Below, piece by piece: positions 1 to 64,000 of a stretch of DNA of 64,000 nucleotides. The notes beneath the pieces were generated by a model. That model did no database searches and was not told where the DNA came from. It saw only the letters and a program-made list of their open reading frames with translations. Positions within the stretch are counted from its first letter, which is position 1; every line of letters starts with the position of its first letter. The position numbers and the translations under genes are program-made. The DNA comes from Streptomyces sp. 1-11 (GTDB lineage Bacteria; Actinomycetota; Actinomycetes; Streptomycetales; Streptomycetaceae), in the NCBI RefSeq assembly GCF_007176755.1, contig NZ_BJTV01000008.1, forward strand, positions 248,001 through 312,000. Reading direction: 5' to 3'.

Positions 1-951
1 GTCGCCGCGGGTACCGTGCCGCTGGCCCGGGTCCGCCCCCTGGACGTCACCGCCGACGCCCGCTACCGCCACATGGCCGACGACTACCGCAGGGTCGCCG
101 ACGAACAGCTCATCTGCAGCGCGCAGGTCCACGTGGACGTCCCCGACCGGGACACCGCCGTGCGCGCCATGTGCCTGGTGTCGCCCTGGCTGCCGCCGCT
201 GCTCGCCCTGACGGCCAGCTCGCCCTTCTGGCTGGGCTCCGACACTGGGTACGCGAGCTGGCGGACCATGCTGTGGCAGCGGTGGCCGACCGCCGGCCCG
301 GCCGGCTGCCACCGGGACGCCGCCGACTACGACAGGGCCCTGGCGGAACTCATCGGCTCGGGCGTCATCAGCGACGCCGGTATGGTCTACCACGACGTCA
401 GGCCCTCGGCCCACCAGCGCACGCTCGAACTGCGCATCTGCGACGCCTGCCCGCGGACGGAGACCGTGGTGCTGGTCGCGGGCCTCTTCCGGGCCCTGGT
501 CCGCGAGGCCTGCGAGCGCCTGGCCCAAGCGGACGGCCCGCTGTGCGGCGGCCGGCACGACTGGCTGCGGGCCGCCTCCTGGCGGGCCGCGCGATCGGGC
601 CTGGAAGGCCAGCTCGTCGACCCCGCGACCCGGCGCGCGGCGCCGGCCCGCACGGTGCTGACCGGCATGCTGGCCCGGCTGCGCCCGGCGCTCGAGGCGT
701 CCGGCGACTGGAACACCGTGCACGCGCTCCTGGAGGAGGCACTGGCCCACGGGAGCCCCGCGCACCGGCTGCGCCGCGCCGTCCGGGCCGGAGGCCTGCT
801 CGCCGGCGTCGACACGCTGATCGCCGAGACCCGCGGCGAGCGGCCCGGCGGCCGTCCGGCCGAGCGGCCGGCCCGGGCCACCGCGTGGCAGGGCCCCGTC
901 CCGGCGCACGTCCCCGGCCACGACAGCGCCGCCCCGGCCCGGACCGCCTGA
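1..951 (+). CDS. Carboxylate-amine ligase, GCS2/YbdK family (5' end outside window)
   Basis: The reading frame is already open at base 1, so the gene begins upstream; the GTG at 16 is internal. The visible 316 codons carry the C-terminal half of a glutamate-cysteine ligase type 2 fold: a metal-binding QVHVDVPD strand near the start, an SSPFW segment and a YHDVRPS strand. Family members condense an amino acid with a carboxylate using ATP; the substrate of YbdK-like members is often unknown. The last ~40 residues are a low-complexity Arg/Pro/Ala tail. It lies 104 bp upstream of a small ORF and the AsnO-type gene on the same strand, which suggests a shared peptide-like osmolyte pathway. Family confident; substrate unknown. 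Confidence 0.8.
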   Translation, partial: VAAGTVPLARVRPLDVTADARYRHMADDYRRVADEQLICSAQVHVDVPDRDTAVRAMCLVSPWLPPLLALTASSPFWLGSDTGYASWRTMLWQRWPTAGPAGCHRDAADYDRALAELIGSGVISDAGMVYHDVRPSAHQRTLELRICDACPRTETVVLVAGLFRALVREACERLAQADGPLCGGRHDWLRAASWRAARSGLEGQLVDPATRRAAPARTVLTGMLARLRPALEASGDWNTVHALLEEALAHGSPAHRLRRAVRAGGLLAGVDTLIAETRGERPGGRPAERPARATAWQGPVPAHVPGHDSAAPARTA

Positions 952-1055
952 GCCGCACGTCCCGCGGCGCCGGGCCCTCGGCTCGCGCGAGCCGGACGGG
1001 AGCCACCCGGCCGGCCGGGACGCCCCATCCGTCGATCAAGGAGAGTCACGTCCTC

Positions 1056-1202
1056 ATGCACACCTCGCAGCATCCCCCGGCCCCCGACCACCACAGCCCC
1101 GGACGCGCCGCCCGCACGCGCGCGCCCGGGGCCCGGCGCCGGCGCGGCAAACCCGCGCCGCGGCCGGCCCGGTCCGCAGGCAGGGGACGGAGGAGCAGCT
1201 GA
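1056..1202 (+). CDS. Small Arg/Pro-rich ORF coupled to asnO-type gene
   Basis: Forty-eight codons begin at ATG 1056, 12 nt after an AAGGAG at 1038-1043. The TGA at 1200-1202 shares its A with the ATG of the next gene, so translation of the two may be coupled. The peptide starts MHTSQHPPAPDHH and then becomes a run of Arg, Ala, Pro and Gly with no hydrophobic segment and no recognisable domain. It may be a coupling leader, a small basic protein or a chance open frame. The ribosome site and the exact stop-start overlap are what support it. Confidence 0.4.
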   Translation: MHTSQHPPAPDHHSPGRAARTRAPGARRRRGKPAPRPARSAGRGRRSS

Positions 1203-2986
1203 TGTGCGGAATCAGCGGAGAGATACGTCTCGACGGCGAGAAGCCGGACGTCGCGGCGGTGGAGCGGATGACCGACCGGCTCGCCGCCCGCGGCCCCGAC
1301 GGCCGCGGGGTGTGGTCCCAGGGAGCCGTCGCGCTGGGCCACCGCCGGCTGAAGATCATCGACCTCTCCGACAGCGGCGCCCAGCCCATGACGGACCCGC
1401 GCGCCAGGATCGCCGGCGTCTTCAACGGCTGCGTCTACAACTACCGCGAGCTGCGCGACGAACTGCGGGCGCTGGGCCACGATTTCTTCTCCGACTCCGA
1501 CACCGAGGTCGTGCTCAAGGCCTACCGGCAGTGGGGCGCCGACTGCGTCCGGCACTTCCACGGCATGTTCGCCTTCGCGATCGTCGAGCTGGACAGCGGA
1601 CGGGTCGTGCTGGGCCGCGACCGGCTCGGCATCAAACCGCTGTACCTGACGCAGACCGCCGACCGGCTGCGGTTCGCCTCCTCGCTGCCCGCCCTCCTCG
1701 CGGCCGGCGGCGTGGACACCTCCCTCGACCCGGTGGCCCTGCACCAGTACTTCAGCTGGCACGCCACCGTGACCGCACCGCACACCGTGCTCAACGGCGT
1801 ACGCAAGCTGCCCCCGGCCACGGTGCGCGTCATCGAGGCCGACGGGACCCAGCACGACCACCGTTACTGGCAGCCGTCCCACACCCGCCGGGCCGAGTTC
1901 GCCGCCCTCGGCGCCGAGGATTGGACGGACGCGGTGCTGGACGCGCTGCGCACCGCCGTACGCCGCCGGATGGTGGCCGACGTCCCGGTGGGCGTGCTGC
2001 TCTCGGGCGGGCTGGACTCCAGCCTCATCGTCGCCCTGCTCGCCGAGCAGGGACAGCGGGACCTCGCCACCTTCAGCGTCGGCTTCGAGGCCGAGGGCGG
2101 CGAGGAGGGCGACGAGTTCCACTACTCCGACCTGGTCGCACGCCACTTCGACACCAGCCACCGCCAGCTCCTGGTGCCGTCCGACCGCATCCCCGGGGCG
2201 CTGGAGTCGGCGGTGCTCGCGATGAGCGAGCCGATGATGAGCCACGACGTGGTCGCCTTCCACCTGCTGTCCGAGCAGGTCGCCAAGGAGGTCAAGGTCG
2301 TCCAGAGCGGCCAGGGCGCCGACGAGGTGTTCGCGGGCTACCACTGGTACCCGGCGATGTCCGGCGTGCCCCGGCACCAGGCAGCCGAGGCGTACATCGA
2401 CACCTACTTCGACCGCTCCCACACCGAGCTGGCCCGCATCCTCCAGCCCGGGCTGCTCGCCGGGCGGGACGTCTCCGCCGAGTTCGTGCGCGCCCACATG
2501 GCGGCCGAGGGCGCCGAGACCGCGCTGGACGCCGACCTCCGGCTGGACACCCAGGTGATGATGGTCGACGACCCCGTCAAGCGCGTGGACAACATGACGA
2601 TGGACTGGGGCCTGGAGGCCCGCGTCCCCTTCCTCGACCACGAACTGGTCGAACTGGCCGCCGCCTGCCCGCCCGAGCTGAAGCTCGCCGACGGCGGCAA
2701 GGGGATCCTCAAGGCCGCCGGACGCAGAGTCCTCCCGGCGGAGGTCGTCGACCGGCCCAAGGGCTACTTCCCGGTCCCGGCGATCAAGCACATGGCGGGT
2801 CCGGTGCTGCAACGGGTCCGCGAGGCCCTCACCGCCCCCGAGGCGAAGGAACGCGGCGTCTTCCGCCAGGAGTTCGTCGCGGAGCTGCTCGACGCACCCA
2901 ACGCGCACCGCACCAGGCGAGGAGCGAACACACTGTGGCAGGTAGCGCTGCTGGAGATATGGCTGCAGACGCACGGAATCCGCTGA
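1202..2986 (+). CDS. AsnO-like amidotransferase, N-acetylglutaminylglutamine amidotransferase family
   Basis: This 594-aa protein is a class II glutamine amidotransferase fused to an asparagine-synthetase domain. Cys2 (MCGISGE) is the Ntn nucleophile; RGPDG, HRRLKIIDLS and FNGCVYNYRELR mark the glutaminase domain (about 1-200). The ATP-pyrophosphatase loop LLSGGLDSS and SGQGADEVFAGYHWYP mark the synthetase domain. The full-length pattern resembles the AsnO family that amidates the osmolyte N-acetylglutaminylglutamine (NAGGN) rather than ordinary AsnB; this is my recollection of that family, not a search result. A GGAGGAG ribosome site precedes ATG 1202. The partner GNAT/ATP-grasp synthetase is not visible and, if present, would lie upstream of the window. 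Confidence 0.83.
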   Translation: MCGISGEIRLDGEKPDVAAVERMTDRLAARGPDGRGVWSQGAVALGHRRLKIIDLSDSGAQPMTDPRARIAGVFNGCVYNYRELRDELRALGHDFFSDSDTEVVLKAYRQWGADCVRHFHGMFAFAIVELDSGRVVLGRDRLGIKPLYLTQTADRLRFASSLPALLAAGGVDTSLDPVALHQYFSWHATVTAPHTVLNGVRKLPPATVRVIEADGTQHDHRYWQPSHTRRAEFAALGAEDWTDAVLDALRTAVRRRMVADVPVGVLLSGGLDSSLIVALLAEQGQRDLATFSVGFEAEGGEEGDEFHYSDLVARHFDTSHRQLLVPSDRIPGALESAVLAMSEPMMSHDVVAFHLLSEQVAKEVKVVQSGQGADEVFAGYHWYPAMSGVPRHQAAEAYIDTYFDRSHTELARILQPGLLAGRDVSAEFVRAHMAAEGAETALDADLRLDTQVMMVDDPVKRVDNMTMDWGLEARVPFLDHELVELAAACPPELKLADGGKGILKAAGRRVLPAEVVDRPKGYFPVPAIKHMAGPVLQRVREALTAPEAKERGVFRQEFVAELLDAPNAHRTRRGANTLWQVALLEIWLQTHGIR

Positions 2987-5271
2987 CCGCGAAGGACCCG
3001 GACGCACGGGAACCGGGGCCGCCGGGCGCCCGCGCCGCCCCGGCGACGGAACCAAACGGCGGTGAGGCGCGACCCGCGGGGACGCTCCCCGCGGATTCCG
3101 CGGACCCGGCCGCCCGTCCCGCTCCCGGCGCGGCCGGGGGAGTCACGGCGACGGCGGCCCGTCCGGCGCCCGAACCGGTGCTCCTCGCCGACGCCGCCGC
3201 CGCGCACGACGTACCGCAGCGGCTGACCGCGCACGGCTGCTGGTACCCCTCCATGGACCCCGGCGGCCGCAACGTCGCCTTCATCTGCGACCGGACCGGC
3301 GTGCCGCAACTGTGGACCGGGCCCGTCGACGGCGAGGAGGCGCGACTGCTGGACGCCGACCCCGACCCGGTCACCGAGGTCTCCTGGTCGCCGGACGGCC
3401 GCTGGATCGCGTACACCACGGCCCCCGGCGGCGGTGAGCTCACCCGCGTGCTGTGCGTACGCCCCGACGGCACCGGCCGCCGCCTGCTGGCCGGCGGCGA
3501 GCCCGGCGCCTCCGCCTACCTGGGCTGCTGGACGCACGACGGCTCGGCGATCGCGGTGACGCTCACCGAGCCCGCGCCCGCCGGCCGGATCAGGACCGGC
3601 GCCGACGGACAGGCGGCGGACCTCCCGGAGCCCGCCCACACCGGCGGCTGGGCGGGGCGGGACGGCCGCGCGGTACTGCTGGGCGGATCACCGCTCGGCG
3701 CCCCGCCGGACCGGGACACCACCGTGATCCAGGAGGCCGGCACGGCCCCGTCGCGGGAACCGGGCCCGAGGGTGCTGGCGGCTTATCTCGTGGACCCCGA
3801 GGGTGCGACCGCGCCGGTGCTGGTGGCGAGCGAGGCGGGGGCCCCGACCCTGCGCGTCTGCGGGCTGAGCCGGGACGGCAGACTCGCCCTGCTGCGCCGG
3901 GGCCCGCGAGGCCGGCGCGAGGCGCTCGTCGTCCGCCGCCGGGACCGCGCCGTCACCTGCACCGTACGGGTGGCCGACGGCGATCCGTGGATCGGCGGCT
4001 TCGCCCCCGACGGCCGCACCGTGTGGCTGCGCAGCGACAGCGGCCGTGAATTCGCGGCACTCCTCGCGGTGCGGCTGGGCCCCCGGGGCGGGCGGCTGGC
4101 GCAGTGGCCGGTCGCCGCCCGCCCGGACTGCGACCTGGAGCTGCTGAGCCTGCACCGGGACGGGCAGCACGCCGTGCTGTCCTGGAACGTGCGCGGAGTC
4201 AGCGAGCTGGAGATCACGAAGCTGCCCGCCGCCGTCCCCGAGACGGACGGCCCGACGGCCCTGCGCGCCGCGGCCGGGCCGCCGGCCGGCGCCGCCCGCG
4301 GCCTCCCGCTGCCCCACGAGGTGGTAACCCGGCTCGCGCCCGGCCCCGACCCGGACGGCCCGGTCGTGGCCCTGTCAGGCTCGCGGCGGCGGCCCGGCGT
4401 GTGGTGGCTGCCGCACGCCTCAGCCCTGCGCACCCCCTGGTCCTCGCGCGACGAGGACGCCGTGCCCGACGCCGGGCACGCGCCCGTACAGCCCTTTCCC
4501 GTCCGTCCCGTCGCCAGGGACGGGCTCGCCCTCGGCGGCTGGTACTACAGGGCGCCGGGCCGCTCCCCGGGCGAGGCGGCGCCCTGCGTCGTGCACCTGC
4601 ACGGCGGCCCCGAGGAACAGGAGCGCCCCGTGCTGCAGACGCTCTACCACGAACTCCTCGGCCGTGGACTGGACGTCTTCGCGCCCGACGTACGCGGCTC
4701 GTCGGGCTACGGCCGCTCGTTCGTGGACGCGGACCTCGGCACCAGGCGGTTCGCCGCGATCGAGGACGTCGCCGCCTGCGCGGCCCACGTCGTCGTCGCC
4801 GGCCTTGCCGACCCCCGGCGGCTCGCGGTGATGGGCCGCTCCTACGGCGGCTACCTGACGATGGCGTCCCTCGTCTGGCATCCGGAGCTGTTCCGCACCG
4901 GGGTGGCGGTCTGCGGGATGTCCGACCTCACCACGTTCTTCGCGGGCACCGAACCGTGGATCGCCGAGTCGGCCGCCCACAAGTACGGGCACCCCGAACA
5001 CGACCGTGAACTGCTGCGGTCGCTGTCCCCGATGAGCCGTGTCGACGCCCTGCGCGTACCGGTGCTCGCCGTGCACGGGGAGCACGACACCAACGTGCCG
5101 GTGGGCGAGTCACGGCAGTTCGTCCGGGCGGCGCGCGAACGCGGCCTGGAGGCCGAACTTCTGATGCTCCGTCAGGAGGGGCACGACTTCCGCCGTGCCG
5201 ACAACCGGCGTCTGTTCCGCAGGAGCGCCGCCGACTGGATCCAGCGGCACCTGACGAGCCGGCCCGCCTGA
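2959..5271 (+). CDS. S9 family (prolyl oligopeptidase-like) serine peptidase
   Basis: ATG 2959 overlaps the 3' end of the amidotransferase gene by 28 nt and gives 770 aa, longer than a usual S9 acyl-aminoacyl peptidase because of an Ala/Pro-rich N-terminus of about 65 residues. A beta-propeller of TolB-like strands (SWSPDGRWIAY, FAPDGRTVWL) spans roughly residues 75-480. The C-terminal alpha/beta hydrolase domain has the nucleophile in GRSYGG (Ser628), Asp in HGEHDTN and His in QEGHDF. No signal peptide is seen, so it is probably cytoplasmic. Known NAGGN cassettes use an M42 peptidase; here the S9 enzyme sits in that place and may trim or recycle the dipeptide. A start downstream of the Pro/Ala tail cannot be excluded. 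Confidence 0.83.
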   Translation: MAADARNPLTAKDPDAREPGPPGARAAPATEPNGGEARPAGTLPADSADPAARPAPGAAGGVTATAARPAPEPVLLADAAAAHDVPQRLTAHGCWYPSMDPGGRNVAFICDRTGVPQLWTGPVDGEEARLLDADPDPVTEVSWSPDGRWIAYTTAPGGGELTRVLCVRPDGTGRRLLAGGEPGASAYLGCWTHDGSAIAVTLTEPAPAGRIRTGADGQAADLPEPAHTGGWAGRDGRAVLLGGSPLGAPPDRDTTVIQEAGTAPSREPGPRVLAAYLVDPEGATAPVLVASEAGAPTLRVCGLSRDGRLALLRRGPRGRREALVVRRRDRAVTCTVRVADGDPWIGGFAPDGRTVWLRSDSGREFAALLAVRLGPRGGRLAQWPVAARPDCDLELLSLHRDGQHAVLSWNVRGVSELEITKLPAAVPETDGPTALRAAAGPPAGAARGLPLPHEVVTRLAPGPDPDGPVVALSGSRRRPGVWWLPHASALRTPWSSRDEDAVPDAGHAPVQPFPVRPVARDGLALGGWYYRAPGRSPGEAAPCVVHLHGGPEEQERPVLQTLYHELLGRGLDVFAPDVRGSSGYGRSFVDADLGTRRFAAIEDVAACAAHVVVAGLADPRRLAVMGRSYGGYLTMASLVWHPELFRTGVAVCGMSDLTTFFAGTEPWIAESAAHKYGHPEHDRELLRSLSPMSRVDALRVPVLAVHGEHDTNVPVGESRQFVRAARERGLEAELLMLRQEGHDFRRADNRRLFRRSAADWIQRHLTSRPA

Positions 5272-5315
5272 CCCGCCGCACCGGCCCGCCTGACCCGCCG
5301 CACCGGCCCGTTTGA
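5259..5315 (+). repeat. Tandem 22-bp repeat at 3' end of S9 peptidase gene
   Basis: CCGGCCCGCCTGACCCGCCGCA occurs at 5259-5280 and exactly again at 5281-5302, with a 13-bp partial third copy at 5303-5315. The first unit contains the stop codon of the peptidase gene, so the repeat arose by slippage over the gene end and lies just before the terminator hairpin. Confidence 0.8.
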
Positions 5316-5336
5316 CCGGCCCGCCGGGCGGGCCGG
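5316..5336. terminator. GC-rich palindromic hairpin between convergent genes
   Basis: CCGGCCCGCC and GGCGGGCCGG are perfect 10-bp inverted arms around a single G. The hairpin sits between the convergent S9 peptidase and MFS genes. There is no U-tract, as is common for Streptomyces terminators. It could stop transcription from either side. Confidence 0.6.
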
Positions 5337-5426
5337 CGCGGCGCCGCCGGCTCACGCGATCGACGGGCCGGACTCCCCCTCGACGCTCCAGCTCACCCCC
5401 CGGCCGTCCTCGGCACCCCGGCGGGC

Positions 5427-6773
5427 TCAGGGGCGGGGTGCGGCGCCCTCGTCGACGGGCAGGGCGACCGGCTCGTCGGCCGGCGGTACGGCAGGGGCCC
5501 CGGTGCCGGGTCCCTTGCTCCGGTGGCCGCTTCGCGAGCGTGTGCGGTGCAGCGCCAGCAGCAGCACCGGCATCAGCACGCAGGTGACCCCGGCGCTCTG
5601 CCAGAGGAGCGCGTCGAGCCGCCCGGCGGCCAGGTAGGCGCCCGCGGCGACCGCGGCCAGCGCGCACACACCGCGGTCCACGATGCTCTCCACCGACAGC
5701 AGCGTGGCCCGCGGGGCGTTCGCCGGGATGGCGTCGTTGACGAGCTTGCGCTGCACCGGGTACACGAACCCGGTGATCGCGGCGAACGCGCACAACAGCG
5801 CCACCACGGCCCAGGGCCCGCCGACGGCGGTGCCCGCCAGCGTCCCGGCGAGCGCCACGCTCAGCAGGGACACCCACACCACCGGCGGCACCCGGCGGCC
5901 CAGCCACTGGGGACGGGCCGAGGTCACCGCCTCCGCGACCGTCATCGCCGCGAGCACCCCGCCGTGCGCGCCCTCCCCGATGCCGTGCTCCAGGAGCACC
6001 GGCTGGAACAGGTTCACCTGGCAGATCCGGGACAGCGTGAAGACGGCCACGCCCTGCACCATGAGCAGGGCCAGCCACGGTGACGACCTGAGGGTGCGCA
6101 GCGCCGTCCGGGTGTCGCGCAGGAGACCGCCGTCGCGCCCCGGCCGGGCGCCCGGACGGACGGGGCCGCCCCGGGGCCCGGCCAGCCGTGGCAGGGCGAG
6201 GACGCAGCCGAGGGAACCGGCCGCGCTCGCGGCGCTGAGCACGTACGGGGCCTGCGGGGCCAGCGTCATCAGGGGCCCGACCAGCGGCCAGCAGACCACC
6301 TTGGCGGCGAGCCCGAGGGCCCGGGCCGTGCCCTCGGCGCGCAGATAGTGTGTTTGCGCCCCCTCGGCCCGCAGCCCGTCGTACAGGTAGGCGCTCGCCG
6401 CCCCGGAGGTCAGCGAGCGCCCGGCGGCGATGGCGAGGAAGTGCACCAGGAAGCCCGTGTACGACGGGGACAGGACCGGGGCCAGGTTGGCCGCCGTCAT
6501 CACCACCGCCCCGGCGCCCAGGCAGTTGCGGGCGCCGATGCGGTCGGCGATGGCCCCGGTCGGTATCTCGAAGAGGCAGAAGGCGATGTAGTAGATGCTC
6601 TGGATGCCGAAGATCTGGTCGTCGGACAGACCCGCGTCACGCTGGTATGCGTAGAAGACGGGCATCCACCACAGCAGGTTGAACAGCAGTTGGAAGCCGT
6701 TGTTCAGACGGATGACACGCCGCGCGGCCGGACTCGGGGCCGCCGCCGGAGCGGTGGGGCGCGGGGAGCGCAT
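5427..6773 (-). CDS. MFS transporter
   Basis: A 448-aa polytopic membrane protein beginning MRSPRP at 6773, 8 bp after the stop of the dikinase-like gene, so it is the last gene of a three-gene operon. Hydrophobic helices run throughout, for example GFQLLFNLLWWMPVFYAY, YYIAFCLFEIPTGAIADRIG (a DRxG loop typical of major facilitators) and ALLCAFAAITGFVYPVQ. The C-terminal ~40 residues are a Pro/Arg tail. MFS proteins beside ligase genes often export the product; export is inferred from context only. Substrate unknown. Confidence 0.8.
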   Translation of the reverse strand: MRSPRPTAPAAAPSPAARRVIRLNNGFQLLFNLLWWMPVFYAYQRDAGLSDDQIFGIQSIYYIAFCLFEIPTGAIADRIGARNCLGAGAVVMTAANLAPVLSPSYTGFLVHFLAIAAGRSLTSGAASAYLYDGLRAEGAQTHYLRAEGTARALGLAAKVVCWPLVGPLMTLAPQAPYVLSAASAAGSLGCVLALPRLAGPRGGPVRPGARPGRDGGLLRDTRTALRTLRSSPWLALLMVQGVAVFTLSRICQVNLFQPVLLEHGIGEGAHGGVLAAMTVAEAVTSARPQWLGRRVPPVVWVSLLSVALAGTLAGTAVGGPWAVVALLCAFAAITGFVYPVQRKLVNDAIPANAPRATLLSVESIVDRGVCALAAVAAGAYLAAGRLDALLWQSAGVTCVLMPVLLLALHRTRSRSGHRSKGPGTGAPAVPPADEPVALPVDEGAAPRP

Positions 6774-6781
6774 GCCGGGCC

Positions 6782-8794
6782 TCACCGCGAGTACGGGCGG
6801 ACCTGGACCAGGCGGAACGCCCCCTCGGCGGTCATGAGCCACTCGATGTCCAGTGCGGCGTCCGGGTCGTCCGCGCCGAAGTGCGACTGCAGCAGCCGCC
6901 CGGCCAGGGCCAGCCGGGCCAGCGCGGCGCGGGTCGCGGCCGGCAGGTCCTCGCCCGACGACCCGATGTCGACCGTACGGCCGCCGCCCTCGACGGTGTT
7001 GTAGAGGTACTGCTGGGGCAGGACCGTGCCGTCGACCACCCGCTCGGGCGATCCCGGCGCGCAGTTGAGGTACACGTTGCGGAAGTCCTCGCGACGGGTC
7101 GGATTGCAGGTCACCAGCACCCCTCCGAGACCGGCCGGCACGTACTCCTGGACGATGACGCCCATGTAGGTGTCGTCCAGCGGGATACCGGCCTGGTGCC
7201 GCAGGCGCACACTGCGCGGCGACACCAGCGACGCCCACACCTGACGCACGGCGTCCATGAGCTGGTCCGTGCCGCGCACCGTGGTGACCGAGTCGTAGAT
7301 GCCGGCGGCGGAGAAGCCCGGCAGGTCCTCGGCGTTGGAGGAGGAGCGCACCACCAGACGGCCCCCGCCGGCCGACAGTGGCGCCACCGACGCGAGGATC
7401 GCGCGTTCCACCTCGTCGGGCACCGGCGTGGCGCGCGTCAGCTGCTGGAGGCTGAGCGCGAGCGAGTCGACCACGTCGAACGCCTCCAGTTCGAGCGCCA
7501 TCTTCAGCTTGCCGATGCCCTGTTGCAGCGCGGGCGACGAGGTGAGGAAGAGATGGTGCAGCCGGAACGGCAGCGCCACGCCCTCCGGCGCGCGGACCGT
7601 CTGCGCCACCTGGGCCGCGGCCGCGGCACGCAGCCGCTCCCGCGACGCGCCGGGCTCACCGAGCCGGGCCGCGAGATGGCCGAGCAGATCGGGCCGCGGC
7701 GGACGCGGACGCGCGTAGAACGCGGTCAGGTCCGCGGTGCGGCTGTCCAGGACGTGGTGCAGCTCCCCGAGGTTCGCCGCCTTGGTGCCGTAGCTGTCGC
7801 GGTCCGCGCCGCGCAGCCGGTGCAGCGCGAGCACCGGAGCGTCCTCGAGCAGCGGCGCCTCAAGACGGATCCGCTGCTGGTGCCAGGCGGGTTTGGTCAA
7901 CGCCGGTGCGCGCGACAGCCGTTCCACGGTGACGGCGTCCTCCTGGGCGCTGTAGCGCACCCACGCGCCGTCCAGCGCCTCGCGCCGTACGACGTCGTCG
8001 AGGTCGCGGACGATCGCGTTGGGGATGCCCCAGCCCGAGGCGAGGACGTTGGTGTGGGAGAGCGGCGTGATGGGGGCCGTGTTGATGATCCCGGCGACGC
8101 GCGGCACGTCGTCGGGCGGGCAGGGCATCGCGACGATGTCCGACCAGCCCAGCTCCCGCGCCGCGCCCTCGTACTCCGCCAGGGTGCGGAAGTAGCGCAG
8201 CCGGCCCCGCGCCTCGCCCGGGTTGAGACAGGTGCGGGTCCGGTTGCCGAACAGCTCGTGGCTGAGGATCCGCGGCACCCGCGTCTCGCTGACGTGGGAC
8301 AGCTCGTGCTCCTGCCCGTGGTTGGCGGGCTTCAGCAGCAGCGGCAGGCGCCCGTCCACCCGCCCGCGCACATAGCCGTAGAACTCCTCCAGCAGGGCCC
8401 CGTGCATGGTGTCGGCCTCGGTCGTCTCCAGCACCAGGAAGGGCCGCTCGTCGCCGTCGGCCTCCTCGTCGGTGTGCAGGGACAGCACGCCGAGCAGGAA
8501 ACGGCGTTCGGGGTCCGTGTAGACGGAGGCGTTGAACGCGTCCAGGTCCGCGTCGAGTTCGTCCAGCGTCAGGCCGAGGATCCGGGTCGCGATGTAGTTG
8601 ACGTGGAAGGGGTGCACCCGGGTGTCGAGCAGGTGCCAGGTGTCCTCCGCGCGGTCCACCACGACCTTCAGGTAGGGGTGCCCGGCCAGCACCCCGGACA
8701 GGGCGCGGAACAGCGGCAGCGAGAGATTGGCGCCCACGACCGTCCGTTCGCCGGCCGCGTCCGGTGCACCCGTCGCGTCCAGGGTGAGGGTCAT
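6782..8794 (-). CDS. PEP/pyruvate-binding dikinase-like protein with permuted domain order
   Basis: The 670-aa protein begins MTLTLDATGA at 8794, its ATG overlapping the stop of the ATP-grasp gene by 4 nt. Residues 1-215 are an unrecognised N-terminal domain. A swivelling phosphohistidine domain follows with PITPLSHTNVLASGWGIPNA (His247). Residues ~340-670 are a PPDK_N-type ATP/PEP-binding domain, with VRSSSNAEDLPGFSAAGIYD and the C-terminal DIEWLM...LVQVRPYSR. Having the His domain before the nucleotide domain is the order of glucan water dikinases and the reverse of PEP synthase or PPDK. It probably transfers a phosphate through His247 to an unknown acceptor, perhaps to activate the partner ligase's substrate. 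Family sure, reaction unknown. Confidence 0.75.
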   Translation of the reverse strand: MTLTLDATGAPDAAGERTVVGANLSLPLFRALSGVLAGHPYLKVVVDRAEDTWHLLDTRVHPFHVNYIATRILGLTLDELDADLDAFNASVYTDPERRFLLGVLSLHTDEEADGDERPFLVLETTEADTMHGALLEEFYGYVRGRVDGRLPLLLKPANHGQEHELSHVSETRVPRILSHELFGNRTRTCLNPGEARGRLRYFRTLAEYEGAARELGWSDIVAMPCPPDDVPRVAGIINTAPITPLSHTNVLASGWGIPNAIVRDLDDVVRREALDGAWVRYSAQEDAVTVERLSRAPALTKPAWHQQRIRLEAPLLEDAPVLALHRLRGADRDSYGTKAANLGELHHVLDSRTADLTAFYARPRPPRPDLLGHLAARLGEPGASRERLRAAAAAQVAQTVRAPEGVALPFRLHHLFLTSSPALQQGIGKLKMALELEAFDVVDSLALSLQQLTRATPVPDEVERAILASVAPLSAGGGRLVVRSSSNAEDLPGFSAAGIYDSVTTVRGTDQLMDAVRQVWASLVSPRSVRLRHQAGIPLDDTYMGVIVQEYVPAGLGGVLVTCNPTRREDFRNVYLNCAPGSPERVVDGTVLPQQYLYNTVEGGGRTVDIGSSGEDLPAATRAALARLALAGRLLQSHFGADDPDAALDIEWLMTAEGAFRLVQVRPYSR

Positions 8795-10164
8795 GCCCGC
8801 ACCCCCTCGCCGATGTGCGTGGGCAGGATGCGCGGCATGGCGTCCACCAGCGCGGTGAGGTCCCGGACCACGGACTGCGGCCGGTCGGCCGACAGCAGGC
8901 ACAGCCCCGCCATGGTGTTGGCCCCGGCGGCCGGGTCGTAGACCGGCACCGGCGCGCCCTGCGGCAGCGAGTTCTCGTGCACCACGGACAGCGAACTGCC
9001 CGCGCCGATCGGGGCGCCGCGCAGCACGGCCGCCGGGTCCCACAGATGACGCCGGGCCCAGGGAGCGCCGTCGCCGTCCACCGCGAGGACCACCAGGGAA
9101 CCTGCCGCACCCTCGGCGTCCTCGCCGGTCAGCGCCCGCGCGGGCCACTCGGGCGAACGGCCCAGGAGCTGATCGGTGAACAGGCCCACCAGGTCGAGCC
9201 CGAAGACCTCCTCGATCTGGGGCACCGTCATCGCGCCGCCGAACCGCGCGGCCGTCTCGATGACCCACATGCGGCCGTCCGCGCCCAGCTTGATCTCCGT
9301 GTGCGTCCCGCAGTCCTCCAGCCCCAGGGCCTCGACGGCCTGCCGGGCCAGCTCCACGATCCGGTCCTGGGCGTCGGCGCCGAGCGCGGCCGGGGTGATG
9401 CCGGCCCGCTCGGTGAACGGCGCCACCGTCGGCATCCGCCCGCTCACGCACACCGGGCGGAAGACGCCGTCCACGACCACGCCCTCGACGCTGACGTAGT
9501 CACCCCAGCCCGAGCCGTCGAACCAGTCGCCGGCGCAGCCGCTGACGATCTCCTCGACGATGAAGTCCTCGCCGGCGCCCGCCACATGGAGCTCAGCGAA
9601 TCCCAGCCGCGCCGACTCCGTCATCACCGCCCGCGACCGCTGCCAGGCCGCCCGCGCCAGTTCGGGCGCCTCGATGATCTGGTGCGCCGTCGAACCGGCG
9701 CTCCAGGCCGCCTTCAACAGCAGGGGATAATTCAACTCGGCTGCGGCGCGGTCCAGTTCGGCGGCGCTGGTGACCGAGCGGAACCTGGGCTGGGGTATCC
9801 CGTGGCGCTCCCAGGCGCGGCGCATCAGCCGCTTGTCCCGGGCCAGCGCGGCGGCGGGCCCGGCACCGCGCAGCCCGAGCCGCCGGGACGCCTCGGCGAC
9901 CGCGACCACCGCGTACTCCGAGAACGTGACGACCGCGTCCGCGCCGACCTCGCGCGCCCGCGCGGCGATCAGCCCGACCAGATCGGAACCGGGCGGGTCG
10001 CCGGCCATGACGACCGAGTCGCACAGCCCGGCGGCGTCCGCCGCCACCGCGGCGGGCAGCTCGCTGAGTGCCAGCAGGTGCACCGCGGACCTCGCGGCCA
10101 CCCGCGTCAGGGCGTGCCCCACCGGGGGACCGCCCTTGGCATGCACGTACAGCACCCTGCTCAC
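8791..10164 (-). CDS. ATP-grasp carboxylate-amine ligase
   Basis: The GTG at 10164, 10 nt after a GAGGAG, gives 457 aa. The N-terminal ~100 residues form a Rossmann-like pre-ATP-grasp domain (SRVLYVHAKGGPPVG). The ATP-grasp fold has KRLMRRAWERHGIPQP, YPLLLKAAWSAGS, FIVEEIVSG and TEIKLGADGRMWVIETAARFGG, with the E/N-type metal ligands. This resembles the biotin-carboxylase-like L-amino-acid and dipeptide ligases, which make amide bonds through an acyl phosphate. First gene of the operon with the dikinase-like and MFS genes. Substrates cannot be read from sequence. Confidence 0.78.
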   Translation of the reverse strand: MSRVLYVHAKGGPPVGHALTRVAARSAVHLLALSELPAAVAADAAGLCDSVVMAGDPPGSDLVGLIAARAREVGADAVVTFSEYAVVAVAEASRRLGLRGAGPAAALARDKRLMRRAWERHGIPQPRFRSVTSAAELDRAAAELNYPLLLKAAWSAGSTAHQIIEAPELARAAWQRSRAVMTESARLGFAELHVAGAGEDFIVEEIVSGCAGDWFDGSGWGDYVSVEGVVVDGVFRPVCVSGRMPTVAPFTERAGITPAALGADAQDRIVELARQAVEALGLEDCGTHTEIKLGADGRMWVIETAARFGGAMTVPQIEEVFGLDLVGLFTDQLLGRSPEWPARALTGEDAEGAAGSLVVLAVDGDGAPWARRHLWDPAAVLRGAPIGAGSSLSVVHENSLPQGAPVPVYDPAAGANTMAGLCLLSADRPQSVVRDLTALVDAMPRILPTHIGEGVRA

Positions 10165-10501
10165 GAATACCCAACTCCTCTTGAATCGACGACGACCGAG
10201 GCGCGCACCGCGCCGTGTGCCGGCGGCGGGCCCGCGGCCGGGCCGGTACGACCCCGCCGTGCCACCGCCTCCTTCAAGCGAACCAGTCCCAACCCCCTTG
10301 CGAGGGGCCGCGATACGCGAACGGCTCAGGCAAATGCCCGACTGCCGGCGGTCTCGACGGTCCTGTGGGCGGCCGGTGGTGTGCTGCTGCCGCGGCCGCC
10401 CCCAGGCGCCGCGTCCGGCCGCCCCGCATGTCCGCCGCGCTACGGGATACGCATGAAGTGTTACGCAAAGTAACGTAGTAGACGGTTGAAGGAGTTGGGC
10501 C
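10165..10501. promoter_or_regulatory. Divergent intergenic region with GTTAC-N5-GTAAC operator-like site
   Basis: This 337-bp region separates the ATP-grasp operon (minus) from the PAS-LuxR gene (plus) and should carry both promoters. A perfect inverted repeat GTTACGCAAAGTAAC lies at 10460-10474, 28 bp before the regulator's start, and could bind the LuxR-type protein or another factor. An AAGGAG at 10489 is the regulator's ribosome site. The only other content noticed is the small WDWFA-encoding ORF on the minus strand. Confidence 0.5.
10274..10429 (-). CDS. Candidate 51-aa peptide ending GGWDWFA
   Basis: An ATG at 10429 opens 51 codons upstream of, and on the same strand as, the ATP-grasp gene, ending at 10274. 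The first half is low complexity (Ala run, Arg, Pro). The second half reads LPEPFAYRGPSQGGWDWFA and uses codons rare in this genome (TTG, CCT, CAA, GGT, GCT). The stop is immediately followed by an AAGGAGG (complement of 10268-10274). There is no convincing ribosome site before the ATG. It may be a precursor peptide, an attenuator leader (two Trp codons) or chance. Confidence 0.3.
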   Translation of the reverse strand: MRGGRTRRLGAAAAAAHHRPPTGPSRPPAVGHLPEPFAYRGPSQGGWDWFA

Positions 10502-11788
10502 GTGGACGAGGCCGATTTCAAGGCGCTGCTCGAAACCCTTCCGGTGTCCTGGTGGGAGGCCGACGGCGGACTGACAGTCGTCGACAGCGGGGGCGGCGCG
10601 TTCGACGACGAGCGCACCGCCCGGCGCTTCCTGGAAGCCCTCTGCGCCGACCGCGGCGGCACGCCGCTCCCCGCCGGCGCCGGCCCGTACCAGGCGTCCT
10701 TCGAGGGCCGCACCTTCGACGTGAACTGGCCGGCCCGCGACGACGGCCCGGACCGGCACGGCAGCAGGGGAGTGGCGGTCGAGGTGGGCGGCGGCGCGGA
10801 GGGGAACCCGTACGCCTCGTTCGCCGACCTCACCCCGGCCGCGGCCTTCGTGCGCGACGCCGCCGGCCGCTACCTGTGGGCCAACCACGCCTACGCCCAC
10901 CTGTACGGCACCACGCGCGACGCGCTGATCGGCCGTCACCTCGCCGACGTCGACGAGCCCGAGGACGTCGAACGGTTCCGCGCCCTGGACCGCGAGACCC
11001 TGTCCTGCGGCACCCCCGTCCGGCACACCCTCACCTACCGGCGCTCCGACGGCTCACCGGGGCACGCCGCCGGCTACCGCTTCCCGGTCCGCTGGGGCGC
11101 CGCGCGCTGCGTGGCCGGCATCTACGTCGACGTCACCGAGCACACCCGGGCGCTGGACCAACGGCACCGCGCCGAGGAGGACTTACGGGCGCTGCGCGAC
11201 CGCAGCGGCCTGCCCTGCGTACGGCTGTCGGCGGACGGGCTCGTCGAGGAGGCCGGCACCGCGGTCGCCGAACTCCTGCGCGTGCGCCTCTCCGACCTCA
11301 TCGGCCGGCCCGTGGACACCCTGCTGGCCGACACCCCCGAACGCACCGCCCTGCACCGCCTGTGGCAGGACCTCGTCGGCGGACGGCGCAGAAGCGCGCG
11401 CGCCGCCGCCGTACTCGTCGACGCGGACAGCCGGCAGCGCCGGGCCCTGGTCCAGTTGAGCGCGGTCTCCCGCGTCCCGGAGCGGGTGGCCGGCGTGTGG
11501 GCCGTCATGACGCACCTCGGCCTGCCGCACGAGGCGCGACCGCCCCTGACCGCGGCCCAGGTGCGCATACTCGCCCTGCTGGCCGCCGGGCGCAGCAACG
11601 CGGAGATCGCCGGAGCGCTGCACCTCTCCCGGCAGACCGTGGACTACCACCTGAGCCGGCTGCGCGACCTGCTGGACGCCGCCACCCGCCCGGCGCTGGT
11701 GGCCCGCGCCTATGTGCTCGGCATTCTCTCCCCGCAGGCCTGGCCGCCGAGGTCCGTCACGGCGGCGCATCCGCTGAGCCCGGTCTGA
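10502..11788 (+). CDS. PAS-domain LuxR-type transcriptional regulator
   Basis: GTG 10502 follows an AAGGAG with 8-nt spacing and gives 428 aa. Two or three PAS-like modules fill residues 1-330; the clearest is TPAAAFVRDAAGRYLWANHAYAHLYG...IGRHLADVDEPEDVERF. The C-terminal LuxR helix-turn-helix is LTAAQVRILALLAAGRSNAEIAGALHLSRQTVDYHLSRLRDLL. No receiver, membrane segment or kinase domain is seen, so it is a one-component sensor of a cytoplasmic ligand or redox state. It is divergent from the ATP-grasp operon, which is its most likely target. Confidence 0.8.
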   Translation: MDEADFKALLETLPVSWWEADGGLTVVDSGGGAFDDERTARRFLEALCADRGGTPLPAGAGPYQASFEGRTFDVNWPARDDGPDRHGSRGVAVEVGGGAEGNPYASFADLTPAAAFVRDAAGRYLWANHAYAHLYGTTRDALIGRHLADVDEPEDVERFRALDRETLSCGTPVRHTLTYRRSDGSPGHAAGYRFPVRWGAARCVAGIYVDVTEHTRALDQRHRAEEDLRALRDRSGLPCVRLSADGLVEEAGTAVAELLRVRLSDLIGRPVDTLLADTPERTALHRLWQDLVGGRRRSARAAAVLVDADSRQRRALVQLSAVSRVPERVAGVWAVMTHLGLPHEARPPLTAAQVRILALLAAGRSNAEIAGALHLSRQTVDYHLSRLRDLLDAATRPALVARAYVLGILSPQAWPPRSVTAAHPLSPV

Positions 11789-12214
11789 GACCGCGCGTCG
11801 CCGCTCTTCCCGCATGGCGACGGAGACTCCGTAACGGCCGGGTCCGGGTGCGCCGCAGCGGCCGACGGGCCGCCGTCGGGCAGGGCGCATCCGCGCCGCC
11901 GGACAGCGGTGCGCGGTGTACCCCGGCAGGCTCAAGTGCCCACCGGGAATGTGTATTTGGACCCCGCGCGGCCCGCCGTCCCGGGACCGGCGGGCCGACA
12001 CCTCGATGGGCGCCGACGCGGGGTACTCGGAACCTACGCGCCCGCCGCTGCAAACGGAAGACCCAATTCCTCTTGACCTGGGGCGTGTGGCGCGACACCG
12101 GCGGCGACGGGGCGGGTGGGTGGCGGCTTCCTCGAGCCGGGCCGCATCCGCCCCGAGGTGAGCAAGCGCTTGGTAAGGTGCTCGGCGGGTCCACTGGGAC
12201 AGGGAGGATGCGCC
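11789..12214. other. 426-bp intergenic region, no gene seen
   Basis: No credible coding frame was found between the LuxR-type regulator and the thioesterase. A 16-base stretch ACCCAATTCCTCTTGA at 12061-12076 matches, with one mismatch, the bases just upstream of the ATP-grasp start (10169-10184). The thioesterase promoter presumably lies in the last 150 bp. Confidence 0.5.
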
Positions 12215-13015
12215 ATGCCGTCGTCGCAAGCAGAGGCCTTCTACGAGCGGGAGGCCGCCGACCGGTTCCTGCCCACCGACTACACCCGGGGTCCCTGGGA
12301 CGCCGGCTCCCAGCACGCCGGCCCGCCGGCCGCGCTGCTCGGGCTCGCCGTGGAGCAGCGCCCCGGCGGCCGGCCCGACATGCGCGTCGCCCGGCTCACC
12401 TACGAGATCACCCGGCCCGTGCCCATACGGCCGCTCACCGTCGCCACCCGTGTGCTGCGGGCCGGGCGTGGCGTCGAGCTCGTCGAGGCCTCCCTGACCC
12501 CGGACGGCGGGGCGGAGGTGATGCGGGCGACGGCCCTGCTGATGCGGACGGCGCCCGGATCGGTGCCGCAGGTCTCGCCGGGCCCGCAGGTGCCCGGCCC
12601 CGCGGCCGTGTCCCCGCGCGCGTTCTTCCCCGTCCCCTGGGACCAGGGTTACCACACCGCCATGGACGTGCGCTTCGCCGCGGGATCCTTCCTGGAGCCC
12701 GGCCCGGCCACGGCGTGGATGCGCATGAGGGTGCCCCTGGTGGCGGGCGAGGAGACCGCACCGCTCAGCCGTGTGCTGACGGCCGCCGACTCGGGCAACG
12801 GCGTCAGCTCGGCGCTCGACTACCACCGCTACGTCTTCGTCAACGCCGATCTCACCGTGAGCCTGCACCGCCACCCCGAGGGGGAGTGGGTCTGCCTGGA
12901 CGCGCGGACGATGGTGGACGGCGCCGGCATCGGCCTCGCCGAGTCCGCGCTGCACGACGAGAAGGGCCCGCTGGGCCGCGGCACGCAGAGCCTCTACGTC
13001 ACCGAGCGGGGCTGA
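12215..13015 (+). CDS. Acyl-CoA thioesterase-like (double hotdog) protein
   Basis: ATG 12215 follows an AGGGAGG with 7-nt spacing and gives 266 aa. The sequence has two hotdog halves: residues ~25-115 (TRGPWDAGSQHAGPPAALLG, then VARLTYEITRPVPIRPL) and ~140-265 (FVNADLTVSLHRHPEGEWVCLDARTMVDG, ending LGRGTQSLYV). The Gln/Asp pattern of the second half is typical of TesB-like thioesterases that hydrolyse acyl-CoA. It stands alone on the plus strand, 101 bp before the RsbQ-like gene. Substrate unknown. Confidence 0.72.
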   Translation: MPSSQAEAFYEREAADRFLPTDYTRGPWDAGSQHAGPPAALLGLAVEQRPGGRPDMRVARLTYEITRPVPIRPLTVATRVLRAGRGVELVEASLTPDGGAEVMRATALLMRTAPGSVPQVSPGPQVPGPAAVSPRAFFPVPWDQGYHTAMDVRFAAGSFLEPGPATAWMRMRVPLVAGEETAPLSRVLTAADSGNGVSSALDYHRYVFVNADLTVSLHRHPEGEWVCLDARTMVDGAGIGLAESALHDEKGPLGRGTQSLYVTERG

Positions 13016-13116
13016 CCGGCCGCCCACGGCGACACGGGGCGGAGGGCGGCCGGACGGCGGAGCGGACGGCGGGGGGCCCGTCCCCGCCGGTCGTACCGGA
13101 TGGGAGGATGCATGGT

Positions 13117-13920
13117 ATGCGCATCCGCCGAAGGAACAATGTGACGGTCACCGGCCCGAGCGACGCGACGACCCTGGTGCTCGCGCACGGGTTCGGCTGC
13201 GACCAGAACATGTGGCGCCTGGTCGCGCCGGCGCTGGCGCAGCGGTACCGGGTCGTGCTCTTCGACTACGTCGGCTCCGGCGGCTCCGACCTGTCCGCCT
13301 GGAGCGAGGCGCGGTACTCCTCGCTCGACGGCTACGCGCAGGACGTGGTCGACGTCTGCGAGGAGCTGGAACTCGACCGGGCGGTGTTCGTCGGGCACTC
13401 GGTCAGCGCCATGGTCGGGGTGCTGGCGGCCCGGGCGGCGCCGGAGCGGATCGGCGCCCTGGTGATGGTGGCGCCCTCACCCCGGTACATCGACGACGAG
13501 GGCTACCGCGGCGGCTTCGACGCCGAGGACATCGACGAGCTGCTGGCCTCCCTGGAGTCGAACTACCTGGGCTGGTCGTCCGCCATGGCCCCGGTGATCA
13601 TGGGCAACCCGGACCGGCCGGAGCTGGGGCAGGAGCTGACCAACAGTTTCTGCGCCACCGACCCCGACATCGCCCGCGTCTTCGCCCGCACCACGTTCCT
13701 CTCCGACAGCCGGGACGACCTCAAGACCGTGACCGTGCCCACCCTGGTCCTGGAGTGCGCCGAGGACGTCATCGCACCGCGCGAGGTCGGCGCCTACGTG
13801 CACGCGGCGATCCCCTCCTCACGCCTGGTCACCCTCGACGCCACCGGTCACTGCCCGCAGCTCAGCGCCCCCGAGGCCACGACCGCGGCGATCGTCGACT
13901 TCCTGGAGGCCCGGCCGTGA
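13117..13920 (+). CDS. RsbQ-like alpha/beta hydrolase, partner of the RsbP-type phosphatase
   Basis: The start is ATG 13117, 9 nt after GGAGG; ATG 13108 touches the ribosome site and is unlikely. The 267-aa protein is an RsbQ-type alpha/beta hydrolase: oxyanion LAHGFGCDQNMWR, nucleophile elbow VGHSVSAMVG (Ser95), Asp in ECAEDVIAP and His in TGHCPQLS. In Bacillus subtilis RsbQ is required, with RsbP, for energy-stress activation of SigB, apparently by supplying or sensing a small hydrophobic ligand. Here its stop overlaps the start of an RsbP-like PAS-PP2C gene, which strongly supports the assignment. Confidence 0.85.
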   Translation: MRIRRRNNVTVTGPSDATTLVLAHGFGCDQNMWRLVAPALAQRYRVVLFDYVGSGGSDLSAWSEARYSSLDGYAQDVVDVCEELELDRAVFVGHSVSAMVGVLAARAAPERIGALVMVAPSPRYIDDEGYRGGFDAEDIDELLASLESNYLGWSSAMAPVIMGNPDRPELGQELTNSFCATDPDIARVFARTTFLSDSRDDLKTVTVPTLVLECAEDVIAPREVGAYVHAAIPSSRLVTLDATGHCPQLSAPEATTAAIVDFLEARP

Positions 13921-15377
13921 TGTGCCGTACCGACAGCATGTCCGAGCCGCCCGAGGGCAACCAACGGCGGGGCGGGGATGACGTCGACCCGGCCTTCACC
14001 GCCCTGCTCGAGGACAGCGTCGAGGACCTCTACGAATCCGCGCCCTGCGGCTACCTCTCCACCCTGATGGACGGCACGGTCGCCAAGGTCAACGGCACTC
14101 TGCTGGACTGGCTGGGACTGCGGCGCGCGGACCTGGTGGGCCGCAGGCGCTTCGCCGACCTGCTGACCGTCGGCGGCAGGATGTACCACGAGACGCACTT
14201 CGCGCCGCTGCTGCGCATGCAGGGTGAACTGCGGGGCGTCGCCCTGGAGATGAAGACCGCCGAGGGGCGCCGGATCCCGGTGCTGGTCTCCTCCTCGGTC
14301 AAGCACGGCAGTGAGGGCGAGCCCCTGCTGATCCGTACCACCGTCGTCGACGCCTCCGACCGGCGCGCCTACGAGGAGGAGCTGCTGCGCCGCCGCCAGG
14401 ACGCCGACCGCGCCCGCCAGGAGGCCGAGCGGACGCGCGCCGAGGCCGAGGAGGCCCGGCGGCAGGCCGAGGAGGCCCGGCGGCAGGCCGAGGCCGACCG
14501 GGAGCGGCTGGCCGACGCGCTCGCCGTGCTGCAGAAGTCCCTGCTGCCCGACACCCTGCCGGCCGTCCCCGGTCTGGAGACGGCCGTGCACTACCACGCG
14601 GCCTCTCCCGACCAGCTCGGCGGCGACTTCTACGACCTGTTCGCCATCGGCGGCGGCCGCTGGGCCTTCTTCCTCGGGGACGTGTGCGGCAAGGGCCCGC
14701 AGGCCGCCGCGCTCACCTCGCTGACCCGCTACACCCTGCGCGCCGCCGCCCAGCACGACCCCGAGCCCCGTGCCGCGCTGACCGCCCTGAACACCGCGCT
14801 GCACGAGCGGTACACGGCCGGCGGCGACCCCCGCTACTGCACCTGCGTCTTCGGCATACTCGAACCCGGCGGCGACGGGCGCACGACCGTGCGGCTGGCC
14901 TCGGGGGGACACCCTCCGGCGCTCGTCATGCGGGCCGACGGCCGTGCCGAGTTCCTGCACACCCCGGGCGGACTGCTCGTCGGCGCCCTGCCCACCGCGC
15001 CCTTCACCTCCGCCACGACGACCCTGGCTCCCGGCGACACGCTCCTGCTGTACACCGACGGCCTCACCGAGGCCCGCACCGGTCCCACCCGTCACACCCT
15101 GTTCGGTGAGGACGGCCTGCTCGCCTTCGCCGCCGAGCACACGTCGGCGGCGCCCCGGACGCTGATCGCCGCGCTGGCCGAGCTGCTCCGGGGACTCGGC
15201 GACGGCCTCGACGACGACACGGCCCTCTTCGCCATCGGTGCCCCCGCCTCGGAAGCCCCATCCTCGGGAGCCCCATCCTCAGAAGTCCCTGCCTCCCAGA
15301 TCCCCGGCTCCCAGGCCCCCGCCTTCGAAGCCCGGCCCGGCGACCCGGCCCACCCGGCGACGAGGCACCCACGATGA
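13920..15377 (+). CDS. RsbP-like PAS-coiled-coil-PP2C phosphatase
   Basis: ATG 13920 shares its A with the TGA of the RsbQ-like gene (485 aa). A PAS domain (about 25-145) with ESAPCGYLSTLMDGTVAKVN is followed by a coiled coil rich in Glu/Arg/Ala (145-200), then a SpoIIE/PP2C domain with LGGDFYDLF, GDVCGKG, YTDGLTEAR and DDDTALFAI holding the metal-binding Asp residues. It would dephosphorylate a STAS antagonist; one is encoded directly downstream. The C-terminal ~45 residues are a Ser/Pro/Ala tail encoded by imperfect 15-bp repeats. Domain order matches RsbP. Confidence 0.87.
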   Translation: MCRTDSMSEPPEGNQRRGGDDVDPAFTALLEDSVEDLYESAPCGYLSTLMDGTVAKVNGTLLDWLGLRRADLVGRRRFADLLTVGGRMYHETHFAPLLRMQGELRGVALEMKTAEGRRIPVLVSSSVKHGSEGEPLLIRTTVVDASDRRAYEEELLRRRQDADRARQEAERTRAEAEEARRQAEEARRQAEADRERLADALAVLQKSLLPDTLPAVPGLETAVHYHAASPDQLGGDFYDLFAIGGGRWAFFLGDVCGKGPQAAALTSLTRYTLRAAAQHDPEPRAALTALNTALHERYTAGGDPRYCTCVFGILEPGGDGRTTVRLASGGHPPALVMRADGRAEFLHTPGGLLVGALPTAPFTSATTTLAPGDTLLLYTDGLTEARTGPTRHTLFGEDGLLAFAAEHTSAAPRTLIAALAELLRGLGDGLDDDTALFAIGAPASEAPSSGAPSSEVPASQIPGSQAPAFEARPGDPAHPATRHPR

Positions 15378-15724
15378 CACCACTGAACATCACGCACCGC
15401 GATGCCTCCGACGGCCCCGTCCTGCACGTGGCCGGCGAACTGGACCACGCCCAGGCCGCCCTCCTGCGGCGGGAGGTCGAATCCCTCGCCCTGCGGGCGG
15501 GCCAGTGCCTGGACCTGGACCTGTCGGACCTGGAGTTCTGCGACTCGACCGGCATCACCGTCCTGCTGGCGGCCCGCCAGTACGCCGGGGCGGCGGAGGC
15601 GGGCATCGTCCTGACCGGGGTTCAGCCGCACCTGCTGAGAGTCCTCACGATGGTCGGTCTCGACCGGGTCTTCACGCTCCGCCCGGCTCCGGACTCCCCG
15701 TCCGCCGGCACCGCGGCAGGCTGA
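15374..15724 (+). CDS. STAS anti-sigma factor antagonist (RsbV-like)
   Basis: The ATG overlaps the stop of the RsbP-like gene by 4 nt (116 aa). It is a single STAS domain: LHVAGELDHAQAALLRREV, then LDLSDLEFCDSTGITVLL, where Ser58 in the DSTG motif is the expected phosphoacceptor. Dephosphorylated antagonists bind the anti-sigma kinase and free the sigma factor. Third gene of the RsbQ-RsbP-RsbV-like operon. The cognate anti-sigma kinase is not adjacent. Confidence 0.88.
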   Translation: MTPLNITHRDASDGPVLHVAGELDHAQAALLRREVESLALRAGQCLDLDLSDLEFCDSTGITVLLAARQYAGAAEAGIVLTGVQPHLLRVLTMVGLDRVFTLRPAPDSPSAGTAAG

Positions 15725-15762
15725 CCACGCCGTCCCGGCGCGGGCCCGGTCCGGGAGGGCGG

Positions 15763-16605
15763 TCAGCAGCGCGCGGCCCGGCCTGCGTCGCGGTAGCGCG
15801 GGGCCAGGGTGGCGCCCGAGCCGGCGCGCAGCGCTCGTTCCGCGTCGGCCAGCAGGGTCACCGCCGAGGCGTCGGACAGGCCGGGCACGCACACCACCTC
15901 GTCGCTCTCCAGCGCGGCGAGGGACGCCTCGACCACGTCGGCGGCGGGCATCCCGCCCTCGTCGTGCACCCGGGCTTCTCCTTCGACGGGGGCCTCGCCG
16001 GTGCCCAGGTGGAACTCGGTGGCGGTCAGCCCGGGGCAGACGACCTGGACCCGCACCGGGGTGCCGGCGAGTTCGGCGGCGAGGGTCCTGGTGAACGTCA
16101 CCATGTAGCCCTTGGTGCCCCCGTACACGGCGCGGTGGGGCAGGGGATCGGGTGGCAGGGCGCCGGCGAACGCCAGCAGTGAGGCGACGTTGACGACGGC
16201 GCCCCGGCCGCGCGCCAGCATGTGCGGGAGGGCCGCGCGGGTCAGCACCGTCGGCGCCACCACGTTGACGTCGATCACCTTGGCGAGCAGGGCGGCGTCG
16301 ACCTCGGCGAAGGGCCCGTACCCGTTGATCCCCGCATTGTTGACCAGCAGTGCCACGTCGTCGGCGGCCACTCGCGCCGCGACCCGGGAGAGGTCCGGGG
16401 AGTGGGCGAGGTCGGCCGCCATCGGCTCGACGGCGGCCCCGCTCTCCTCGCGCAGCCGCCCCGCCAGCGCGTCCAGCCGATCGGCGCGCCGGGCGACCAG
16501 CACCAGGTCCCAGCCCCGTGCGGCCAGCGCGGCCGCGTACTCGGTGCCGATCCCGGACGACGCCCCTGTCACCACGGCACGGCGGGCCGGTCCGTCGTCT
16601 GCCAT
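15763..16605 (-). CDS. Short-chain dehydrogenase/reductase
   Basis: A 280-aa classical SDR with the NAD(P) motif TGASSGIGTEY, NNAG (LLVNNAGINGYG), catalytic Tyr-Lys in YGGTKGYMV and the PG motif VVCPGLTATEF. Residues ARR after strand two suggest NADP(H). It is convergent with the STAS gene and lies downstream of the SPW gene, separated by a strong hairpin. Substrate unknown. Confidence 0.82.
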   Translation of the reverse strand: MADDGPARRAVVTGASSGIGTEYAAALAARGWDLVLVARRADRLDALAGRLREESGAAVEPMAADLAHSPDLSRVAARVAADDVALLVNNAGINGYGPFAEVDAALLAKVIDVNVVAPTVLTRAALPHMLARGRGAVVNVASLLAFAGALPPDPLPHRAVYGGTKGYMVTFTRTLAAELAGTPVRVQVVCPGLTATEFHLGTGEAPVEGEARVHDEGGMPAADVVEASLAALESDEVVCVPGLSDASAVTLLADAERALRAGSGATLAPRYRDAGRAARC

Positions 16606-16663
16606 GCGCTGCTCCTTCGCTCAATGACCACTCGATGACCGCCCGGCCCCGCCGTACGGCCCA

Positions 16664-16716
16664 CGAGGACCCGGCGCGCCCGCGGGCCGTACGGCCCAGG
16701 GCGCGCCGGGTCCTCG
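16664..16716. terminator. 18-bp perfect inverted repeat, likely terminator of the SPW gene
   Basis: CGAGGACCCGGCGCGCCC (16664-16681) and its exact reverse complement (16699-16716) flank a 17-nt loop that itself holds the palindrome GGGCCGTACGGCCC. It lies 54 bp beyond the stop of the minus-strand SPW gene and before the SDR start. No U-tract follows. Confidence 0.6.
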
Positions 16717-16769
16717 CGGGCGGGCGGGAACACGCTACGGACCGCGGCCCGCGGGGGACCGGTGCCGCG

Positions 16770-17252
16770 TCAGCGGTGTGTGTAGGGGGCTGTCATGCCG
16801 CGGCCGGTCTGGCCGGCCTCGGCCTTGCGGGTCGCGGCGATCGCGGCGAGGGCGAGGAGCGTGGCGATGGCGCCGGCGACGACGTTGTTGACGATGGTCT
16901 TGGTCGTGGCGACACTACCGGCGACGACCCAGGGGGCGATGATCGTCCAGATACCCAGGATGCAGGCGCCCCAGGCCATGCTGTGGGTCCGCTCGTAGGC
17001 TCGGCCGAAGCCCCCGCTCATGAGCAGGGCGTAGGCGATGCCCACGACGAGATTGGTGACCGCGAGGGTGGACAGGGCGTTGAAGCCGGTGATCCAGGGC
17101 GAAGCGGCCATGTAGATGCCGGTGAGGAAGGCGAGGGTGCCAACGGCCTGCCCCTGGGGGGTGCTGGTGGCGCGCTCGGCCATCTCGTGGCGCATTCGCA
17201 TGTCGACGATGTCGGGGTGCGTCTCCATGGACGGCCCGTGGGAAGTGGTCAT
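16770..17252 (-). CDS. SPW repeat membrane protein
   Basis: A start at 17252 (MTTSHGPSMETHPD, preceded by a GAAGG) gives 160 aa. After a hydrophilic ~45-residue N-terminus there are about four transmembrane helices in two SPW-type repeats: TGIYMAASPWITGF and LGIWTIIAPWVVAG. The function of SPW proteins is unknown. It is divergent from a TetR-EamA pair whose operator lies within about 160 bp of its start. Confidence 0.78.
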   Translation of the reverse strand: MTTSHGPSMETHPDIVDMRMRHEMAERATSTPQGQAVGTLAFLTGIYMAASPWITGFNALSTLAVTNLVVGIAYALLMSGGFGRAYERTHSMAWGACILGIWTIIAPWVVAGSVATTKTIVNNVVAGAIATLLALAAIAATRKAEAGQTGRGMTAPYTHR

Positions 17253-17409
17253 TGCCTTCACCTCGGAACGAGTGGCGCTCATTTCGCCCGCCGGGTACCC
17301 AGCCACCACGGCGAAACCGGACTTAACGCCCAGCAATGTGTGGTCCATGTCACATCGGCGCCCGGCCGTCTCCTGAACGGAATGGCCGAGACCCCGCCCG
17401 TGACCTAAT

Positions 17410-17431
17410 CTAGGTAGACCTACCTACCTAG
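17410..17431. promoter_or_regulatory. TetR operator candidate
   Basis: CTAGGTAG and CTACCTAG form a perfect 8-bp inverted repeat with a 6-nt spacer ACCTAC, ending 5 bp before the first ATG of the TetR gene. TetR proteins commonly bind such sites to repress themselves, so this is probably an autoregulatory site controlling the TetR-EamA operon. Confidence 0.7.
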
Positions 17432-17436
17432 TTTGG

Positions 17437-18048
17437 ATGGTCATGGGCGAGACCGACATGAGTACGACGACCCGCGGCAGGCGGCGCCCGGCGCGGGAGC
17501 GGCTGCTGGAGGCGGCGGCCAGGCGCTTCTACGCCGACGGCGTGGCGGCGACCGGCATCGACACGATCACCGCCGAGGCAGGCGTCGCCAAGATGAGCCT
17601 GTACAACAACTTCTCCTCCAAGGCCGAGCTGGTCCGCGCCTACCTCGACGCCCGGCACGAGGAGTGGCTCGGCCTCTACCGGGCGCGGCTGGAGCCGTCC
17701 CGAGGGCCCAGGGACGGCGTCCTGGCGGTGTTCGACGCGTACGCGGACCACGCCGCGTACGCGTACGAACGGGGTTTCCGCGGCTGCGGCCTGCTCAACG
17801 CCGCCGCCGAGCTGCCCGCCGGGGACGAGGGCCGGGCCGTGGTCCGCGCCCACAAGGAGGAGGTCGAGCGCCTGATCGCCGGGCACCTGGACGAGCTGCT
17901 GCCCGGCCGCCCCGAAGAGGCCCGCGCGACGGCCGAGCACCTGTCCTTCCTCCTGGAGGGCGCGATGGCACGCGCCGGCCTCGAAGGGGACGGCGAGCGC
18001 CTGCGGCACGCCCGCGCGCTCGCGGCCGGCCTGCTGGACCGGTTGTGA
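17437..18048 (+). CDS. TetR family regulator
   Basis: Up to 203 aa from ATG 17437; ATG 17458 (MSTTTRGRRRP) is an alternative and neither has a strong ribosome site. The N-terminal helix-turn-helix reads RERLLEAAARRFYADGVAATGIDTITAEAGVAKMSLYNNFSSK (quoted here only as its overall span, residues ~19-62), with a C-terminal ligand domain containing FRGCGLLNAAAELP. Its stop overlaps the EamA transporter start by 4 nt, so it probably regulates that exporter. Confidence 0.85.
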   Translation: MVMGETDMSTTTRGRRRPARERLLEAAARRFYADGVAATGIDTITAEAGVAKMSLYNNFSSKAELVRAYLDARHEEWLGLYRARLEPSRGPRDGVLAVFDAYADHAAYAYERGFRGCGLLNAAAELPAGDEGRAVVRAHKEEVERLIAGHLDELLPGRPEEARATAEHLSFLLEGAMARAGLEGDGERLRHARALAAGLLDRL

Positions 18049-19046
18049 GCGGCGCCGGTCGCGCCCGGTCCGCGGGCACGGGAGCGCTGTGCGTGCTGGC
18101 GGCGTCCGTGCTGTGGGGCACGACGGGAACGGCCGCCACCTTCGCGCCGGAAGCCGGCCCACTGGCCATCGGCGCCGTCGCCATGGGGATCGGCGGGCTC
18201 CTGCAAGCCCTCGCCGCCGCGCGGCCGACCCTTCGCAGCGTGCCGCGTCTGCGGGCGCAGCGCGGGACGGTGCTGCTCGGCGCCGTCTCGGTGGCCGTCT
18301 ACCCGCTGGCCTTCTACAGCTCCATGCGCCTGGCCGGGGTCGCCGTGGGCACCGTGGTGTCGATCGGCACCGCGCCACTGGCCTCGGCGGTGATCGAGCG
18401 GGTCGCGGACCGGCGCCGCCTCACACGCCGCTGGACGCTCGCCGCCCTCCTCGGCCTGCTCGGCACGGCCTCGCTGTGCGTCGCGGAGACGTCCCACGCC
18501 TCCGACGGCGCCGGGCACCGGTCCGTGGCCGGCATGCTGCTCGGAATCGGCCTGGGACTCGTGGCGGCGGCCACGTACGCCCTGTACTCGTGGGCCGCGC
18601 ATCGGCTGATCACCCGTGGGACACCCCCACGCGCGGCGACGGGCGCGGTGTTCGGACTCGGCGGGCTGCTCCTGGTCCCCGTCCTGCTGGCGACCGGAGC
18701 CCCGCTCGTGCACTCCTGGACCGGGGCGGCCGTCGGCCTCTACATGGCGCTGGTCCCGATGTTCACCGGCTACGTCTTGTTCGGCTGGGGGCTCGCGCAC
18801 GTGCCGGCGAGCACGGCCACCACTCTGTCCCTGCTCGAACCGGCGGTCGCGGCCGTCCTCGCGGTCCTCGTCGTCGGCGAACGGCTCCCCGCGCTCGGCT
18901 GGACCGGCATCGCGCTCGTCATCCTGTGCCTCGCCGTCCTCACCGCACCGACACGCGCCGGCGCCGGGAAGCGGGACGCGGTGAGCCGCCCGGAGGAGGC
19001 ACCCGCGCCGGCGCCGGCGCACACGGCCGGGAGCGGGCCCGGCTGA
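18045..19046 (+). CDS. EamA/DMT superfamily transporter
   Basis: GTG 18045 overlaps the TetR stop (GTGA). The 333-aa protein has ten predicted helices in two EamA halves, including ALCVLAASVLWGTTGTAATF at the start and YVLFGWGLAHVPASTATTLS with the conserved LEP (LSLLEPAVAAVLAV) near the end. DMT permeases usually export amino acids, nucleosides or drugs. Regulation by the co-transcribed TetR is likely. A 35-residue Pro/Ala tail ends the protein. Confidence 0.85.
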   Translation: MSGAGRARSAGTGALCVLAASVLWGTTGTAATFAPEAGPLAIGAVAMGIGGLLQALAAARPTLRSVPRLRAQRGTVLLGAVSVAVYPLAFYSSMRLAGVAVGTVVSIGTAPLASAVIERVADRRRLTRRWTLAALLGLLGTASLCVAETSHASDGAGHRSVAGMLLGIGLGLVAAATYALYSWAAHRLITRGTPPRAATGAVFGLGGLLLVPVLLATGAPLVHSWTGAAVGLYMALVPMFTGYVLFGWGLAHVPASTATTLSLLEPAVAAVLAVLVVGERLPALGWTGIALVILCLAVLTAPTRAGAGKRDAVSRPEEAPAPAPAHTAGSGPG

Positions 19047-19113
19047 GGACGGGGGAAGCGCAGGGGCACGCGCCCGGAGGGCACCGCGGGTCGCGCCGCG
19101 CCGCCTCTTCCGG

Positions 19114-21195
19114 CTACGGCGCGAGCGGCTGCGCCCGGGCGACGAGCAGGGCGACGTCGTCGTGGCCGGTCGAGTGCCGCAGCCGCCCCAGGAGCCGGTC
19201 GCAGGTCTCCTCCACGGTGCTGCCCGCCTCCGCCAGCAGCCGCAGCAGGGCGTCGAGGCGGTCGTCGATGGGGTCGTCGCGGGTCTCGACCAGGCCGTCG
19301 GTGTAGAGGACGAGCTGGTCGCCGGGGCTCAGGGCGATGGTCGTGGTGTCGAAGGGCGCGCCGCCGACCCCCAGCGGCACCCCGGTGGGCAGGTCCAGCA
19401 GTTCGGGCGGCCGGCCGGCCCGGACCAGGACCGGGGGCAGGTGACCGGCGGACGCCAGGTGCAGCCGGGTGCGGCGGGGGTCGTAGACGGCGTACAGGCA
19501 GGTGGCGATGTAGGGGTCGAGGCCGAGCGTGATCCTGTCGAGGTGGGTCAGGACGCGCGCCGGGTCGAGGTCCAGATCGGCGAGGGTGGAGGTGGCGGTG
19601 CGCAGCCGGCCCATGGTGGTGGCCGCGTCGATGCCGCTGCCCATCACATCCCCGACCGTGAGCACGGTGCGTTCGCCGTCCAGCGGGATCACGTCGTACC
19701 AGTCGCCGCCCACCTGGCTGAACGCCTGGGCGGGCCGGTAGCGCGCGGCCACCTCCAGGCCGGGATGGCGGGCCGGCAGACGCGGGAGCAGGCTGCGCTG
19801 GAGGGTCTCGGCGGCGCTGCGGATGTGCTCGTGCAGGACGGCGTTGTCGATGCTCAGCGCGGCGGTCGCGGCGAGCTCGCAGGCGAGGGCGAGGTCGTCC
19901 TCGTCGAACGGCTGGGGGTTGCGGGCGCGGGCCAGGCCCATCACGCCGATGACGTTGTCCCGGGCGATGAGCGGGACGGCCATGTCGGTGTGCACACCGG
20001 CCCGGGCGAGCAGGCCGGCCTTGCCGGCGTCGGCGGCGATGCGGCCGTGGCCGCCGCTGCCCACATGGGTGATCAGCAGCGGCCTGCGGGTGCGGACGCA
20101 GTGGGCCGCCGGGTGGTCGGCGTGGTACGTGGTGAGGCAGCCGGGCGGGACGATCGCCTCGCCGGCCTCGCTCGGATAGGCCGTCTTGACCGCCATGGCA
20201 CGGAACTGGGCGGGGCCCTCGTCCAGCTCCGCGCGGCCCGTCTGCAGGACGGAGTCCAGGAGGTCCACCGCGACCATGTCGGCCAGACCGGGCACGACGA
20301 CGTCGGCCAGTTCCCGTGCCGTCCGCTCCACCTCCAGGGTCGTGCCGATATGGGCCGAACCGTTCGCCATCAGTCGCAGCCGCTGCTGCGCCCGGTCCGC
20401 TCGCCGGCCGGCCTCGTAGCGGTCGGTCACGTCCACCACCACGTTGGCGATGCCCAGCACGTGCCCGTGCGTGTCCTCCAGCCGGTACATCGACACCGCC
20501 CAGGCGCGGTCGTTGTCCGGGTCGGCCGCGGTGCGGCCCACCACCTGCCGGTCCACGACGGGCACGCCGGTCGCCAGGATCTCCCGCATCGCGGACTCCG
20601 CGCCCGAGAACGGCTCGCCGGGCAGGACCTCCCGGAAGGCGCGGCCCACGTGCTCCGCCTCGGGCAGTCCGTGCATCTTGGCCATCGCCGGGTTGACGGC
20701 CAGGTAGCGCAGTTCGCTGTCCAGGACGGACAGTCCGACCGGCGCCTGCGAGACCAGCCGGGTGGACAGCGCCACCTTGCGCTCCACCTGCCGCAGCGTG
20801 GCCCGGTCGGTGGCCAGGCCCAGGGCGTAGTGGTCGCCCAGATGGTCCGTGAGCCGCATGTTGCGGAACTCCACCATGCGGGTACTGCCGTCCTTGTGCC
20901 GGACGGGAAACGCCCCCGCCCAGCCCCGGCCGGACACCATCACCTCGGCGAAGAGGCTGATCGCCGCGTCGCGGTGCTCGGGGTGCAGCAGCAGCGGCGC
21001 CGCGTACTGCCCGACCGCCTCCTCCCCGGCGTAGCCGAACAGCTCCTCGGCCTGTGGGCTCCACATGTCGATACGGCCGTCGGCCTCCAGCAGCACCGCC
21101 GCGACACCCAGCAGGTCCAGCAACCCGCTCGGCTCGGCGACGGTGCTCTCCACGCGGTCCGCCGCCCACCGCGGGCGCTGCTCGGCTCGGCTCAT
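19114..21195 (-). CDS. PAS-PAS-GAF-PP2C serine phosphatase
   Basis: A 693-aa cytoplasmic signalling phosphatase. A PAS domain (about 22-130) has LEADGRIDMWSPQAEELFGY; a second (about 145-265) has VLDSELRYLAVNPAMAKMHG; a GAF domain spans about 275-440; the SpoIIE/PP2C domain spans about 455-690 with VGGDWYDVIPL, VGDVMGSGIDAA, YTDGLVETRDD and TGHDDVALLVA. This is a common Streptomyces arrangement for phosphatases acting on STAS antagonists. It is convergent with EamA and not next to its substrate. Confidence 0.88.
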   Translation of the reverse strand: MSRAEQRPRWAADRVESTVAEPSGLLDLLGVAAVLLEADGRIDMWSPQAEELFGYAGEEAVGQYAAPLLLHPEHRDAAISLFAEVMVSGRGWAGAFPVRHKDGSTRMVEFRNMRLTDHLGDHYALGLATDRATLRQVERKVALSTRLVSQAPVGLSVLDSELRYLAVNPAMAKMHGLPEAEHVGRAFREVLPGEPFSGAESAMREILATGVPVVDRQVVGRTAADPDNDRAWAVSMYRLEDTHGHVLGIANVVVDVTDRYEAGRRADRAQQRLRLMANGSAHIGTTLEVERTARELADVVVPGLADMVAVDLLDSVLQTGRAELDEGPAQFRAMAVKTAYPSEAGEAIVPPGCLTTYHADHPAAHCVRTRRPLLITHVGSGGHGRIAADAGKAGLLARAGVHTDMAVPLIARDNVIGVMGLARARNPQPFDEDDLALACELAATAALSIDNAVLHEHIRSAAETLQRSLLPRLPARHPGLEVAARYRPAQAFSQVGGDWYDVIPLDGERTVLTVGDVMGSGIDAATTMGRLRTATSTLADLDLDPARVLTHLDRITLGLDPYIATCLYAVYDPRRTRLHLASAGHLPPVLVRAGRPPELLDLPTGVPLGVGGAPFDTTTIALSPGDQLVLYTDGLVETRDDPIDDRLDALLRLLAEAGSTVEETCDRLLGRLRHSTGHDDVALLVARAQPLAP

Positions 21196-21356
21196 CGGGC
21201 TCGCTCCCTTCCCTCGCCGCGGAGGAACCCCCTACAGCACAGCACGTGCGGAGGCGGCGCGCCGCCTCCGCCGCCCCGCCGGTGGGACGGGCGGCCCGCA
21301 CCGGCCGCGGGCCGGTCCCCGCCGCCGGCGGAGTGAACGGGGCGTGTCCATCATGC

Positions 21357-22301
21357 TCACAGCCCGAACAACTTCGCCGCGTTGTCGTGGCAGACCGCCC
21401 GCAGCCACTCCCGTCCGAGACCGAGGCGCTCCAGGGCGTGCAACTGGTGCGCGTACGCGTAGGGAATGTTGGGGAAGTCGGAGCCGAGCAGGACGCGGTC
21501 GCCGAGCCGGGCGAGCCGGGACAGGGCCCGGGGCGGGAACGGCATGAGCTTCTCGGTGAAGTCGGTGAACACCATCGTCGTGTCCAGCCGCACCTGCTCG
21601 TACCGCTCGGCAAGTCCGAGGAAGTCCTCGTACTCGGGCATTCCGAGGTGCGCGACGACCAGCCGCAGCCCCGGATGGCGCGCCAGCACCCGGGCGACCG
21701 GCCCGGGACCGGTGTGTTCGCCCGGCGCGGGACCGGAACCGCAGTGGATCACCACCGGGACCCCTGCCTCCGCCAGCGCCGCCCAGGCCGGCCGGAGCAG
21801 TTCGTCGGCCGGGTCGTACGCCCCGACCTGCACGTGTGCCTTGAACACGCGGGCGCCCGCGTCGAGGGCCTCACGGACGTAGCTCTCGACGCCGGGCTCG
21901 GGGTAGAGGGTGGCGGTGTGCAGGCAGTCCGGGGTGCGGCGGGCGAAGTCGGCCGCCCAGCCGTTCAGCCACCGGGCCATGCCGGGCTTGTGCGGGTAGA
22001 GCATCGACGTGAAGGCCCGGACACCGAACCGGCGCAGCAGGGCCGTGCGTTCCTCCTCCGCCTGCCGGTAGGTGATCGGCCACTCGAGGCCGGCGGTCAG
22101 CGGTCCCTGTTCGTCGAAGTAGTCCCAGACCTTGTGCAGGACGCGTTCGGGCATGAAGTGCGTGTGGACGTCGATCAGTCCGGGAAGACCGAGCCGGCGC
22201 CAGAAACGACGGACCTCCCCGGCCTCCTCGTCGCCGGAGGCCACGTCACCGGCCGGACCTCGCGAACCGGTCGCCCCGGGTGGCATGCGGTGATCATTCA
22301 T
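21357..22301 (-). CDS. Amidohydrolase (metal-dependent, TIM-barrel)
   Basis: The 314-aa protein from MNDHRMPPG (22301) has the amidohydrolase-2 signature: metal-binding HxH in LIDVHTHFMP, VFKAHVQVG, VVIHCGSG, VVAHLGMPE and the terminal Asp strand LLGSDFPNIPYAYA. The family includes decarboxylases and hydrolases acting on carboxylates and lactones; the substrate is unknown. It is divergent from an MHS transporter across a region holding a nested inverted repeat, so both may be controlled together. Confidence 0.78.
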   Translation of the reverse strand: MNDHRMPPGATGSRGPAGDVASGDEEAGEVRRFWRRLGLPGLIDVHTHFMPERVLHKVWDYFDEQGPLTAGLEWPITYRQAEEERTALLRRFGVRAFTSMLYPHKPGMARWLNGWAADFARRTPDCLHTATLYPEPGVESYVREALDAGARVFKAHVQVGAYDPADELLRPAWAALAEAGVPVVIHCGSGPAPGEHTGPGPVARVLARHPGLRLVVAHLGMPEYEDFLGLAERYEQVRLDTTMVFTDFTEKLMPFPPRALSRLARLGDRVLLGSDFPNIPYAYAHQLHALERLGLGREWLRAVCHDNAAKLFGL

Positions 22302-22398
22302 GCCCCCACGATCGGCTCCCGTGGCGTCGCGGGTCCACCCCCCCTGACGGCAGACCGGGACCACGGGACCTCCGCCGCGGGCCTGGTGGAGAACCCGG

Positions 22399-22447
22399 GA
22401 TCTCACATCGTGGTACTTGCTTTTCAGAAAGCAAGACGAGTGAGATC
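22399..22447. promoter_or_regulatory. Nested inverted repeats between divergent amidohydrolase and MHS genes
   Basis: An inner perfect repeat CTTGCTTT-TCAG-AAAGCAAG (22416-22435) is enclosed by an outer pair GATCTCAC (22399-22406) and GTGAGATC (22440-22447). The inner core is AT-rich for this genome. It may be a double operator or a structured 5' UTR; no adjacent regulator gene is present. Confidence 0.55.
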
Positions 22448-22551
22448 GTTTACCTCGCCCGCACAGGTCGCACGGTCTTTCGGCGAGGGGACGCGTGCGT
22501 GATCCGGGCCTTCGGCAACCGATCTCCACCTCGCGCGCGAAAGACCGAGCA

Positions 22552-23970
22552 ATGCCCGCACCAGCCACAGGCTCCGCCCAGACACCCGTCAATCCGCGGT
22601 CCCGCGTCCTCATCGCCAGTCTCATCGGCACGACGATCGAGTTCTACGACTTCTACGTCTACGCGACCGCCGCCGTCCTGGTCTTCCCCTCCCTCTTCTT
22701 CCCGGGCGGCGACCCCACCACGGCCCTGCTGTCGTCGTTCGCGGTGTTCGGCGCCGCGATGGTCGCCCGCCCGATCGGCGCCGTCGTCTTCGGGCACCTC
22801 GGCGACCGGCTCGGCCGCAAGCGGACCCTCGTGGTCTCCCTGCTCACGATGGGCCTCGCCACCCTGCTGATCGGCGTGCTCCCCACCTACGCGCAGGCCG
22901 GCTGGATCGCCACCGCGCTGCTCGTGCTCATGCGGCTCGCGCAGGGCTTCGCGCTCGGCGGCGAGTGGAGCGGCGCCGCGCTGGTCGCGACCGAGAACGC
23001 GCCCCGCGGCAAGCGCGCCCTGTACGGCACCTTTCCGCAGCTGGGAGCCCCGCTCGGCTTCATCATCGGCAACGGCCTCTTCCTGATCATCGGCGCCCTG
23101 CTCCCGTCCGCGGCCGGCGGCGACCCCACACAGCCCTCCGACGCCTTCGTCAGCTGGGGCTGGCGCATCCCGTTCCTGTTCTCCGCGGTGATGGTCGCCA
23201 TCGGCCTGTGGGTGCGGTCGCGGCTCGTCGAGTCCGAGGTGTTCGCCAAGACCCGCGAGGCCGGCAAGGTGCGCAAGCTGCCGCTCGCCACCGTGGTCCG
23301 GGGCCACTGGAGGCAGCTGGTCCTCGGCACCTTCTTCATGCTGGCCACGTACGTGCTTTTCTACCTGATGACGACGTTCTCGCTGAGCTACGGCCGCACC
23401 CCGAAGGACGCCGCCGTGCCGGGCCTGGGCTACAGCTACACCACGTTCGTACTGATGATGATCTTCGGCGTGCTGTTCTTCGCCGTGTTCACCCTGGTCT
23501 CCGGCCCGCTCGCCGACAAGTACGGCCGACGGACCACCCTGCTGTGGGTCACCGCCGCGATCGTGGTCTTCGGGCTGGTCTGGGTGCCGCTGATCGGTCT
23601 GGGCACGCTCGGCGTCGTCCTGTGGCTCGTGCTCGGCTTCACGCTGATGGGCATGACGTTCGGCCCGATGGGCGCGCTGCTGCCCGAGCTCTTCCCGACG
23701 AGCGTGCGCTACACCGGATCCGGCATCTCGTACAACGTCAGCTCCATCCTCGGGGCGGCCGTCGCCCCGTTCATCGCGGTGGCGCTGTGGAAGGCCGGCG
23801 GCGGCTCCCCCTGGCTGGTCGGCGTCTACCTCTCCGCGATGGCGGTGCTGACGCTGGTCGCGCTCTTCCTCGGCGAGGAGACCAGGGACGTCTCCCTCGA
23901 CGAGGGCGAGGCCGTGTCGGCGGGCGACGGCGCGCGCACCCCGGCGGCCTCCTCCGCCATCGCCCCGTAG
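22552..23970 (+). CDS. MHS family MFS transporter
   Basis: The 472-aa protein begins MPAPATGSAQ at 22552; an in-frame GTG at 22495 would add 19 residues with no better ribosome site. It shows the metabolite:H+ symporter hallmarks: IGTTIEFYDFYVYATAA in helix 1, GHLGDRLGRKRTLV loop 2-3, RLAQGFALGGEWSGAAL in helix 4 and ADKYGRRTTLL in loop 8-9, with 12 helices. Relatives import proline/betaine, shikimate or dicarboxylates. Divergent from the amidohydrolase, which could process the imported compound. Confidence 0.87.
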   Translation: MPAPATGSAQTPVNPRSRVLIASLIGTTIEFYDFYVYATAAVLVFPSLFFPGGDPTTALLSSFAVFGAAMVARPIGAVVFGHLGDRLGRKRTLVVSLLTMGLATLLIGVLPTYAQAGWIATALLVLMRLAQGFALGGEWSGAALVATENAPRGKRALYGTFPQLGAPLGFIIGNGLFLIIGALLPSAAGGDPTQPSDAFVSWGWRIPFLFSAVMVAIGLWVRSRLVESEVFAKTREAGKVRKLPLATVVRGHWRQLVLGTFFMLATYVLFYLMTTFSLSYGRTPKDAAVPGLGYSYTTFVLMMIFGVLFFAVFTLVSGPLADKYGRRTTLLWVTAAIVVFGLVWVPLIGLGTLGVVLWLVLGFTLMGMTFGPMGALLPELFPTSVRYTGSGISYNVSSILGAAVAPFIAVALWKAGGGSPWLVGVYLSAMAVLTLVALFLGEETRDVSLDEGEAVSAGDGARTPAASSAIAP

Positions 23971-24226
23971 CCCGGGACCCTCAGCGCCCGCCGCTCACCC
24001 GGCCCACACCCCCCTGGCCCCGGAGCCTCTGCTCCCGCCGCTCACCCGCCCGCACCTCGGCTTTCGGCTCCCGGCTCGCATTACGCCGCCGGGGGCCGTG
24101 GCGCGTCCGCCGACGCGGTGGGCGGTGGATTGAGCCACCACCGCGCGGGCAAGCGGACGTCACGGCGGCGGAGCCCGGACGGGCCCCACCGCGTCCGTCG
24201 GTTCGACCAGGGAGAGTGGACAGGGG

Positions 24227-24871
24227 ATGACGCGGGAAACGATCGCGGCGCCGGGAGGACCGTCCCGGCCGGCCGGGCGGGACGACGCCCCGACGCCGCC
24301 GCTGCGGCCGGGCGGGTACGACCCGGGCGACTACGCCCCGCTCGTCGTGCACAGCGCCGAGGAGGCCGGGGTGTCGGCGCTGCTGCTGATGGGAGTGCTC
24401 CACAACGAGGCGTACAAGCCCCACCACCCGCTGCTGGAGCGGCTCTGGCACTGGTGGAAGCCCGAGGCCTCCTTCGGCATCGCCAACATGCACCGGGCGA
24501 CGTTCGAGGAGGTGCGGCACGCGCACGGCCTGACGGGCCGGTGGGAGGACCTGCGCGACGACCCCGCGTTCGCCGTGCGGGCGGCGGCCCTGCACCTGAA
24601 GGACCTCGACCGGCGACTGCCCGAGCGGCACGTACGCCGGTACAGCCGGGACGAACTCCTCGCCCTCGGCTACAACGCCGGTGAGCGCAACATGCGGGCC
24701 TTCGCCCGCGGCGTGCCCCCGGGCCCCATGGCCCGGTCCTACCTCCGCCGCCTGCGGGCCAACCGCCGCCGTTCGGCCAGGGCGCTCGCGGCGGTCGCCG
24801 GCCCGGACACCCCCGTTTCCCGGGCCGTGACGACACGGCCGGCCAGCGGCGATCGGGCAAATGGGGCATAA
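24227..24871 (+). CDS. Lytic transglycosylase-like (SLT fold) protein
   Basis: A 214-aa protein with a soluble lytic transglycosylase core: catalytic Glu in LLLMGVLHNEAYKPH, then FGIANMHRATFEEVR, RAAALHLKDLDRRLP and LLALGYNAGERNMRAFARG. No signal peptide is seen after the Pro-rich N-terminus, which is odd for a peptidoglycan enzyme; a non-classical or cytoplasmic role is possible. An AGGGAG lies upstream of the ATG. It is the first gene of a plus-strand run with hemerythrin and DUF2267 genes. Confidence 0.65.
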   Translation: MTRETIAAPGGPSRPAGRDDAPTPPLRPGGYDPGDYAPLVVHSAEEAGVSALLLMGVLHNEAYKPHHPLLERLWHWWKPEASFGIANMHRATFEEVRHAHGLTGRWEDLRDDPAFAVRAAALHLKDLDRRLPERHVRRYSRDELLALGYNAGERNMRAFARGVPPGPMARSYLRRLRANRRRSARALAAVAGPDTPVSRAVTTRPASGDRANGA

Positions 24872-24937
24872 AGAGCATCCTGGGTGGGGGTGCGGGTAAC
24901 GGGATGTGAAAGTCACTCCGACAGGGAGGTGCATCCC

Positions 24938-25435
24938 ATGACGCCGACTCAGGACGTCGTCGAGATGATCCTGGAGGATCACCGGACGATGGAGGACCTG
25001 CTCCGCCTGATGCGCAGCACGGAGGCCGATCGCCAGGGCGCGCTGCACGACTTCGCCCACCTGATGATCGCGCACGGTGAGGCCGGGAGAGCCTCGGTGC
25101 ACCCCGTGCTGGTGTCGTTCGAGGACGCCGGCACCGTCGAGCACGTCGAGGCCGCGCACCGGGAAGCCGTCAAGGTTCTCTTCGCGCTGCTCCACGTGGA
25201 ACGGATCGGCTCCGCCGAATGGGACTGGAGGCTCCAGCAGTTGGCCTCCGCCACCGCCCGGCACACGGACGCCGAGGAGCGCACCCTGGTCAACCGGGTG
25301 CGCGAGAGCCTCAGTCGGCGGTGCCGGGAGGAACTCGGCGCCGGCTTCGCCCGGACGGAGGCCGAGTTGCTGACGGCCCGGTGCGGCAGCGTCGCCAACG
25401 TGCACCGCATGGTCCACGACGCCGCACCCGTGTGA
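24938..25435 (+). CDS. Hemerythrin domain protein
   Basis: ATG 24938 follows a GGGAGG. The 165-aa four-helix protein has the HHE-type pattern: ILEDHRTMEDLLRLM, FAHLMIAHGEAGRASVHPVL, VEAAHREAV and ATARHTDAEERTLVNRV, giving the His/Glu ligands of a di-iron site. The second helix has HGEAGRASVHP in place of the usual HAxxEExxxYP, so metal binding may differ. Such proteins sense or store O2/NO or iron. Within a run of stress-type small genes. Confidence 0.75.
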   Translation: MTPTQDVVEMILEDHRTMEDLLRLMRSTEADRQGALHDFAHLMIAHGEAGRASVHPVLVSFEDAGTVEHVEAAHREAVKVLFALLHVERIGSAEWDWRLQQLASATARHTDAEERTLVNRVRESLSRRCREELGAGFARTEAELLTARCGSVANVHRMVHDAAPV

Positions 25436-25515
25436 TGTCCCGCCTGCTTCGTGAACACCCGGCGCCGGGGCCGTCCCGGCCGCCGCGGAGGACAGAGCCA
25501 CGACAGGAGGCCGTC

Positions 25516-25908
25516 ATGAACTGGACCCTGGACACCTTCCTCACCCAGGTCGCCGAACGCGCGGGCTACGACGGGCCGCGGCAGGGGGCCAGAGCCGTGC
25601 GCAACGTGCTGGAGGTCCTCGGCGCCCACCTGGTGGGCGACGACCGCACCGACCTGGCCGCGCTCCTGCCCGGCGGCTGCGGGGCACTGCTGACCGAGAG
25701 CGCGCCGGCCAGCGAGCCGCTGACACCGGCGTCGTTCGTCGAGGCCGTGGCCGACCGCAGCAACGAGGACCTCGACGAGGCGAGACGCGAGATCGACGCC
25801 GTGCTGCCCACCCTCGCCGAGGTGGCGGACCAGGCGCTGCTGCGCCGTCTGCTCACGCAGTTGCCGCCGGGCCACGCCGGTCTGTTCGGCCGCACCGAAC
25901 CCGGCTGA
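25516..25908 (+). CDS. DUF2267 protein
   Basis: ATG 25516 follows ACAGGAGG with 8-nt spacing. The 130-aa acidic, helical protein shows the DUF2267 layout: FLTQVAERAGYDGPRQGARAVRNVLEVLGAHL and two C-terminal LxxLPPGHAGLF-type helices (LLTQLPPGHAGLFG). DUF2267 proteins are widespread in actinomycetes and often stress-induced, but have no established function. It lies 80 bp after the hemerythrin gene, probably in one operon. Confidence 0.75.
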   Translation: MNWTLDTFLTQVAERAGYDGPRQGARAVRNVLEVLGAHLVGDDRTDLAALLPGGCGALLTESAPASEPLTPASFVEAVADRSNEDLDEARREIDAVLPTLAEVADQALLRRLLTQLPPGHAGLFGRTEPG

Positions 25909-25956
25909 CCGGGCCGCTCGCCCGCCCGGCGCCGGGTTGCGGAGTGAGGCCGCCGA

Positions 25957-26382
25957 TCAGTCGCCGACGGCCTGGACGATCTCCTGCGGATCCAGACCGG
26001 TGAGCTGCGCGATGCGCGGCGCGGGGATGCCGGCGGTCAGGGCGCGGTGGACCAGCGACTGCCAGTCCTGCGTGGTGTCCCGGAAGTTGACCAGCTCGGT
26101 CTCCAGGTCCGTCACGGACCTCGGCGCACAGGCGTGCTCCACCCGCAGGGTCTCCTCCTCGCCGAGGGGGACCGGCAGCCGCTCCGCCTCCTCGGGGATG
26201 AGCACCTCGGATCCGGCCGGGAGGATCCTGACGTGCTCGGAGGAGGCGGGGAGCCCGTGGGCGTGCAGCCAGCCCTGCACCGCGGGGCTGTCGGCGCACT
26301 CCAGCTCACCGACCGCGGACAATGCCGCACCCAGACGCGGATGACGTTCCGGGAGAACGAACAGCAGGGCCTCGTCGGCCAT
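25957..26382 (-). CDS. Hypothetical protein with C-terminal helix-turn-helix-like segment
   Basis: A start at 26382 (MADEALLFVLPERH), 8 nt after a GAGG, gives 141 aa. Not a family I recognise. The N-terminal half is acidic with alternating strands; the C-terminus TAGIPAPRIAQLTGLDPQEIVQAVGD resembles a short sigma-70 region 4 or HTH helix pair. No membrane segment. It is convergent with DUF2267 and in the same direction as the downstream-numbered winged-helix gene. Function unknown. Confidence 0.6.
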   Translation of the reverse strand: MADEALLFVLPERHPRLGAALSAVGELECADSPAVQGWLHAHGLPASSEHVRILPAGSEVLIPEEAERLPVPLGEEETLRVEHACAPRSVTDLETELVNFRDTTQDWQSLVHRALTAGIPAPRIAQLTGLDPQEIVQAVGD

Positions 26383-26546
26383 GGTCGGCACCTCTTTCAC
26401 AACAGCTGGGCAGGGGTCCCATCACTATCCCCTCCCCACTCGCTCTGCCCGCATCGGCACCGCTCACTCACCCCGGAGGATGGCGCACCGTTCGCGTGTA
26501 CGCATGGTCGACGGTCGCGGCGGGCGGGGCCCGGGGCCCGGGCCGG

Positions 26547-26876
26547 CTAGTCGCTCCGCACCGTTCGGTCGGCGTCGTCCTGGGCGAGCAGGGACAGCAG
26601 CGAGGCCACGGTCAGCCCGATCCCGGCCTCCGCGGGGTGGCGCAGGATCCGGCTGGGGTCGATCCGGTAGGTGTTGCTGCGCCCCTGGCGGGTGTGGGAC
26701 AGGTATCCGTCCTGCTCCAGGTCGGTGATGATCTTCTGCACGGCGCGTTCGGTCAGCCTGCAGTGGGCGGCGATGTCGCGGATGCGGGCGTTGTGGTCGT
26801 CCGCGATGGCGGCCAGTACGCGGGCATGGTTCGTGAGGAACGTCCATCCGCTGTGTGGCTCGGGCACTCCATCCAT
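26547..26876 (-). CDS. Winged-helix regulator, copy 1 of a duplicated module
   Basis: The 109-aa protein is a MarR/ArsR-like winged helix: HARVLAAIADDHNARIRD, the recognition helix RLTERAVQKIITDLEQ and the wing GYLSHTRQGRSNTYRIDP. It is about 80% identical by eye to the protein encoded at 50327-50677. Both are divergent from a STAS gene with matching upstream bases, so each pair is probably a regulator and its target. No ligand-binding cysteines are seen. Confidence 0.83.
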   Translation of the reverse strand: MDGVPEPHSGWTFLTNHARVLAAIADDHNARIRDIAAHCRLTERAVQKIITDLEQDGYLSHTRQGRSNTYRIDPSRILRHPAEAGIGLTVASLLSLLAQDDADRTVRSD

Positions 26877-26909
26877 GCTCCGAGTTTACTGGTTACGGCT
26901 TCACGCATC

Positions 26910-26921
26910 CAAAAACACGTA
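26910..26921. promoter_or_regulatory. Conserved motif CAAAAACACGTA in divergent promoter, module copy 1
   Basis: CAAAAACACGTA lies 33 bp upstream of the winged-helix start codon and 70 bp upstream of the STAS gene. Exactly the same 12 bases occur at the matching place in the second module (50711-50722). An AT-rich block kept in two paralogous promoters is a likely operator or promoter core. Confidence 0.6.
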
Positions 26922-26991
26922 CTTTGTTTCCGGCATCGAGTGGCGTACTTTGGTTGCCGAGCAACGCGTCGAACGGATGACGGAGGGAGCC

Positions 26992-27519
26992 ATGCGCGAG
27001 CCGGCCCATCACGGAAAGTCCCTCTTGGCGCGCCCCTCGGCGGGTGCGGGCGCCGGCCGGGACGCGGCGCCGCCGGGCGGCGTGGTCGTCACCTCCGCGG
27101 CGAGCGGATGCCGCACCCGCGTCACGGTCCGCGGTGAGCTCGACCTCAACGCCGGCCGGCACCTGCGCCACCGGCTGCACACCGCGCTCGCCGACTCGGC
27201 CTGCGGCCTCGACCTGGACCTCAGCAGGCTCGGCTTCTGCGACTGCGCGGGCCTCAGCGTCCTGCTGGACCTGCGGCAGCAGGCCCTGCGCCAGGGCAAG
27301 ACCGTCACCATCGGCACCGTCGGCCCGGCCGTCGAGCGGCTGCTCGAACTGGTCGGCGCCCGCGGACTGTTCGACGCCCCGCACGTGTGCCGCAGGCCGG
27401 CGCCGCGGCCGGGCGCGGGGGACCGCACCCCGGCCGCCGGTCACTCCCCGTCCGGTCCGCTCACCACCGTCAGCAACTGCTCCCGGCCGGCCAGGGCGTC
27501 CAGGGAGAGCGTCCGGTAG
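26992..27519 (+). CDS. STAS domain protein with Cys in place of phosphoacceptor Ser, copy 1
   Basis: ATG 26992 follows GGAGGGAG. Of 175 aa, residues ~30-130 are a STAS domain (RVTVRGELDLNAGRHLRHRL, LDLDLSRLGFCDCAGLSVLL). The conserved DS-S/T-G phosphorylation motif is DCAG (Cys85-Ala86), so the usual kinase/phosphatase control cannot act there. The Pro/Arg tail runs 79 nt into the 3' end of the convergent recQ gene. It is divergent from the winged-helix gene and paralogous to the protein at 50777-51241. Confidence 0.8.
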   Translation: MREPAHHGKSLLARPSAGAGAGRDAAPPGGVVVTSAASGCRTRVTVRGELDLNAGRHLRHRLHTALADSACGLDLDLSRLGFCDCAGLSVLLDLRQQALRQGKTVTIGTVGPAVERLLELVGARGLFDAPHVCRRPAPRPGAGDRTPAAGHSPSGPLTTVSNCSRPARASRESVR

Positions 27520-29138
27520 CCGACCTCGTCGAAGAGCACGGTGATGCGGTCCCCGTCCTCGCTCAGCACGGTGCCCCGGCCCCACCGGGCGTGCCGCACC
27601 GGGACCCCGGCCGGATACGAGCCCGCGTTCGCGGGCCGCTCCTCGCGCGCCTCGTCCGCGCCGGCGGCCTCCTGCTCGTCGCACACGTCGCAGTTGCCGC
27701 ACGCCGTCTCGTACCGCTCGCCGAAGTAGCCGAGGAGGAAGCGCCGCCGGCAGCCGGTCGACTCGGCGTACGCCCGGGCCATGTCCACCCTGGACCGGTC
27801 CATCCGCTTGTGCGCCCGCGCGCTGTCCGCGGCCCGCCGCACCGCGCTCGACGGCTTCATGCCCGAGGCCGGCCGGATGGCGCCGGAGCCGTCCGTGACC
27901 ACCGCGCCGGCCTCCTCCAGCAGGTTCACTGCCGTGGTGACCCGGGCCCGGGACATCCCCACGTCGCGCCGCAGCTCGTCCAGGTCGGGGGGATCGCCGG
28001 AACTGTCGTGGACCGCCCGCACGACCTCGTCCACGGACTCCGGCCGCACCGTGCGGCTGCTGAAGAACGCCTGCATCCCGGTGTCCTCGGCCCGGTAGTG
28101 CAGTACGGCGAGGGCGGGCCGCCCGTCGCGGCCGCAGCGCCCGATCTCCTGGTAGTAGGCGTCCAGGGAGCCCGGCAGCGAGGCGTGCAGCACGAACCGC
28201 ACGTTCTCCTTGTCGATCCCCATGCCGAAGGCCGAGGTGGCCACGACGACGTCCGTGTCGCCCGCCAGGAACGCCTCGTGGACGCGCCGGCGCTCGGCGG
28301 CGCGCAGGCCCGCGTGGTAGGCCTCGGCGGCGAGCCCGAGGGACGCCAGTTCCGCGGCGTACGACTCGCTGTCCTTCCGCGTCGCCGCGTAGACGATGCC
28401 CGGCTTCGCGGCGGCGGCGGCCTCCTCGACGACCACGCGCCGCCGCTCGGCGTCCTCCAGGTGGAGGTGTGCCTCGAGTCTGATGTTGGGGCGGTCGAAA
28501 CCGGTGACGAGCTGGCGTGGCCGCTCCATGTCCAGCCGCTCGACGATGTCCTGCCGCACCGGGGGCGCGGCGGTCGCGGTCAGCGCGAGCACGGGCGGCC
28601 TGCCCAGCCGCCCCACCGCCTGGCCGAGTCGCAGGTAGTCTGGCCGGAAGTCGTGGCCCCAGGACGACACGCACTGGGCCTCGTCCACCACGAAGAGACT
28701 GGGGCGCGCCTCGGCCAGCCGCCCCACGACCTCGTCGTTGGCCAGCTGCTCGGGAGACAGGTACACATAGCGCACCGCGCCGTCCCGGACCGCTTCCCAC
28801 GCGGCCTCGGTCTCCGCCGCGCCGAGGTCGGAGTTCACGGCCACGGCGCCCGGACCGCGCTCGCCACCGGGCAGCCCGGCGATCTGGTCCCGCTGCAGCG
28901 CGAGCAGGGGCGAGACGACCACCACCGGCCGGGGCAGCAGCAGCGCGGGAACCTGGTACACGGCGGACTTGCCGGACCCGGTCGGCATGACGACCAGTGC
29001 GTCCCGTCCCTCCAGCACCCACCGCATGGCGGTGAGCTGCTCGGGACGCAGTTCGTCCCAGCCGAACACCTCGGCAGCGGTCTCGCGCAGCCGCCGGGTC
29101 GCCGACCGTCCGCCTGTCCGTCGTCCGTCCTCGGTCAT
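27441..29138 (-). CDS. recQ: RecQ family ATP-dependent DNA helicase
   Basis: The start at 29138 (MTEDGRRTGG) gives 565 aa. Walker A is VVMPTGSGKSAVYQ, Walker B VVDEAQCVSSWGHDFRPDY; later motifs are ALTATAAP, GFDRPNIRLEAH, ATSAFGMGIDKENVRFV and YYQEIGRCGRDG. The zinc-binding site is C...GERYETACGNCDVC. Residues ~515-565 (HARWGRGTVLSEDGDRITVLF) look like the Tudor-like C-terminal domain of PcrA/UvrD helicases rather than an HRDC domain, an unusual tail for RecQ. It unwinds DNA 3'-5' in repair. Upstream ribosome site is weak. Confidence 0.88.
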   Translation of the reverse strand: MTEDGRRTGGRSATRRLRETAAEVFGWDELRPEQLTAMRWVLEGRDALVVMPTGSGKSAVYQVPALLLPRPVVVVSPLLALQRDQIAGLPGGERGPGAVAVNSDLGAAETEAAWEAVRDGAVRYVYLSPEQLANDEVVGRLAEARPSLFVVDEAQCVSSWGHDFRPDYLRLGQAVGRLGRPPVLALTATAAPPVRQDIVERLDMERPRQLVTGFDRPNIRLEAHLHLEDAERRRVVVEEAAAAAKPGIVYAATRKDSESYAAELASLGLAAEAYHAGLRAAERRRVHEAFLAGDTDVVVATSAFGMGIDKENVRFVLHASLPGSLDAYYQEIGRCGRDGRPALAVLHYRAEDTGMQAFFSSRTVRPESVDEVVRAVHDSSGDPPDLDELRRDVGMSRARVTTAVNLLEEAGAVVTDGSGAIRPASGMKPSSAVRRAADSARAHKRMDRSRVDMARAYAESTGCRRRFLLGYFGERYETACGNCDVCDEQEAAGADEAREERPANAGSYPAGVPVRHARWGRGTVLSEDGDRITVLFDEVGYRTLSLDALAGREQLLTVVSGPDGE

Positions 29139-29303
29139 GTGCGCGATCCATCCATCGGTGATCCACGGGGCGCCGCCGGAACGCGGCGCTGCCCGGGTCA
29201 CCTGGTGCGTTCCCGGCAAACGCGGTGCGACGGGTGCGAAAGGACCGTCCGTGGTGTGCGGGTCCGGCGCGGGAGGACGGCCGGGGCCGCCTGTGCCGTG
29301 GCT

Positions 29304-30239
29304 CTACGGATGGTCGGGCGGTCGGCCCGCGGACCGGTAGGCGTCCCAGTCGGCGCGTCCGCCGGCACCCAGCACCGTGAGATCGGAGGCCAGCTCGGCG
29401 GGGGAGTGGTGCCGCAGTTCGCGGCGGGTGATCCGGGCCACAACAGACGGGAAGAGCGGCCGCAGCGGCTGGCACCAGCGCAGCCACGGCGGCGCGTAGA
29501 CGGCCCGGGCGCGCCGGGCGATGCCGGAGGCGAGCCAGTCGGCGACCTGGTCGGCGCTGTGGACGCGGCGCGCGAACCGCGGCTGGTTGCGGCGCAGCGC
29601 GCTCAGCACGGGGTGGTCGTCGATGCCGGCGACCATGTCGGTGCCGGTCCAGTGCAGGTAGGCGACGCCCACGCCGATGTGATCGGGTTCGACCTCGCCG
29701 CGCAGAGCCAGCGCGAACGACTCCGCGCCGGCCTTGGAGGCGCAGTAGGCGCTCATCATCGGCGCGGAGCCGAAGGCGGCCGTGGAGGCGATCTGCAGGA
29801 AGTAGCCGCGTGTGCGGGCCAGTTGCGGAAGGAAGGCCCTGGCGGTGTTCGCGGCGCCGACGAGATTGACGTCGACGACCCGCTGCCACAGGTCCGCGGG
29901 CGTGTCCGCGAACGGGCCGCCGGCCGCGATGCCGGCGTTGGCCACGACCACGCTCGCCGGGCCAAGTTCCCGCTCCACCAGGCGGGCGGCGCTCTCCAGC
30001 GCGGCGCGGTCGGTGACGTCGGCCTCGACGCAGAGGGTCCGGTTCGGCAGGGCGGCGGCCGCCCGGCGCAGGGTCTCGTTCTCGCGTCCGAGCAGGACCA
30101 CGCTCATGCCCGCCTCGGACAGACGCCGGGCCAGCGCCTCGCCCACCCCACGCGCGGCCCCGGTCACCACCGCGACCCGTCCGCGCAGCGGTGCGCCGGC
30201 GCCACGGCGGTGCCCGGCCGTGCCGGAGATCTCACGCAC
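29304..30239 (-). CDS. Short-chain dehydrogenase/reductase
   Basis: GTG 30239, 7 nt after a GAGG, gives 311 aa. Classical SDR motifs: TGAARGVGEALARRL, VVANAGIAAGG, Ser in LQIASTAAFG and YCASKAGAESF (catalytic Tyr-Lys). The C-terminal ~70 residues extend past the usual SDR core with APPWLRWCQPLRPLFPSVVARITRR, as in larger lipid- or steroid-acting SDRs. Substrate unknown. 165 bp upstream of recQ in the same direction. Confidence 0.82.
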   Translation of the reverse strand: MREISGTAGHRRGAGAPLRGRVAVVTGAARGVGEALARRLSEAGMSVVLLGRENETLRRAAAALPNRTLCVEADVTDRAALESAARLVERELGPASVVVANAGIAAGGPFADTPADLWQRVVDVNLVGAANTARAFLPQLARTRGYFLQIASTAAFGSAPMMSAYCASKAGAESFALALRGEVEPDHIGVGVAYLHWTGTDMVAGIDDHPVLSALRRNQPRFARRVHSADQVADWLASGIARRARAVYAPPWLRWCQPLRPLFPSVVARITRRELRHHSPAELASDLTVLGAGGRADWDAYRSAGRPPDHP

Positions 30240-30383
30240 TTGGGGTCCTCGCTCCCGTCGAAGGCGGCTGACGGCGCCCTTCCGGCTCACCTACCCGGTC
30301 CGGGCGGTCCGGCCCGCGGTGCCTGGTCCGTTCGGCCGAACGGTGGTCCGTCGGTGGCGCGGGCGGCGGCCCCGGTGCGCGGG

Positions 30384-31577
30384 TCAACGGCCCGCCACCT
30401 CCTTCGGACGCAGGTCCGACCAGGCGCTGTCGGCCAGGCCGGGCTCCAGCAGCACGTCGGCCGCGGTGCACGCCAGAGCCTCGGCGGCGGCGAGCATCGT
30501 GGCCCGGCCCCGGGGACCGGCCGCCGCGGCGGCGAACTCGGGGGTGTGGTCCGAGGCGTCGGAGTCCAGGATGGCGACGAACGGATGGATGGCCGGGACC
30601 CTCGTGCTGACGTTCCCGATGTCGGACGAACCGAGGTGGACGCCGGGCACCGGATCGCCGACCGTCATGCCGGCCCGCTCCAGATGCCGGGCGAACGCAC
30701 GGGACAGCACGTCGTTGTTGCGGAAGTGCTCGTAGCGCACGGACGCCTGCCCGACGTCCGTACGCGTATCGGTGGCCAGGGCGATCCCCTCGGCGCACCG
30801 GGTCAGCTCGGCGATCAGGGCGTCCAGGTCGTCCCCGGTGGAACCGCGCAGCCCGAAAAGCCCCTCGGCGTACTCGGGCACGATGTTCGTGGGCTTGCCG
30901 CCGTCGGTGACGATGCCCTGCACGTGGGAGCCCTCGGGGAGCCTGCGCTGCAGCCCGTCGAGCGCGGTGAACAGGCGGACGAGGGCGGCCAGCGCGTCCC
31001 GGCCCTCGGTCGGGTTGCCGGTGGGGTGCGCGGCCCGGCCGTGGAAGGCCACCCGGTACTGGACCTGGGCGGTGAGGGGCGCGGACGACCAGCTGTACAC
31101 GCCCGGGTGGAACACCAGGGCCGCGTCCACTCCGTCGAAGACGCCCGCCTCCACCTCCCGGACCTTTCCGCCGCCGCCCTCCTCCGCGGGCGTGCCGACC
31201 ACCAGCAGCGTGCCGTCGACCGGACCCAGTGCCCGGTTCAGCGCCAGTGCCGCGCCGAGCCCGGCACCCGCGATCAGGTTGTGTCCGCAGGCGTGCCCGA
31301 GGCCCGGCAGCGCGTCGTACTCCAGCAGCAGCGCGACCCTGGGGCCCGTGCCGGTGCCGGTCGTCGCGGTGAAGGCGGTGGGCATGCCTGCGACACCGCG
31401 CTCGACGGTGAAGCCGCCGGCCTCCAGTTCCCCGGTCAGCAGGGCCGCCGAACGGTGTTCCTCGAAGGCGGGCTCCGGATGCGCGTGCAGGTCTAGCGCG
31501 ATCCGCCAGAGCCGTTCGGCGAGGGCACTGGTCTCCCGTGCGATGGCGGTGTGGACGGTGGCGAGGTCATGTGGCAT
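30384..31577 (-). CDS. M20 family amidohydrolase/peptidase
   Basis: A 397-aa cytoplasmic metal-dependent hydrolase of the M20D type (AbgB/aminoacylase-like). LDLHAHPEPAFEEHRSAALL, YDALPGLGHACGHNLIAGAG, PAEEGGGGK and LGSSDIGNVSTRVPAIHPF supply the catalytic and metal residues, and a dimerisation domain starts at FHGRAAHPTGNP. Relatives cleave N-acyl or aminobenzoyl-glutamate amides. Substrate unknown; the gene stands alone upstream of an SDR. Confidence 0.82.
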   Translation of the reverse strand: MPHDLATVHTAIARETSALAERLWRIALDLHAHPEPAFEEHRSAALLTGELEAGGFTVERGVAGMPTAFTATTGTGTGPRVALLLEYDALPGLGHACGHNLIAGAGLGAALALNRALGPVDGTLLVVGTPAEEGGGGKVREVEAGVFDGVDAALVFHPGVYSWSSAPLTAQVQYRVAFHGRAAHPTGNPTEGRDALAALVRLFTALDGLQRRLPEGSHVQGIVTDGGKPTNIVPEYAEGLFGLRGSTGDDLDALIAELTRCAEGIALATDTRTDVGQASVRYEHFRNNDVLSRAFARHLERAGMTVGDPVPGVHLGSSDIGNVSTRVPAIHPFVAILDSDASDHTPEFAAAAAGPRGRATMLAAAEALACTAADVLLEPGLADSAWSDLRPKEVAGR

Positions 31578-31751
31578 GCGATGTCCAGGGCCGAGGTGGG
31601 ACCGACACGAACCGGGCGACCGGCGGGTGTGCCCGGGCCCCGGACCGCGCGGGTACCACGCCCGCTCCCGGCTACGCCCGAGCGGGGCGTCGAGCGCCGG
31701 GCGCGTGCCGAGGCCCGCGGCGCGAGGCGCCGGGCGCCACCGCCGGCCGGG

Positions 31752-32156
31752 TCAGGGCCGCACCAGGCGGCGCAGGGCCAGCCGGGCGAGCGGGGCGTAG
31801 GCCGACAGGACCAGCCACGGGCCGTGCATCGTGAGGCTCGTCGTGCTGCCCCGCCCGTGTGCCCGCACGTCGTGACGCAGGCGGAGCCGGGCCGGGCCCA
31901 GCCGCACCCGCCAGGTCCAGGTGCGCCGGTCGTGGTCGACGGATTCGACGACGAAAGCGACGCGGAGACCCGCCACCGACTCGACCGTTCCGCGCATGCC
32001 GGCGGTCAGCCGGCGATCGGGCGTGTGCACGGCCCTGATCTGCGGGGACCAGGACGGCCAGCGATCGACGCACGCGTAGCGCCGCCAGACCGTGCCGGGA
32101 GCGGCCGGGCCGGTGGCGCGCAGGGTCAGGCGTCCCACGACGCACCCGCGGGACAC
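31752..32156 (-). CDS. SRPBCC family protein
   Basis: GTG 32156 gives 134 aa; an internal GTG 15 nt downstream is an alternative start. The pattern is a START/Bet v1-like fold: LRATGPAAPGTVWRRYACVDRWPSWSPQIRAV, a central glycine loop and a C-terminal helix LARLALRRLV. Such proteins bind hydrophobic ligands or act as polyketide cyclases; no specific function can be read. It lies 34 bp downstream of the HU-like gene in the same direction. Confidence 0.7.
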   Translation of the reverse strand: MSRGCVVGRLTLRATGPAAPGTVWRRYACVDRWPSWSPQIRAVHTPDRRLTAGMRGTVESVAGLRVAFVVESVDHDRRTWTWRVRLGPARLRLRHDVRAHGRGSTTSLTMHGPWLVLSAYAPLARLALRRLVRP

Positions 32157-32190
32157 CGTGCCCGGGAGGACGCCCGGGCGCCGCCGGCGC

Positions 32191-32454
32191 TCACCCGGTC
32201 TGGTCCCGCAGGTACTCGGTGAGAGCCTTGCCGGGACGGAACGCGGCCGTTCCGTCGGCGACGTGGAAGCTGCCGAAGCTGCCCAGGGTGACCGTCTCCT
32301 GGGCCTTGAGCACCTCGGCGATCGTCCCCGCGTGCTCCACCGTGCCGAAGAGGGTGTCGAGGACCCGTCCCACCTCGTCCGTGCCGAGCTGCTCGCCGGC
32401 AGCGCGTTCGGCCTGGCGGCGGGCGGTCATCTCGATGAGCTTGGACTTGTCCAT
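32191..32454 (-). CDS. HU family DNA-binding protein (short form)
   Basis: ATG 32454, 9 nt after GAGGA, gives 87 aa: MDKSKLIEMTARR..., followed by VLKAQETVTLGSFGSFHVADG, the HU beta-hairpin hallmark. Compared with usual HU the DNA-gripping arm is replaced by a short AAFRPGKALTEYLRDQ end, so it may bend DNA weakly. Probably a secondary nucleoid protein. Co-directional with the SRPBCC gene. Confidence 0.72.
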   Translation of the reverse strand: MDKSKLIEMTARRQAERAAGEQLGTDEVGRVLDTLFGTVEHAGTIAEVLKAQETVTLGSFGSFHVADGTAAFRPGKALTEYLRDQTG

Positions 32455-32695
32455 GTGCACGTTCCTCATCGCGTCGCGGTGATGATGCTCAGCGCTTCCA
32501 CCATCGCGGCACGCCGGACCGACCGCATCTCCCGGCGGGCACCCGAGTGGCCGAAACGGCCTCCACCGGGGCACCGGCCGAGCCGGACGGCGCGGTGCCG
32601 CGCCACCCGAACGAGTGGAGGCTCCTGGCGGACGCGGGTGCGCCGCTCGGGCCGGCCCTACGATCCCTGAGGAAGGCTGAGGCAAAGGGGGACCC

Positions 32696-33148
32696 ATGTT
32701 TCTGACAAGGCTGGCGGCCGCGGGAGCGGGCGCCGTGCTCGCGGTGAGCCTGAGCGGTACGCCGGCGAACGCCGCGCCGGTGCTGTCCAACTTCGTGAAC
32801 CAGGCCACGGACCGCCCGTGCCTGGACTTCCGGGCGGACTACGGCCCGTACGTCTTCAACTGCAACGGCACCTCGTACCAGAGGTGGTACTGGAACGACG
32901 ATGTCGAGTACACCGCATTGCGGCAGCAGGCGACCAGGCTGTGCCTGACGCTGCGCAACGACCAGTTGAGCATGAAGCCCTGCTCCGCCGCCGACGACGC
33001 GGCACTGTGGCAGATCGACGAGACCAAGCCCGCGCTGATCAGGAACATGGTCAGCCGCAAGTGCCTCGCCCGGGCGGCGAACGACCGCGTCTCCACCGCG
33101 GCCTGCACCGGGGGCCCCTCACAGCGCTGGTCGCTCCGGTTCTCCTGA
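32696..33148 (+). CDS. Secreted ricin-type beta-trefoil lectin protein
   Basis: A 150-aa protein with an N-terminal signal peptide (hydrophobic run after MFLTRL, probable cleavage after GTPANA). The mature part is one ricin-type trefoil: three QxW-like repeats (YQRWYW, LWQID, SQRWSL) and six cysteines placed for three disulfides (PCLDF, FNCNG, LCLTL, PCSAA, KCLAR, ACTGG). It is likely an extracellular carbohydrate-binding protein without a catalytic domain. An AAAGGGGG precedes ATG 32696. Confidence 0.85.
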   Translation: MFLTRLAAAGAGAVLAVSLSGTPANAAPVLSNFVNQATDRPCLDFRADYGPYVFNCNGTSYQRWYWNDDVEYTALRQQATRLCLTLRNDQLSMKPCSAADDAALWQIDETKPALIRNMVSRKCLARAANDRVSTAACTGGPSQRWSLRFS

Positions 33149-33164
33149 GCCGGTTCGGGGTGAA

Positions 33165-33207
33165 CGAGGGGGCGGGGCCGGCGAAACTCGCCGGCCCCGC
33201 CCCCTCG
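33165..33207. terminator. 20-bp perfect stem between convergent genes
   Basis: CGAGGGGGCGGGGCCGGCGA (33165-33184) pairs exactly with 33188-33207 around the loop AAC. It lies 17 bp after the lectin stop and 9 bp beyond the DUF4235 stop, so it probably serves as a bidirectional terminator. Confidence 0.8.
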
Positions 33208-33215
33208 TCGGCCGG

Positions 33216-33482
33216 TCAGCCCGGCCAGGTGCCGGTCAGCCGGCGAGTGGCGACCGCGCCCGCACGGTCCACGGCCGCCTTGACGCCCGCGAAGATCGCG
33301 CCCTGCAGGGTCGCCGCGAGCAGAACCTCGCTCCAGCCGCGGTCCTCGTCCGTGGCGTCGGGGGCGTCATCGTCGTGACCGGCGACTTTCCACGCCTGTT
33401 TGAACAGGCCGCCGGCCAGCATGCCGCTGACGGCGCCCAGGGCGAGACCGACCGGCTTGTAGGCGATCTTGGATGCCTTCAC
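33216..33482 (-). CDS. DUF4235 membrane protein
   Basis: An 88-aa protein: KIAYKPVGLALGAVSGMLAGGLFKQAWKV forms the first membrane helix and WSEVLLAATLQGAIFAGVKAAVDRAGA the second, which is the DUF4235 pattern. Function unknown. It is the third gene of a minus-strand operon DUF1469-DUF3618-DUF4235, a recurrent actinomycete set, with 4 bp to the DUF3618 gene. Confidence 0.85.
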   Translation of the reverse strand: MKASKIAYKPVGLALGAVSGMLAGGLFKQAWKVAGHDDDAPDATDEDRGWSEVLLAATLQGAIFAGVKAAVDRAGAVATRRLTGTWPG

Positions 33483-33486
33483 CGCG

Positions 33487-33945
33487 TCAGCCCTTCCGAC
33501 GGCACATCAGCCACACCACCGCGACCGCTGAGGCGGCGGCGAGGACCAGGCCGCGGTTGTCCCGCGCCATCCGCGCGCCCTGGGCCGTCCTGGCCCGCAC
33601 CGGCTCGGGCACCTTCTCCTCCCACACCTGGCCGGCCTGCCCGGCCACCTGCGCGGCCTGCTCCTTGACCGGGTCGGGCAGCTTTTCCTGCACACGCGAG
33701 ACCGCCTGGGCGGCAGCGGCCCTGGCCTGCCCGGCCTTGAGCGCGGCCCGTTCCTTCAACTCACCCGCCTTGACGGCCGCCTGGTCCTTCACCTCGGCGG
33801 CCTTCTCCTTGGTACGGGCCTTGACGTCGGCCTTGGCCGCGAGCGCCTCCACCGTGTCTCCGAGTTCCCGGCGAGTGTGCTCGACCTGCTCGCGCAGCTC
33901 CTCGGGGCTCTCGGCGGTCGGCTCGTCATGAGGCGACTGGGTCAT
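33487..33945 (-). CDS. DUF3618 protein
   Basis: A 152-aa protein starting MTQSPHDEPT at 33945, its ATG overlapping the DUF1469 stop by 4 nt. SPEELREQVEHTRRELGDTVEALAAKADVKAR is the DUF3618 signature, followed by a long Lys/Ala/Glu amphipathic helix of repeating KA.A..K units and one C-terminal membrane helix (GLVLAAASAVAVVWLMCRRKG). Likely a membrane-anchored structural protein; function unknown. Confidence 0.87.
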   Translation of the reverse strand: MTQSPHDEPTAESPEELREQVEHTRRELGDTVEALAAKADVKARTKEKAAEVKDQAAVKAGELKERAALKAGQARAAAAQAVSRVQEKLPDPVKEQAAQVAGQAGQVWEEKVPEPVRARTAQGARMARDNRGLVLAAASAVAVVWLMCRRKG

Positions 33946-34373
33946 CGGTGCGCACTCTCCTTTATCTCGGCCACGTCGGCCTTCACGTTCTCGATCGTCG
34001 CCTCGGGCGCGGGCGGCGCGGCCTCGGCGAACTTCTTCTTCCCGGTCAACGCCATCACCCCGGCGACCACCGCGAGGACCACGGTCACGATGAGACCCGC
34101 GGCCCACACCGGCAGCGCCACCGCCAGTGCGGCGATCACCGTGCTCACCAGGGCCTGAAGCATCAGGAACCCGACCAGGCCGGCGCCGCCGAACAGCCCG
34201 CCGCCCTTGCCGTACTTCTTGCCCTTCTCCTTCATCTCCGCCTGCGCCAGGCGCAGTTCACCGCGCACCAGTTCCGTCAACTGCTGCGAGGCGCGCTGCA
34301 CCAGCTCGCCCACGGGTTCCTGCCCCGCCGTCTCATGGCCGAGGCCCTGACGCGGCTGCGTACTGGACGACAT
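33942..34373 (-). CDS. DUF1469 (holin-like superfamily) membrane protein
   Basis: A 143-aa protein from MSSSTQPRQG at 34373. An N-terminal amphipathic helix (ELVQRASQQLTELVRGELRLAQAEMKEKGKKYG) precedes two long membrane helices (GFLMLQALVSTVIAALAVAL and AAGLIVTVVLAVVAGVMAL). This is the Phage_holin_3_6/DUF1469 family; despite the name it is a housekeeping membrane protein in actinomycetes. First gene of the three-gene operon. Confidence 0.85.
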   Translation of the reverse strand: MSSSTQPRQGLGHETAGQEPVGELVQRASQQLTELVRGELRLAQAEMKEKGKKYGKGGGLFGGAGLVGFLMLQALVSTVIAALAVALPVWAAGLIVTVVLAVVAGVMALTGKKKFAEAAPPAPEATIENVKADVAEIKESAHR

Positions 34374-34462
34374 GGGGATCACCTCCTCCGTACCGACTCC
34401 GTCCTGCGGGAAGCGCGCCTCGGCGCCCCCGGTGAACGCGCGGGTACCCCGAACAGACCAGT

Positions 34463-35041
34463 TCAGGACACCCAATTCGCCCGCTGCCTGCGTACGAGCC
34501 ACGCGGCGGCCAGCCCGATCACGGCCCCGGCGGCGACGTCACTGGGGTAGTGGGCGCCGCTCTGCACGCGCTCCACCGACACCAGGGCGGCCGGCACCGC
34601 GCACAGCACGCCCGCCGCGGGCCACGCCGGCAGCACCGCGGCCGTGAACGCCGTGGCGGCCGCGGTGTGTCCGGAGGGGAACGAGGAGGAGTCGGGCCGG
34701 TCCTCCACCTCGTCGTGCGGTATCCATTCCTTCGGCGGCCGGGGCCGGTCCGCCAGTCGCTTGCACAACCCGTTGGCGGCCAACTGCGCCACGCCCAGCG
34801 CCACCAGGCCCGCCCCGGCGGCGCGACGCCCGCGCCGGCCTCCCGCCGCGGCCATGACCACCGCCGCGCCACACCACAGCTTGGTGCTCTGCGCGCACTC
34901 CTCCACCGCCGACAGCGTCCGGTGCACGCCCGGTGTGGCGCACGCCGCAATCCGCCGGGTCAGACGCCGATCCGTCTCACGCAACCCCGCAAACAGCATC
35001 ATGAACAGCAGGTATCCCGGGCTCAGCCACTCCATGCGCAC
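34463..35041 (-). CDS. PAP2 family phosphatase
   Basis: A 192-aa membrane protein with the three PAP2 motifs: KRLADRPRPP, SSSFPSGHTAAATAF and SVERVQSGAHYPSDVAAGA, holding the catalytic His residues. About four to five helices. Such enzymes dephosphorylate lipid phosphates such as phosphatidate or undecaprenyl pyrophosphate at the membrane. The stop lies 89 bp before the DUF1469 start. Confidence 0.87.
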   Translation of the reverse strand: MRMEWLSPGYLLFMMLFAGLRETDRRLTRRIAACATPGVHRTLSAVEECAQSTKLWCGAAVVMAAAGGRRGRRAAGAGLVALGVAQLAANGLCKRLADRPRPPKEWIPHDEVEDRPDSSSFPSGHTAAATAFTAAVLPAWPAAGVLCAVPAALVSVERVQSGAHYPSDVAAGAVIGLAAAWLVRRQRANWVS

Positions 35042-35150
35042 GCCGATCCGGGGACCGGTGGCGGACGATGCCGGGATGAGACGGATCCGACACCGGGGTA
35101 TCCGGCGTCACCTATGACCGACGCGGGTATACGCGCGAAGGACGAACGGG

Positions 35151-35648
35151 GTGCAGAAGGTGGCCGCGATGGAACCATTGCCGGTGGGCGAGGACGGCAC
35201 CACGCCGGGGAAGTGGACCGTGCAGACCACGGTCGCCCTGGACGGGGACGGCGCGGACATCGCGCAAGCCCGCCATCTGACCGCGGAGTTCCTCACCCGC
35301 GTGCAGACCGAGCACGGGCTGCCCGTCTCGCAGCGCGCCATGGACCTCACCCAACTGGTGGTCAGCGAACTAGTCACCAACGCCCGGAAGTACGCCCCCG
35401 GCCCGGTGCTGCTGGACCTGCGCATCACCGGTGACACGGTCGAGGTCATGGTGTGGGACTCCGATCCCGTGCTGCCCATGGCCAAAGCAGCGGACGCCGG
35501 CCGGGTGGGCCAGCACGGGCTGGAGATCGTCATGGCCGTCGCCCAGGGCTTCGAAGCGCAGCGGGAGCCGGTCGGCAAACGCGTCACCGCGCGCATCGCC
35601 CTGGCCGACGACCCCGGCGGCGCCGTGTCCGGGCGCCCGCCCCAGTAG
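35151..35648 (+). CDS. RsbW-like ATP-binding anti-sigma/regulatory kinase
   Basis: GTG 35151 (8 nt after AAGGA) gives 165 aa; ATG 35169 after AAGG is equally possible. The GHKL ATPase fold shows the N box LVVSELVTNARKYA, G1 VMVWDSDP and G2 VGQHGLEIVMAV. Streptomyces has many such RsbW-like kinases that bind sigma factors or STAS antagonists; the partner is not adjacent. Two GGGTAT motifs at 35095-35101 and 35125-35130 resemble SigB-type -10 elements, but no convincing -35 was assigned. Confidence 0.83.
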   Translation: MQKVAAMEPLPVGEDGTTPGKWTVQTTVALDGDGADIAQARHLTAEFLTRVQTEHGLPVSQRAMDLTQLVVSELVTNARKYAPGPVLLDLRITGDTVEVMVWDSDPVLPMAKAADAGRVGQHGLEIVMAVAQGFEAQREPVGKRVTARIALADDPGGAVSGRPPQ

Positions 35649-35702
35649 CCCGGCTTCGGCGACCGGGGCGGGACTCGGGCGCGGCCCGGCGCCGACCGGC
35701 CG

Positions 35703-36725
35703 TCACAGCCAGCCGTTGCGGCGGAAGACCCGGTACAGCAGCCCTGCGCCGAGCACCATCACGGCGAGCGCGCACGGGTAGCCGTAGCGCCAGTCCAGCT
35801 CCGGCATGTCGGCGAAGTTCATGCCGTAGATGCCGGCGACCGTGGTGGGAACGGCGAAGACCGCCGCCCACGCGCTGATGCGGCGCATGTCGTCGTTCTG
35901 CCAGGTGCCGACCTTCGCGAGATGGGCGTCCAGGACGGAGCCGAGCAGGTCGTCGAGGGCGCGGACTTCGGCGTCGGTGCGGGTGAGGTGGTCGGCGACG
36001 TCACGGAAGTACGGCACGACCTGCGCCGGCCAGCCGTCGCGCGGCTTGGTGAAGGGCTGCACGACCGGAACGAGCGGCTGCACCGCGTCGCGGAACTCCA
36101 CGACTTCGCGTTTGAGCGAGTAGATCTGCTCGGTCAGGTCGTCGCGGGCGGGTGAGAACACGCACCGCTCCAGTTCCGTGAGGTCCGTGCGGACCTGTAC
36201 GGCGGCCTCGGCGTAGGCGTCGACGATTACATCGGTCACCGCGTGCAGTACGCAGACCGGTCCGAGCCGGGCCATCTGCGGCTGCTCCGCGAGCCGGCGC
36301 GCCGCCTCCGCCGTGGGATCGTCCGCACCGTGCCGGACCGTCAGCGCGAAGGACGGGCCGAGGAAGATCATCACCTCGCCGGTCTCCACGTCCGCCGTCC
36401 GCTCGACGAACCACAGCGTCTTCAGGGCGACCGCGAGCACGTCGCCGTAGCGCTCCTGCTTCGGCCGCTGCCGGGCCTGCACCGCGTCCTCGATCGCCAG
36501 CGGATGGAGCTTCAGGTGCTCGCCGAGCTTCTGCAGCTCCTCCTCGCGGGGTTCGTCCATGCGAATCCAGGCGAACTCGTCCGGCTTCAGTACGGCCAGA
36601 CGCTCCAGGGCGCCCTCGCGGTCGCCGTCCGCCCGCCGGCAGTCGATGGTCTCGCTCGCACCGGTCTTCTCCTGGTAGATCACGCACTCCATGCCCACAC
36701 GGGTGCTTCCGCCGGCGCGTTCCAT
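35703..36725 (-). CDS. corA: CorA-type magnesium/divalent cation channel
   Basis: The start at 36725 (MERAGGSTRV, 9 nt after GAGG) gives 340 aa; MECVIYQ at 36692 is an alternative. A large cytoplasmic domain (about 1-275) with HPLAIEDAVQARQRPKQERYGD leads to two C-terminal helices and the selectivity motif YGMNF in TTVAGIYGMNFADMPELDW. CorA pentamers conduct Mg2+ and related ions. Convergent with the anti-sigma kinase gene. Confidence 0.9.
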   Translation of the reverse strand: MERAGGSTRVGMECVIYQEKTGASETIDCRRADGDREGALERLAVLKPDEFAWIRMDEPREEELQKLGEHLKLHPLAIEDAVQARQRPKQERYGDVLAVALKTLWFVERTADVETGEVMIFLGPSFALTVRHGADDPTAEAARRLAEQPQMARLGPVCVLHAVTDVIVDAYAEAAVQVRTDLTELERCVFSPARDDLTEQIYSLKREVVEFRDAVQPLVPVVQPFTKPRDGWPAQVVPYFRDVADHLTRTDAEVRALDDLLGSVLDAHLAKVGTWQNDDMRRISAWAAVFAVPTTVAGIYGMNFADMPELDWRYGYPCALAVMVLGAGLLYRVFRRNGWL

Positions 36726-36817
36726 GCCCCGCGACCTCAGGAAATCACCGCCGGAGGCCGGTTTCCGGCGCAAGATCCTGTTGTGGCCGGGGGCCGGAGT
36801 CGATCAGGCTCGCGGTC

Positions 36818-37864
36818 ATGAGACCTCTTCGGCACACAGCATGGGGCGCCGTCCTCGCAGCGGCCGCGGTCATCGCGCCGGCCGCGCCCGCGTCCGCGGT
36901 CACGACCGACCTCGGCACCCTCCCGGGCGGCACGCAGAGCAGCGCGACCGGCGTCAACAGCGCGGGTCTGACGGTCGGCTGGGCCCGTCTTTCCGCCAAC
37001 GCCACCTATGCCACACGCTGGAACACACAAGGCGCCATCAGCCGGTTGGCCGCCCCTCAGGGAAGCACCGGGAGCGAGGCTCTCGCCGTCAACGACGCCG
37101 GCGTGATCGTCGGCGACGCGACCGGCTCCAGCGGCCAGGAACCGGTGCGCTGGAACGCCGACGGCACGGTCACCCGCCTGGCTGCGCCACCGGGTGGCAA
37201 GGGCGGCGTGGCGCAGGCCGTCAGCGGCAACGGATTCGTCGCCGGTCTGACCTACGACGCGACCAGCGGCCTCAGACGGGCCGCGCGCTGGAATCCCGAC
37301 GGCAGCGCCACGGCCCTGCCCTCGCTCCCCGGCGACAGACAGGCCTGGGCCCTGGGCGTCAACAGCTCCGGGGTGGCCGTCGGCGTCTCCCTCAGCTCCG
37401 GCCTCCGGCTGCGTCCGGTGCGGTGGAACCCGGACGGCACGGCGCAGGAACTGCCCGTGCTGCCCGGCGGCACCGCGGGCCGGGCCAACGGCCTCAACGA
37501 CAACGGTGAGATCGTCGGCATGTCCGGTGTCAGCACCGCGATGGGGCCGAGGCAACTGGTCCCGGTCCGCTGGAAGGCCGACGGCACGGTCAGCGCGCTC
37601 CCGGCACTCGGCGGCGACGACGGTGGCGAGGCCACCGCCGTCAGCGGTCTCGGGGTCGTCGTCGGCGAGTCCACCAAGGGCGGACTCAACCCGCGTGCCG
37701 TGCGGTGGAGTTCGGACGGCGTCGCGACGGATCTCGGGGTGCCGGCCGGCGGCGGGAACGCGTGCGTTCCGGCCTCGGTCAACGTGAGCGGCACCACCGT
37801 CGGGGAGTGCGGCGTCAACGACCCAGCGGACGCCACGCTGTTCCACGCGGTGCGCTGGAACTGA
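36818..37864 (+). CDS. Secreted HAF-repeat beta-propeller protein
   Basis: A 348-aa protein with a signal peptide (MRPLRHTAWGAVLA..., cleavage after APASA). The mature protein is built of about seven ~45-residue repeats, each with a GVNSAGLTVG-like turn and an RWNxDGT strand, the HAF-repeat pattern. No catalytic motif; probably an extracellular propeller of unknown function. It is divergent from corA across 92 bp. Confidence 0.8.
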   Translation: MRPLRHTAWGAVLAAAAVIAPAAPASAVTTDLGTLPGGTQSSATGVNSAGLTVGWARLSANATYATRWNTQGAISRLAAPQGSTGSEALAVNDAGVIVGDATGSSGQEPVRWNADGTVTRLAAPPGGKGGVAQAVSGNGFVAGLTYDATSGLRRAARWNPDGSATALPSLPGDRQAWALGVNSSGVAVGVSLSSGLRLRPVRWNPDGTAQELPVLPGGTAGRANGLNDNGEIVGMSGVSTAMGPRQLVPVRWKADGTVSALPALGGDDGGEATAVSGLGVVVGESTKGGLNPRAVRWSSDGVATDLGVPAGGGNACVPASVNVSGTTVGECGVNDPADATLFHAVRWN

Positions 37865-37983
37865 CGGCCGGTCGAGGCGCACCGCCCGGGCCGGGCCGAC
37901 CCGAGCGGAGCACGGCCGCCGATGTCTCGCCGGGCGGTGCACCGGCCGCCGAGGCGGACGGGCCTGGTGTTGAATGTGGCTCC

Positions 37984-38904
37984 ATGGACGGAAGCGGGCG
38001 TGCGGCGAGCCGGACGGCGGTACTGGTCTGCCAGGGGCGGGCGGCCGCTGACGGGAGGACGGCCACGGACCGGTTCGCGGATCCGGTCGCGGTCGGGCTG
38101 CTGCGCGCCGCGGAGCGCGCGCCCGTGGAGGAGGTACGCGCGAACACGCCACCGGAGGGCCGGCGGGAGCGCCTCGTGTACGAGAGCGTGCGGGCGTGCG
38201 CCGAGGTCGTCGTGCCGCGGACGGCCGCCATCGACGCGGCCCTGCGCGCCCACATGACCGGCCAGCTGGTCATCCTCGGCGCCGGCCTGGACACGCGCGC
38301 GTGGCGGCTGCCGGACCTCGCGCGCACGGATGTCTGGGAAGTCGACCATCCGGCTTCCCAGCAGGACAAGCGTGCCCGCCTCGCCGAGGCCGCCGCGGCG
38401 CTCGCCGGGCCGGCTGAGGACGGCCGGGTACCGGACTCCGGGCTCCCGGCCGTCGCCCGTTCCGTGCGGTTCACGCCGGTCGACCTCGCCGTCGACGACC
38501 TCGGCGCCGCGCTGGACGCCGCCGGACACGATCCGTCCGCGCCGACCACCTGGCTGTGGGAGGGGGTCGTCCCGTACCTGACGCGCGCAGAGGTGCGTGC
38601 CACGGTGGCCGCGCTCGCCGCCCGGACGGCCGCGGGCAGCTCACTCGTCGTCAACTACCAGGCGCCGTCGGCGAAGGCGGCCGCGGGGCGGCTGCTTGCG
38701 CGCGTGCTGGGTGCTTCCGTCACGGCGGGCGAGCCGTGGCGCTCGCTGTGGCGGCCGCGGCCGATGGCCGCGCTGCTCGCGGAGCACGGCCTGCGCGTGG
38801 TGTCGGACGACGACCTCCTGACCCTCGCACACGCCCTCGGCGGCCCGGTACGCGGGCGGGCGTCCCTGCGGTCGGGCCGCGTGGCCGTCGCGGAGAGCCG
38901 CTGA
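37984..38904 (+). CDS. SAM-dependent methyltransferase, leucine-carboxyl-methyltransferase-like family
   Basis: A 306-aa protein from ATG 37984 (MDGSGRAASRTAVLV). The SAM site is LVILGAGLDTRAWRL, followed by VWEVDHPASQQDKR, the pattern of the Ppm1/LCMT (SAM-dependent O-methyltransferase, TIGR00027-like) family in actinomycetes; WLWEGVVPYL is also diagnostic. The substrate is probably a carboxylic acid or small metabolite. The ribosome site before the ATG is weak. Confidence 0.83.
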   Translation: MDGSGRAASRTAVLVCQGRAAADGRTATDRFADPVAVGLLRAAERAPVEEVRANTPPEGRRERLVYESVRACAEVVVPRTAAIDAALRAHMTGQLVILGAGLDTRAWRLPDLARTDVWEVDHPASQQDKRARLAEAAAALAGPAEDGRVPDSGLPAVARSVRFTPVDLAVDDLGAALDAAGHDPSAPTTWLWEGVVPYLTRAEVRATVAALAARTAAGSSLVVNYQAPSAKAAAGRLLARVLGASVTAGEPWRSLWRPRPMAALLAEHGLRVVSDDDLLTLAHALGGPVRGRASLRSGRVAVAESR

Positions 38905-38974
38905 CCGGGCCGCCGTCGCGGGAAGCCGCTGACCGGGCCCTCGGGTCCGACGTGCACGCGCGCGTGCGGGCGGG

Positions 38975-39589
38975 TCAGACGGCGAGCCCGTCCAGCAGGA
39001 GCCGGAGCCCGGCGAGGAACTCCTGGTCGGCGTCCACGTGCCGGGCGGTGCGGGCGGTCGCGCTCATGTGGGGGAAGTCGCCGGCCGGCAGCCGGGTGAT
39101 CGCCGCGGTTCCCGGTCCGGCCAGCGGGCCGAGGTGTTCGAGCTGGATGGCCCCGATGAGGTAGGCGAGCAGGGCGCGCAGGGCGATCACGCGCCGCTCG
39201 CCGTCGATCCCGGCCGCCGTCAGGACGGCGAGCACGGTCTCCGCCCAGCGCAGCACGGCGGGGGAGTGGTGCCGGTGGACCACGGTGAGCGGGACGGCCT
39301 CCGGGTGGGCGCTCACGGTGTCGCGCATGCGTCGTGCCATGACCTCGACCTGGTCACGCCATGACGCGCCGGGGTCGGGCGGTCCGGTGTCCACCTCGCC
39401 CAGCACGCGTTCGACGACGAGCCGTTCGAGTTCCTCGCGGTCCCGCACGTACCGGTAGAGCCCCATCGTGCTCGTGCCGAGCTCCTGGGAGACGGCGCGC
39501 ATGGACAGCGAGGCCAGCCCGTCGCGGTCGATGACGGCGAGGGCGGCCGAGGCGATCTGGTGTGCGGTGAGGGAACGCGGTCGTGGCAT
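38975..39589 (-). CDS. TetR family regulator
   Basis: A 204-aa protein with the helix-turn-helix in TAHQIASAALAVIDRDGLASLSMRAVSQELGTSTMGLYRYVRDR (span ~8-52) and a TetR_C-like domain with HHSPAVLRWAETVLAVL and AYLIGAIQLEHL. Divergent from the peroxiredoxin-like gene, with twin palindromes between the two starts, so it most likely represses both. Confidence 0.87.
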   Translation of the reverse strand: MPRPRSLTAHQIASAALAVIDRDGLASLSMRAVSQELGTSTMGLYRYVRDREELERLVVERVLGEVDTGPPDPGASWRDQVEVMARRMRDTVSAHPEAVPLTVVHRHHSPAVLRWAETVLAVLTAAGIDGERRVIALRALLAYLIGAIQLEHLGPLAGPGTAAITRLPAGDFPHMSATARTARHVDADQEFLAGLRLLLDGLAV

Positions 39590-39594
39590 GACGG

Positions 39595-39643
39595 TTGACA
39601 GCGTACGGCATACGCCTACGCTGGTTGGCGTACGTCGTACGCC
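39595..39643 (+). promoter_or_regulatory. Promoter with twin TetR operators
   Basis: TTGACA at 39595-39600 and TACGCT at 39617-39622 (16-bp spacer) form a good vegetative promoter for the peroxiredoxin-like gene. The spacer is filled by GCGTACGGCATACGCC (39601-39616). A second copy, the perfect palindrome GGCGTACGTCGTACGCC (39627-39643), lies over the expected transcription start. Binding there would block RNA polymerase. Confidence 0.75.
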
Positions 39644-39657
39644 TACGGAGAAGAGGC

Positions 39658-40269
39658 ATGCGCATGGTCCGGAGCCCGGGTAAGCCCCAAGTCGTCGTCG
39701 AGCGGCGCGAGCTCACCGCCGTCTCGGGCGAGCGGGTCACCCTTCCCGACCCCGATCGGCTGATCCACCTGCAGTTCCGGCGCTTCGCCGGCTGCCCGGT
39801 CTGCAACCTGCACCTGCGGACGGTGGTGCTGCGGCACCGGGAGATCGAGGCCGCCGGTGTGCGGGAAGTGGTGGTGTTCCACTCGCCGGCCGAAGAACTG
39901 GCGCCGCACGCGTCGGACCTGCCGTTCGCGGTGGTCGCCGACCCGGACCGGCGGCTCTACACGGAGTTCGGCGTGGAGCGGGCGCCGCGCGCGCTGCTGG
40001 ACCCGCGGGTGTGGCTGCCCATCGTGCGGGCAGTCGTCAGCGGCGCCTGGAACGTCGTGCGCGGACGGGAGCGGCTGCCCTCCACCAGCCCGCACGGCGG
40101 CCGGCTCGGGCTCCCGGGCGACTTCCTCATCGCACCCGACGGCCGGGTGCTCGCGTCCAAGTACGGCGAGCACGCCTACGACCAGTGGCCGGTCGACGAA
40201 CTGCTGCGACTGGCGGCCGGTGCGGACGCCCCGGCGGCCGCCGAGCGGCCGCCGGGGTCCGGCCGCTGA
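39658..40269 (+). CDS. Peroxiredoxin-like (AhpC/TSA family 2) protein
   Basis: ATG 39658 (or 39664) after GGAGAAGAGG gives 203 aa. The thioredoxin-like fold has the CxxC motif FRRFAGCPVCNLHLRT, then EVVVFHSPAEEL and LPGDFLIAPDGRVLA. This matches the peroxiredoxin-like family 2 proteins. It would reduce peroxides or disulfides in the cytoplasm. Controlled by the divergent TetR through twin operators. Confidence 0.8.
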   Translation: MRMVRSPGKPQVVVERRELTAVSGERVTLPDPDRLIHLQFRRFAGCPVCNLHLRTVVLRHREIEAAGVREVVVFHSPAEELAPHASDLPFAVVADPDRRLYTEFGVERAPRALLDPRVWLPIVRAVVSGAWNVVRGRERLPSTSPHGGRLGLPGDFLIAPDGRVLASKYGEHAYDQWPVDELLRLAAGADAPAAAERPPGSGR

Positions 40270-40298
40270 CCACGGCGGGGATCACTCGTGGTGCGTGG

Positions 40299-40868
40299 TC
40301 ACCGGGGTGCCACCCGCATCTGCTCGGCCCCGGCGGGCGCGTCCGGGCGGCGCAGCGCGAACCAGACGCTCTTGCCGGTGGCCGTCCGCACGCTGCCCCA
40401 GGCGTCCGCGAGCAGGTCCAGCAGCTCGGTTCCGCGCCCGCCCTCCGCGTCCGGGCCGGCGGCGTTGCGCACGGGGCCGGCCGGCTCGACGTCCTCCACC
40501 TCGCAGAGCAGCCGGGACTCGCCCAGTCGCAGGTTGAGCCTGAGCGGACCGCGCGTGTGCCGCAGGGCGTTGGTGACGAGTTCGCTGACCAGGAGCTCGG
40601 CGGTGTCGTCGAGACCGGTCACGGCCCAGTCGGCGAGCTGCGCCGTGACCAGCCGCCGGGCTCGGCGCACCGAGGGCGGTTCCTGTTCGAGGGGCCAGGA
40701 GGCGTCCCAGGCGGTGGCGCGTCCGCGGGGTGAGTCCAGCGGACGCACCGGCGCGAGAGCGCGCGACCACAGGGCCCACTGCCGGACGACCCATGCCCTC
40801 GTGACGCCGCGCGAGGAGCGGCTCGCGCGGCGAGCGGCCGCGGAGCGGCCGATGGCCAGGACGGCCAT
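40299..40868 (-). CDS. ATP-binding anti-sigma-type regulatory protein (HATPase_c)
   Basis: The start at 40868 (MAVLAIGRSAAARRAS, 10 nt after AAGGA) gives 189 aa; an upstream in-frame ATG at 40931 lies inside the palindromic region. The C-terminal GHKL domain has LLVSELVTNALRHT, a G1-like CEVEDVEPAGP and GGRGTELLDLLADAWGS. The ~70-residue basic N-terminus is not part of the kinase fold. RsbW-like proteins bind sigma factors or antagonists. Its promoter overlaps the palindromes of the divergent TetR gene. Confidence 0.8.
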   Translation of the reverse strand: MAVLAIGRSAAARRASRSSRGVTRAWVVRQWALWSRALAPVRPLDSPRGRATAWDASWPLEQEPPSVRRARRLVTAQLADWAVTGLDDTAELLVSELVTNALRHTRGPLRLNLRLGESRLLCEVEDVEPAGPVRNAAGPDAEGGRGTELLDLLADAWGSVRTATGKSVWFALRRPDAPAGAEQMRVAPR

Positions 40869-40931
40869 GGGGATCAGTCCTTCCGGAAGCAGGGGCCCAC
40901 CGGTCCGCGCGCTGACGCGCCGGCCGAGCAT

Positions 40932-40998
40932 GTAGCGGTCGCTACACCAAAAATATACATGTAATGGCTGCTACGGTAAAGATAGCTACAAAAGTAGC
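40932..40998. promoter_or_regulatory. Two palindromes between HATPase and TetR genes
   Basis: GTAGCG-GT-CGCTAC (40932-40945) and GCTAC-AAAA-GTAGC (40985-40998) share the GTAGC half-site and flank an AT-rich core (AAAAATATACATGTAAT). They lie between divergent genes, the right one 45 bp before the TetR start, and are likely its operators. Confidence 0.65.
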
Positions 40999-41042
40999 GT
41001 TCCGGGCATATCCGGAACCGCCCCCGCACTCCAGGAGCCGTC

Positions 41043-41651
41043 ATGCCCCGCCCAGCGGATCCGGCGAAGCGACGCGAGCTTCTCGAGCGGGTCCGCGGCT
41101 ATGTGCTGCGCAACGGTCTCCCGGGTCTCTCCCTGCGTCCCCTGGCCCAGGCGCTGGGCACCAGTGACCGCATGCTCCTCTACTACTTCGGCACCAAGGA
41201 GAGGATGCTCGCCGAGGCCCTCGCGGGCTACGAACGCCGCCCCCTCCTGCGCGCCCGCGAACTGCTGGAATCGGCCGGCTCGCCCACCGACCCCCCTGCC
41301 CTGCGCCGTTTCCTGGAAGAGGTGTGGCGGCAGTTCACCGCCCCGGACGTCCGTGCCACGCTGCCTCTCTACCTCGAGATCATGAGTGCCGGTCTGAGAC
41401 ACCCCGACCGCTACGGCTCCGTCATGCGCGACGTCGTCACCGGGTGGACCGCCCTGCTGACGTCCGTCTTCGAGGACCTGGGCATGACCGCGGACCGAGC
41501 GCGCACCCAGGCCACCCTCCTGGCCGACGCCTCCTTCGGCCTGCTGCTGGTGCCCCTGGCGGACGGGCACTGGGACCGTGCCGAGGAGGCCTTCCACGCC
41601 CTCCTCGACAGCCTGGAACCCGGCTGGCACGTGCCACGCGCGGGCGGGTAG
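41043..41651 (+). CDS. TetR family regulator
   Basis: A 202-aa protein whose DNA-binding helices include LLERVRGYVLRNGLPGLSL and LGTSDRMLLYYFGTKERMLA; the C-terminal domain has RFLEEVWRQFTAPDV and LADASFGLLLVPLADGHW. It probably controls itself and the divergent HATPase gene through the paired GTAGC palindromes. Only 4 bp separate its stop from that of the convergent kinase gene. Confidence 0.85.
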   Translation: MPRPADPAKRRELLERVRGYVLRNGLPGLSLRPLAQALGTSDRMLLYYFGTKERMLAEALAGYERRPLLRARELLESAGSPTDPPALRRFLEEVWRQFTAPDVRATLPLYLEIMSAGLRHPDRYGSVMRDVVTGWTALLTSVFEDLGMTADRARTQATLLADASFGLLLVPLADGHWDRAEEAFHALLDSLEPGWHVPRAGG

Positions 41652-41655
41652 GCGC

Positions 41656-42600
41656 TCATGCCGGGGGAGTGGGCGCGGCGGCCGCGGCGCCGGGTCCGGC
41701 CTGCGGGGCGGGCCGGGCTCCGGGTCCGGTCCGCTCGACCGGCGTCGGCCAGCCGTGGCCGAAGGCCGCCTCCACGAAGCACTGGCGGTACGCCTCCTCC
41801 GCGCCCCGCCGCAACGCGTCCCGCAGGGCCGCCGGGGCCGGTGCGACGCGCCGGGACCATCCGGCGCCCAGCAGCGACACGGCGAACCCGGTGAGGAAGG
41901 CGTCGCCGCAGCCCATCGTGTCGGAGAGGGACCCGGGGGCGGCGGTGCGGGCCGGTGCTACGGCCGTGGTCCGGCCGTCGTGGACGATCGCCCCGTGGAG
42001 GCCGCGGGTGGCCAGCGCCAGGCCGGCTCCCCGGCGCACCGCCTCGGCGAGCAGGGCGCGGGTGGCGGCCTCGTCCAGGTGCGAGCACGACAGCAGCGCC
42101 AGGTCCACGTGCGGGCAGACCTGGTCGAGATAGGCGGGCGTGCGGAACTCCTCCTCGTCGGAGAAGTCGAAGCTGACCAGCGGACCCGCCCCGGCCAGCC
42201 GCGGCAGGCCGGCCTCGGTGCCCGAGTAGACGCTGGAGTGCACCAGGCTGAAGGACGCGGCGTACGCGAGCAGCGAGGGGGTGAGGGGGAGAGGCCGGCG
42301 GACGGCTTCGCCGCCGGGCTCGTAGCCGAGGAAGACCCGGTCGCCGTCCCGCACGTGCAAGGTGGACACCGACGTCGCGCCGGGCCGCACGACGCTGTGG
42401 TCCGTGCCGACGCCCTGTGCCGCCACGGCCGCGCGCAGCCTGGTGCCGAGGTCGTCGTCGCCGAACACCCCCGCGTAGGCGGCGTCCAGGCCGAGCCGGC
42501 GGGCGTAGACGGCGACGTTGACGCAGTTGCCGCCGGGGTAGTCGGTGCCGCGGTCCACGAAGCGGTCGACGGTGTTGTCGCCGAGGCCGAGGACGTTCAT
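41656..42600 (-). CDS. PfkB family sugar kinase, FrlD (fructoselysine 6-kinase)-like
   Basis: The start at 42600 (MNVLGLGDNTVDRF, after GGAG) gives 314 aa. PfkB signature 1 is YPGGNCVNVAVYARRLGL...GVFGDDDLG; signature 2 is DTMGCGDAFLTGFAVSLL, with GCGD instead of the usual GAGD, keeping the catalytic Asp. The N-terminus resembles FrlD, which phosphorylates fructoselysine at O6. Placed directly after an FrlB-like deglycase, it likely phosphorylates an imported fructosamine. Exact Amadori substrate unknown. Confidence 0.77.
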   Translation of the reverse strand: MNVLGLGDNTVDRFVDRGTDYPGGNCVNVAVYARRLGLDAAYAGVFGDDDLGTRLRAAVAAQGVGTDHSVVRPGATSVSTLHVRDGDRVFLGYEPGGEAVRRPLPLTPSLLAYAASFSLVHSSVYSGTEAGLPRLAGAGPLVSFDFSDEEEFRTPAYLDQVCPHVDLALLSCSHLDEAATRALLAEAVRRGAGLALATRGLHGAIVHDGRTTAVAPARTAAPGSLSDTMGCGDAFLTGFAVSLLGAGWSRRVAPAPAALRDALRRGAEEAYRQCFVEAAFGHGWPTPVERTGPGARPAPQAGPGAAAAAPTPPA

Positions 42601-42716
42601 CAGGGTCTCCCGAGGCGCGGGCGCGGTGCGCGGGGACACGGCGCCCGCCGAGGGCGCGCCGGTGCCGGGGCACCGGCGCGCGGGGCGGATGGACGAGGGG
42701 GAACCGGTCGGAGGGC

Positions 42717-43718
42717 TCAGTAGTCCATGACGCGGTAGTAGCGGCGCAGGTCGAGCGAGTGGTCGCGGACCCGCTCCAGGTGCTTGCTGACCCGGTCCAT
42801 CACGGTGTCGAGCACCAGCGGGGCGAGCAGCCCGCGGAACTCCGGGCTGATGCCATCCAGCGGGTAGTCGCGGGTGTCGAAGACGGTGACGTCCTTGGAG
42901 ACCCGCTTGGCGAACGCCTCGGCCCGGTCGGTCAGCGCCCGGGTCTCGTCCTCACCCTGGAACACGATGACGCTGGTGTCCTCCTCCAGCAGTTCCAGCG
43001 AGCCGTGGAAGAACTCCGCGCTGTGCACCCGGGTGGTGCGCAGCCACTGCATCTCCTCGAGGATGCACATGGAGTACAGGTAGGTGAACCCCCACAGGTT
43101 CCCGCCGCCGATGAGGAAGTGGTAGTCGGTGTCCTTGTGGGCCTCGGCGAAGTCCGCCGCCACCGGCTCGGCCCGCCGGGCGACGTCCACCAGGACGCGG
43201 GGCAGTTCCGCGAGTTCGTCGGCGAGCCGCTCGTAGCCCTCGAACTCGCCCCGGCGGGAGAGCAGCCGGCCCATGAACAGCAGCAGCTGGACGTCGAACG
43301 GCCAGGCCTTCGGCTCGGAGATCAGCGCGGTGTCGACGTTCCGGGCGACGGGGGACTCGGGGTGACCGGTGAAGCCGATGGTGTGGGCGCCCCGGGCCCT
43401 GCAGTACTCGATGGCCCGGAGACTGTCCTCGGTGGTGCCTGAGACGGAGGTGAAGACGGCGACGGTGCGCTCGCCGAGGCGGGCGTCGCCGGAGACGACG
43501 AGCTCGGCGGCGACGGCCGCCCTGACGGGCAGCAGCGACTGGCGCCGGGCGAGGTGCTCGTAGGGCCACATCTGCGCGTACGTGCCGCCGGCGCCCACGA
43601 GGAGGACGTTGTCGTAGCCCTCGTCGGCCAGACGGTCGACGGTCTTCTCTATCTCGGGACGCAGCGCCAGCAGGCTCTGCGTCTGGGAGACGAACTCGGC
43701 TTCGTTGAACTTGAGCAC
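42717..43718 (-). CDS. SIS-domain fructosamine-6-phosphate deglycase, FrlB-like
   Basis: GTG 43718, 9 nt after GAGGAA, gives 333 aa. Two SIS domains: VLLVGAGGTYAQMWPYEHL...VAVFTSVSGTTEDSLRAIEYCRARGA and YHFLIGGGNLWGFTYLYSM...HSAEFFHGSLELLEEDTS. The catalytic Glu-His set (AEFFHGSLE) and overall length match FrlB deglycases, which split fructosamine 6-phosphate into glucose 6-phosphate and the free amine or amino acid. It sits between the permease and kinase genes of a catabolic operon. Confidence 0.8.
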   Translation of the reverse strand: MLKFNEAEFVSQTQSLLALRPEIEKTVDRLADEGYDNVLLVGAGGTYAQMWPYEHLARRQSLLPVRAAVAAELVVSGDARLGERTVAVFTSVSGTTEDSLRAIEYCRARGAHTIGFTGHPESPVARNVDTALISEPKAWPFDVQLLLFMGRLLSRRGEFEGYERLADELAELPRVLVDVARRAEPVAADFAEAHKDTDYHFLIGGGNLWGFTYLYSMCILEEMQWLRTTRVHSAEFFHGSLELLEEDTSVIVFQGEDETRALTDRAEAFAKRVSKDVTVFDTRDYPLDGISPEFRGLLAPLVLDTVMDRVSKHLERVRDHSLDLRRYYRVMDY

Positions 43719-43804
43719 GGTGATGACTTCCTCAGGGGTTGTTCCGCACCGGCCGGCGTGTGCCGGTGAACCGGTGTTCCAGGGGGCGCGGGGACCGGAT
43801 CGGG

Positions 43805-44641
43805 TCAGGCCGCGCGACGCCGGGAGAACAGCACGTTCGCCCCGGCGATGATCAGACCGCCGACGAAGATCAGCGTTCCCATGACGTTGACCTGCGGGGG
43901 CACGCCGGTACGGCTGGCGCTGTACACCCACAGCGGGAACGTGACCGTGCGGCCGGCGTTGAAGCTGGTGATGACGTAGTCGTCGACGGACAGGGCGAAG
44001 CAGAGCAGGGCGCCCGAGGCCACGCCGGGCAGCAGCATCGGCAGGGTGACCAGCCGGAACGCCGTCCACGGGCCCGCCCCCAGGTCGCGGGCGGCCTCCT
44101 CCAGCGTCGGGTCGTGCCCCGCCATGCGGGCCCGCACGGTGATGGCGACGTACGGGATGCAGAAGGCCACGTGCGCGATGACCACCGTCCAGTAGCCGCG
44201 GGGCACGCCCAGCACGATGAACAGCGACAGCAGGGCGGCGCCGAGGGCGATCTCGGGGGCCGCGATGGCGGCGAACATCAGCAGGTCCACCGAGCCCCGG
44301 CCGCGGAAGCGGTGCCGGCCGAGGGCCAGCCCGATCGGGGTGCCGAGGAGGGTGGCGACCACCGCGACGACCAGGGCGATGGTGAGGCTGTTGACGAGGG
44401 CGGAGGTCAGGTTGGGGATGGCGAACAGGTGCCGGTACCAGTCGAGCGTGAAGCCCTGCCAGGTGAAGTTCACCTTGCTGCCGGTGTCGTTGAACCCGAA
44501 CAGGATCATGACCGCGATCGGCAGCAGCAGCCAGGCCAGCACCAGCACGGTGTACACGGTCAGGGTGGGGCGGCGTCGTGGGCGCCGGACGCGCGGCGCG
44601 GCGGGCGAGTCGGCCGTGGGGGCGGCGGTCGTGGTGGTCAT
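43805..44641 (-). CDS. ABC transporter permease, PotC-like
   Basis: ATG 44641 overlaps the PotB-like stop by 4 nt (278 aa). Six helices; VYTVLVLAWLLLPIAVMILFGFND opens the core and EEAARDLGAGPWTAFRLVTLPMLLPG is the EAA loop that docks the ATPase. Homologous to the second permease of spermidine/putrescine-type (and opine-type) importers. The neighbouring FrlB/FrlD genes suggest import of a fructosamine. No ATPase gene is found in the operon. Confidence 0.85.
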   Translation of the reverse strand: MTTTTAAPTADSPAAPRVRRPRRRPTLTVYTVLVLAWLLLPIAVMILFGFNDTGSKVNFTWQGFTLDWYRHLFAIPNLTSALVNSLTIALVVAVVATLLGTPIGLALGRHRFRGRGSVDLLMFAAIAAPEIALGAALLSLFIVLGVPRGYWTVVIAHVAFCIPYVAITVRARMAGHDPTLEEAARDLGAGPWTAFRLVTLPMLLPGVASGALLCFALSVDDYVITSFNAGRTVTFPLWVYSASRTGVPPQVNVMGTLIFVGGLIIAGANVLFSRRRAA

Positions 44642-45549
44642 CGCGCGGCCGCCTCCAGGACCTCGTCGGTGCCCAGGGCCCGGGCGTAGGTGAACACGGC
44701 CAGCAGCAACGCGCCCATGAGGACGAAGGACAGCGCGGAGGCGCCGGGGTAGTCGAGGTTGGTGAAGTACTCGGTCTGGATGATGTTGCCGATCATCGTC
44801 GTCGAAGGGCCGCCGAGGATGCCGGCGTTGACGTAGTCGGCACAGGCGGGCACGAACGTCAGCAGCACTCCGGCGAAGACGCCCGGCAGCGACAGCGGCA
44901 GCACCACGCGCAGGAAGGTCCCCGCCCGGGAGGCGTACAGGTCGGTGGAGGCCTCGATCACCTTGGGGTCCACCCGTTCCAGCGCCACGTACACGGGCAG
45001 CACCATGAACGGCAGGAAGTTGTAGGTCAGGCCGCCGATCACCGCGTAGGGCGTGGCCAGCAGGTGGAAGTCGGCCGGGAGCAGACCGATGTCCTTCAGC
45101 GGCCCGAGCAGGACGCCGTGGTCGGCGAGCACCACGTTCCACGACTGGGTGCGGATGACGAACGACACGAAGAACGGCAGCAGGAGCAGGAAGAGGAACA
45201 CCGACTTGTGCCGGCCGGCCCGGAAGGCGATCCAGTAGGCCACCGGGTAGCCGACGACGGCGCAGGCGGCGGTCGCCGCGACTCCGTAGACCAGGGATCT
45301 GACCAGTTGCACGTGGTAGGTGCGGACCACGTCGGCGTAGGTGCCGAAATGGAAGGTCTGGCGGAAGCCGTCGATGAAGTCGCCGGTCTGCAGCGACAGC
45401 GACACCATCACGATCACGGGGGTGACGAAGAAGGCCGCCAGCCACAGCCAGCCCGGCAGGATCATCAGATACGGGGCCAGCGCCTGCCCGGGGCGACGGC
45501 GCCGCCGCCGGTTCAGGCCTGGTAGATCGGTTCGAACAGCGCGTTCCAC
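44638..45549 (-). CDS. ABC transporter permease, PotB-like
   Basis: GTG 45549, close after AGGAGGAG, gives 303 aa and overlaps the end of the binding-protein ORF by 37 nt. Six helices, including PYLMILPGWLWLAAFFVTPV; the EAA loop is VIEASTDLYASRAGTFLRVVLPLSLPG. Acts with the PotC-like protein as the membrane channel of an importer. Intact by length and motifs. Confidence 0.85.
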   Translation of the reverse strand: MERAVRTDLPGLNRRRRRRPGQALAPYLMILPGWLWLAAFFVTPVIVMVSLSLQTGDFIDGFRQTFHFGTYADVVRTYHVQLVRSLVYGVAATAACAVVGYPVAYWIAFRAGRHKSVFLFLLLLPFFVSFVIRTQSWNVVLADHGVLLGPLKDIGLLPADFHLLATPYAVIGGLTYNFLPFMVLPVYVALERVDPKVIEASTDLYASRAGTFLRVVLPLSLPGVFAGVLLTFVPACADYVNAGILGGPSTTMIGNIIQTEYFTNLDYPGASALSFVLMGALLLAVFTYARALGTDEVLEAAAR

Positions 45550-46640
45550 TGCTTCTCCTCCTCTTGGTCGAGCACCCGCAGACGGCGCAGCTTCGACTGG
45601 TCGGCCTCGGTCGGGAAGACCAGGGGGCTGGTGCTCAGGGCGTCCAGCACGGTGCGCCGCCGGCCGGTCGCGGCGGCCGCGTCGCGGGCGACGACGCGCT
45701 GCGCGGCGGGGACGGGGCAGACGAACTGCACGGTCTCGCTGATCCGGGCGGCGACCTCGGGCCGGTAGGCGTAGTCCATGTAGGTCAGCGCGTCGACGGG
45801 GTGGGCGGCCGTCGACGGGATGCAGAGGTTGTCGGTCCACAGCAGACCGCCCTCGTCGGGGATGACGAACTCCAGCCGCGAGCCGCTCTGGTTGGCCTGG
45901 AAGACGTCGCCCGAGTACACGAGCGAGGCCGCCAGGTCGCCGCGCTGCAGGGAGGACTGGTAGGTCGAGGTCGAGTAGGAGCGGACCATGCCGGCGTCGC
46001 GCTGCCTGCGCAGCCAGGCCGCCGCCTTGCGCCAGTCGGCATGGGTGGAGGTCTCCGGGTCCACGCCCACGGCCAGCAGGGCGATGTTGCCCAGCACCGC
46101 GTCGTTCCACATGCCGACCCGGCCGCGCAGCCTGGGGTCGAGCAGGTCCTGCCAGCTGGTGATCCTGCGGCCGACCCGGGCCGGGTCGTAGCCGATGCCG
46201 GTCATGCCGGACTGCCAGGGGACGGTGTAGACGTTGCCGTGGTCGAACGAGGTGTTCTTGAACGCCGCTCCGCCGTACTTCGCGAAGTTGGGCAGGCGGC
46301 TGTGGTCGAGCGGGGCGAGGTAGCCGAGTTCGATGTACTTGCCGAGATAGCTGTCGCCGCCGACGACCATCAGGTCGTAGCCGATGCCCTGACCGGAGGC
46401 GAACTCGGGCTGGATCTTGCCGATCAGACCGGCCACCCGCTCGCGGGCCTCGGCCAGCGCCCGGCGGGGCGGGCCGGCGTAGGAGTGGCCGCTGGACGGG
46501 TTGCCGAAGAACTCGGTGAGGTACGGCGCCATCGCCTGCGCGACACGCGGGTCGACCGGGGTGGTCGCGTTGTGATCGAGGTAGACGGGCCCGCCGGCCA
46601 GACCCGGGTGCGTCGGGGGGCCGCCGCCCGCGCCGGTCAC
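45513..46640 (-). pseudogene. Chimeric ORF: cysteine desulfurase N-terminus fused to PotD-like substrate-binding protein
   Basis: GTG 46640 opens 375 aa. Residues ~18-74 (VYLDHNATTPVDPRV, FFGNPSSGHSYAG, ALAEARERVAGLIG) are the start of a NifS/IscS-type cysteine desulfurase. From about 46418 downward the frame continues without a break as a PotD-like periplasmic protein (KIQPEFASGQGIGYDLMVV, then NVYTVPWQSGMTGIGYD and YMDYAYRPEVAARISE). The signal peptide and first part of the binding protein are missing, as are the desulfurase's PLP lysine and active Cys. Such a product cannot be exported as a normal binding protein. Best read as an in-frame deletion junction, or an assembly chimera. Confidence 0.75.
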
Positions 46641-46756
46641 GCGTCCTGGAACGGGTCCGGGAACGGGTCCGGGAACGGGTCCGGCACCACGGTGTCGCCG
46701 TCCTCGACGACGGACCGGGCGGCCACGCGGGCGCACAGGGGCAGGGATTCGTCCAT
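46637..46756 (-). CDS. Small ORF coupled to the chimeric gene
   Basis: Thirty-nine codons start at ATG 46756 (MDESLPLCARVAARSVVEDG) and the TGA overlaps the GTG of the chimeric ORF by 4 nt. The C-terminus is a PDPF repeat encoded by 12-bp tandem units. It probably belonged to the original cysteine desulfurase operon rather than to the transporter. No domain recognised; the ribosome site is weak (GGAGAAGGGG, about 13 nt away or more). Confidence 0.45.
   Translation of the reverse strand: MDESLPLCARVAARSVVEDGDTVVPDPFPDPFPDPFQDA
46648..46683. repeat. Three exact 12-bp tandem repeats
   Basis: GGAACGGGTCCG is repeated three times without change (46648-46659, 46660-46671, 46672-46683) inside the 3' end of the small ORF, encoding PDPF units. 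Multiples of 12 keep the frame. Confidence 0.9.
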
Positions 46757-46972
46757 GACACGGAGGGTGCCCCTTCTCCGGCGTCGCTCCCGGCACCGCA
46801 CCGTCCGACTCCTCCGGACGGCCCGCACGGTTCGGCCCGCTGGGGAACCGGGCGCGGTTGACCCGGCTCCGCCGGGGCCCGGGCCGCAACGCCTTCGCGG
46901 CGCCCCGGGCGGCTCGCGGTCGGGACCGCGGGCGCGCCCGAGGCGCCGTAGGCACTCGGCGGTGCGGGGACG

Positions 46973-47638
46973 TCAGCGCCGCGACGCGGGCGCGTCGGCG
47001 GGGGCGTGGCGTGCGGCGCTGCGGTGGACCGAGATGCCCAGGGCCAGCAGCCAGTAGCTGAGGACCGCGCCCATCAGTGCGGTCGTGCCCCAGCCGTTCG
47101 CCGCGTAGAAGTGCGCGGGGTCGTTGCCGAAGAACAGGGACGGCACGAACGCCAGGTTCACCCCTGCCAATACGAACGCGGAACGGCCGGTCCACCGTGG
47201 CAGCAGCCGTGTACGGGAGATCCCGAGGCCCAGGGCGGTCAGGAAGAGCGCGAGCACCACGCGGCCGATGGACCCGTAGAGGATGTAGGTGCCGCTGACC
47301 GTGACGGTCGGGTCGATCGGGTGGTCGGCGGCGATGACCGCGCCGGCCTCGAGCCCGCTGGAGACCAGGGTGATCGTCGCGTAGACGAGTCCGGCGGCGA
47401 AGGCCATCGTGCCGGCCCATTCACAGGCCGGGTCCGCCCGCTTGACCAGTTCGCGGAAGCTCGTGACGAACACGATCAGGAACGCCAGCGCGAGGATGCC
47501 GATCAGCAGCCTGGCCAGGACGTTCCAGTCCGGCGGTGGGCCGGAGTAGACGAAGTACAGCGGTACTTCGACGATGAGAGCGGCCGCGGTGGCGATGCCC
47601 GCGACACCCGTGAGGCGTCTGGCTGCGGTCTCGTTCAT
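46973..47638 (-). CDS. DUF4386 family membrane protein
   Basis: A 221-aa protein with six hydrophobic helices, starting RRLTGVAGIATAAALIVEVPLYFVY and including LLIGILALAFLIVFVTSF, MAFAAGLVYATITLVSSGLEAGA and ILYGSIGRVVLALFLTALGLGI. This is the DUF4386 layout (YxxxGS and GLGI elements). Function unknown. It lies just downstream of the MmyB-type regulator in the same direction. Confidence 0.72.
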   Translation of the reverse strand: MNETAARRLTGVAGIATAAALIVEVPLYFVYSGPPPDWNVLARLLIGILALAFLIVFVTSFRELVKRADPACEWAGTMAFAAGLVYATITLVSSGLEAGAVIAADHPIDPTVTVSGTYILYGSIGRVVLALFLTALGLGISRTRLLPRWTGRSAFVLAGVNLAFVPSLFFGNDPAHFYAANGWGTTALMGAVLSYWLLALGISVHRSAARHAPADAPASRR

Positions 47639-47871
47639 GGATGTCCCCCTGTGCCCGGATGCCGGGTCTTTCGTCGGTCGTTGCCGTAGGCGTCAATGCT
47701 GCCGCTCCCGGCGCCCCGCGTCGCTGGGCGTGGGTACCGGATACGGGGTGGTCCTGACGACACCGTCGGCTGACTCGACCACGCTGCGACACCCTGGGCG
47801 AGGCGGTCCGGAACATCCAGGACCGCCCGGGCCGGCCTTTCGCAGGCACCCCGAGAACGGCCGGCCGCTCC

Positions 47872-48741
47872 TCAGCCGGCCGGCGCGGAGATGTCCTGGT
47901 CGCCGACGACCGCGAGCAGGTCGAGCAGGCCGGCGCTGTCGGTGCCGACCGCGGGGGTGAACCAGAGCAGTCGCTGCCGGCCGTCCTCGCTGAACAGGTT
48001 GAGGCAGTTGACCTCGATCAGTCCGATGACGGGGTGGATGATGCGTTTGCGGTCGTTGCGCCGGAACGCCACGTCGTGCCGCGCCCACAGGGCCGCGAAC
48101 TCGGGGCAGAGGTCGAGCAGTGAAGCGATCATCGAACTCGCCTCGGTGTCCTTCGCGTCCCGCCGGGCGGCGGCCGCCCGCAGGTCTGCGACGAAGGCGC
48201 GGGACTGGTGCTCGTGGTCGGCCTCGGGGTACAGCTGCCGGGCTTCCGCTTCGGTGAACCACCGGTAGACGAAGCTCGCCCGGGGCCCACGCAGACCGGA
48301 CTGGTCCCCGAGCAGGGCCACCGCGAGCGGATTCTGCACGAGGGGGACGTGCAGGTCGGTGATGACCTGGGCGGGAGTCGACGGCATGCGCTGCAGCAGG
48401 TCGAGCATGCCGGGGTGGACGTGTGAGGCGGCCCCGTCGTGCGCGGGTACCGGACGGTCGGCCAGGTGGTACAGGTGGTCACGCTCGTCGGCGGTCAGGC
48501 GCAGCGCCCTCGCCAGCGCCGCGATCATCTGCTCGGAGGGCTGGGAGCCGGCTCCGCGTTCGAGCTCGTTGTAGTAGTCCACCGACGCTCCGGCGAGCTG
48601 GGCGACCTCGTCACGGCGCAGCCCGGGCACCCGGCGCCGTGGCCCGGTGGGCAGTCCGACGTCGGCCGGCCGGATGCGCTCACGCCGCGAGCGCAGGAAG
48701 GCGCCCAGTTCGGTGTACTTGGCAGAACCCATGTCCTCCAT
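47872..48741 (-). CDS. XRE family regulator with MmyB-like ligand domain
   Basis: The start at 48741 (MEDMGSAKY) gives 289 aa; ATG 48732 is possible but the only SD-like GGAGG is too close to it. The N-terminal HTH includes LGAFLRSRRERIRPADVGL and RRDEVAQLAGASVDYYNELERG. The MmyB-like C-terminal domain has HVPLVQNPLAVALLG and RDAKDTEASSMIASLL, ending NRKRIIHPVIGLIEV-type strands. This family typically represses a divergent SDR gene, exactly the arrangement here (94 bp between starts). Confidence 0.88.
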   Translation of the reverse strand: MEDMGSAKYTELGAFLRSRRERIRPADVGLPTGPRRRVPGLRRDEVAQLAGASVDYYNELERGAGSQPSEQMIAALARALRLTADERDHLYHLADRPVPAHDGAASHVHPGMLDLLQRMPSTPAQVITDLHVPLVQNPLAVALLGDQSGLRGPRASFVYRWFTEAEARQLYPEADHEHQSRAFVADLRAAAARRDAKDTEASSMIASLLDLCPEFAALWARHDVAFRRNDRKRIIHPVIGLIEVNCLNLFSEDGRQRLLWFTPAVGTDSAGLLDLLAVVGDQDISAPAG

Positions 48742-48834
48742 TGTGCGTCCGGTGGGGTGTGCGTCCGGTGGGGTCGCGGACACAGGGGATGACGTCCCCT
48801 GGTTGCGCTGATCGACCCCGCTCACCATGGAGGC

Positions 48835-49590
48835 ATGAACACAACTTCCCCTCGAACCGGAGCCACACGGGTCGCCGTCGTCACCGGCGGGTCACGCGGT
48901 ATCGGCCGGGCGGTCTCTCGGGAACTCGCCCGGGACGGCCTGGCCGTCGTGGTGAACTACGCGCAGGACGCGGCCGCCGCCGAGGAGACGGTGGCGGCCG
49001 TCACCGCCGACGGCGGGCGGGCGATCGCCGTGCGGGGTGACGTGGCGGACGAGGAGGCGATGGCCATGCTCTTCGACCGGGCGGAGCGGGAGTTCGGCGG
49101 CGTGGACGTCGTCGTCAGCTCAGCCGGCCGGCTCTCCCTGTCACCGATCGCCGACCTCGACCTGACCGTGCTCGACGCCGTGTACCGCACCAACATCCGA
49201 GGCACCTTCGTCGTCGCCCAGCAGGCCGCACGGCGATTGCGGGACGGCGGCTCCTTCGTGGGCTTCTCCACCTCCGTCGTCGGTACACAGTTCCCCGGCT
49301 ACGGCGCGTACGCGGCCAGCAAGGGTGCTGTCGAGGCCATGACGTTGATCCTCGCCCGCGAGTTGCGCGGCCGGAACATCACCGTGAACACCGTCGCTCC
49401 CGGGCCCACCGCAACGGACCTGTTCCTCAAGGACAAGACGGACGACGAGGTCGACCGGCTCGCCAAGACGCCGCCGCTGCAACGGCTGGGCACACCCGAG
49501 GACATCGCCCGGGTCGTCGCCTTCCTGGCCGGCCCGCAGGGACACTGGGTGAACGGGCAGGTCCTGCGCGCCAACGGAGGCCTGGTGTGA
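48835..49590 (+). CDS. Short-chain dehydrogenase/reductase divergent from MmyB-type regulator
   Basis: A 251-aa classical SDR: VVTGGSRGIGRAVSREL, VVVSSAGRLSLSP (SSAG in place of NNAG), Ser in VGFSTSVVGTQFPGYGAYAASKGAVEAM with Tyr-Lys, and NTVAPGPTATDLF. Closest in style to 3-oxoacyl-ACP-reductase-like detoxifying SDRs. Probably repressed by the divergent XRE regulator and induced by its own substrate, as in the many such pairs in Streptomyces. Confidence 0.86.
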   Translation: MNTTSPRTGATRVAVVTGGSRGIGRAVSRELARDGLAVVVNYAQDAAAAEETVAAVTADGGRAIAVRGDVADEEAMAMLFDRAEREFGGVDVVVSSAGRLSLSPIADLDLTVLDAVYRTNIRGTFVVAQQAARRLRDGGSFVGFSTSVVGTQFPGYGAYAASKGAVEAMTLILARELRGRNITVNTVAPGPTATDLFLKDKTDDEVDRLAKTPPLQRLGTPEDIARVVAFLAGPQGHWVNGQVLRANGGLV

Positions 49591-49730
49591 CCGGGGAAGC
49601 GGGCGTCGTGGTCGTCGACCCCGGCCGGGACGGCAGCGAGGCCGTGCCGGCCGTTTACGACCGGATCCGCGCCGAGTTCTTCCGCCGCATCGGCATCGGT
49701 GAGCTGCTCACCTCCCACGCCACCCGCTGA
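49587..49730 (+). CDS. Small ORF overlapping the SDR stop
   Basis: GTG 49587 overlaps the SDR stop by 4 nt and gives 47 aa: a short acidic start then VYDRIRAEFFRRIGIGELLTSHATR. No family recognised. The overlap and its place before the tautomerase gene suggest either a real small protein of the operon or a remnant of a longer gene. Confidence 0.4.
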   Translation: MTGEAGVVVVDPGRDGSEAVPAVYDRIRAEFFRRIGIGELLTSHATR

Positions 49731-49773
49731 GCCACTGCCCCGCACCGATCCAGAACACCGAGGAGACATACCC

Positions 49774-49983
49774 ATGCCGTTCGCGCACTTCAAGGTTCCC
49801 GCCGGCACCGTCACCGCAGAGGACAAGAAGAAGATCATCGAGCGCACCACCGACCTCTACGCGGAGATCTACGGTGAACGAGCTCGCCCCACCACCGTCG
49901 TCCTCGTCGACGAAGTCACCGACGGAGGCTGGGGTGTCGCGGGCAACGTCCTGACAGCCGCGATGCTCGACGACGGCGCCTGA
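49774..49983 (+). CDS. 4-oxalocrotonate tautomerase family protein
   Basis: A 69-aa protein (GAGGAG upstream) with Pro directly after Met (MPFAHFKVPAG), the catalytic Pro1 of the tautomerase superfamily, and the AEDKKKIIERTTDLYAEIYG helix. It lies in the plus-strand run after the SDR and may act on the same unsaturated or aromatic compound. Length is normal for the family. Confidence 0.85.
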   Translation: MPFAHFKVPAGTVTAEDKKKIIERTTDLYAEIYGERARPTTVVLVDEVTDGGWGVAGNVLTAAMLDDGA

Positions 49984-50119
49984 TCCGCACGAGGGGCCGG
50001 GGGCCGAGATCGCCGGCTCGTCCACTCTCGTGCCCGAGGACCAGCCCGAACGACTCGCTCACGTACTCACCGACTTCCTGATCCGAACCGGAGCGGAACC
50101 GGTGCGGCACGTCTCCTGA
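49982..50119 (+). pseudogene. Remnant of an alpha/beta hydrolase C-terminus
   Basis: An open frame reads PGAEIAGSSTLVPEDQPERL then AHVLTDFLIRTG before a stop at 50117-50119. The VPEDQPERL...DFL pattern is the typical last helix region of alpha/beta hydrolases that follows the catalytic His; here GxGH is replaced by GSST and no upstream hydrolase exists. It begins inside the end of the tautomerase gene, so it appears to be a decayed fragment. Confidence 0.5.
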
Positions 50120-50326
50120 GCGCGGGAGTGACAGGCGGATCCGGCAGCCGGTACAGCCCGGGCCGGCCGCAGCCGGGCTGGTGCCCCTTGACGCCGGGTC
50201 GTCGATGACGAAGCGACGGGGTGGACGCCGTCGTCTCCCGGTGCGGCCGCGCGGGGCTGGGGCCGGACACCTGAAACCGTTCGGGACGGGCCCAGTCTCG
50301 CTGACGGTGGTCACGGAGCAGTCATG

Positions 50327-50677
50327 TCACGCCGGCGCGGTCGCTCGCTCGGTGGATGGCCCCGTGCGGTGGGCTTCGTCCTGCGCGAGCAGGGAGAGGA
50401 GTGAGGCCACCGTCACGCCGAGGTTGGCTTCGGCGGGATGGCGAAGGGTCCTCGTGGGGTCGATCCGGTAGGTGTTGCCGCGTCCCTCGCGGGTGTGGGA
50501 GAGGTAACCGTCCTGCTCCAGGTCGGCGATGATCTTCTGCACCGCCCGTTCGGTGAGGCGGCAGTACGCGGCGATGTCCCTGATCCGGGCGTTCTGGTTG
50601 TCCGCGATGGCCGCCAGTACGCGGGCGTGGTTCGTCAGGAAAGTCCATCCGTTGTGTGGCTCGGGCACTCCATCCAT
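50327..50677 (-). CDS. Winged-helix regulator, copy 2 of a duplicated module
   Basis: A 116-aa paralogue of the 26547-26876 protein with the same start (MDGVPEPHNGWTFLTNHAR) and helix RLTERAVQKIIADLEQ; differences are conservative until the last ~15 residues. It is divergent from a STAS gene just as in copy 1. The near-identity over the helix-turn-helix suggests both proteins recognise the same DNA, possibly the shared CAAAAACACGTA block, so the two modules may cross-regulate. Confidence 0.83.
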   Translation of the reverse strand: MDGVPEPHNGWTFLTNHARVLAAIADNQNARIRDIAAYCRLTERAVQKIIADLEQDGYLSHTREGRGNTYRIDPTRTLRHPAEANLGVTVASLLSLLAQDEAHRTGPSTERATAPA

Positions 50678-50710
50678 GCCGCGAGTTTACCGACCAGGTG
50701 TTCACGGACT

Positions 50711-50722
50711 CAAAAACACGTA
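50711..50722. promoter_or_regulatory. Conserved motif CAAAAACACGTA, module copy 2
   Basis: The same 12 bases found at 26910-26921, again 33 bp upstream of the winged-helix start codon and before the divergent STAS gene. The flanking bases differ, so the block itself appears conserved. Confidence 0.6.
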
Positions 50723-50776
50723 ATACAATTCATGCATCAGTTGACGTGTCTGGGCCCCGGAGGGCAAGGCTGCCCC

Positions 50777-51241
50777 ATGCATGACCTTTCCGAGCAGGCC
50801 CGGTCCCTCAGAACGGGCCTGCCCTGCCAGGGCAGTGGAAAGAAGCCGCTGCCGGCGGGCCGGGCGGGCATGGCGTATGCCGTGTGTGGTGACCGGATAC
50901 GGGTGACGGTCCGAGGGGAGCTCGACCTCGACTCGGGTGAGGGGCTCCGTGAGGATCTGGACGCGGTGCTGGCCGGTTCCACGAGTGGAGTGGATCTGGA
51001 CCTGGGCGGGCTGGACTTCTGCGACTGTGCCGGCCTGAACGTCCTCCTCGACCTCCGGCGATGCGCCTTGGAGCAGGGCAAGACGGTCGTCATCCGCGCC
51101 AGCACCCCGGTGGTCGACAGACTGCTCACTCTTCTCGGGGCGCAAGGACTGTTCGCCCCGCCTTCTCCACACCGCGAAGTCGCCATGCGTCTCCCCTCCC
51201 CGTGCACGGGCAGCCGTGTCCTCGCGCCGACCGGGACCTGA
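50777..51241 (+). CDS. STAS domain protein with Cys in place of phosphoacceptor Ser, copy 2
   Basis: ATG 50777, 7 nt after an AAGG, gives 154 aa; ATG 50732 (MHQLTCLG) would add 15 residues. The STAS domain reads IRVTVRGELDLDSGEGL and LDLGGLDFCDCAGLNVLLDL. As in copy 1 the phosphoacceptor motif is DCAG (Cys84-Ala85). Two further Cys lie in the N-terminal half (Cys17, Cys37) and one more in the CDC motif (Cys82). Divergent from its winged-helix partner. Confidence 0.8.
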   Translation: MHDLSEQARSLRTGLPCQGSGKKPLPAGRAGMAYAVCGDRIRVTVRGELDLDSGEGLREDLDAVLAGSTSGVDLDLGGLDFCDCAGLNVLLDLRRCALEQGKTVVIRASTPVVDRLLTLLGAQGLFAPPSPHREVAMRLPSPCTGSRVLAPTGT

Positions 51242-51624
51242 CAGCGCCACGTCCCCCACACGGTGTCCGCGCACATCGCCAAGGCCTGCGCAGGGTGACA
51301 CAGTCAGCGCGGGCGCACGACGGGTACTCGGTGGGACTGTTGCATCATGAGGTTCTGACCGTCCCCGCAGTCGTGATCGCCCTGGCAGTGGTCGGCGTGG
51401 AGAGTCGGCCAGTGCCTGCTGTGCTCGCTGCCGACCCGCTGCGGCGCCGCAGCGCCCCTGGGAACCAGCCTGGAGTGAACTGCATGGACATGCGCAGAAT
51501 TCGTCACGGCGCTGACCGCGGAAGCCGAGCAGCAGGTCCATGACCAGGTGGGGGAGCTGGCTCCGAGCGACCGGGCCCTTGCTCTTCAGCGCTCTCCAAG
51601 GCAAATGGCCGTCGCCTTATGGCA
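51242..51624. other. 383-bp gap, possible decayed coding sequence
   Basis: No complete gene. A plus-strand frame from about 51479 reads EFVTALTAEAEQQVHDQVGELAPSDRAL-like text with protein-like composition, then runs into antisense of the SRPBCC gene. It has no start with a ribosome site and is not assigned. Confidence 0.35.
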
Positions 51625-52047
51625 TCAGGCCGATTCCTCGGCACGCGACTTCGTGCTCATCGCCTCGATCTCGACGTACCGTCGCGTCTGCCGCCCCGTC
51701 AACAAGCCGACGAGCGGTGCCAGGAATCCGGTTTGGCCGACTCCCAGGGTCAGGGCACTGCCGCCGTCTGCGGGGGCGACTGCGTGCGTGGCGGTTGTCG
51801 TCACACCGGCGGACGTCGACTGCCAGGTGAACGAGCGACCTGGTGTCCATTCGGTGATCCGCCACCTCAGCACCGGCATACGGGGCTGAGCGATGAGCAC
51901 CAGAGAGCCCGGCCCCAGCTCCCTGTCATCCAGGGGCTCGACGCGTCTCATGGTGGCAATGAACTCCGGCCAGCGTTCAACCTCCGCAACGACCTTCCAC
52001 AGCGCATCCGGCGACGCTGCGACACCGATCCGGGTCTTCCACTGCAT
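51625..52047 (-). CDS. SRPBCC family protein
   Basis: The start at 52047, 7 nt after GGAGGTG, gives 140 aa. A START/Bet v1-like pattern: TRIGVAASPDALWKVVAEVERWPEF, then VLRWRITEWTPGRSFTWQS and a C-terminal helix FLAPLVGLLTGRQTRRYVEIE. Polyketide-cyclase/dehydrase-like family; ligand unknown. It stands alone between two gene-poor gaps. Confidence 0.8.
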   Translation of the reverse strand: MQWKTRIGVAASPDALWKVVAEVERWPEFIATMRRVEPLDDRELGPGSLVLIAQPRMPVLRWRITEWTPGRSFTWQSTSAGVTTTATHAVAPADGGSALTLGVGQTGFLAPLVGLLTGRQTRRYVEIEAMSTKSRAEESA

Positions 52048-52426
52048 CGACGAACACCTCCGCGCCCGCGCTGTTCGACGCTCTGCACGGTACCGCGTCA
52101 TTCGAACTCCGGTCACGGTTCGGGTACCAGGCAGCTGAACGCCTCCCTGGGCACGGCCGTTTGAAACGACCTCAGGACGGTTACCGCACCGTCCAGCGTT
52201 TCGCCGATGCCGCCCGCGCCGACCGCGGCCGCGGTCCCATCCCGTCCTCGAACGCATCCGCGTCCCCCGCACTGGGCCCGGGCGGCCGCGCACCGGAGGA
52301 CAGCCGGGCCGGGCGGCCGTCTGGGACAGGCCGCGCGGGCTGGCGACCTTGCCCGGGGCAGCCGCGGCAGGAGCCGGGCGGTGCCGGCATCCCCGTGGTA
52401 CGACAGGCTCGCGGTTCGCTACGGGG
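52048..52426. other. 379-bp gap, no gene seen
   Basis: Between the SRPBCC start and the GNAT stop. Open frames here are Arg/Pro/Ala-rich and lack ribosome sites. No repeat or hairpin stood out. Confidence 0.45.
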
Positions 52427-52972
52427 CTACCGTTGGAGTGGTTGTGACGTACTGGCCGACGTCAACTCGAACACCCGGACTCGCCGGCCGCCGGTGGGAT
52501 TGACGGTCTCACGGACCGGCTGCATCCCCAGTTTCGTCATGATCCGTTCGGAGGCGTGGTTGCCCACTTGAGCGATGCTGACGATCCGCTCCAGCCCGAG
52601 GTCTTCGAACCCGAACCGCACAGCAGCCCTCGCGGCTTCGGTAGCCAGGCCCTGCCCCCAGTGGGGACGTCCCAACCGCCAGCCGACCTCGACCGCCGGC
52701 AGTACCTCTGGCAAGTAGTCGGGCACCGAAAGGCCGGTGAACCCGGCCAACTCGCCGGTGGACCGGATCTCCATGGCGAACAGGCCGAGGCCCTGTGACT
52801 CCCACTCGCTCTCCCATGCCTGGATTCCGCCGCGAGTCTGTTGTTCGTCACGGACGCTGCCGTCACGGATCCACCGCATGACCTCGGGGTCGGCATTGAT
52901 GGCGGCCATGGGCGCAACGTCTTCCTCGCGCCAGCGACGCAGGATCAAACGGGGAGTCTCAAGCACGACCAT
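52427..52972 (-). CDS. GNAT family N-acetyltransferase (RimJ/RimL-like)
   Basis: The start at 52972 (MVVLETPRLILRRW) gives 181 aa. ETPRLILRRWREEDVAPMAAINADPEVMRW is the Rim-type opening; the acetyl-CoA loop is RPHWGQGLATEAARAAVRFGF, followed by ERIVSIAQVGNHASERIMTKLGM. It would acetylate an amino group of a protein N-terminus or small molecule. Stands alone; substrate unknown. Weak ribosome site. Confidence 0.85.
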   Translation of the reverse strand: MVVLETPRLILRRWREEDVAPMAAINADPEVMRWIRDGSVRDEQQTRGGIQAWESEWESQGLGLFAMEIRSTGELAGFTGLSVPDYLPEVLPAVEVGWRLGRPHWGQGLATEAARAAVRFGFEDLGLERIVSIAQVGNHASERIMTKLGMQPVRETVNPTGGRRVRVFELTSASTSQPLQR

Positions 52973-53622
52973 CCGATCATTCTGGATCACAAAAGCACTC
53001 TCCGTCACCCTCACCAGGCACTTTCGATACACACCCTTGGGCCGCTTCCGCGACACGCCCCAGGAGTCGGTGAGGGGAACATCCGCCCTCTCGTGGACCG
53101 GCGTGCCCGCGGAGGCGGGACGTGCCCACGGCCCACGTCCCGCATGCCGCCATGACCGCCGTCGCCGTGTCGGTCACCGACGGGCTTGCCCCTGAGACGG
53201 TGACAATGTTCCCCCTTGGGTCGTTCACCGCCGTCCGGCGATCGCGGTACCGGTCGGGGACGCTCTCACTGCCGTCGGCGTCCTCATCACGGCCGCGGTC
53301 GGCATCCTCCGGGCCGCCGTGTCCTGACCGACGCGCGGTACCGGGGTAAAGATCGTAGGGGCCCGGCCGGACCGGGCCGGCCGCACAGGGAGCTCCTGAG
53401 GGAAGCAGCCGGCGCTCGAAGCTTCCGGAATCACGGCGATGACCTGCGGTTTTGATGGGCCCCTCGACGACGTCCGACGCCACCCAGGAGCCGACTGGGA
53501 CGCGATCCGGGATGCGACTCAGGGCGCGACCTGCGGGCGGGCCCGTCTGGCAGGTCCTCGACGCCGCTGACCTGTCGCAGCGAAGTGTGAATGTTGTCAT
53601 CGAACATTGAGTGGTGCCGCCA
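52973..53622. other. 650-bp gap, no gene seen
   Basis: The longest gap in the window without a supported gene, between the GNAT start and the DoxX-like stop. Open frames of 70-80 codons exist on the plus strand but have no family resemblance or ribosome site. Base composition is less strictly GC-rich than elsewhere. It may hold a promoter for the GNAT gene and decayed DNA. Confidence 0.4.
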
Positions 53623-53988
53623 TCAACAGGACACGGTCAAGGCGAGCGAGGCGACGGCGGTGGCGAAGTAGACACCGGGAAACGCGAGGTTGTAGAGCAC
53701 GCGGGCGCGCAGATGGAAGGTGAGCGCGCCCAGGTAGAGCAGGACGAGACCGCAGGCCGCGGCGGCACCGAGGGGGCGCAGTGCGGCGTCGAAGAGGCCG
53801 AGGAGGAGGCCCGCCGCACCGGCCAGCTTGAGGGTGGCCAGCCAGGGCAGCCAGGACCGGGGCACACCCACCTCCGCCGAGTTGGCCAACACGAAGCGTG
53901 CGGCGGCAAGGTCGGCGGCGCCGATACCGACGTTGACGGCGGCGGTGAGCAGGGTGACGACGAGGAGCGCGAGCTGGGTACCGGTCAT
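53623..53988 (-). CDS. DoxX-like membrane protein
   Basis: A 121-aa protein with four helices: QLALLVVTLLTAAVNVGIG, WLPWLATLKLAGAAGLLLGL, ACGLVLLYLGALTFHLRAR and GVYFATAVASLALTV. The pattern KLAGAAGLLLGL...YLGALTFHLRA is typical of DoxX-like proteins. Quinone- or thiol-linked roles are known for some members. Divergent from a LysR gene 60 bp away, its likely regulator. Confidence 0.8.
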   Translation of the reverse strand: MTGTQLALLVVTLLTAAVNVGIGAADLAAARFVLANSAEVGVPRSWLPWLATLKLAGAAGLLLGLFDAALRPLGAAAACGLVLLYLGALTFHLRARVLYNLAFPGVYFATAVASLALTVSC

Positions 53989-54048
53989 GCCTTCAGCCTC
54001 CGCGGGCACCTCGGCACCGTCCAATACCTGCTTCTATAGCCTGGTGGC

Positions 54049-54930
54049 ATGGACGTGGACACGCGCCTGCTTCGGTACTTCGCCGCAGTGGCGGAGGAGG
54101 GCAGCCTGACCGGGGCGGCGAAGCGGTTGTTCGTCTCGCAGCCTGTGCTGACCAAGCAGATCCGGCGCCTGGAAAACGATCTCGGGGTACGGCTCTTCAC
54201 GCGCTCTCGGTCGGGCATGGCGCTGACCGAGGCCGGTCGTGAGCTCGCCTCGCGGGTGCCCGCACTGCTGGACGGCTGGGACGAGGCGGTGCAGGCAACC
54301 GGCCGGGCCGCGCGGGTGCTGCGCCTGGGCTTTCTGGACGCGGGCGCAGTGGGTGCCGTCCCCGAAGCCATCGCCGAGTTCCGCCAGGCGCATCCGGACT
54401 GGCGGGTGGAACTGCGGCAGTTCGACTGGTCGGAACCGAGCGCCGGCCTGGCCCGGGGCGAGGTGGACGCGGCCGTGGTGCGTTTGCCGTTTCCGGGGCA
54501 AGCCAGCTTCATTGTGCGGGAGCTGTCCGTTGAGGAGCGCGGAGTGCTGCTGCCGGCTGGGCATCGGCTGGCGAACAGCGAGACGGTGGAGTTCTGCGAA
54601 CTGTGGGACGAGCCGTTCGTCGCGGCCGGAGCCGAGACCGGAGCCTGGAGGGAGCACTGGCTCGCGGCTGAGGAGCGGGACGGGCGCCCCGTCCGGGTCG
54701 GCGCCGTCACCAGCCGTCCCGACGAGTGGCTCGGAGCGGTGGCCGGCGGCTGCGTGGCGCTGGCCCCGGCGTCGGCGGCCCGCTTCTACTCCCACCCGAA
54801 CGTGGTGTTCCGTCTGGTCCGCGGAGTCTCACCGAGCCGGGTGGGGCTGGCCCGGCCCCGGGGGCGGACACACGAGGCGGCGCTGGATGAGCTTCTCGCG
54901 GCCATCGCGCGGCGGCTGAGCCGGAGTTGA
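54049..54930 (+). CDS. LysR family regulator
   Basis: A 293-aa protein. N-terminal winged helix: LLRYFAAVAEEGSLTGAAKR then LFVSQPVLTKQIRRLENDLG and LFTRSRSGMALTEAG. The C-terminal periplasmic-binding-like effector domain starts LRLGFLDAGAVGAVPEAIAEF. LysR proteins usually control the divergent gene, here DoxX-like. A TATAGC near 54036 could be its own -10. Confidence 0.88.
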   Translation: MDVDTRLLRYFAAVAEEGSLTGAAKRLFVSQPVLTKQIRRLENDLGVRLFTRSRSGMALTEAGRELASRVPALLDGWDEAVQATGRAARVLRLGFLDAGAVGAVPEAIAEFRQAHPDWRVELRQFDWSEPSAGLARGEVDAAVVRLPFPGQASFIVRELSVEERGVLLPAGHRLANSETVEFCELWDEPFVAAGAETGAWREHWLAAEERDGRPVRVGAVTSRPDEWLGAVAGGCVALAPASAARFYSHPNVVFRLVRGVSPSRVGLARPRGRTHEAALDELLAAIARRLSRS

Positions 54931-55292
54931 TGACGGGGCAGACCGCCAGCACGCTGCCAGGCCGGGGTACTGCTCCCGGCGGCGACCACGCCGACCCGGT
55001 GGCGAACGCGGTCGGCGAGGCGGCGACAGATGCGACGCGGCCGCGCCTTGCGCAACCTGGCGCCCCGTACTACCTGGACCCCGCGCTTCACCCGCGTACC
55101 CGGGGCAAGGAGATCGCTCAGTTGACCACCGGCTAGGACGGCACCGCCGAGATCAACCACGATATGCCGGCAGTCCATCTCCAACAGCGTGGCTGAACGG
55201 GAGCCTTGTCCGCCATCGGGCCCACGCAGCGGCTGCCGGGCGCAAGGTGCATCGGCATTCCGAGGCGGTCGAACTCATCCGGTTGGGCGCTT
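54931..55292. other. 362-bp gap, possible STAS-like fragment
   Basis: No intact gene. On the minus strand around 55140-55184 the text LLEMDCRHIVVDLGG recalls the central strand of a STAS domain, but it runs on without the DSxG motif, so it is at most a decayed fragment. Confidence 0.3.
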
Positions 55293-55508
55293 CTATCCCT
55301 CAAGCCAGGTCATGAAGCGCGTGCGCTCTTCGCCGCACCGGCCGCTGCCGGAGGTGTGGGTGCTGTTCGGGGTGAAGGTGGAGCCATACGGTCCGGAGGT
55401 AAGCGTGCACGCTTCCCGTACGGGTTGCAGAGCGTAATAGCCGAATGCGGCCATTCCCACGACCAGCAGGGCGGTCAGCAAGGAGCGGCGGGCTATCGGG
55501 GAAGGCAT
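55293..55508 (-). CDS. Small single-pass membrane or secreted protein
   Basis: Seventy-one codons from ATG 55508. RRSLLTALLVVGMAAFGYYAL is a membrane helix or uncleaved signal, followed by a Ser/Thr/Gly-rich exposed part with two cysteines (EACTL, SGRCGEE). No family recognised and no strong ribosome site, but the basic-hydrophobic-polar layout is protein-like. Confidence 0.5.
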   Translation of the reverse strand: MPSPIARRSLLTALLVVGMAAFGYYALQPVREACTLTSGPYGSTFTPNSTHTSGSGRCGEERTRFMTWLEG

Positions 55509-55908
55509 GCCGGGATTCTATGGCGCCTCACATGTACAGGATGCCGATCTGTGCGACCGTTCTTGCCGGGGCAACGACTCTGGCGCCGAGTCGCATCACA
55601 GCCGAGCAGCACTCGCGCGTCCCATGACCGGCGCTGGGACCAAGAACACACCGAACGGGGCTGCGGCTAGGACGGCAGCCGTCGCCAAGGCCTGTCCCGT
55701 AACTGGCGGTGTCCCTCTGAAGAGCGAGCATGTGCTGGACGTCGAAACCAGGTCGGCGCAGGTCAGTGCGGTACCCGATCATGCGTCCATGCCTCTGAGC
55801 GAGCCCCTTGCCCAACCGGACCGCTCCGCCACCACCGCCCACCGACCCGCCGGCGGATCCGGCCGTCGCCGCGCTGCGCGCCGTCGGCGACGGCCTCGCC
55901 GTCAGGCG
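55509..55908. other. 400-bp gap, no gene seen
   Basis: Between the small membrane protein and the secreted protein. Open frames on both strands have shuffled-looking composition and no ribosome sites. Confidence 0.4.
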
Positions 55909-56310
55909 TCAGTAGTACAGCGTGGGACTGCAGCTGGTGCGGTGCAGGGCGCCCGTGCTGGTGTACACCTTCACGCAGGAGTAGGCGCTTCCGCTGGTCG
56001 CAGGGAGCGTGGCGACGTTGTAGTTGATCGGCCCGAACTGTCCGGTCCGGTTGAGGGCGTACGTCGCCGACTTCACCGCTGCCCCCTTGTTGTAGAGGGT
56101 AAGGACAGCCTTGGTGCTGCTGCTGTCCGGCGTGGCGTTCTGGTAGAAGTCCGCGTAGACGTAGTTCCCCGTCTTGCTGATGCAGGCATCGGTCGTTTCC
56201 TTGGCGCCGCATCCTCCTCCTGTCGCGGCGGTTGCGGGCGCGCTGGTGGCGATCATGAGGCCAAGGATTATCGCGGCCGGCACGAGCGTGGGTCGCAGTT
56301 TCGAGATCAT
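55909..56310 (-). CDS. Small secreted protein, four cysteines
   Basis: The start at 56310 follows a strong GGAGGA. The 133-aa protein has a clear signal peptide (MISKLRPTLVPAAIILGLMI..., cleavage near SAPATA). The mature part has four cysteines (GGCGA, DACIS, YSCVK, TSCSP) and alternating strands (YVYADFYQN, KAVLTLYNKG, YALNRTGQFG), consistent with a small disulfide-bonded beta protein. No family recognised; secretion is well supported. Confidence 0.72.
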   Translation of the reverse strand: MISKLRPTLVPAAIILGLMIATSAPATAATGGGCGAKETTDACISKTGNYVYADFYQNATPDSSSTKAVLTLYNKGAAVKSATYALNRTGQFGPINYNVATLPATSGSAYSCVKVYTSTGALHRTSCSPTLYY

Positions 56311-56672
56311 TTTCGTCCTCCGGGCGAGAAGAAAGCATCGGTTTCGGTGCCTCACCACTCTGTGTCGATCCGTTCCGCCGCCGCGACGCTTCGGGGCAGC
56401 ATTCGACCAGGTTCGAATGTTCGTCGCGGCGCGAGAGGGCAGGACGGGGATGATCGAGCTCACCGTGGACGCTGCCGGACGGGTTCCTCCGCCACGGCCA
56501 TGGTGCGCCCGTCGCCGGCGCCGTCGTGCAACGGTTCGAGGGGGTGGGGCGCTCGCCCACACGCCGCCCCAGGATGGCCTGATCGTGTCCGCCGCTGAGG
56601 TGGGCTGTCGCAAGCCGGCCTGTCCATCTACCGTGTTCGTGCTGTGATCCATCGAGGCATGGAGGCAACACC
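56311..56672. other. 362-bp divergent intergenic region between two secreted-protein genes
   Basis: No gene seen. It should hold the promoters of the secreted protein genes on each side. No clear operator was found. Confidence 0.5.
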
Positions 56673-57062
56673 GTGGTCGCGTCAGCCTTACGTCAGCAGT
56701 CCGAATCGACCCCGCGCGAGAGCCGTCGCCCCCGGCGGATGGCGCGACGCACCCTTCTCGGAGGCTCTCTCACCGCCGCACTCACGGCGCTGATGCTCGC
56801 CGCAACCCAGTCCGCTGCCTACGCCGGCGGCCCCTACCGGTGGGCGCAATACAGCGACGTCGGTAAGCGTCTGACCGTGTGCGCTCAGACGCTCGATGTC
56901 CGCAGCTCCTACGGTGGCACGCCGTTCGCCCAGCTCACCAGCGGACAGACCTTCACCGTGTACCAGAACTACGCGGAGTTCGGCAGCGAGTACGTGCGCG
57001 GCTTCGCCTGGGGCAACGTCAACGCGGAGGGCTACGTGCAGAACGGATGGTTCTGCTGGTAA
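56673..57062 (+). CDS. Small secreted protein with SH3-like pattern
   Basis: GTG 56673, 7 nt after GGAGG, gives 129 aa. A twin-arginine-like signal (RRPRRMARRTLLGGSLTAAL, cleavage near AAYAGG) precedes an ~80-residue mature part with LTVCAQTLDVRSSYGGTPFAQL...GYVQNGWFCW. The spaced strands and final WFCW resemble bacterial SH3-like domains, with one likely disulfide. Function unknown. Confidence 0.7.
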   Translation: MVASALRQQSESTPRESRRPRRMARRTLLGGSLTAALTALMLAATQSAAYAGGPYRWAQYSDVGKRLTVCAQTLDVRSSYGGTPFAQLTSGQTFTVYQNYAEFGSEYVRGFAWGNVNAEGYVQNGWFCW

Positions 57063-57446
57063 GCCCCTTGCCAAGAGGGGACCGGTAGCCAGGTCGACCG
57101 AGAACGAAACTGCTGACCGTCAGCGCCATGCCCTGGGCGCGGTGGATGAGAGGACGTCGTCGAGGCGGTCGCCGCTCCAGGCGCCCAACGACGACCTCCT
57201 CCAGCGGATCAACATTCGACGTGGGAGCCGACAGGCGACGCGGGAGTCCCGGCGGGGCCCGCCGGCACGGGAGACGGTTCCTGCATCGCCTTCTCCCTCT
57301 TGCTCGGAGCCGGGGACCGGCGAGTACCCCGGATGCCGTGGAACCAGCGTCGCGGCGGGTACCCGGATGTCCGCTGTGGGAAGGAGTGATGGCTCATGGC
57401 AGGCGGCGGCGATTTCTAGTCGAGAGACCGCCCGGAGAACCCGCAG
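57063..57446. other. 384-bp gap, no gene seen
   Basis: Between the SH3-like secreted protein and a small membrane ORF. No supported coding frame, hairpin or repeat was found. Confidence 0.4.
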
Positions 57447-57569
57447 ATGCCGGAGGACCGCCCGCGTGGCGGCGGACCGGCAGGCGGAACGGCCCCGGTC
57501 AGAGTCCTCGTCTGGTGGGTGGTAGCCGCGGTGATCATCGTGATCCTCTGGCCCGTGTTCTTCTTCTGA
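57447..57569 (+). CDS. Forty-residue single-pass membrane protein
   Basis: ATG 57447, 9 nt after GGAG, encodes 40 aa: a Pro/Gly/Arg-rich head (MPEDRPRGGGPAGG) and one very hydrophobic helix, VLVWWVVAAVIIVILWPVFFF, ending the protein. Too short for most gene finders. Tail-anchored small membrane proteins of this type are common in Streptomyces; function unknown. Confidence 0.6.
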   Translation: MPEDRPRGGGPAGGTAPVRVLVWWVVAAVIIVILWPVFFF

Positions 57570-57720
57570 TGACGTCGATGTCCGGTCGATGAGGAATCGC
57601 GCTGTCGATACGTGCACGGATGGGATGCATGCGGCGGTGGGGCATGGCCGACGGGCACCCGGCCCGGGAGCACGGCCATGTCCCACCGCCGCGTCCGCGG
57701 CCGGGCGCCGGGTGTCCGGC

Positions 57721-57933
57721 TCACGGGGTCCGGCGTATGTCCAGATGGCAGCGCAGCCGGATTCCGGGCTGCCCGGGGCCCCGGGTCATGCGTTCCACCG
57801 CGGTCGTCGCCCACATCGCCGCGAGGGCGGCGTGGAACGCGAAGGCGGTCCGGTCGTCGGCGGCCGTGATGTCGAGGACGACCAGACCCGGTTCGGACAC
57901 GTGCACCTCGCTGATCACTTCCATGCCCGTCAC
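57721..57933 (-). CDS. DUF6207 family protein
   Basis: A 70-aa protein (start 57933, or MEVISEV at 57924). HVSEPGLVVLDITAADDRTAFAFHAALA and GQPGIRLRCHLDIRRTP match the Streptomyces DUF6207 family, which has no known function. Small, soluble and acidic. Confidence 0.75.
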   Translation of the reverse strand: MTGMEVISEVHVSEPGLVVLDITAADDRTAFAFHAALAAMWATTAVERMTRGPGQPGIRLRCHLDIRRTP

Positions 57934-58090
57934 GACGTCCGGCCGCCGTCAGCGGGTTCGCGTCCTTTCCGGAGTTCACCCGTGCGGCGCAAGGGCGGCG
58001 CTCGCCACCGGCGGTTTCCGCCGGGCCGGCGGGGCTACCCGTCCTACCCTCGTTTCCCTCAGCGCGTGGCCAAGGCTCCAGGAGGACCCC

Positions 58091-58957
58091 ATGACGCGAC
58101 AAGGCCCCGGACGGGCTCTGGCGATGCTCGACCGCCTGGAACGGTGGCCCGGCGCCGACGGTGTGATCGAGGCGGTCCAGCGCGCGGTGCGGTCGCTGCC
58201 GCTCGGAGCGGGCCGGGACGCGCTGCACGGACGCTGGCTCGGGCACCCGGTGCACCCGCTTCTGGTGCAGGTCCCGATCGGCACCTGGCTGTCGGCGAGC
58301 CTGCTGGACGCGCTGCCCGGGGTGCGGCGAGGCCAGCGCGCGCTCACGTTCACCGGCCTGGTGGTCGCCGTGCCCGCAGCGGTGACGGGCTGGGTGGACT
58401 GGGCCGAGCTGCACCGCCCGCAGCAGCGCGTCGGAGTCGTCCACGCCCTCGCCAACAGCGCCGCGCTCGCGCTGTTCACCGGTTCCCTGGTCGCCCGTCT
58501 CCGGGGCCGCGAGACGGCCGGCAAGGCGCTGGGGATCGCCGGGCTCAGTGTCACCGGGCTCGGCGGGGCCCTCGGCGGGCACATGGCCTACCGCCAGGCG
58601 GCCGGGGCCAACCACGCTGAGTACGTCGCGCACGCGGTGTCCCCCGGCTGGCACCGCGTGGGGGAGCTCGCCGAGTTCCCCCACGGGCAGGCCGTGCGCC
58701 GGCACGTGGACGACGTGCCCGTCATGGTCGTGCGCGAGAGCGACGACGTGGTGCGGGTCCTGGCCGACCGGTGCAGTCACATGGCGGGCCCGCTGTCGCA
58801 GGGGGACCTCGTCGACGGGTGCGTGCGGTGCCCATGGCACGGCAGCGTCTTCCGGCTGGCCGACGGCTGGAACGTGCGCGGACCGGCCACCGCGCCGCAG
58901 CCCTCGTTCGACACGCGTGTCACCGACGGCGCCGTGGAGGTCCGGCTCAGGGGCTGA
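58091..58957 (+). CDS. DUF2231-Rieske [2Fe-2S] fusion protein
   Basis: A 288-aa protein. Residues ~45-175 are a DUF2231-type membrane region with four helices (GHPVHPLLVQVPIGTWLSASLL, VVAVPAAVTGWVDWAEL). The C-terminal ~100 residues are a Rieske domain with the cluster ligands in CSHMAGPLSQG and CPWHGSVFRL. The Rieske domain probably faces the cytoplasm and passes electrons to or from an unknown redox partner. No oxygenase or cytochrome gene is adjacent. Confidence 0.84.
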   Translation: MTRQGPGRALAMLDRLERWPGADGVIEAVQRAVRSLPLGAGRDALHGRWLGHPVHPLLVQVPIGTWLSASLLDALPGVRRGQRALTFTGLVVAVPAAVTGWVDWAELHRPQQRVGVVHALANSAALALFTGSLVARLRGRETAGKALGIAGLSVTGLGGALGGHMAYRQAAGANHAEYVAHAVSPGWHRVGELAEFPHGQAVRRHVDDVPVMVVRESDDVVRVLADRCSHMAGPLSQGDLVDGCVRCPWHGSVFRLADGWNVRGPATAPQPSFDTRVTDGAVEVRLRG

Positions 58958-59071
58958 CGGCCCTCGTGCCGCCGGCGGTCCGGACACGGAGCCGGCCCGT
59001 CGGCGCACGGAGCCGCCCGCTCGTGCACGGCCCGCCACGACGCCTTGTACGCGGTGATCGACCGCCCGGGC

Positions 59072-59503
59072 CTAGTCCCTGGGCGGCTTGACGGCGATGT
59101 CGAGGTAGAAGGCGTCGATGCTGCGGACGGCCGCCTCGAACTCCTCGAGGTTGACCGGCTTGGTGACGTAGGCGTTGGCGTGGTGGTGGTAGGCGCCGGT
59201 GACGTCGTCCGGAGCGGCGGACGTGGTCAGCACCACCACCGGGATGGTCCTGAGCTCGGCGTCCTCCTTGACCACGGCGAGGAACTCGCGGCCGTTCATC
59301 CGCGGCATGTTGAGGTCCAGGACGATGAGGTCCGGGCGGTCGTTGCCCGGGTCGCGCAGGTATTCGAGGGCCGCGATCCCGTCGGAGACCTGGGTGAGGT
59401 TGCGGGTGCCGCGTTCGGCGAGGGCGTCCTGGATGAGCATGGCGTCGGCGACGTCGTCTTCGACCAGCAGGACGTCGTAAGGGCGGGTAGCGGCGGCAGC
59501 CAT
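59072..59503 (-). CDS. Response regulator, single receiver domain (Rcp1-like)
   Basis: A 143-aa stand-alone receiver: acidic pocket VLLVEDDVADAML, phosphoacceptor Asp63 in LIVLDLNMPRMNG, Thr in VVVLTTSAAPDD and Lys in YVTKPVNLEEF. The insertion pattern and LDLNMPRMNGREFL match Rcp1-type regulators that pair with phytochrome-like kinases. The likely partner is the histidine kinase encoded divergently at 59976. Confidence 0.87.
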   Translation of the reverse strand: MAAAATRPYDVLLVEDDVADAMLIQDALAERGTRNLTQVSDGIAALEYLRDPGNDRPDLIVLDLNMPRMNGREFLAVVKEDAELRTIPVVVLTTSAAPDDVTGAYHHHANAYVTKPVNLEEFEAAVRSIDAFYLDIAVKPPRD

Positions 59504-59506
59504 GGG

Positions 59507-59869
59507 TCACGAGCTCCGGGGTTCGGGGTGGGTCGGGTTGGGTGTGCTGTTGGTGATGAGCCCGGGCCAGCGGCGCCGGGCCCCTTGCCGGCTCATGCTC
59601 ATGGCCCGGCCGATCTCGGGGTAGCCCGCCCCGCTCGCCGCCGCCGCGTGCGCCGCCTGGTCCTCCAGGCGTCTGACGGCCTGCTTGACACCGCTGAGCA
59701 CACGCAGGCGCGCGAGGGCGTGCCGGCGGGCGTCCGGGGCCGTGTCCACGAGGTCCGCGAGTGAGTGGCGCACGTCCTGGGTGAGTCGCCGGGTGAGTTC
59801 GTCCACCACCTGGGTGACCAGTGCGGCCGTCTCCCCGGGCGAAGGCGGAGTGGAAGCGGGACCAGGCAT
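59507..59869 (-). CDS. Hypothetical protein with helix-turn-helix-like segment
   Basis: A 120-aa protein 3 bp upstream of the receiver gene. It is helical, with AHAAAASGAGYPEIGRAMSM followed by SRQGARRRWPGL as a short DNA-binding-like helix pair of the kind in small actinomycete regulators. No family named. Its neighbours are all signalling genes, so it may control the cluster through the palindromes upstream of its start. Confidence 0.6.
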   Translation of the reverse strand: MPGPASTPPSPGETAALVTQVVDELTRRLTQDVRHSLADLVDTAPDARRHALARLRVLSGVKQAVRRLEDQAAHAAAASGAGYPEIGRAMSMSRQGARRRWPGLITNSTPNPTHPEPRSS

Positions 59870-59900
59870 GGCGCCACTCTACGGTGACGTTCCCGACAGG

Positions 59901-59950
59901 GACAACACAGGTTGTCGAGCCACGGGTACAGTGTGTTTGCCATATGGCAA
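59901..59950. promoter_or_regulatory. Two palindromes between divergent signalling genes
   Basis: GACAAC-ACAG-GTTGTC (59901-59916) and the perfect 14-bp palindrome TTGCCATATGGCAA (59937-59950) lie in the 106-bp gap between the HTH-like gene and the histidine kinase gene. Either could be an operator for both directions. Confidence 0.6.
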
Positions 59951-59975
59951 CAGCGTTCCACTCGCCGAGGAAGAG

Positions 59976-61555
<1,580 letters not shown>

Positions 61556-61559
<4 letters not shown>

Positions 61560-62767
61560 CCGGCCCGGCCGCTGCGCATGACGAGCAGTACGCCATCCTG
61601 CTCGTGGAGGACGACGACGGAGACGCCCTCCTGGTCGAGGAACTGCTCCACGACACCGACCTGCCGCACACCCTGACGCGCTGCCGCACGGCCGCCGAGG
61701 CCCGCGTGGCCCTGGCCTCGGACGCCGTCGACTGCGTCCTGCTCGACCTGCACCTGCCCGACGCGTCCGGACTGGACTCCGTCCAGGCGGTCCAGTCGGA
61801 CACCCACGCCGCGATCATCGTCCTCACGGGCCTCGACGAACCGCGTGCGGGCGTCGACGCCCTCGCCGCCGGCGCCCAGGACTACCTGATCAAGGGCAAG
61901 GTCGAACCCGACCTGATGCAGCGCGCCCTGCGCTACGCCGTCCAGCGCAAGCAGGCCGAACGCGCCAACGCCGCGCTGCAGATCGGCCGTCTGCGCGCCG
62001 AGGAGAACGCGCGCCTGGAACGCGGCCTGCTGCCCGAGCCCCTCCTGTCGTCCGCCACCGTCACCGCCTCCAGCCGCTACTACCCCGGCCGGGCGCAGGC
62101 CCTGCTGGGAGGGGACTTCCTCGACGTCGTCCAGACCGGCGACGGGCGCATCCACGCCGTCATCGGCGACGTCAGCGGCCACGGCCCCGACGCGGCGGCG
62201 CTGGGCGTCTGCCTGCGCATCGCCTGGCGTGCGCTCATCCTCGGCGGGCACCGCGACCAGCAGCTGCTGCACCTGCTGGAGCAGATCCACATCGCCGAAC
62301 GCGCCGGCAGCGACCTGTTCACCACCTGCACCCTCATCACCGTGGAGCCGGACGCGGCCACAGCCACCCTCCATCTGGCCGGCCATCACGAACCCCTCCT
62401 CCTCACCGCCGAGGGGGCCCAAGTCGTCACCGCGGCCCACGGGGTGGCCCTGGGCATCGTCCCCGGACTGGGCAAGTGGCCGTCCACCACCGTCGCCCTG
62501 CCCGCCCGCGGTGCGCTCGTCGCCTACACCGACGGTCTCATCGAGGGCTTCGCCGCCGGCGACTCCACCCGGCTCGGCGTCGAGGGCCTGCTGGACATCA
62601 TCGGCACCATCGACACCGCGGACCCCGGCGCCCACCTGGACCAGCTCATCGCCCGCAGTCGCACGCTCAACGCCGACCGGCACACCGACGACCTCGCCGT
62701 CCTGCGCCTCGACTGGAACAACAGCCACACCGGCCGCGCCCTGAGCGCCTGGCGCACGGTGCCGTAG
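61556..62767 (+). CDS. Receiver-PP2C response regulator phosphatase
   Basis: GTG 61556 overlaps the kinase stop (GTGA). The 403-aa protein has a receiver (about 12-130; LLVEDDDGDAL, Asp64 in VLLDLHLPD, Lys in YLIKGKVEPD), a short linker and a SpoIIE/PP2C domain (about 165-395; LLGGDFLDVVQ, IGDVSGHGPDAAAL, YTDGLIEGF, HTDDLAVLRL). Phosphorylation by the kinase should control dephosphorylation of a STAS antagonist, as in RsbU/RssB-type outputs. Confidence 0.9.
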
Positions 62768-63083
62768 CCCGCGCCGCCCGGGCCCTCGGCGCTCACCCGC
62801 ACGGGAGCCCGTCGGCCCCCTCCGGGATCGACGCACGTCAGGCCATATCCGCCAAGTCGCCGTGCGGCATGCCCGTTTTGATGGTGTGTGCCGTCTCACG
62901 CACCCAAAGGCTGCCCAAGTTGCGTGCATCACAGCGGAAATGTCCCTTTAGCGTCCATGCTCGAAGCGGTCGCCGACGCCCGAAGTAGGGCGCATCGGCA
63001 TCAATTTGGGTGCGCTGTGTCGAAGTGACCCCTGCCACGGCACTCATGACCTCCCCCACGCTTCCCCCGGAAAGGTGCCCACC
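62768..63083. promoter_or_regulatory. 316-bp intergenic region before the type III PKS gene
   Basis: No gene seen. The middle part (62870-63020) is less GC-rich than its surroundings and probably holds the PKS promoter. An AAGG at 63071-63074 serves as ribosome site. Confidence 0.45.
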
Positions 63084-64000
63084 ATGGCCGCTTACCTCTG
63101 TCCTCCTGCCGTGATACACGGCGAGCACGCAGTGAAGACCAGCCAGATCGTGGCGGAGGTGCGCGACCGGCACCCGCATGCCGCGTGGGCGCCGCGGATC
63201 GACGGCATCGCGGCCAGCACGGGCATCGAGACCCGCGGGTGGATGCTGCCGCTGGAGACCGCCGTCGCCCCGGGAGCGAGCGGGGCCCTGGGAGCCCTCG
63301 GCGCCGGGCGGGCCCAAGAGGCGCTGGCACGCGGCGGGTTCACCGAGCAGGACGTGGAGCGCGCGATCGCCGCCCTGGAGGCGGTGCCCGCGCCGCAGAC
63401 CGTCCAGGAGCGCACCGCGCCGGCCTGGGAGGCCGTGCAGTCCTACGGCGAGCGCGCGGCGCGCGGCGCCCTGCAGATCGCCGGGCTGGACACCGCCGAC
63501 GTCGACTGCCTGATCACCAGCAACTCCACCACTCCGGCGCTGCCGGGGCTGGACATCGCCCTGGCCAACAGGCTGCCGCTCCGCCCCGACACGATGCTGC
63601 TGCCCGCCACGCAGTGGGCGTGCGTCGCGGGCACCCGCTCACTGGCGCTGGCGGCGGAACTCGTCGCCGCGGACCCCGACCGGGTGGTCCTGGTCGTGAT
63701 CTCGGAGGCGCTGAGCACGACCTACCAGCCGGCCGACGACACCCTGGAATCCCTGATCGTCCGGCTGCTGTTCGCGGACACCGCGGTCGCCGCGGTGGTC
63801 ACGGGCCGCCCGCGACGCGAGTCGGTGCTGCGGCTCGACGGCGCCTGGCACCACACCCTGCCCGGCACCCAGGACCTGCACCGCCTGGAGACGCGGGCGG
63901 ACGGCACCCACTTCGTGATGGACCGCCGCGGACCGCGCGCCGTGCAGGAGACGGTCACCGCGATGTGGGAGTGGCTGCGCACCCGCTACCAGGACGACCC
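63084..64000 (+). CDS. Type III polyketide synthase (chalcone synthase-like), 3' end outside window
   Basis: ATG 63084 opens 305 codons to the window end with no stop. MAAYLCPPAVIHGEHAV starts the N-terminal domain; ATQWACVAGTRSLALAAEL holds the catalytic Cys180, and TYQPADDTLESLIVRLLFAD follows as in chalcone synthases. The His and Asn of the triad lie beyond the window. Such enzymes make resorcinols, pyrones or naphthols from acyl- and malonyl-CoA. The sequence seems closer to alkylresorcinol/pyrone-type synthases than to RppA, which is a weak judgement. Confidence 0.86.
   Translation, partial: MAAYLCPPAVIHGEHAVKTSQIVAEVRDRHPHAAWAPRIDGIAASTGIETRGWMLPLETAVAPGASGALGALGAGRAQEALARGGFTEQDVERAIAALEAVPAPQTVQERTAPAWEAVQSYGERAARGALQIAGLDTADVDCLITSNSTTPALPGLDIALANRLPLRPDTMLLPATQWACVAGTRSLALAAELVAADPDRVVLVVISEALSTTYQPADDTLESLIVRLLFADTAVAAVVTGRPRRESVLRLDGAWHHTLPGTQDLHRLETRADGTHFVMDRRGPRAVQETVTAMWEWLRTRYQDD

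Follow-up and report, generated by a model that had tools for sequence, protein, structure and literature searches.

The window analysed here, a stretch of 64,000 nucleotides from Streptomyces sp. 1-11, contains a cassette of four genes encoding an ATP-grasp ligase, a dikinase-like phosphotransferase, an MFS protein and a divergent PAS-LuxR regulator (Table 1). By their ORF coordinates, the first three form one operon on the minus strand, in the order ligase, dikinase, MFS. The ligase and dikinase ORFs share an ATGA at 8791-8794 and 8 bp separate the dikinase stop from the start of the MFS ORF, which confirms the coupling described in an earlier note on this DNA. In all three ORFs the G+C content at third codon positions is about 0.94, as in real Streptomyces genes. 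The earlier note took this trio as a unit, and the three genes are indeed kept together, but it missed the regulator gene (10502-11788) and a palindrome lying midway between the divergent start codons.

Table 1. Features of the cassette in the window.
Feature	Position	Strand	Remarks
MFS exporter (putative)	5427..6773	-	448 aa; PF07690, E 4.6e-15
His-first dikinase-like phosphotransferase	6782..8794	-	670 aa; ATGA overlap with ligase
PPDK_N ATP-grasp (nucleotide) domain, residues 397-668	6791..7606	-	PF01326; fold matches
His (swivel, PEP-utilizer-like) domain, residues ~187-295	7910..8236	-	invariant TPLSHxNVxAxGWxIPNA
Catalytic His247 codon	8054-8056	-	within TPLSHTNVLASGWGIPNA
N-terminal domain, residues 17-186, proposed acceptor (dipeptide) binding	8237..8746	-	AlphaFold2 model
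ATP-grasp dipeptide (L-amino acid) ligase, BacD-like	8791..10164	-	457 aa; GTG start
Conserved palindromic operator-like site	10322..10345	.	core TCAGGCA-AA-TGCCCGA at 10326-10341
Divergent PAS-LuxR transcriptional regulator	10502..11788	+	428 aa; PAS_4, E 1.6e-17; GerE/LuxR HTH, E 1.7e-10

The unit is kept in 118 distinct Streptomycetaceae loci with varying flanks. The ligase gene is beside or fused to the dikinase gene in 117 of them, the MFS gene is next to the dikinase gene in 105 and the PAS-LuxR gene is present in 100; the 4-bp ATGA overlap recurs in 98 of 107 ligase-dikinase pairs. One locus (L065) encodes a ligase-dikinase fusion, and in another (L176) the trio is arranged as dikinase-MFS-ligase. 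As identical gene order and ATGA overlap recur in independent genomes, this conservation is far beyond chance. The neighbourhood search suggested in the earlier note, for ATP-grasp ligases co-occurring with His-first dikinases, thus finds the pair in nearly all of these loci, and the trio, being conserved well outside this strain, is not the strain-specific assembly that would have weakened that proposal. Among 393 Streptomyces genomes surveyed, 45 (about one in nine) carry the cassette; in 44 of these dikinase-bearing genomes a ligase is also found at E <= 1e-50, and in the remaining one a ligase fragment adjoins the dikinase gene. In the sampled Streptomycetaceae genomes carriage is 11-15%. 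The neighbouring genes for a NAGGN-type amidotransferase, an S9 peptidase and a GCS2-like protein were rejected as pathway members, since they lie on the other strand, converging on the operon, and since their homologs do not adjoin the cassette in other loci, the near-identical strain DHE7-1 excepted.

The ligase is a relative of BacD: its top NCBIfam match is the alanine-anticapsin ligase BacD, with 183 bits where 850 bits are required, a score that places it outside BacD itself, and its top PDB match is BacD 3wo1 (E 6.8e-52). The metal/ATP residues E290 and E303 and also R307 are kept in 116 of 117 ligases, the remaining one having a gap. Trp332 is a key residue in the substrate-binding pocket of BacD (PMC6920838), and the corresponding position is Ala, Val or Leu in all 116 comparable ligases, Ala in the window. 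This fits a bulkier first residue (Phe or Leu, for example), so that the first residue of the dipeptide is probably bulky. Cousin ligases (45-48% identical) that lack a dikinase partner belong to different clusters of small-peptide-like type, where cysteine-synthase-like, TauD-like oxygenase or asparagine-synthase-like genes accompany them.

The dikinase matches PF01326 (PPDK_N) with E 4e-39 and 135 bits, against a cut-off of 27 bits. Because this match is restricted to residues 397-668, the order proposed in the earlier note, with His247 ahead of the ATP domain, stands. In an alignment of 33 relatives, His247, K338, R483, S502, E651, Q664 and R666 are invariant, K338 belonging to the motif YGTKAANLGEL about 45-60 residues upstream of the PPDK_N domain. 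Lys22, Arg117 and Thr136 have ATP-binding roles in the rifampin phosphotransferase Rph (PMC4844700), and their equivalents here are K338, R483 and S502, with Ser in place of Thr. The fold of the ATP domain matches rifampin phosphotransferase 5hv1 (E 3.7e-19), HpeI 9goj and PEP synthase; the NCBIfam matches are to Rph and PEP synthase at 104-113 bits and to PigC and RedH at 62-78 bits. Matches to PF00391 are weak in relatives, reaching E 0.011 at best, and none is seen in the window dikinase. With intact PPDK_N ATP residues and a swivel His, the protein has, as judged from its motifs, the features of a phosphohistidine dikinase. It ends after PPDK_N, with no C-terminal PEP/pyruvate-binding TIM barrel found by Pfam, and is not a PEP synthase or PPDK proper. 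Rifampin phosphotransferase proper was also ruled out, at 104.5 bits against a cut-off of 999 and with a match confined to the ATP domain.

The unrecognised N-terminal domain of about 215 residues in the earlier note indeed has no Pfam or PDB relative, but its boundary had to be redrawn to about 17-186, since the strands beyond it are part of the swivel (His) domain. It was modelled by AlphaFold2 with high confidence (pLDDT 92.3, pTM 0.88) and has 39 invariant residues. A fold search of the PDB with this model gave no match at E <= 0.001, and among 33 members Pfam assigned the domain neither a family nor a carbohydrate-binding module. Its structure offers no clue to the substrate. Outside the Streptomycetaceae, remote proteins of the same architecture were found only in three other Actinomycetota genomes (L173-L175), among unrelated genes, and nothing further was seen among 72,556 plasmids. 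One of these three proteins has a lipoprotein-like N-terminus.

By Pfam, the regulator has both a PAS domain and a LuxR HTH, and its sequence together with the adjacent palindrome makes it look pathway-specific, with an operator-like site of its own. Of 95 divergent intergenic segments, 86 contain the palindrome, with conserved consensus TCAGGCA-N2-TGCCTGA, and 82 sites of 24 bp were aligned; its position is shared by 82-86 relatives, and at one mismatch or fewer it has a single location in the 7.85 Mb genome. GTTAC-N5-GTAAC, another inverted repeat close to where the PAS-LuxR gene starts, was dropped as an operator, since it is present only in the window, unlike the conserved palindrome. PimM-type PAS-LuxR regulators have a 16-bp palindromic target, CTVGGGAWWTCCCBAG, and the cassette palindrome CTCAGGCATTTGCCTGAG has a like symmetry about WW with another core. 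The window regulator is also longer than the PimM-type regulators in the consulted part of PMC9774167 (428 aa versus 148-243 aa).

Gene content, operon structure, conservation, intact catalytic motifs and the operator pattern are direct observations. On this basis we consider it probable (about 60%) that the locus is a self-contained natural-product cassette for an exported N-phosphoryl dipeptide, likely a metalloprotease inhibitor similar to phosphoramidon or FMPI. The ligase would make a dipeptide from two free amino acids at the expense of ATP. The dikinase would transfer a phosphate from ATP onto His247, yielding AMP and Pi, and the swivel domain would ferry this phosphate to the N-terminal domain for transfer to the dipeptide. 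The acceptor would most likely be the free alpha-amino group, giving an N-phosphoryl dipeptide (a phosphoramidate), which the MFS protein would then export; we infer the outward direction of transport. The PAS-LuxR protein is expected to activate the operon by binding the palindrome at 10322-10345. Like FMPI (phospho-Phe-Arg), the product may act as a transition-state mimic for thermolysin-like metalloproteases; this target and the placement of phosphate on nitrogen are the weakest parts of the explanation. The earlier note had already suggested that a phosphorylated amino-acid conjugate is made and exported, which fits everything found and is partly supported, with its details now changed.

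It is also conceivable, if rather unlikely, that the dikinase serves self-protection or activation, O-phosphorylating a dipeptide antibiotic made by the ligase within the producing cell so that it stays inactive until exported, as Rph inactivates rifampin. Its closest characterised ATP domain is that of rifampin phosphotransferase, and exporter genes often go with self-protection. However, neither an extracellular phosphatase nor a tailoring gene that could provide a hydroxyl group belongs to the conserved cassette, the constant pairing with the ligase, even as a fusion in L065, looks biosynthetic, and the loci with a glycosyltransferase (subtype B) add a sugar instead of removing the phosphate. 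Less likely still would be a second condensing enzyme that phospho-activates a carboxyl or carbonyl group to join an amine, giving a larger phosphorus-free amide. PigC and RedH, which would be its models, share the PPDK_N-type domain and are among the matches of the dikinase, but at the lower scores given above; moreover, their domain order differs, and no gene supplying a third substrate is conserved. As for the glucan-water-dikinase resemblance raised in the earlier note, only the domain order holds: a glucan or polysaccharide-type dikinase, with the ligase decorating a cell-surface polymer, is very improbable and membership in that family was rejected, as the nearest sequences and folds are Rph, PEP synthase and HpeI, residues 17-186 have no PDB fold match, Pfam found no carbohydrate-binding module and no glycan genes are conserved around the cassette.

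To our knowledge, N-phosphorylation of small molecules is rare and very few P-N-forming enzymes have been described; phosphoramidates are acid-labile, and routine extraction easily loses them. If the preferred reading, an exported N-phosphoryl dipeptide, is true, phosphoramidate protease inhibitors would be made by a cassette carried by 11-15% of sampled Streptomycetaceae genomes, and there would be a gene handle for FMPI-type compounds, the ligase pocket serving as a guide in mining for new metalloprotease inhibitors. A kinase whose acceptor domain is undescribed would be gained as well, together with a clean regulator-operator pair with which to switch on the cluster. In a more tentative form, somewhat less likely than not, the cassette would supply the genetic basis, as yet unassigned, of FMPI-type sugar-free N-phosphoryl dipeptide metalloprotease inhibitors and would be spread over about one in nine Streptomyces species, with a PAS-LuxR/operator switch of its own and a kinase whose dipeptide domain has a new fold; variants of the ligase pocket would then predict a family of unknown phosphoramidates.

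Both enzymes can be compared with characterised ones. BacD, of bacilysin biosynthesis, is the best-matching characterised ligase (about 180 bits across the ATP-grasp core) and shares the catalytic motif, but the Ala at the Trp332 position predicts a different first residue, and anticapsin genes are absent here. Rph has in common with the dikinase the ATP-grasp domain, the phosphohistidine swivel mechanism and the ATP-binding residues; its order is ATP, rifampin and His domains, whereas the window dikinase has acceptor, His and ATP domains and no rifampin-binding domain. HpeHI, a two-component phenol kinase converting ATP to AMP (PMC12167813), shares the swivel mechanism and has, in HpeI (PDB 9goj), a related ATP-grasp domain, but acts on phenolic acceptors, through two separate subunits and with a different acceptor domain. 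Glucan and phosphoglucan water dikinases share the His-before-ATP order, but their starch-binding module was not found by Pfam in 33 members of the window dikinase family.

At the level of the pathway, phosphoramidon and talopeptin are deoxysugar-phosphoramidate metalloprotease inhibitors (PMC6429109), made by an N-P-bond-forming kinase according to the title of Baulig et al. 2019 (Chem. Sci. 10:4486), as cited in PMC9961378. The earlier note knew of no pathway defined by this trio, but this biosynthesis resembles it: the expected chemistry is the same, with a dipeptide made by a ligase and then N-phosphorylated by a kinase, and in the window an amino-acid (dipeptide) ligase lies in the same operon as the kinase, as would be expected of a tal-type pathway. 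Both products are deoxysugar-phospho-Leu-Trp, and in the tal cluster TalE is reportedly the kinase and TalC the glycosyltransferase. Ligase, kinase and deoxysugar-type glycosyltransferase are also together in subtype B, 11 loci in which a glycosyltransferase closest to the activator-dependent deoxysugar glycosyltransferases takes the place of the exporter; these may give sugar-capped forms like phosphoramidon or talopeptin. Subtype B was seen only in another Streptomycetaceae genus and in none of the sampled Streptomyces, which counts against the tal link, as the named producers of both compounds are Streptomyces. Compared with the tal cluster, the window has the MFS exporter, the PAS-LuxR gene and the operator-like site; the glycosyltransferase is absent from it and from every subtype A locus, so the window cassette was not filed as a phosphoramidon cluster. 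Its best reading, by analogy, is a sugar-free variant of this known phosphoramidate kind.

We know of no gene cluster assigned to FMPI. The sugar-free cassette, together with a perfect 24-bp palindrome, is present in S. rishiriensis NBRC 13407, whose dikinase is 76% identical to that of the window. The FMPI strain, NK-122, is a different strain of S. rishiriensis, and since a random Streptomyces would carry the cassette with a chance of 11-15%, the match is worth a factor of about 7-9 and is not proof. FMPI itself, phosphophenylalanylarginine from S. rishiriensis (PMC6429109), is a sugar-free N-phosphoryl dipeptide, the product class predicted for the cassette.

The cassette studied here combines genes for a BacD-like ATP-grasp ligase, a His-first dikinase-like protein and an MFS transporter with a divergently oriented PAS-LuxR regulator gene. 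The open reading frames of the first three lie where the earlier note had placed them, and the ATGA overlap that it described between ligase and dikinase is likewise correct. The window consists of Streptomyces DNA with a high G+C content (73%), and the closest named strain is Streptomyces sp. DHE7-1, whose dikinase is 95% identical.

Features of the cassette, its neighborhood and related loci (window positions unless a retrieved locus, L, is named)
Feature	Position	Strand	Remark
ATP-grasp ligase, 457 aa, GTG start	8791-10164	-	BacD match
Dikinase-like protein, 670 aa	6782-8794	-	ATGA overlap with ligase; PPDK_N domain
MFS gene	5427-6773	-	8 bp beyond dikinase
PAS-LuxR regulator	10502-11788	+	divergent from operon
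24-bp palindrome CGACTCAGGCATTTGCCTGAGTCG	10322-10345; loci L039-L158		strictly between PAS-LuxR and ligase genes
N-acetylglutaminylglutamine amidotransferase with S9 peptidase and GCS2-like gene	1202-2986; 2959-5271; L007 ~17804-18952	+	
Possible RsbQ-like hydrolase, RsbP-like PAS/PP2C phosphatase and STAS-domain protein	13141-15724	+	consecutive
Ligase-dikinase fusion, 1118 aa	L065:7600-10956		single protein
Second ligase-cousin operon	L198:7802-13225; L199:6325-11662		no dikinase
Remote His-first dikinase-like proteins	L173:8727-10898; L174:7719-10379; L175:1-1600		neighbors unrelated

Among 118 distinct loci, the ligase adjoins or is fused to the dikinase in 117; an MFS gene is close by in 105 and a PAS-LuxR gene in 100; 11 loci have a glycosyltransferase. 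The ATGA overlap is retained in 98 of 107 ligase-dikinase pairs, and the genes flanking the cassette differ between loci. Full-length dikinases occur in 45/298 Streptomycetaceae genomes and 45/393 Streptomyces genomes; they include copies on two Streptomyces plasmids and others close to chromosome ends. A search at E<=1e-45 found none in 395 genomes of the same class outside the genus. Forty-four of the 45 dikinase-bearing Streptomyces genomes also have the ligase (E<=1e-50), and the 45th (G1292) carries a 100-aa ligase fragment adjoining a dikinase. The fusion in L065 is direct evidence that ligase and dikinase act together. Together with the order dikinase-MFS-ligase in L176, flanked by transposase-like genes, and dikinase-ligase-glycosyltransferase in the subtype B loci (L066-L076), this changed arrangement speaks for joint selection.

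In the dikinase, PPDK_N is confined to residues 397-668. An alignment of 33 relatives shows that His247, within TPLSHxN, is invariant, as are K338, R483 and S502, the equivalents of Lys22, Arg117 and Thr136 of rifampin phosphotransferase (Rph), whose roles have been described (PMC4844700). The full model (pLDDT 82) has an ATP domain matching Rph, HpeI and PEP synthase. Modeled alone, residues 17-186 form a confident fold (pLDDT 92.3) with no PDB match at E<=0.001 and no Pfam family. As Rph and PPDK each rely on a distinct acceptor domain, these residues likely play that part. The remote dikinase-like proteins belong to other Actinomycetota families, and that of L174 has a lipoprotein-like N-terminus.

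The ligase scores 183 bits against the NCBIfam BacD model, far under the equivalog cut-off, and matches BacD (PDB 3wo1) at E 6.8e-52. Its Ala311 aligns with Trp332, an important residue of the BacD substrate-binding pocket (PMC6920838), and all comparable family ligases have Ala, Val or Leu there, which suggests a bulky first residue in the product. Four ligase copies without dikinase (45-48% identical) are located in other small-peptide-like clusters. Loci L196 and L197 carry a ligase cousin with two further ATP-grasp genes, two cysteine-synthase-like genes, a TauD-like oxygenase, an HpcH-like aldolase, a methyltransferase-like gene and an MFS gene, apparently a different peptide natural-product cluster. 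The operon of L198 and L199 comprises an asparagine-synthase-like protein, ligase, MFS and one more gene.

The 9-mer TTTGCCTGA/TCAGGCAAA is present in 86 of 95 segments between divergent PAS-LuxR and ligase genes; those loci (1.88 Mb) contain 86 in total, versus about 3 expected from base composition, calculated by hand. Aligning the sites on this 9-mer shows that the opposite half-site is conserved too (GGC positions, 82/82). The result, CGACTCAGGCATTTGCCTGAGTCG, is perfectly palindromic in S. rishiriensis. Allowing <=1 mismatch, the pattern occurs once in the window's genome, at 10326-10341; a scan of loci of the other types, which have no divergent arrangement, did not reveal it. PimM-type PAS-LuxR regulators bind the 16-bp palindrome CTVGGGAWWTCCCBAG (PMC9774167); the symmetric layout is common to both, but the core differs. 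CGACTCAGGCATTTGCCTGAGTCG is a candidate pathway-specific operator, which the neighboring regulator may bind.

Elsewhere in the window, the amidotransferase matches TIGR03104 strongly (961 bits, cut-off 570), and no N-acetylglutaminylglutamine synthetase (TIGR03103) scored above cut-off in the whole genome. The Rsb-like assignments derive from sequences only.

The best explanation is that the cassette would make an exported N-phosphoryl dipeptide, with a probability of about 0.6; some phosphorylated small peptide is a safer prediction, and metalloprotease inhibition a less secure one. The 2019 abstract of Baulig et al. reportedly describes TalE as a phosphoramidate-forming kinase and TalC as a glycosyltransferase. 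Three Streptomyces natural products have a dipeptide-phosphate P-N bond, phosphoramidon, talopeptin and FMPI, all metalloprotease inhibitors; the first two, from S. tanashiensis and S. mozunensis, bear a deoxysugar on the phosphate (PMC6429109). The phosphoramidon/talopeptin pathway was rebuilt with an N-P-bond-forming kinase, to judge from the title of the 2019 paper by Baulig et al., which PMC9961378 cites. Subtype B, found only in one other Streptomycetaceae genus, would supply the corresponding set of enzymes (ligase, phosphohistidine kinase, glycosyltransferase). Its glycosyltransferase is closest to the activator-dependent subfamily that transfers deoxysugars (202 bits, short of the 440-bit cut-off), and these operons are candidates for sugar-capped phosphoramidates. 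FMPI is phosphophenylalanylarginine, made by S. rishiriensis (PMC6429109). Subtype A is carried by S. rishiriensis NBRC 13407, a strain different from the FMPI producer, with an 11-15% probability of carriage by chance. FMPI would require an exporter and no sugar step, and the window's subtype A has the exporter and lacks the sugar step.
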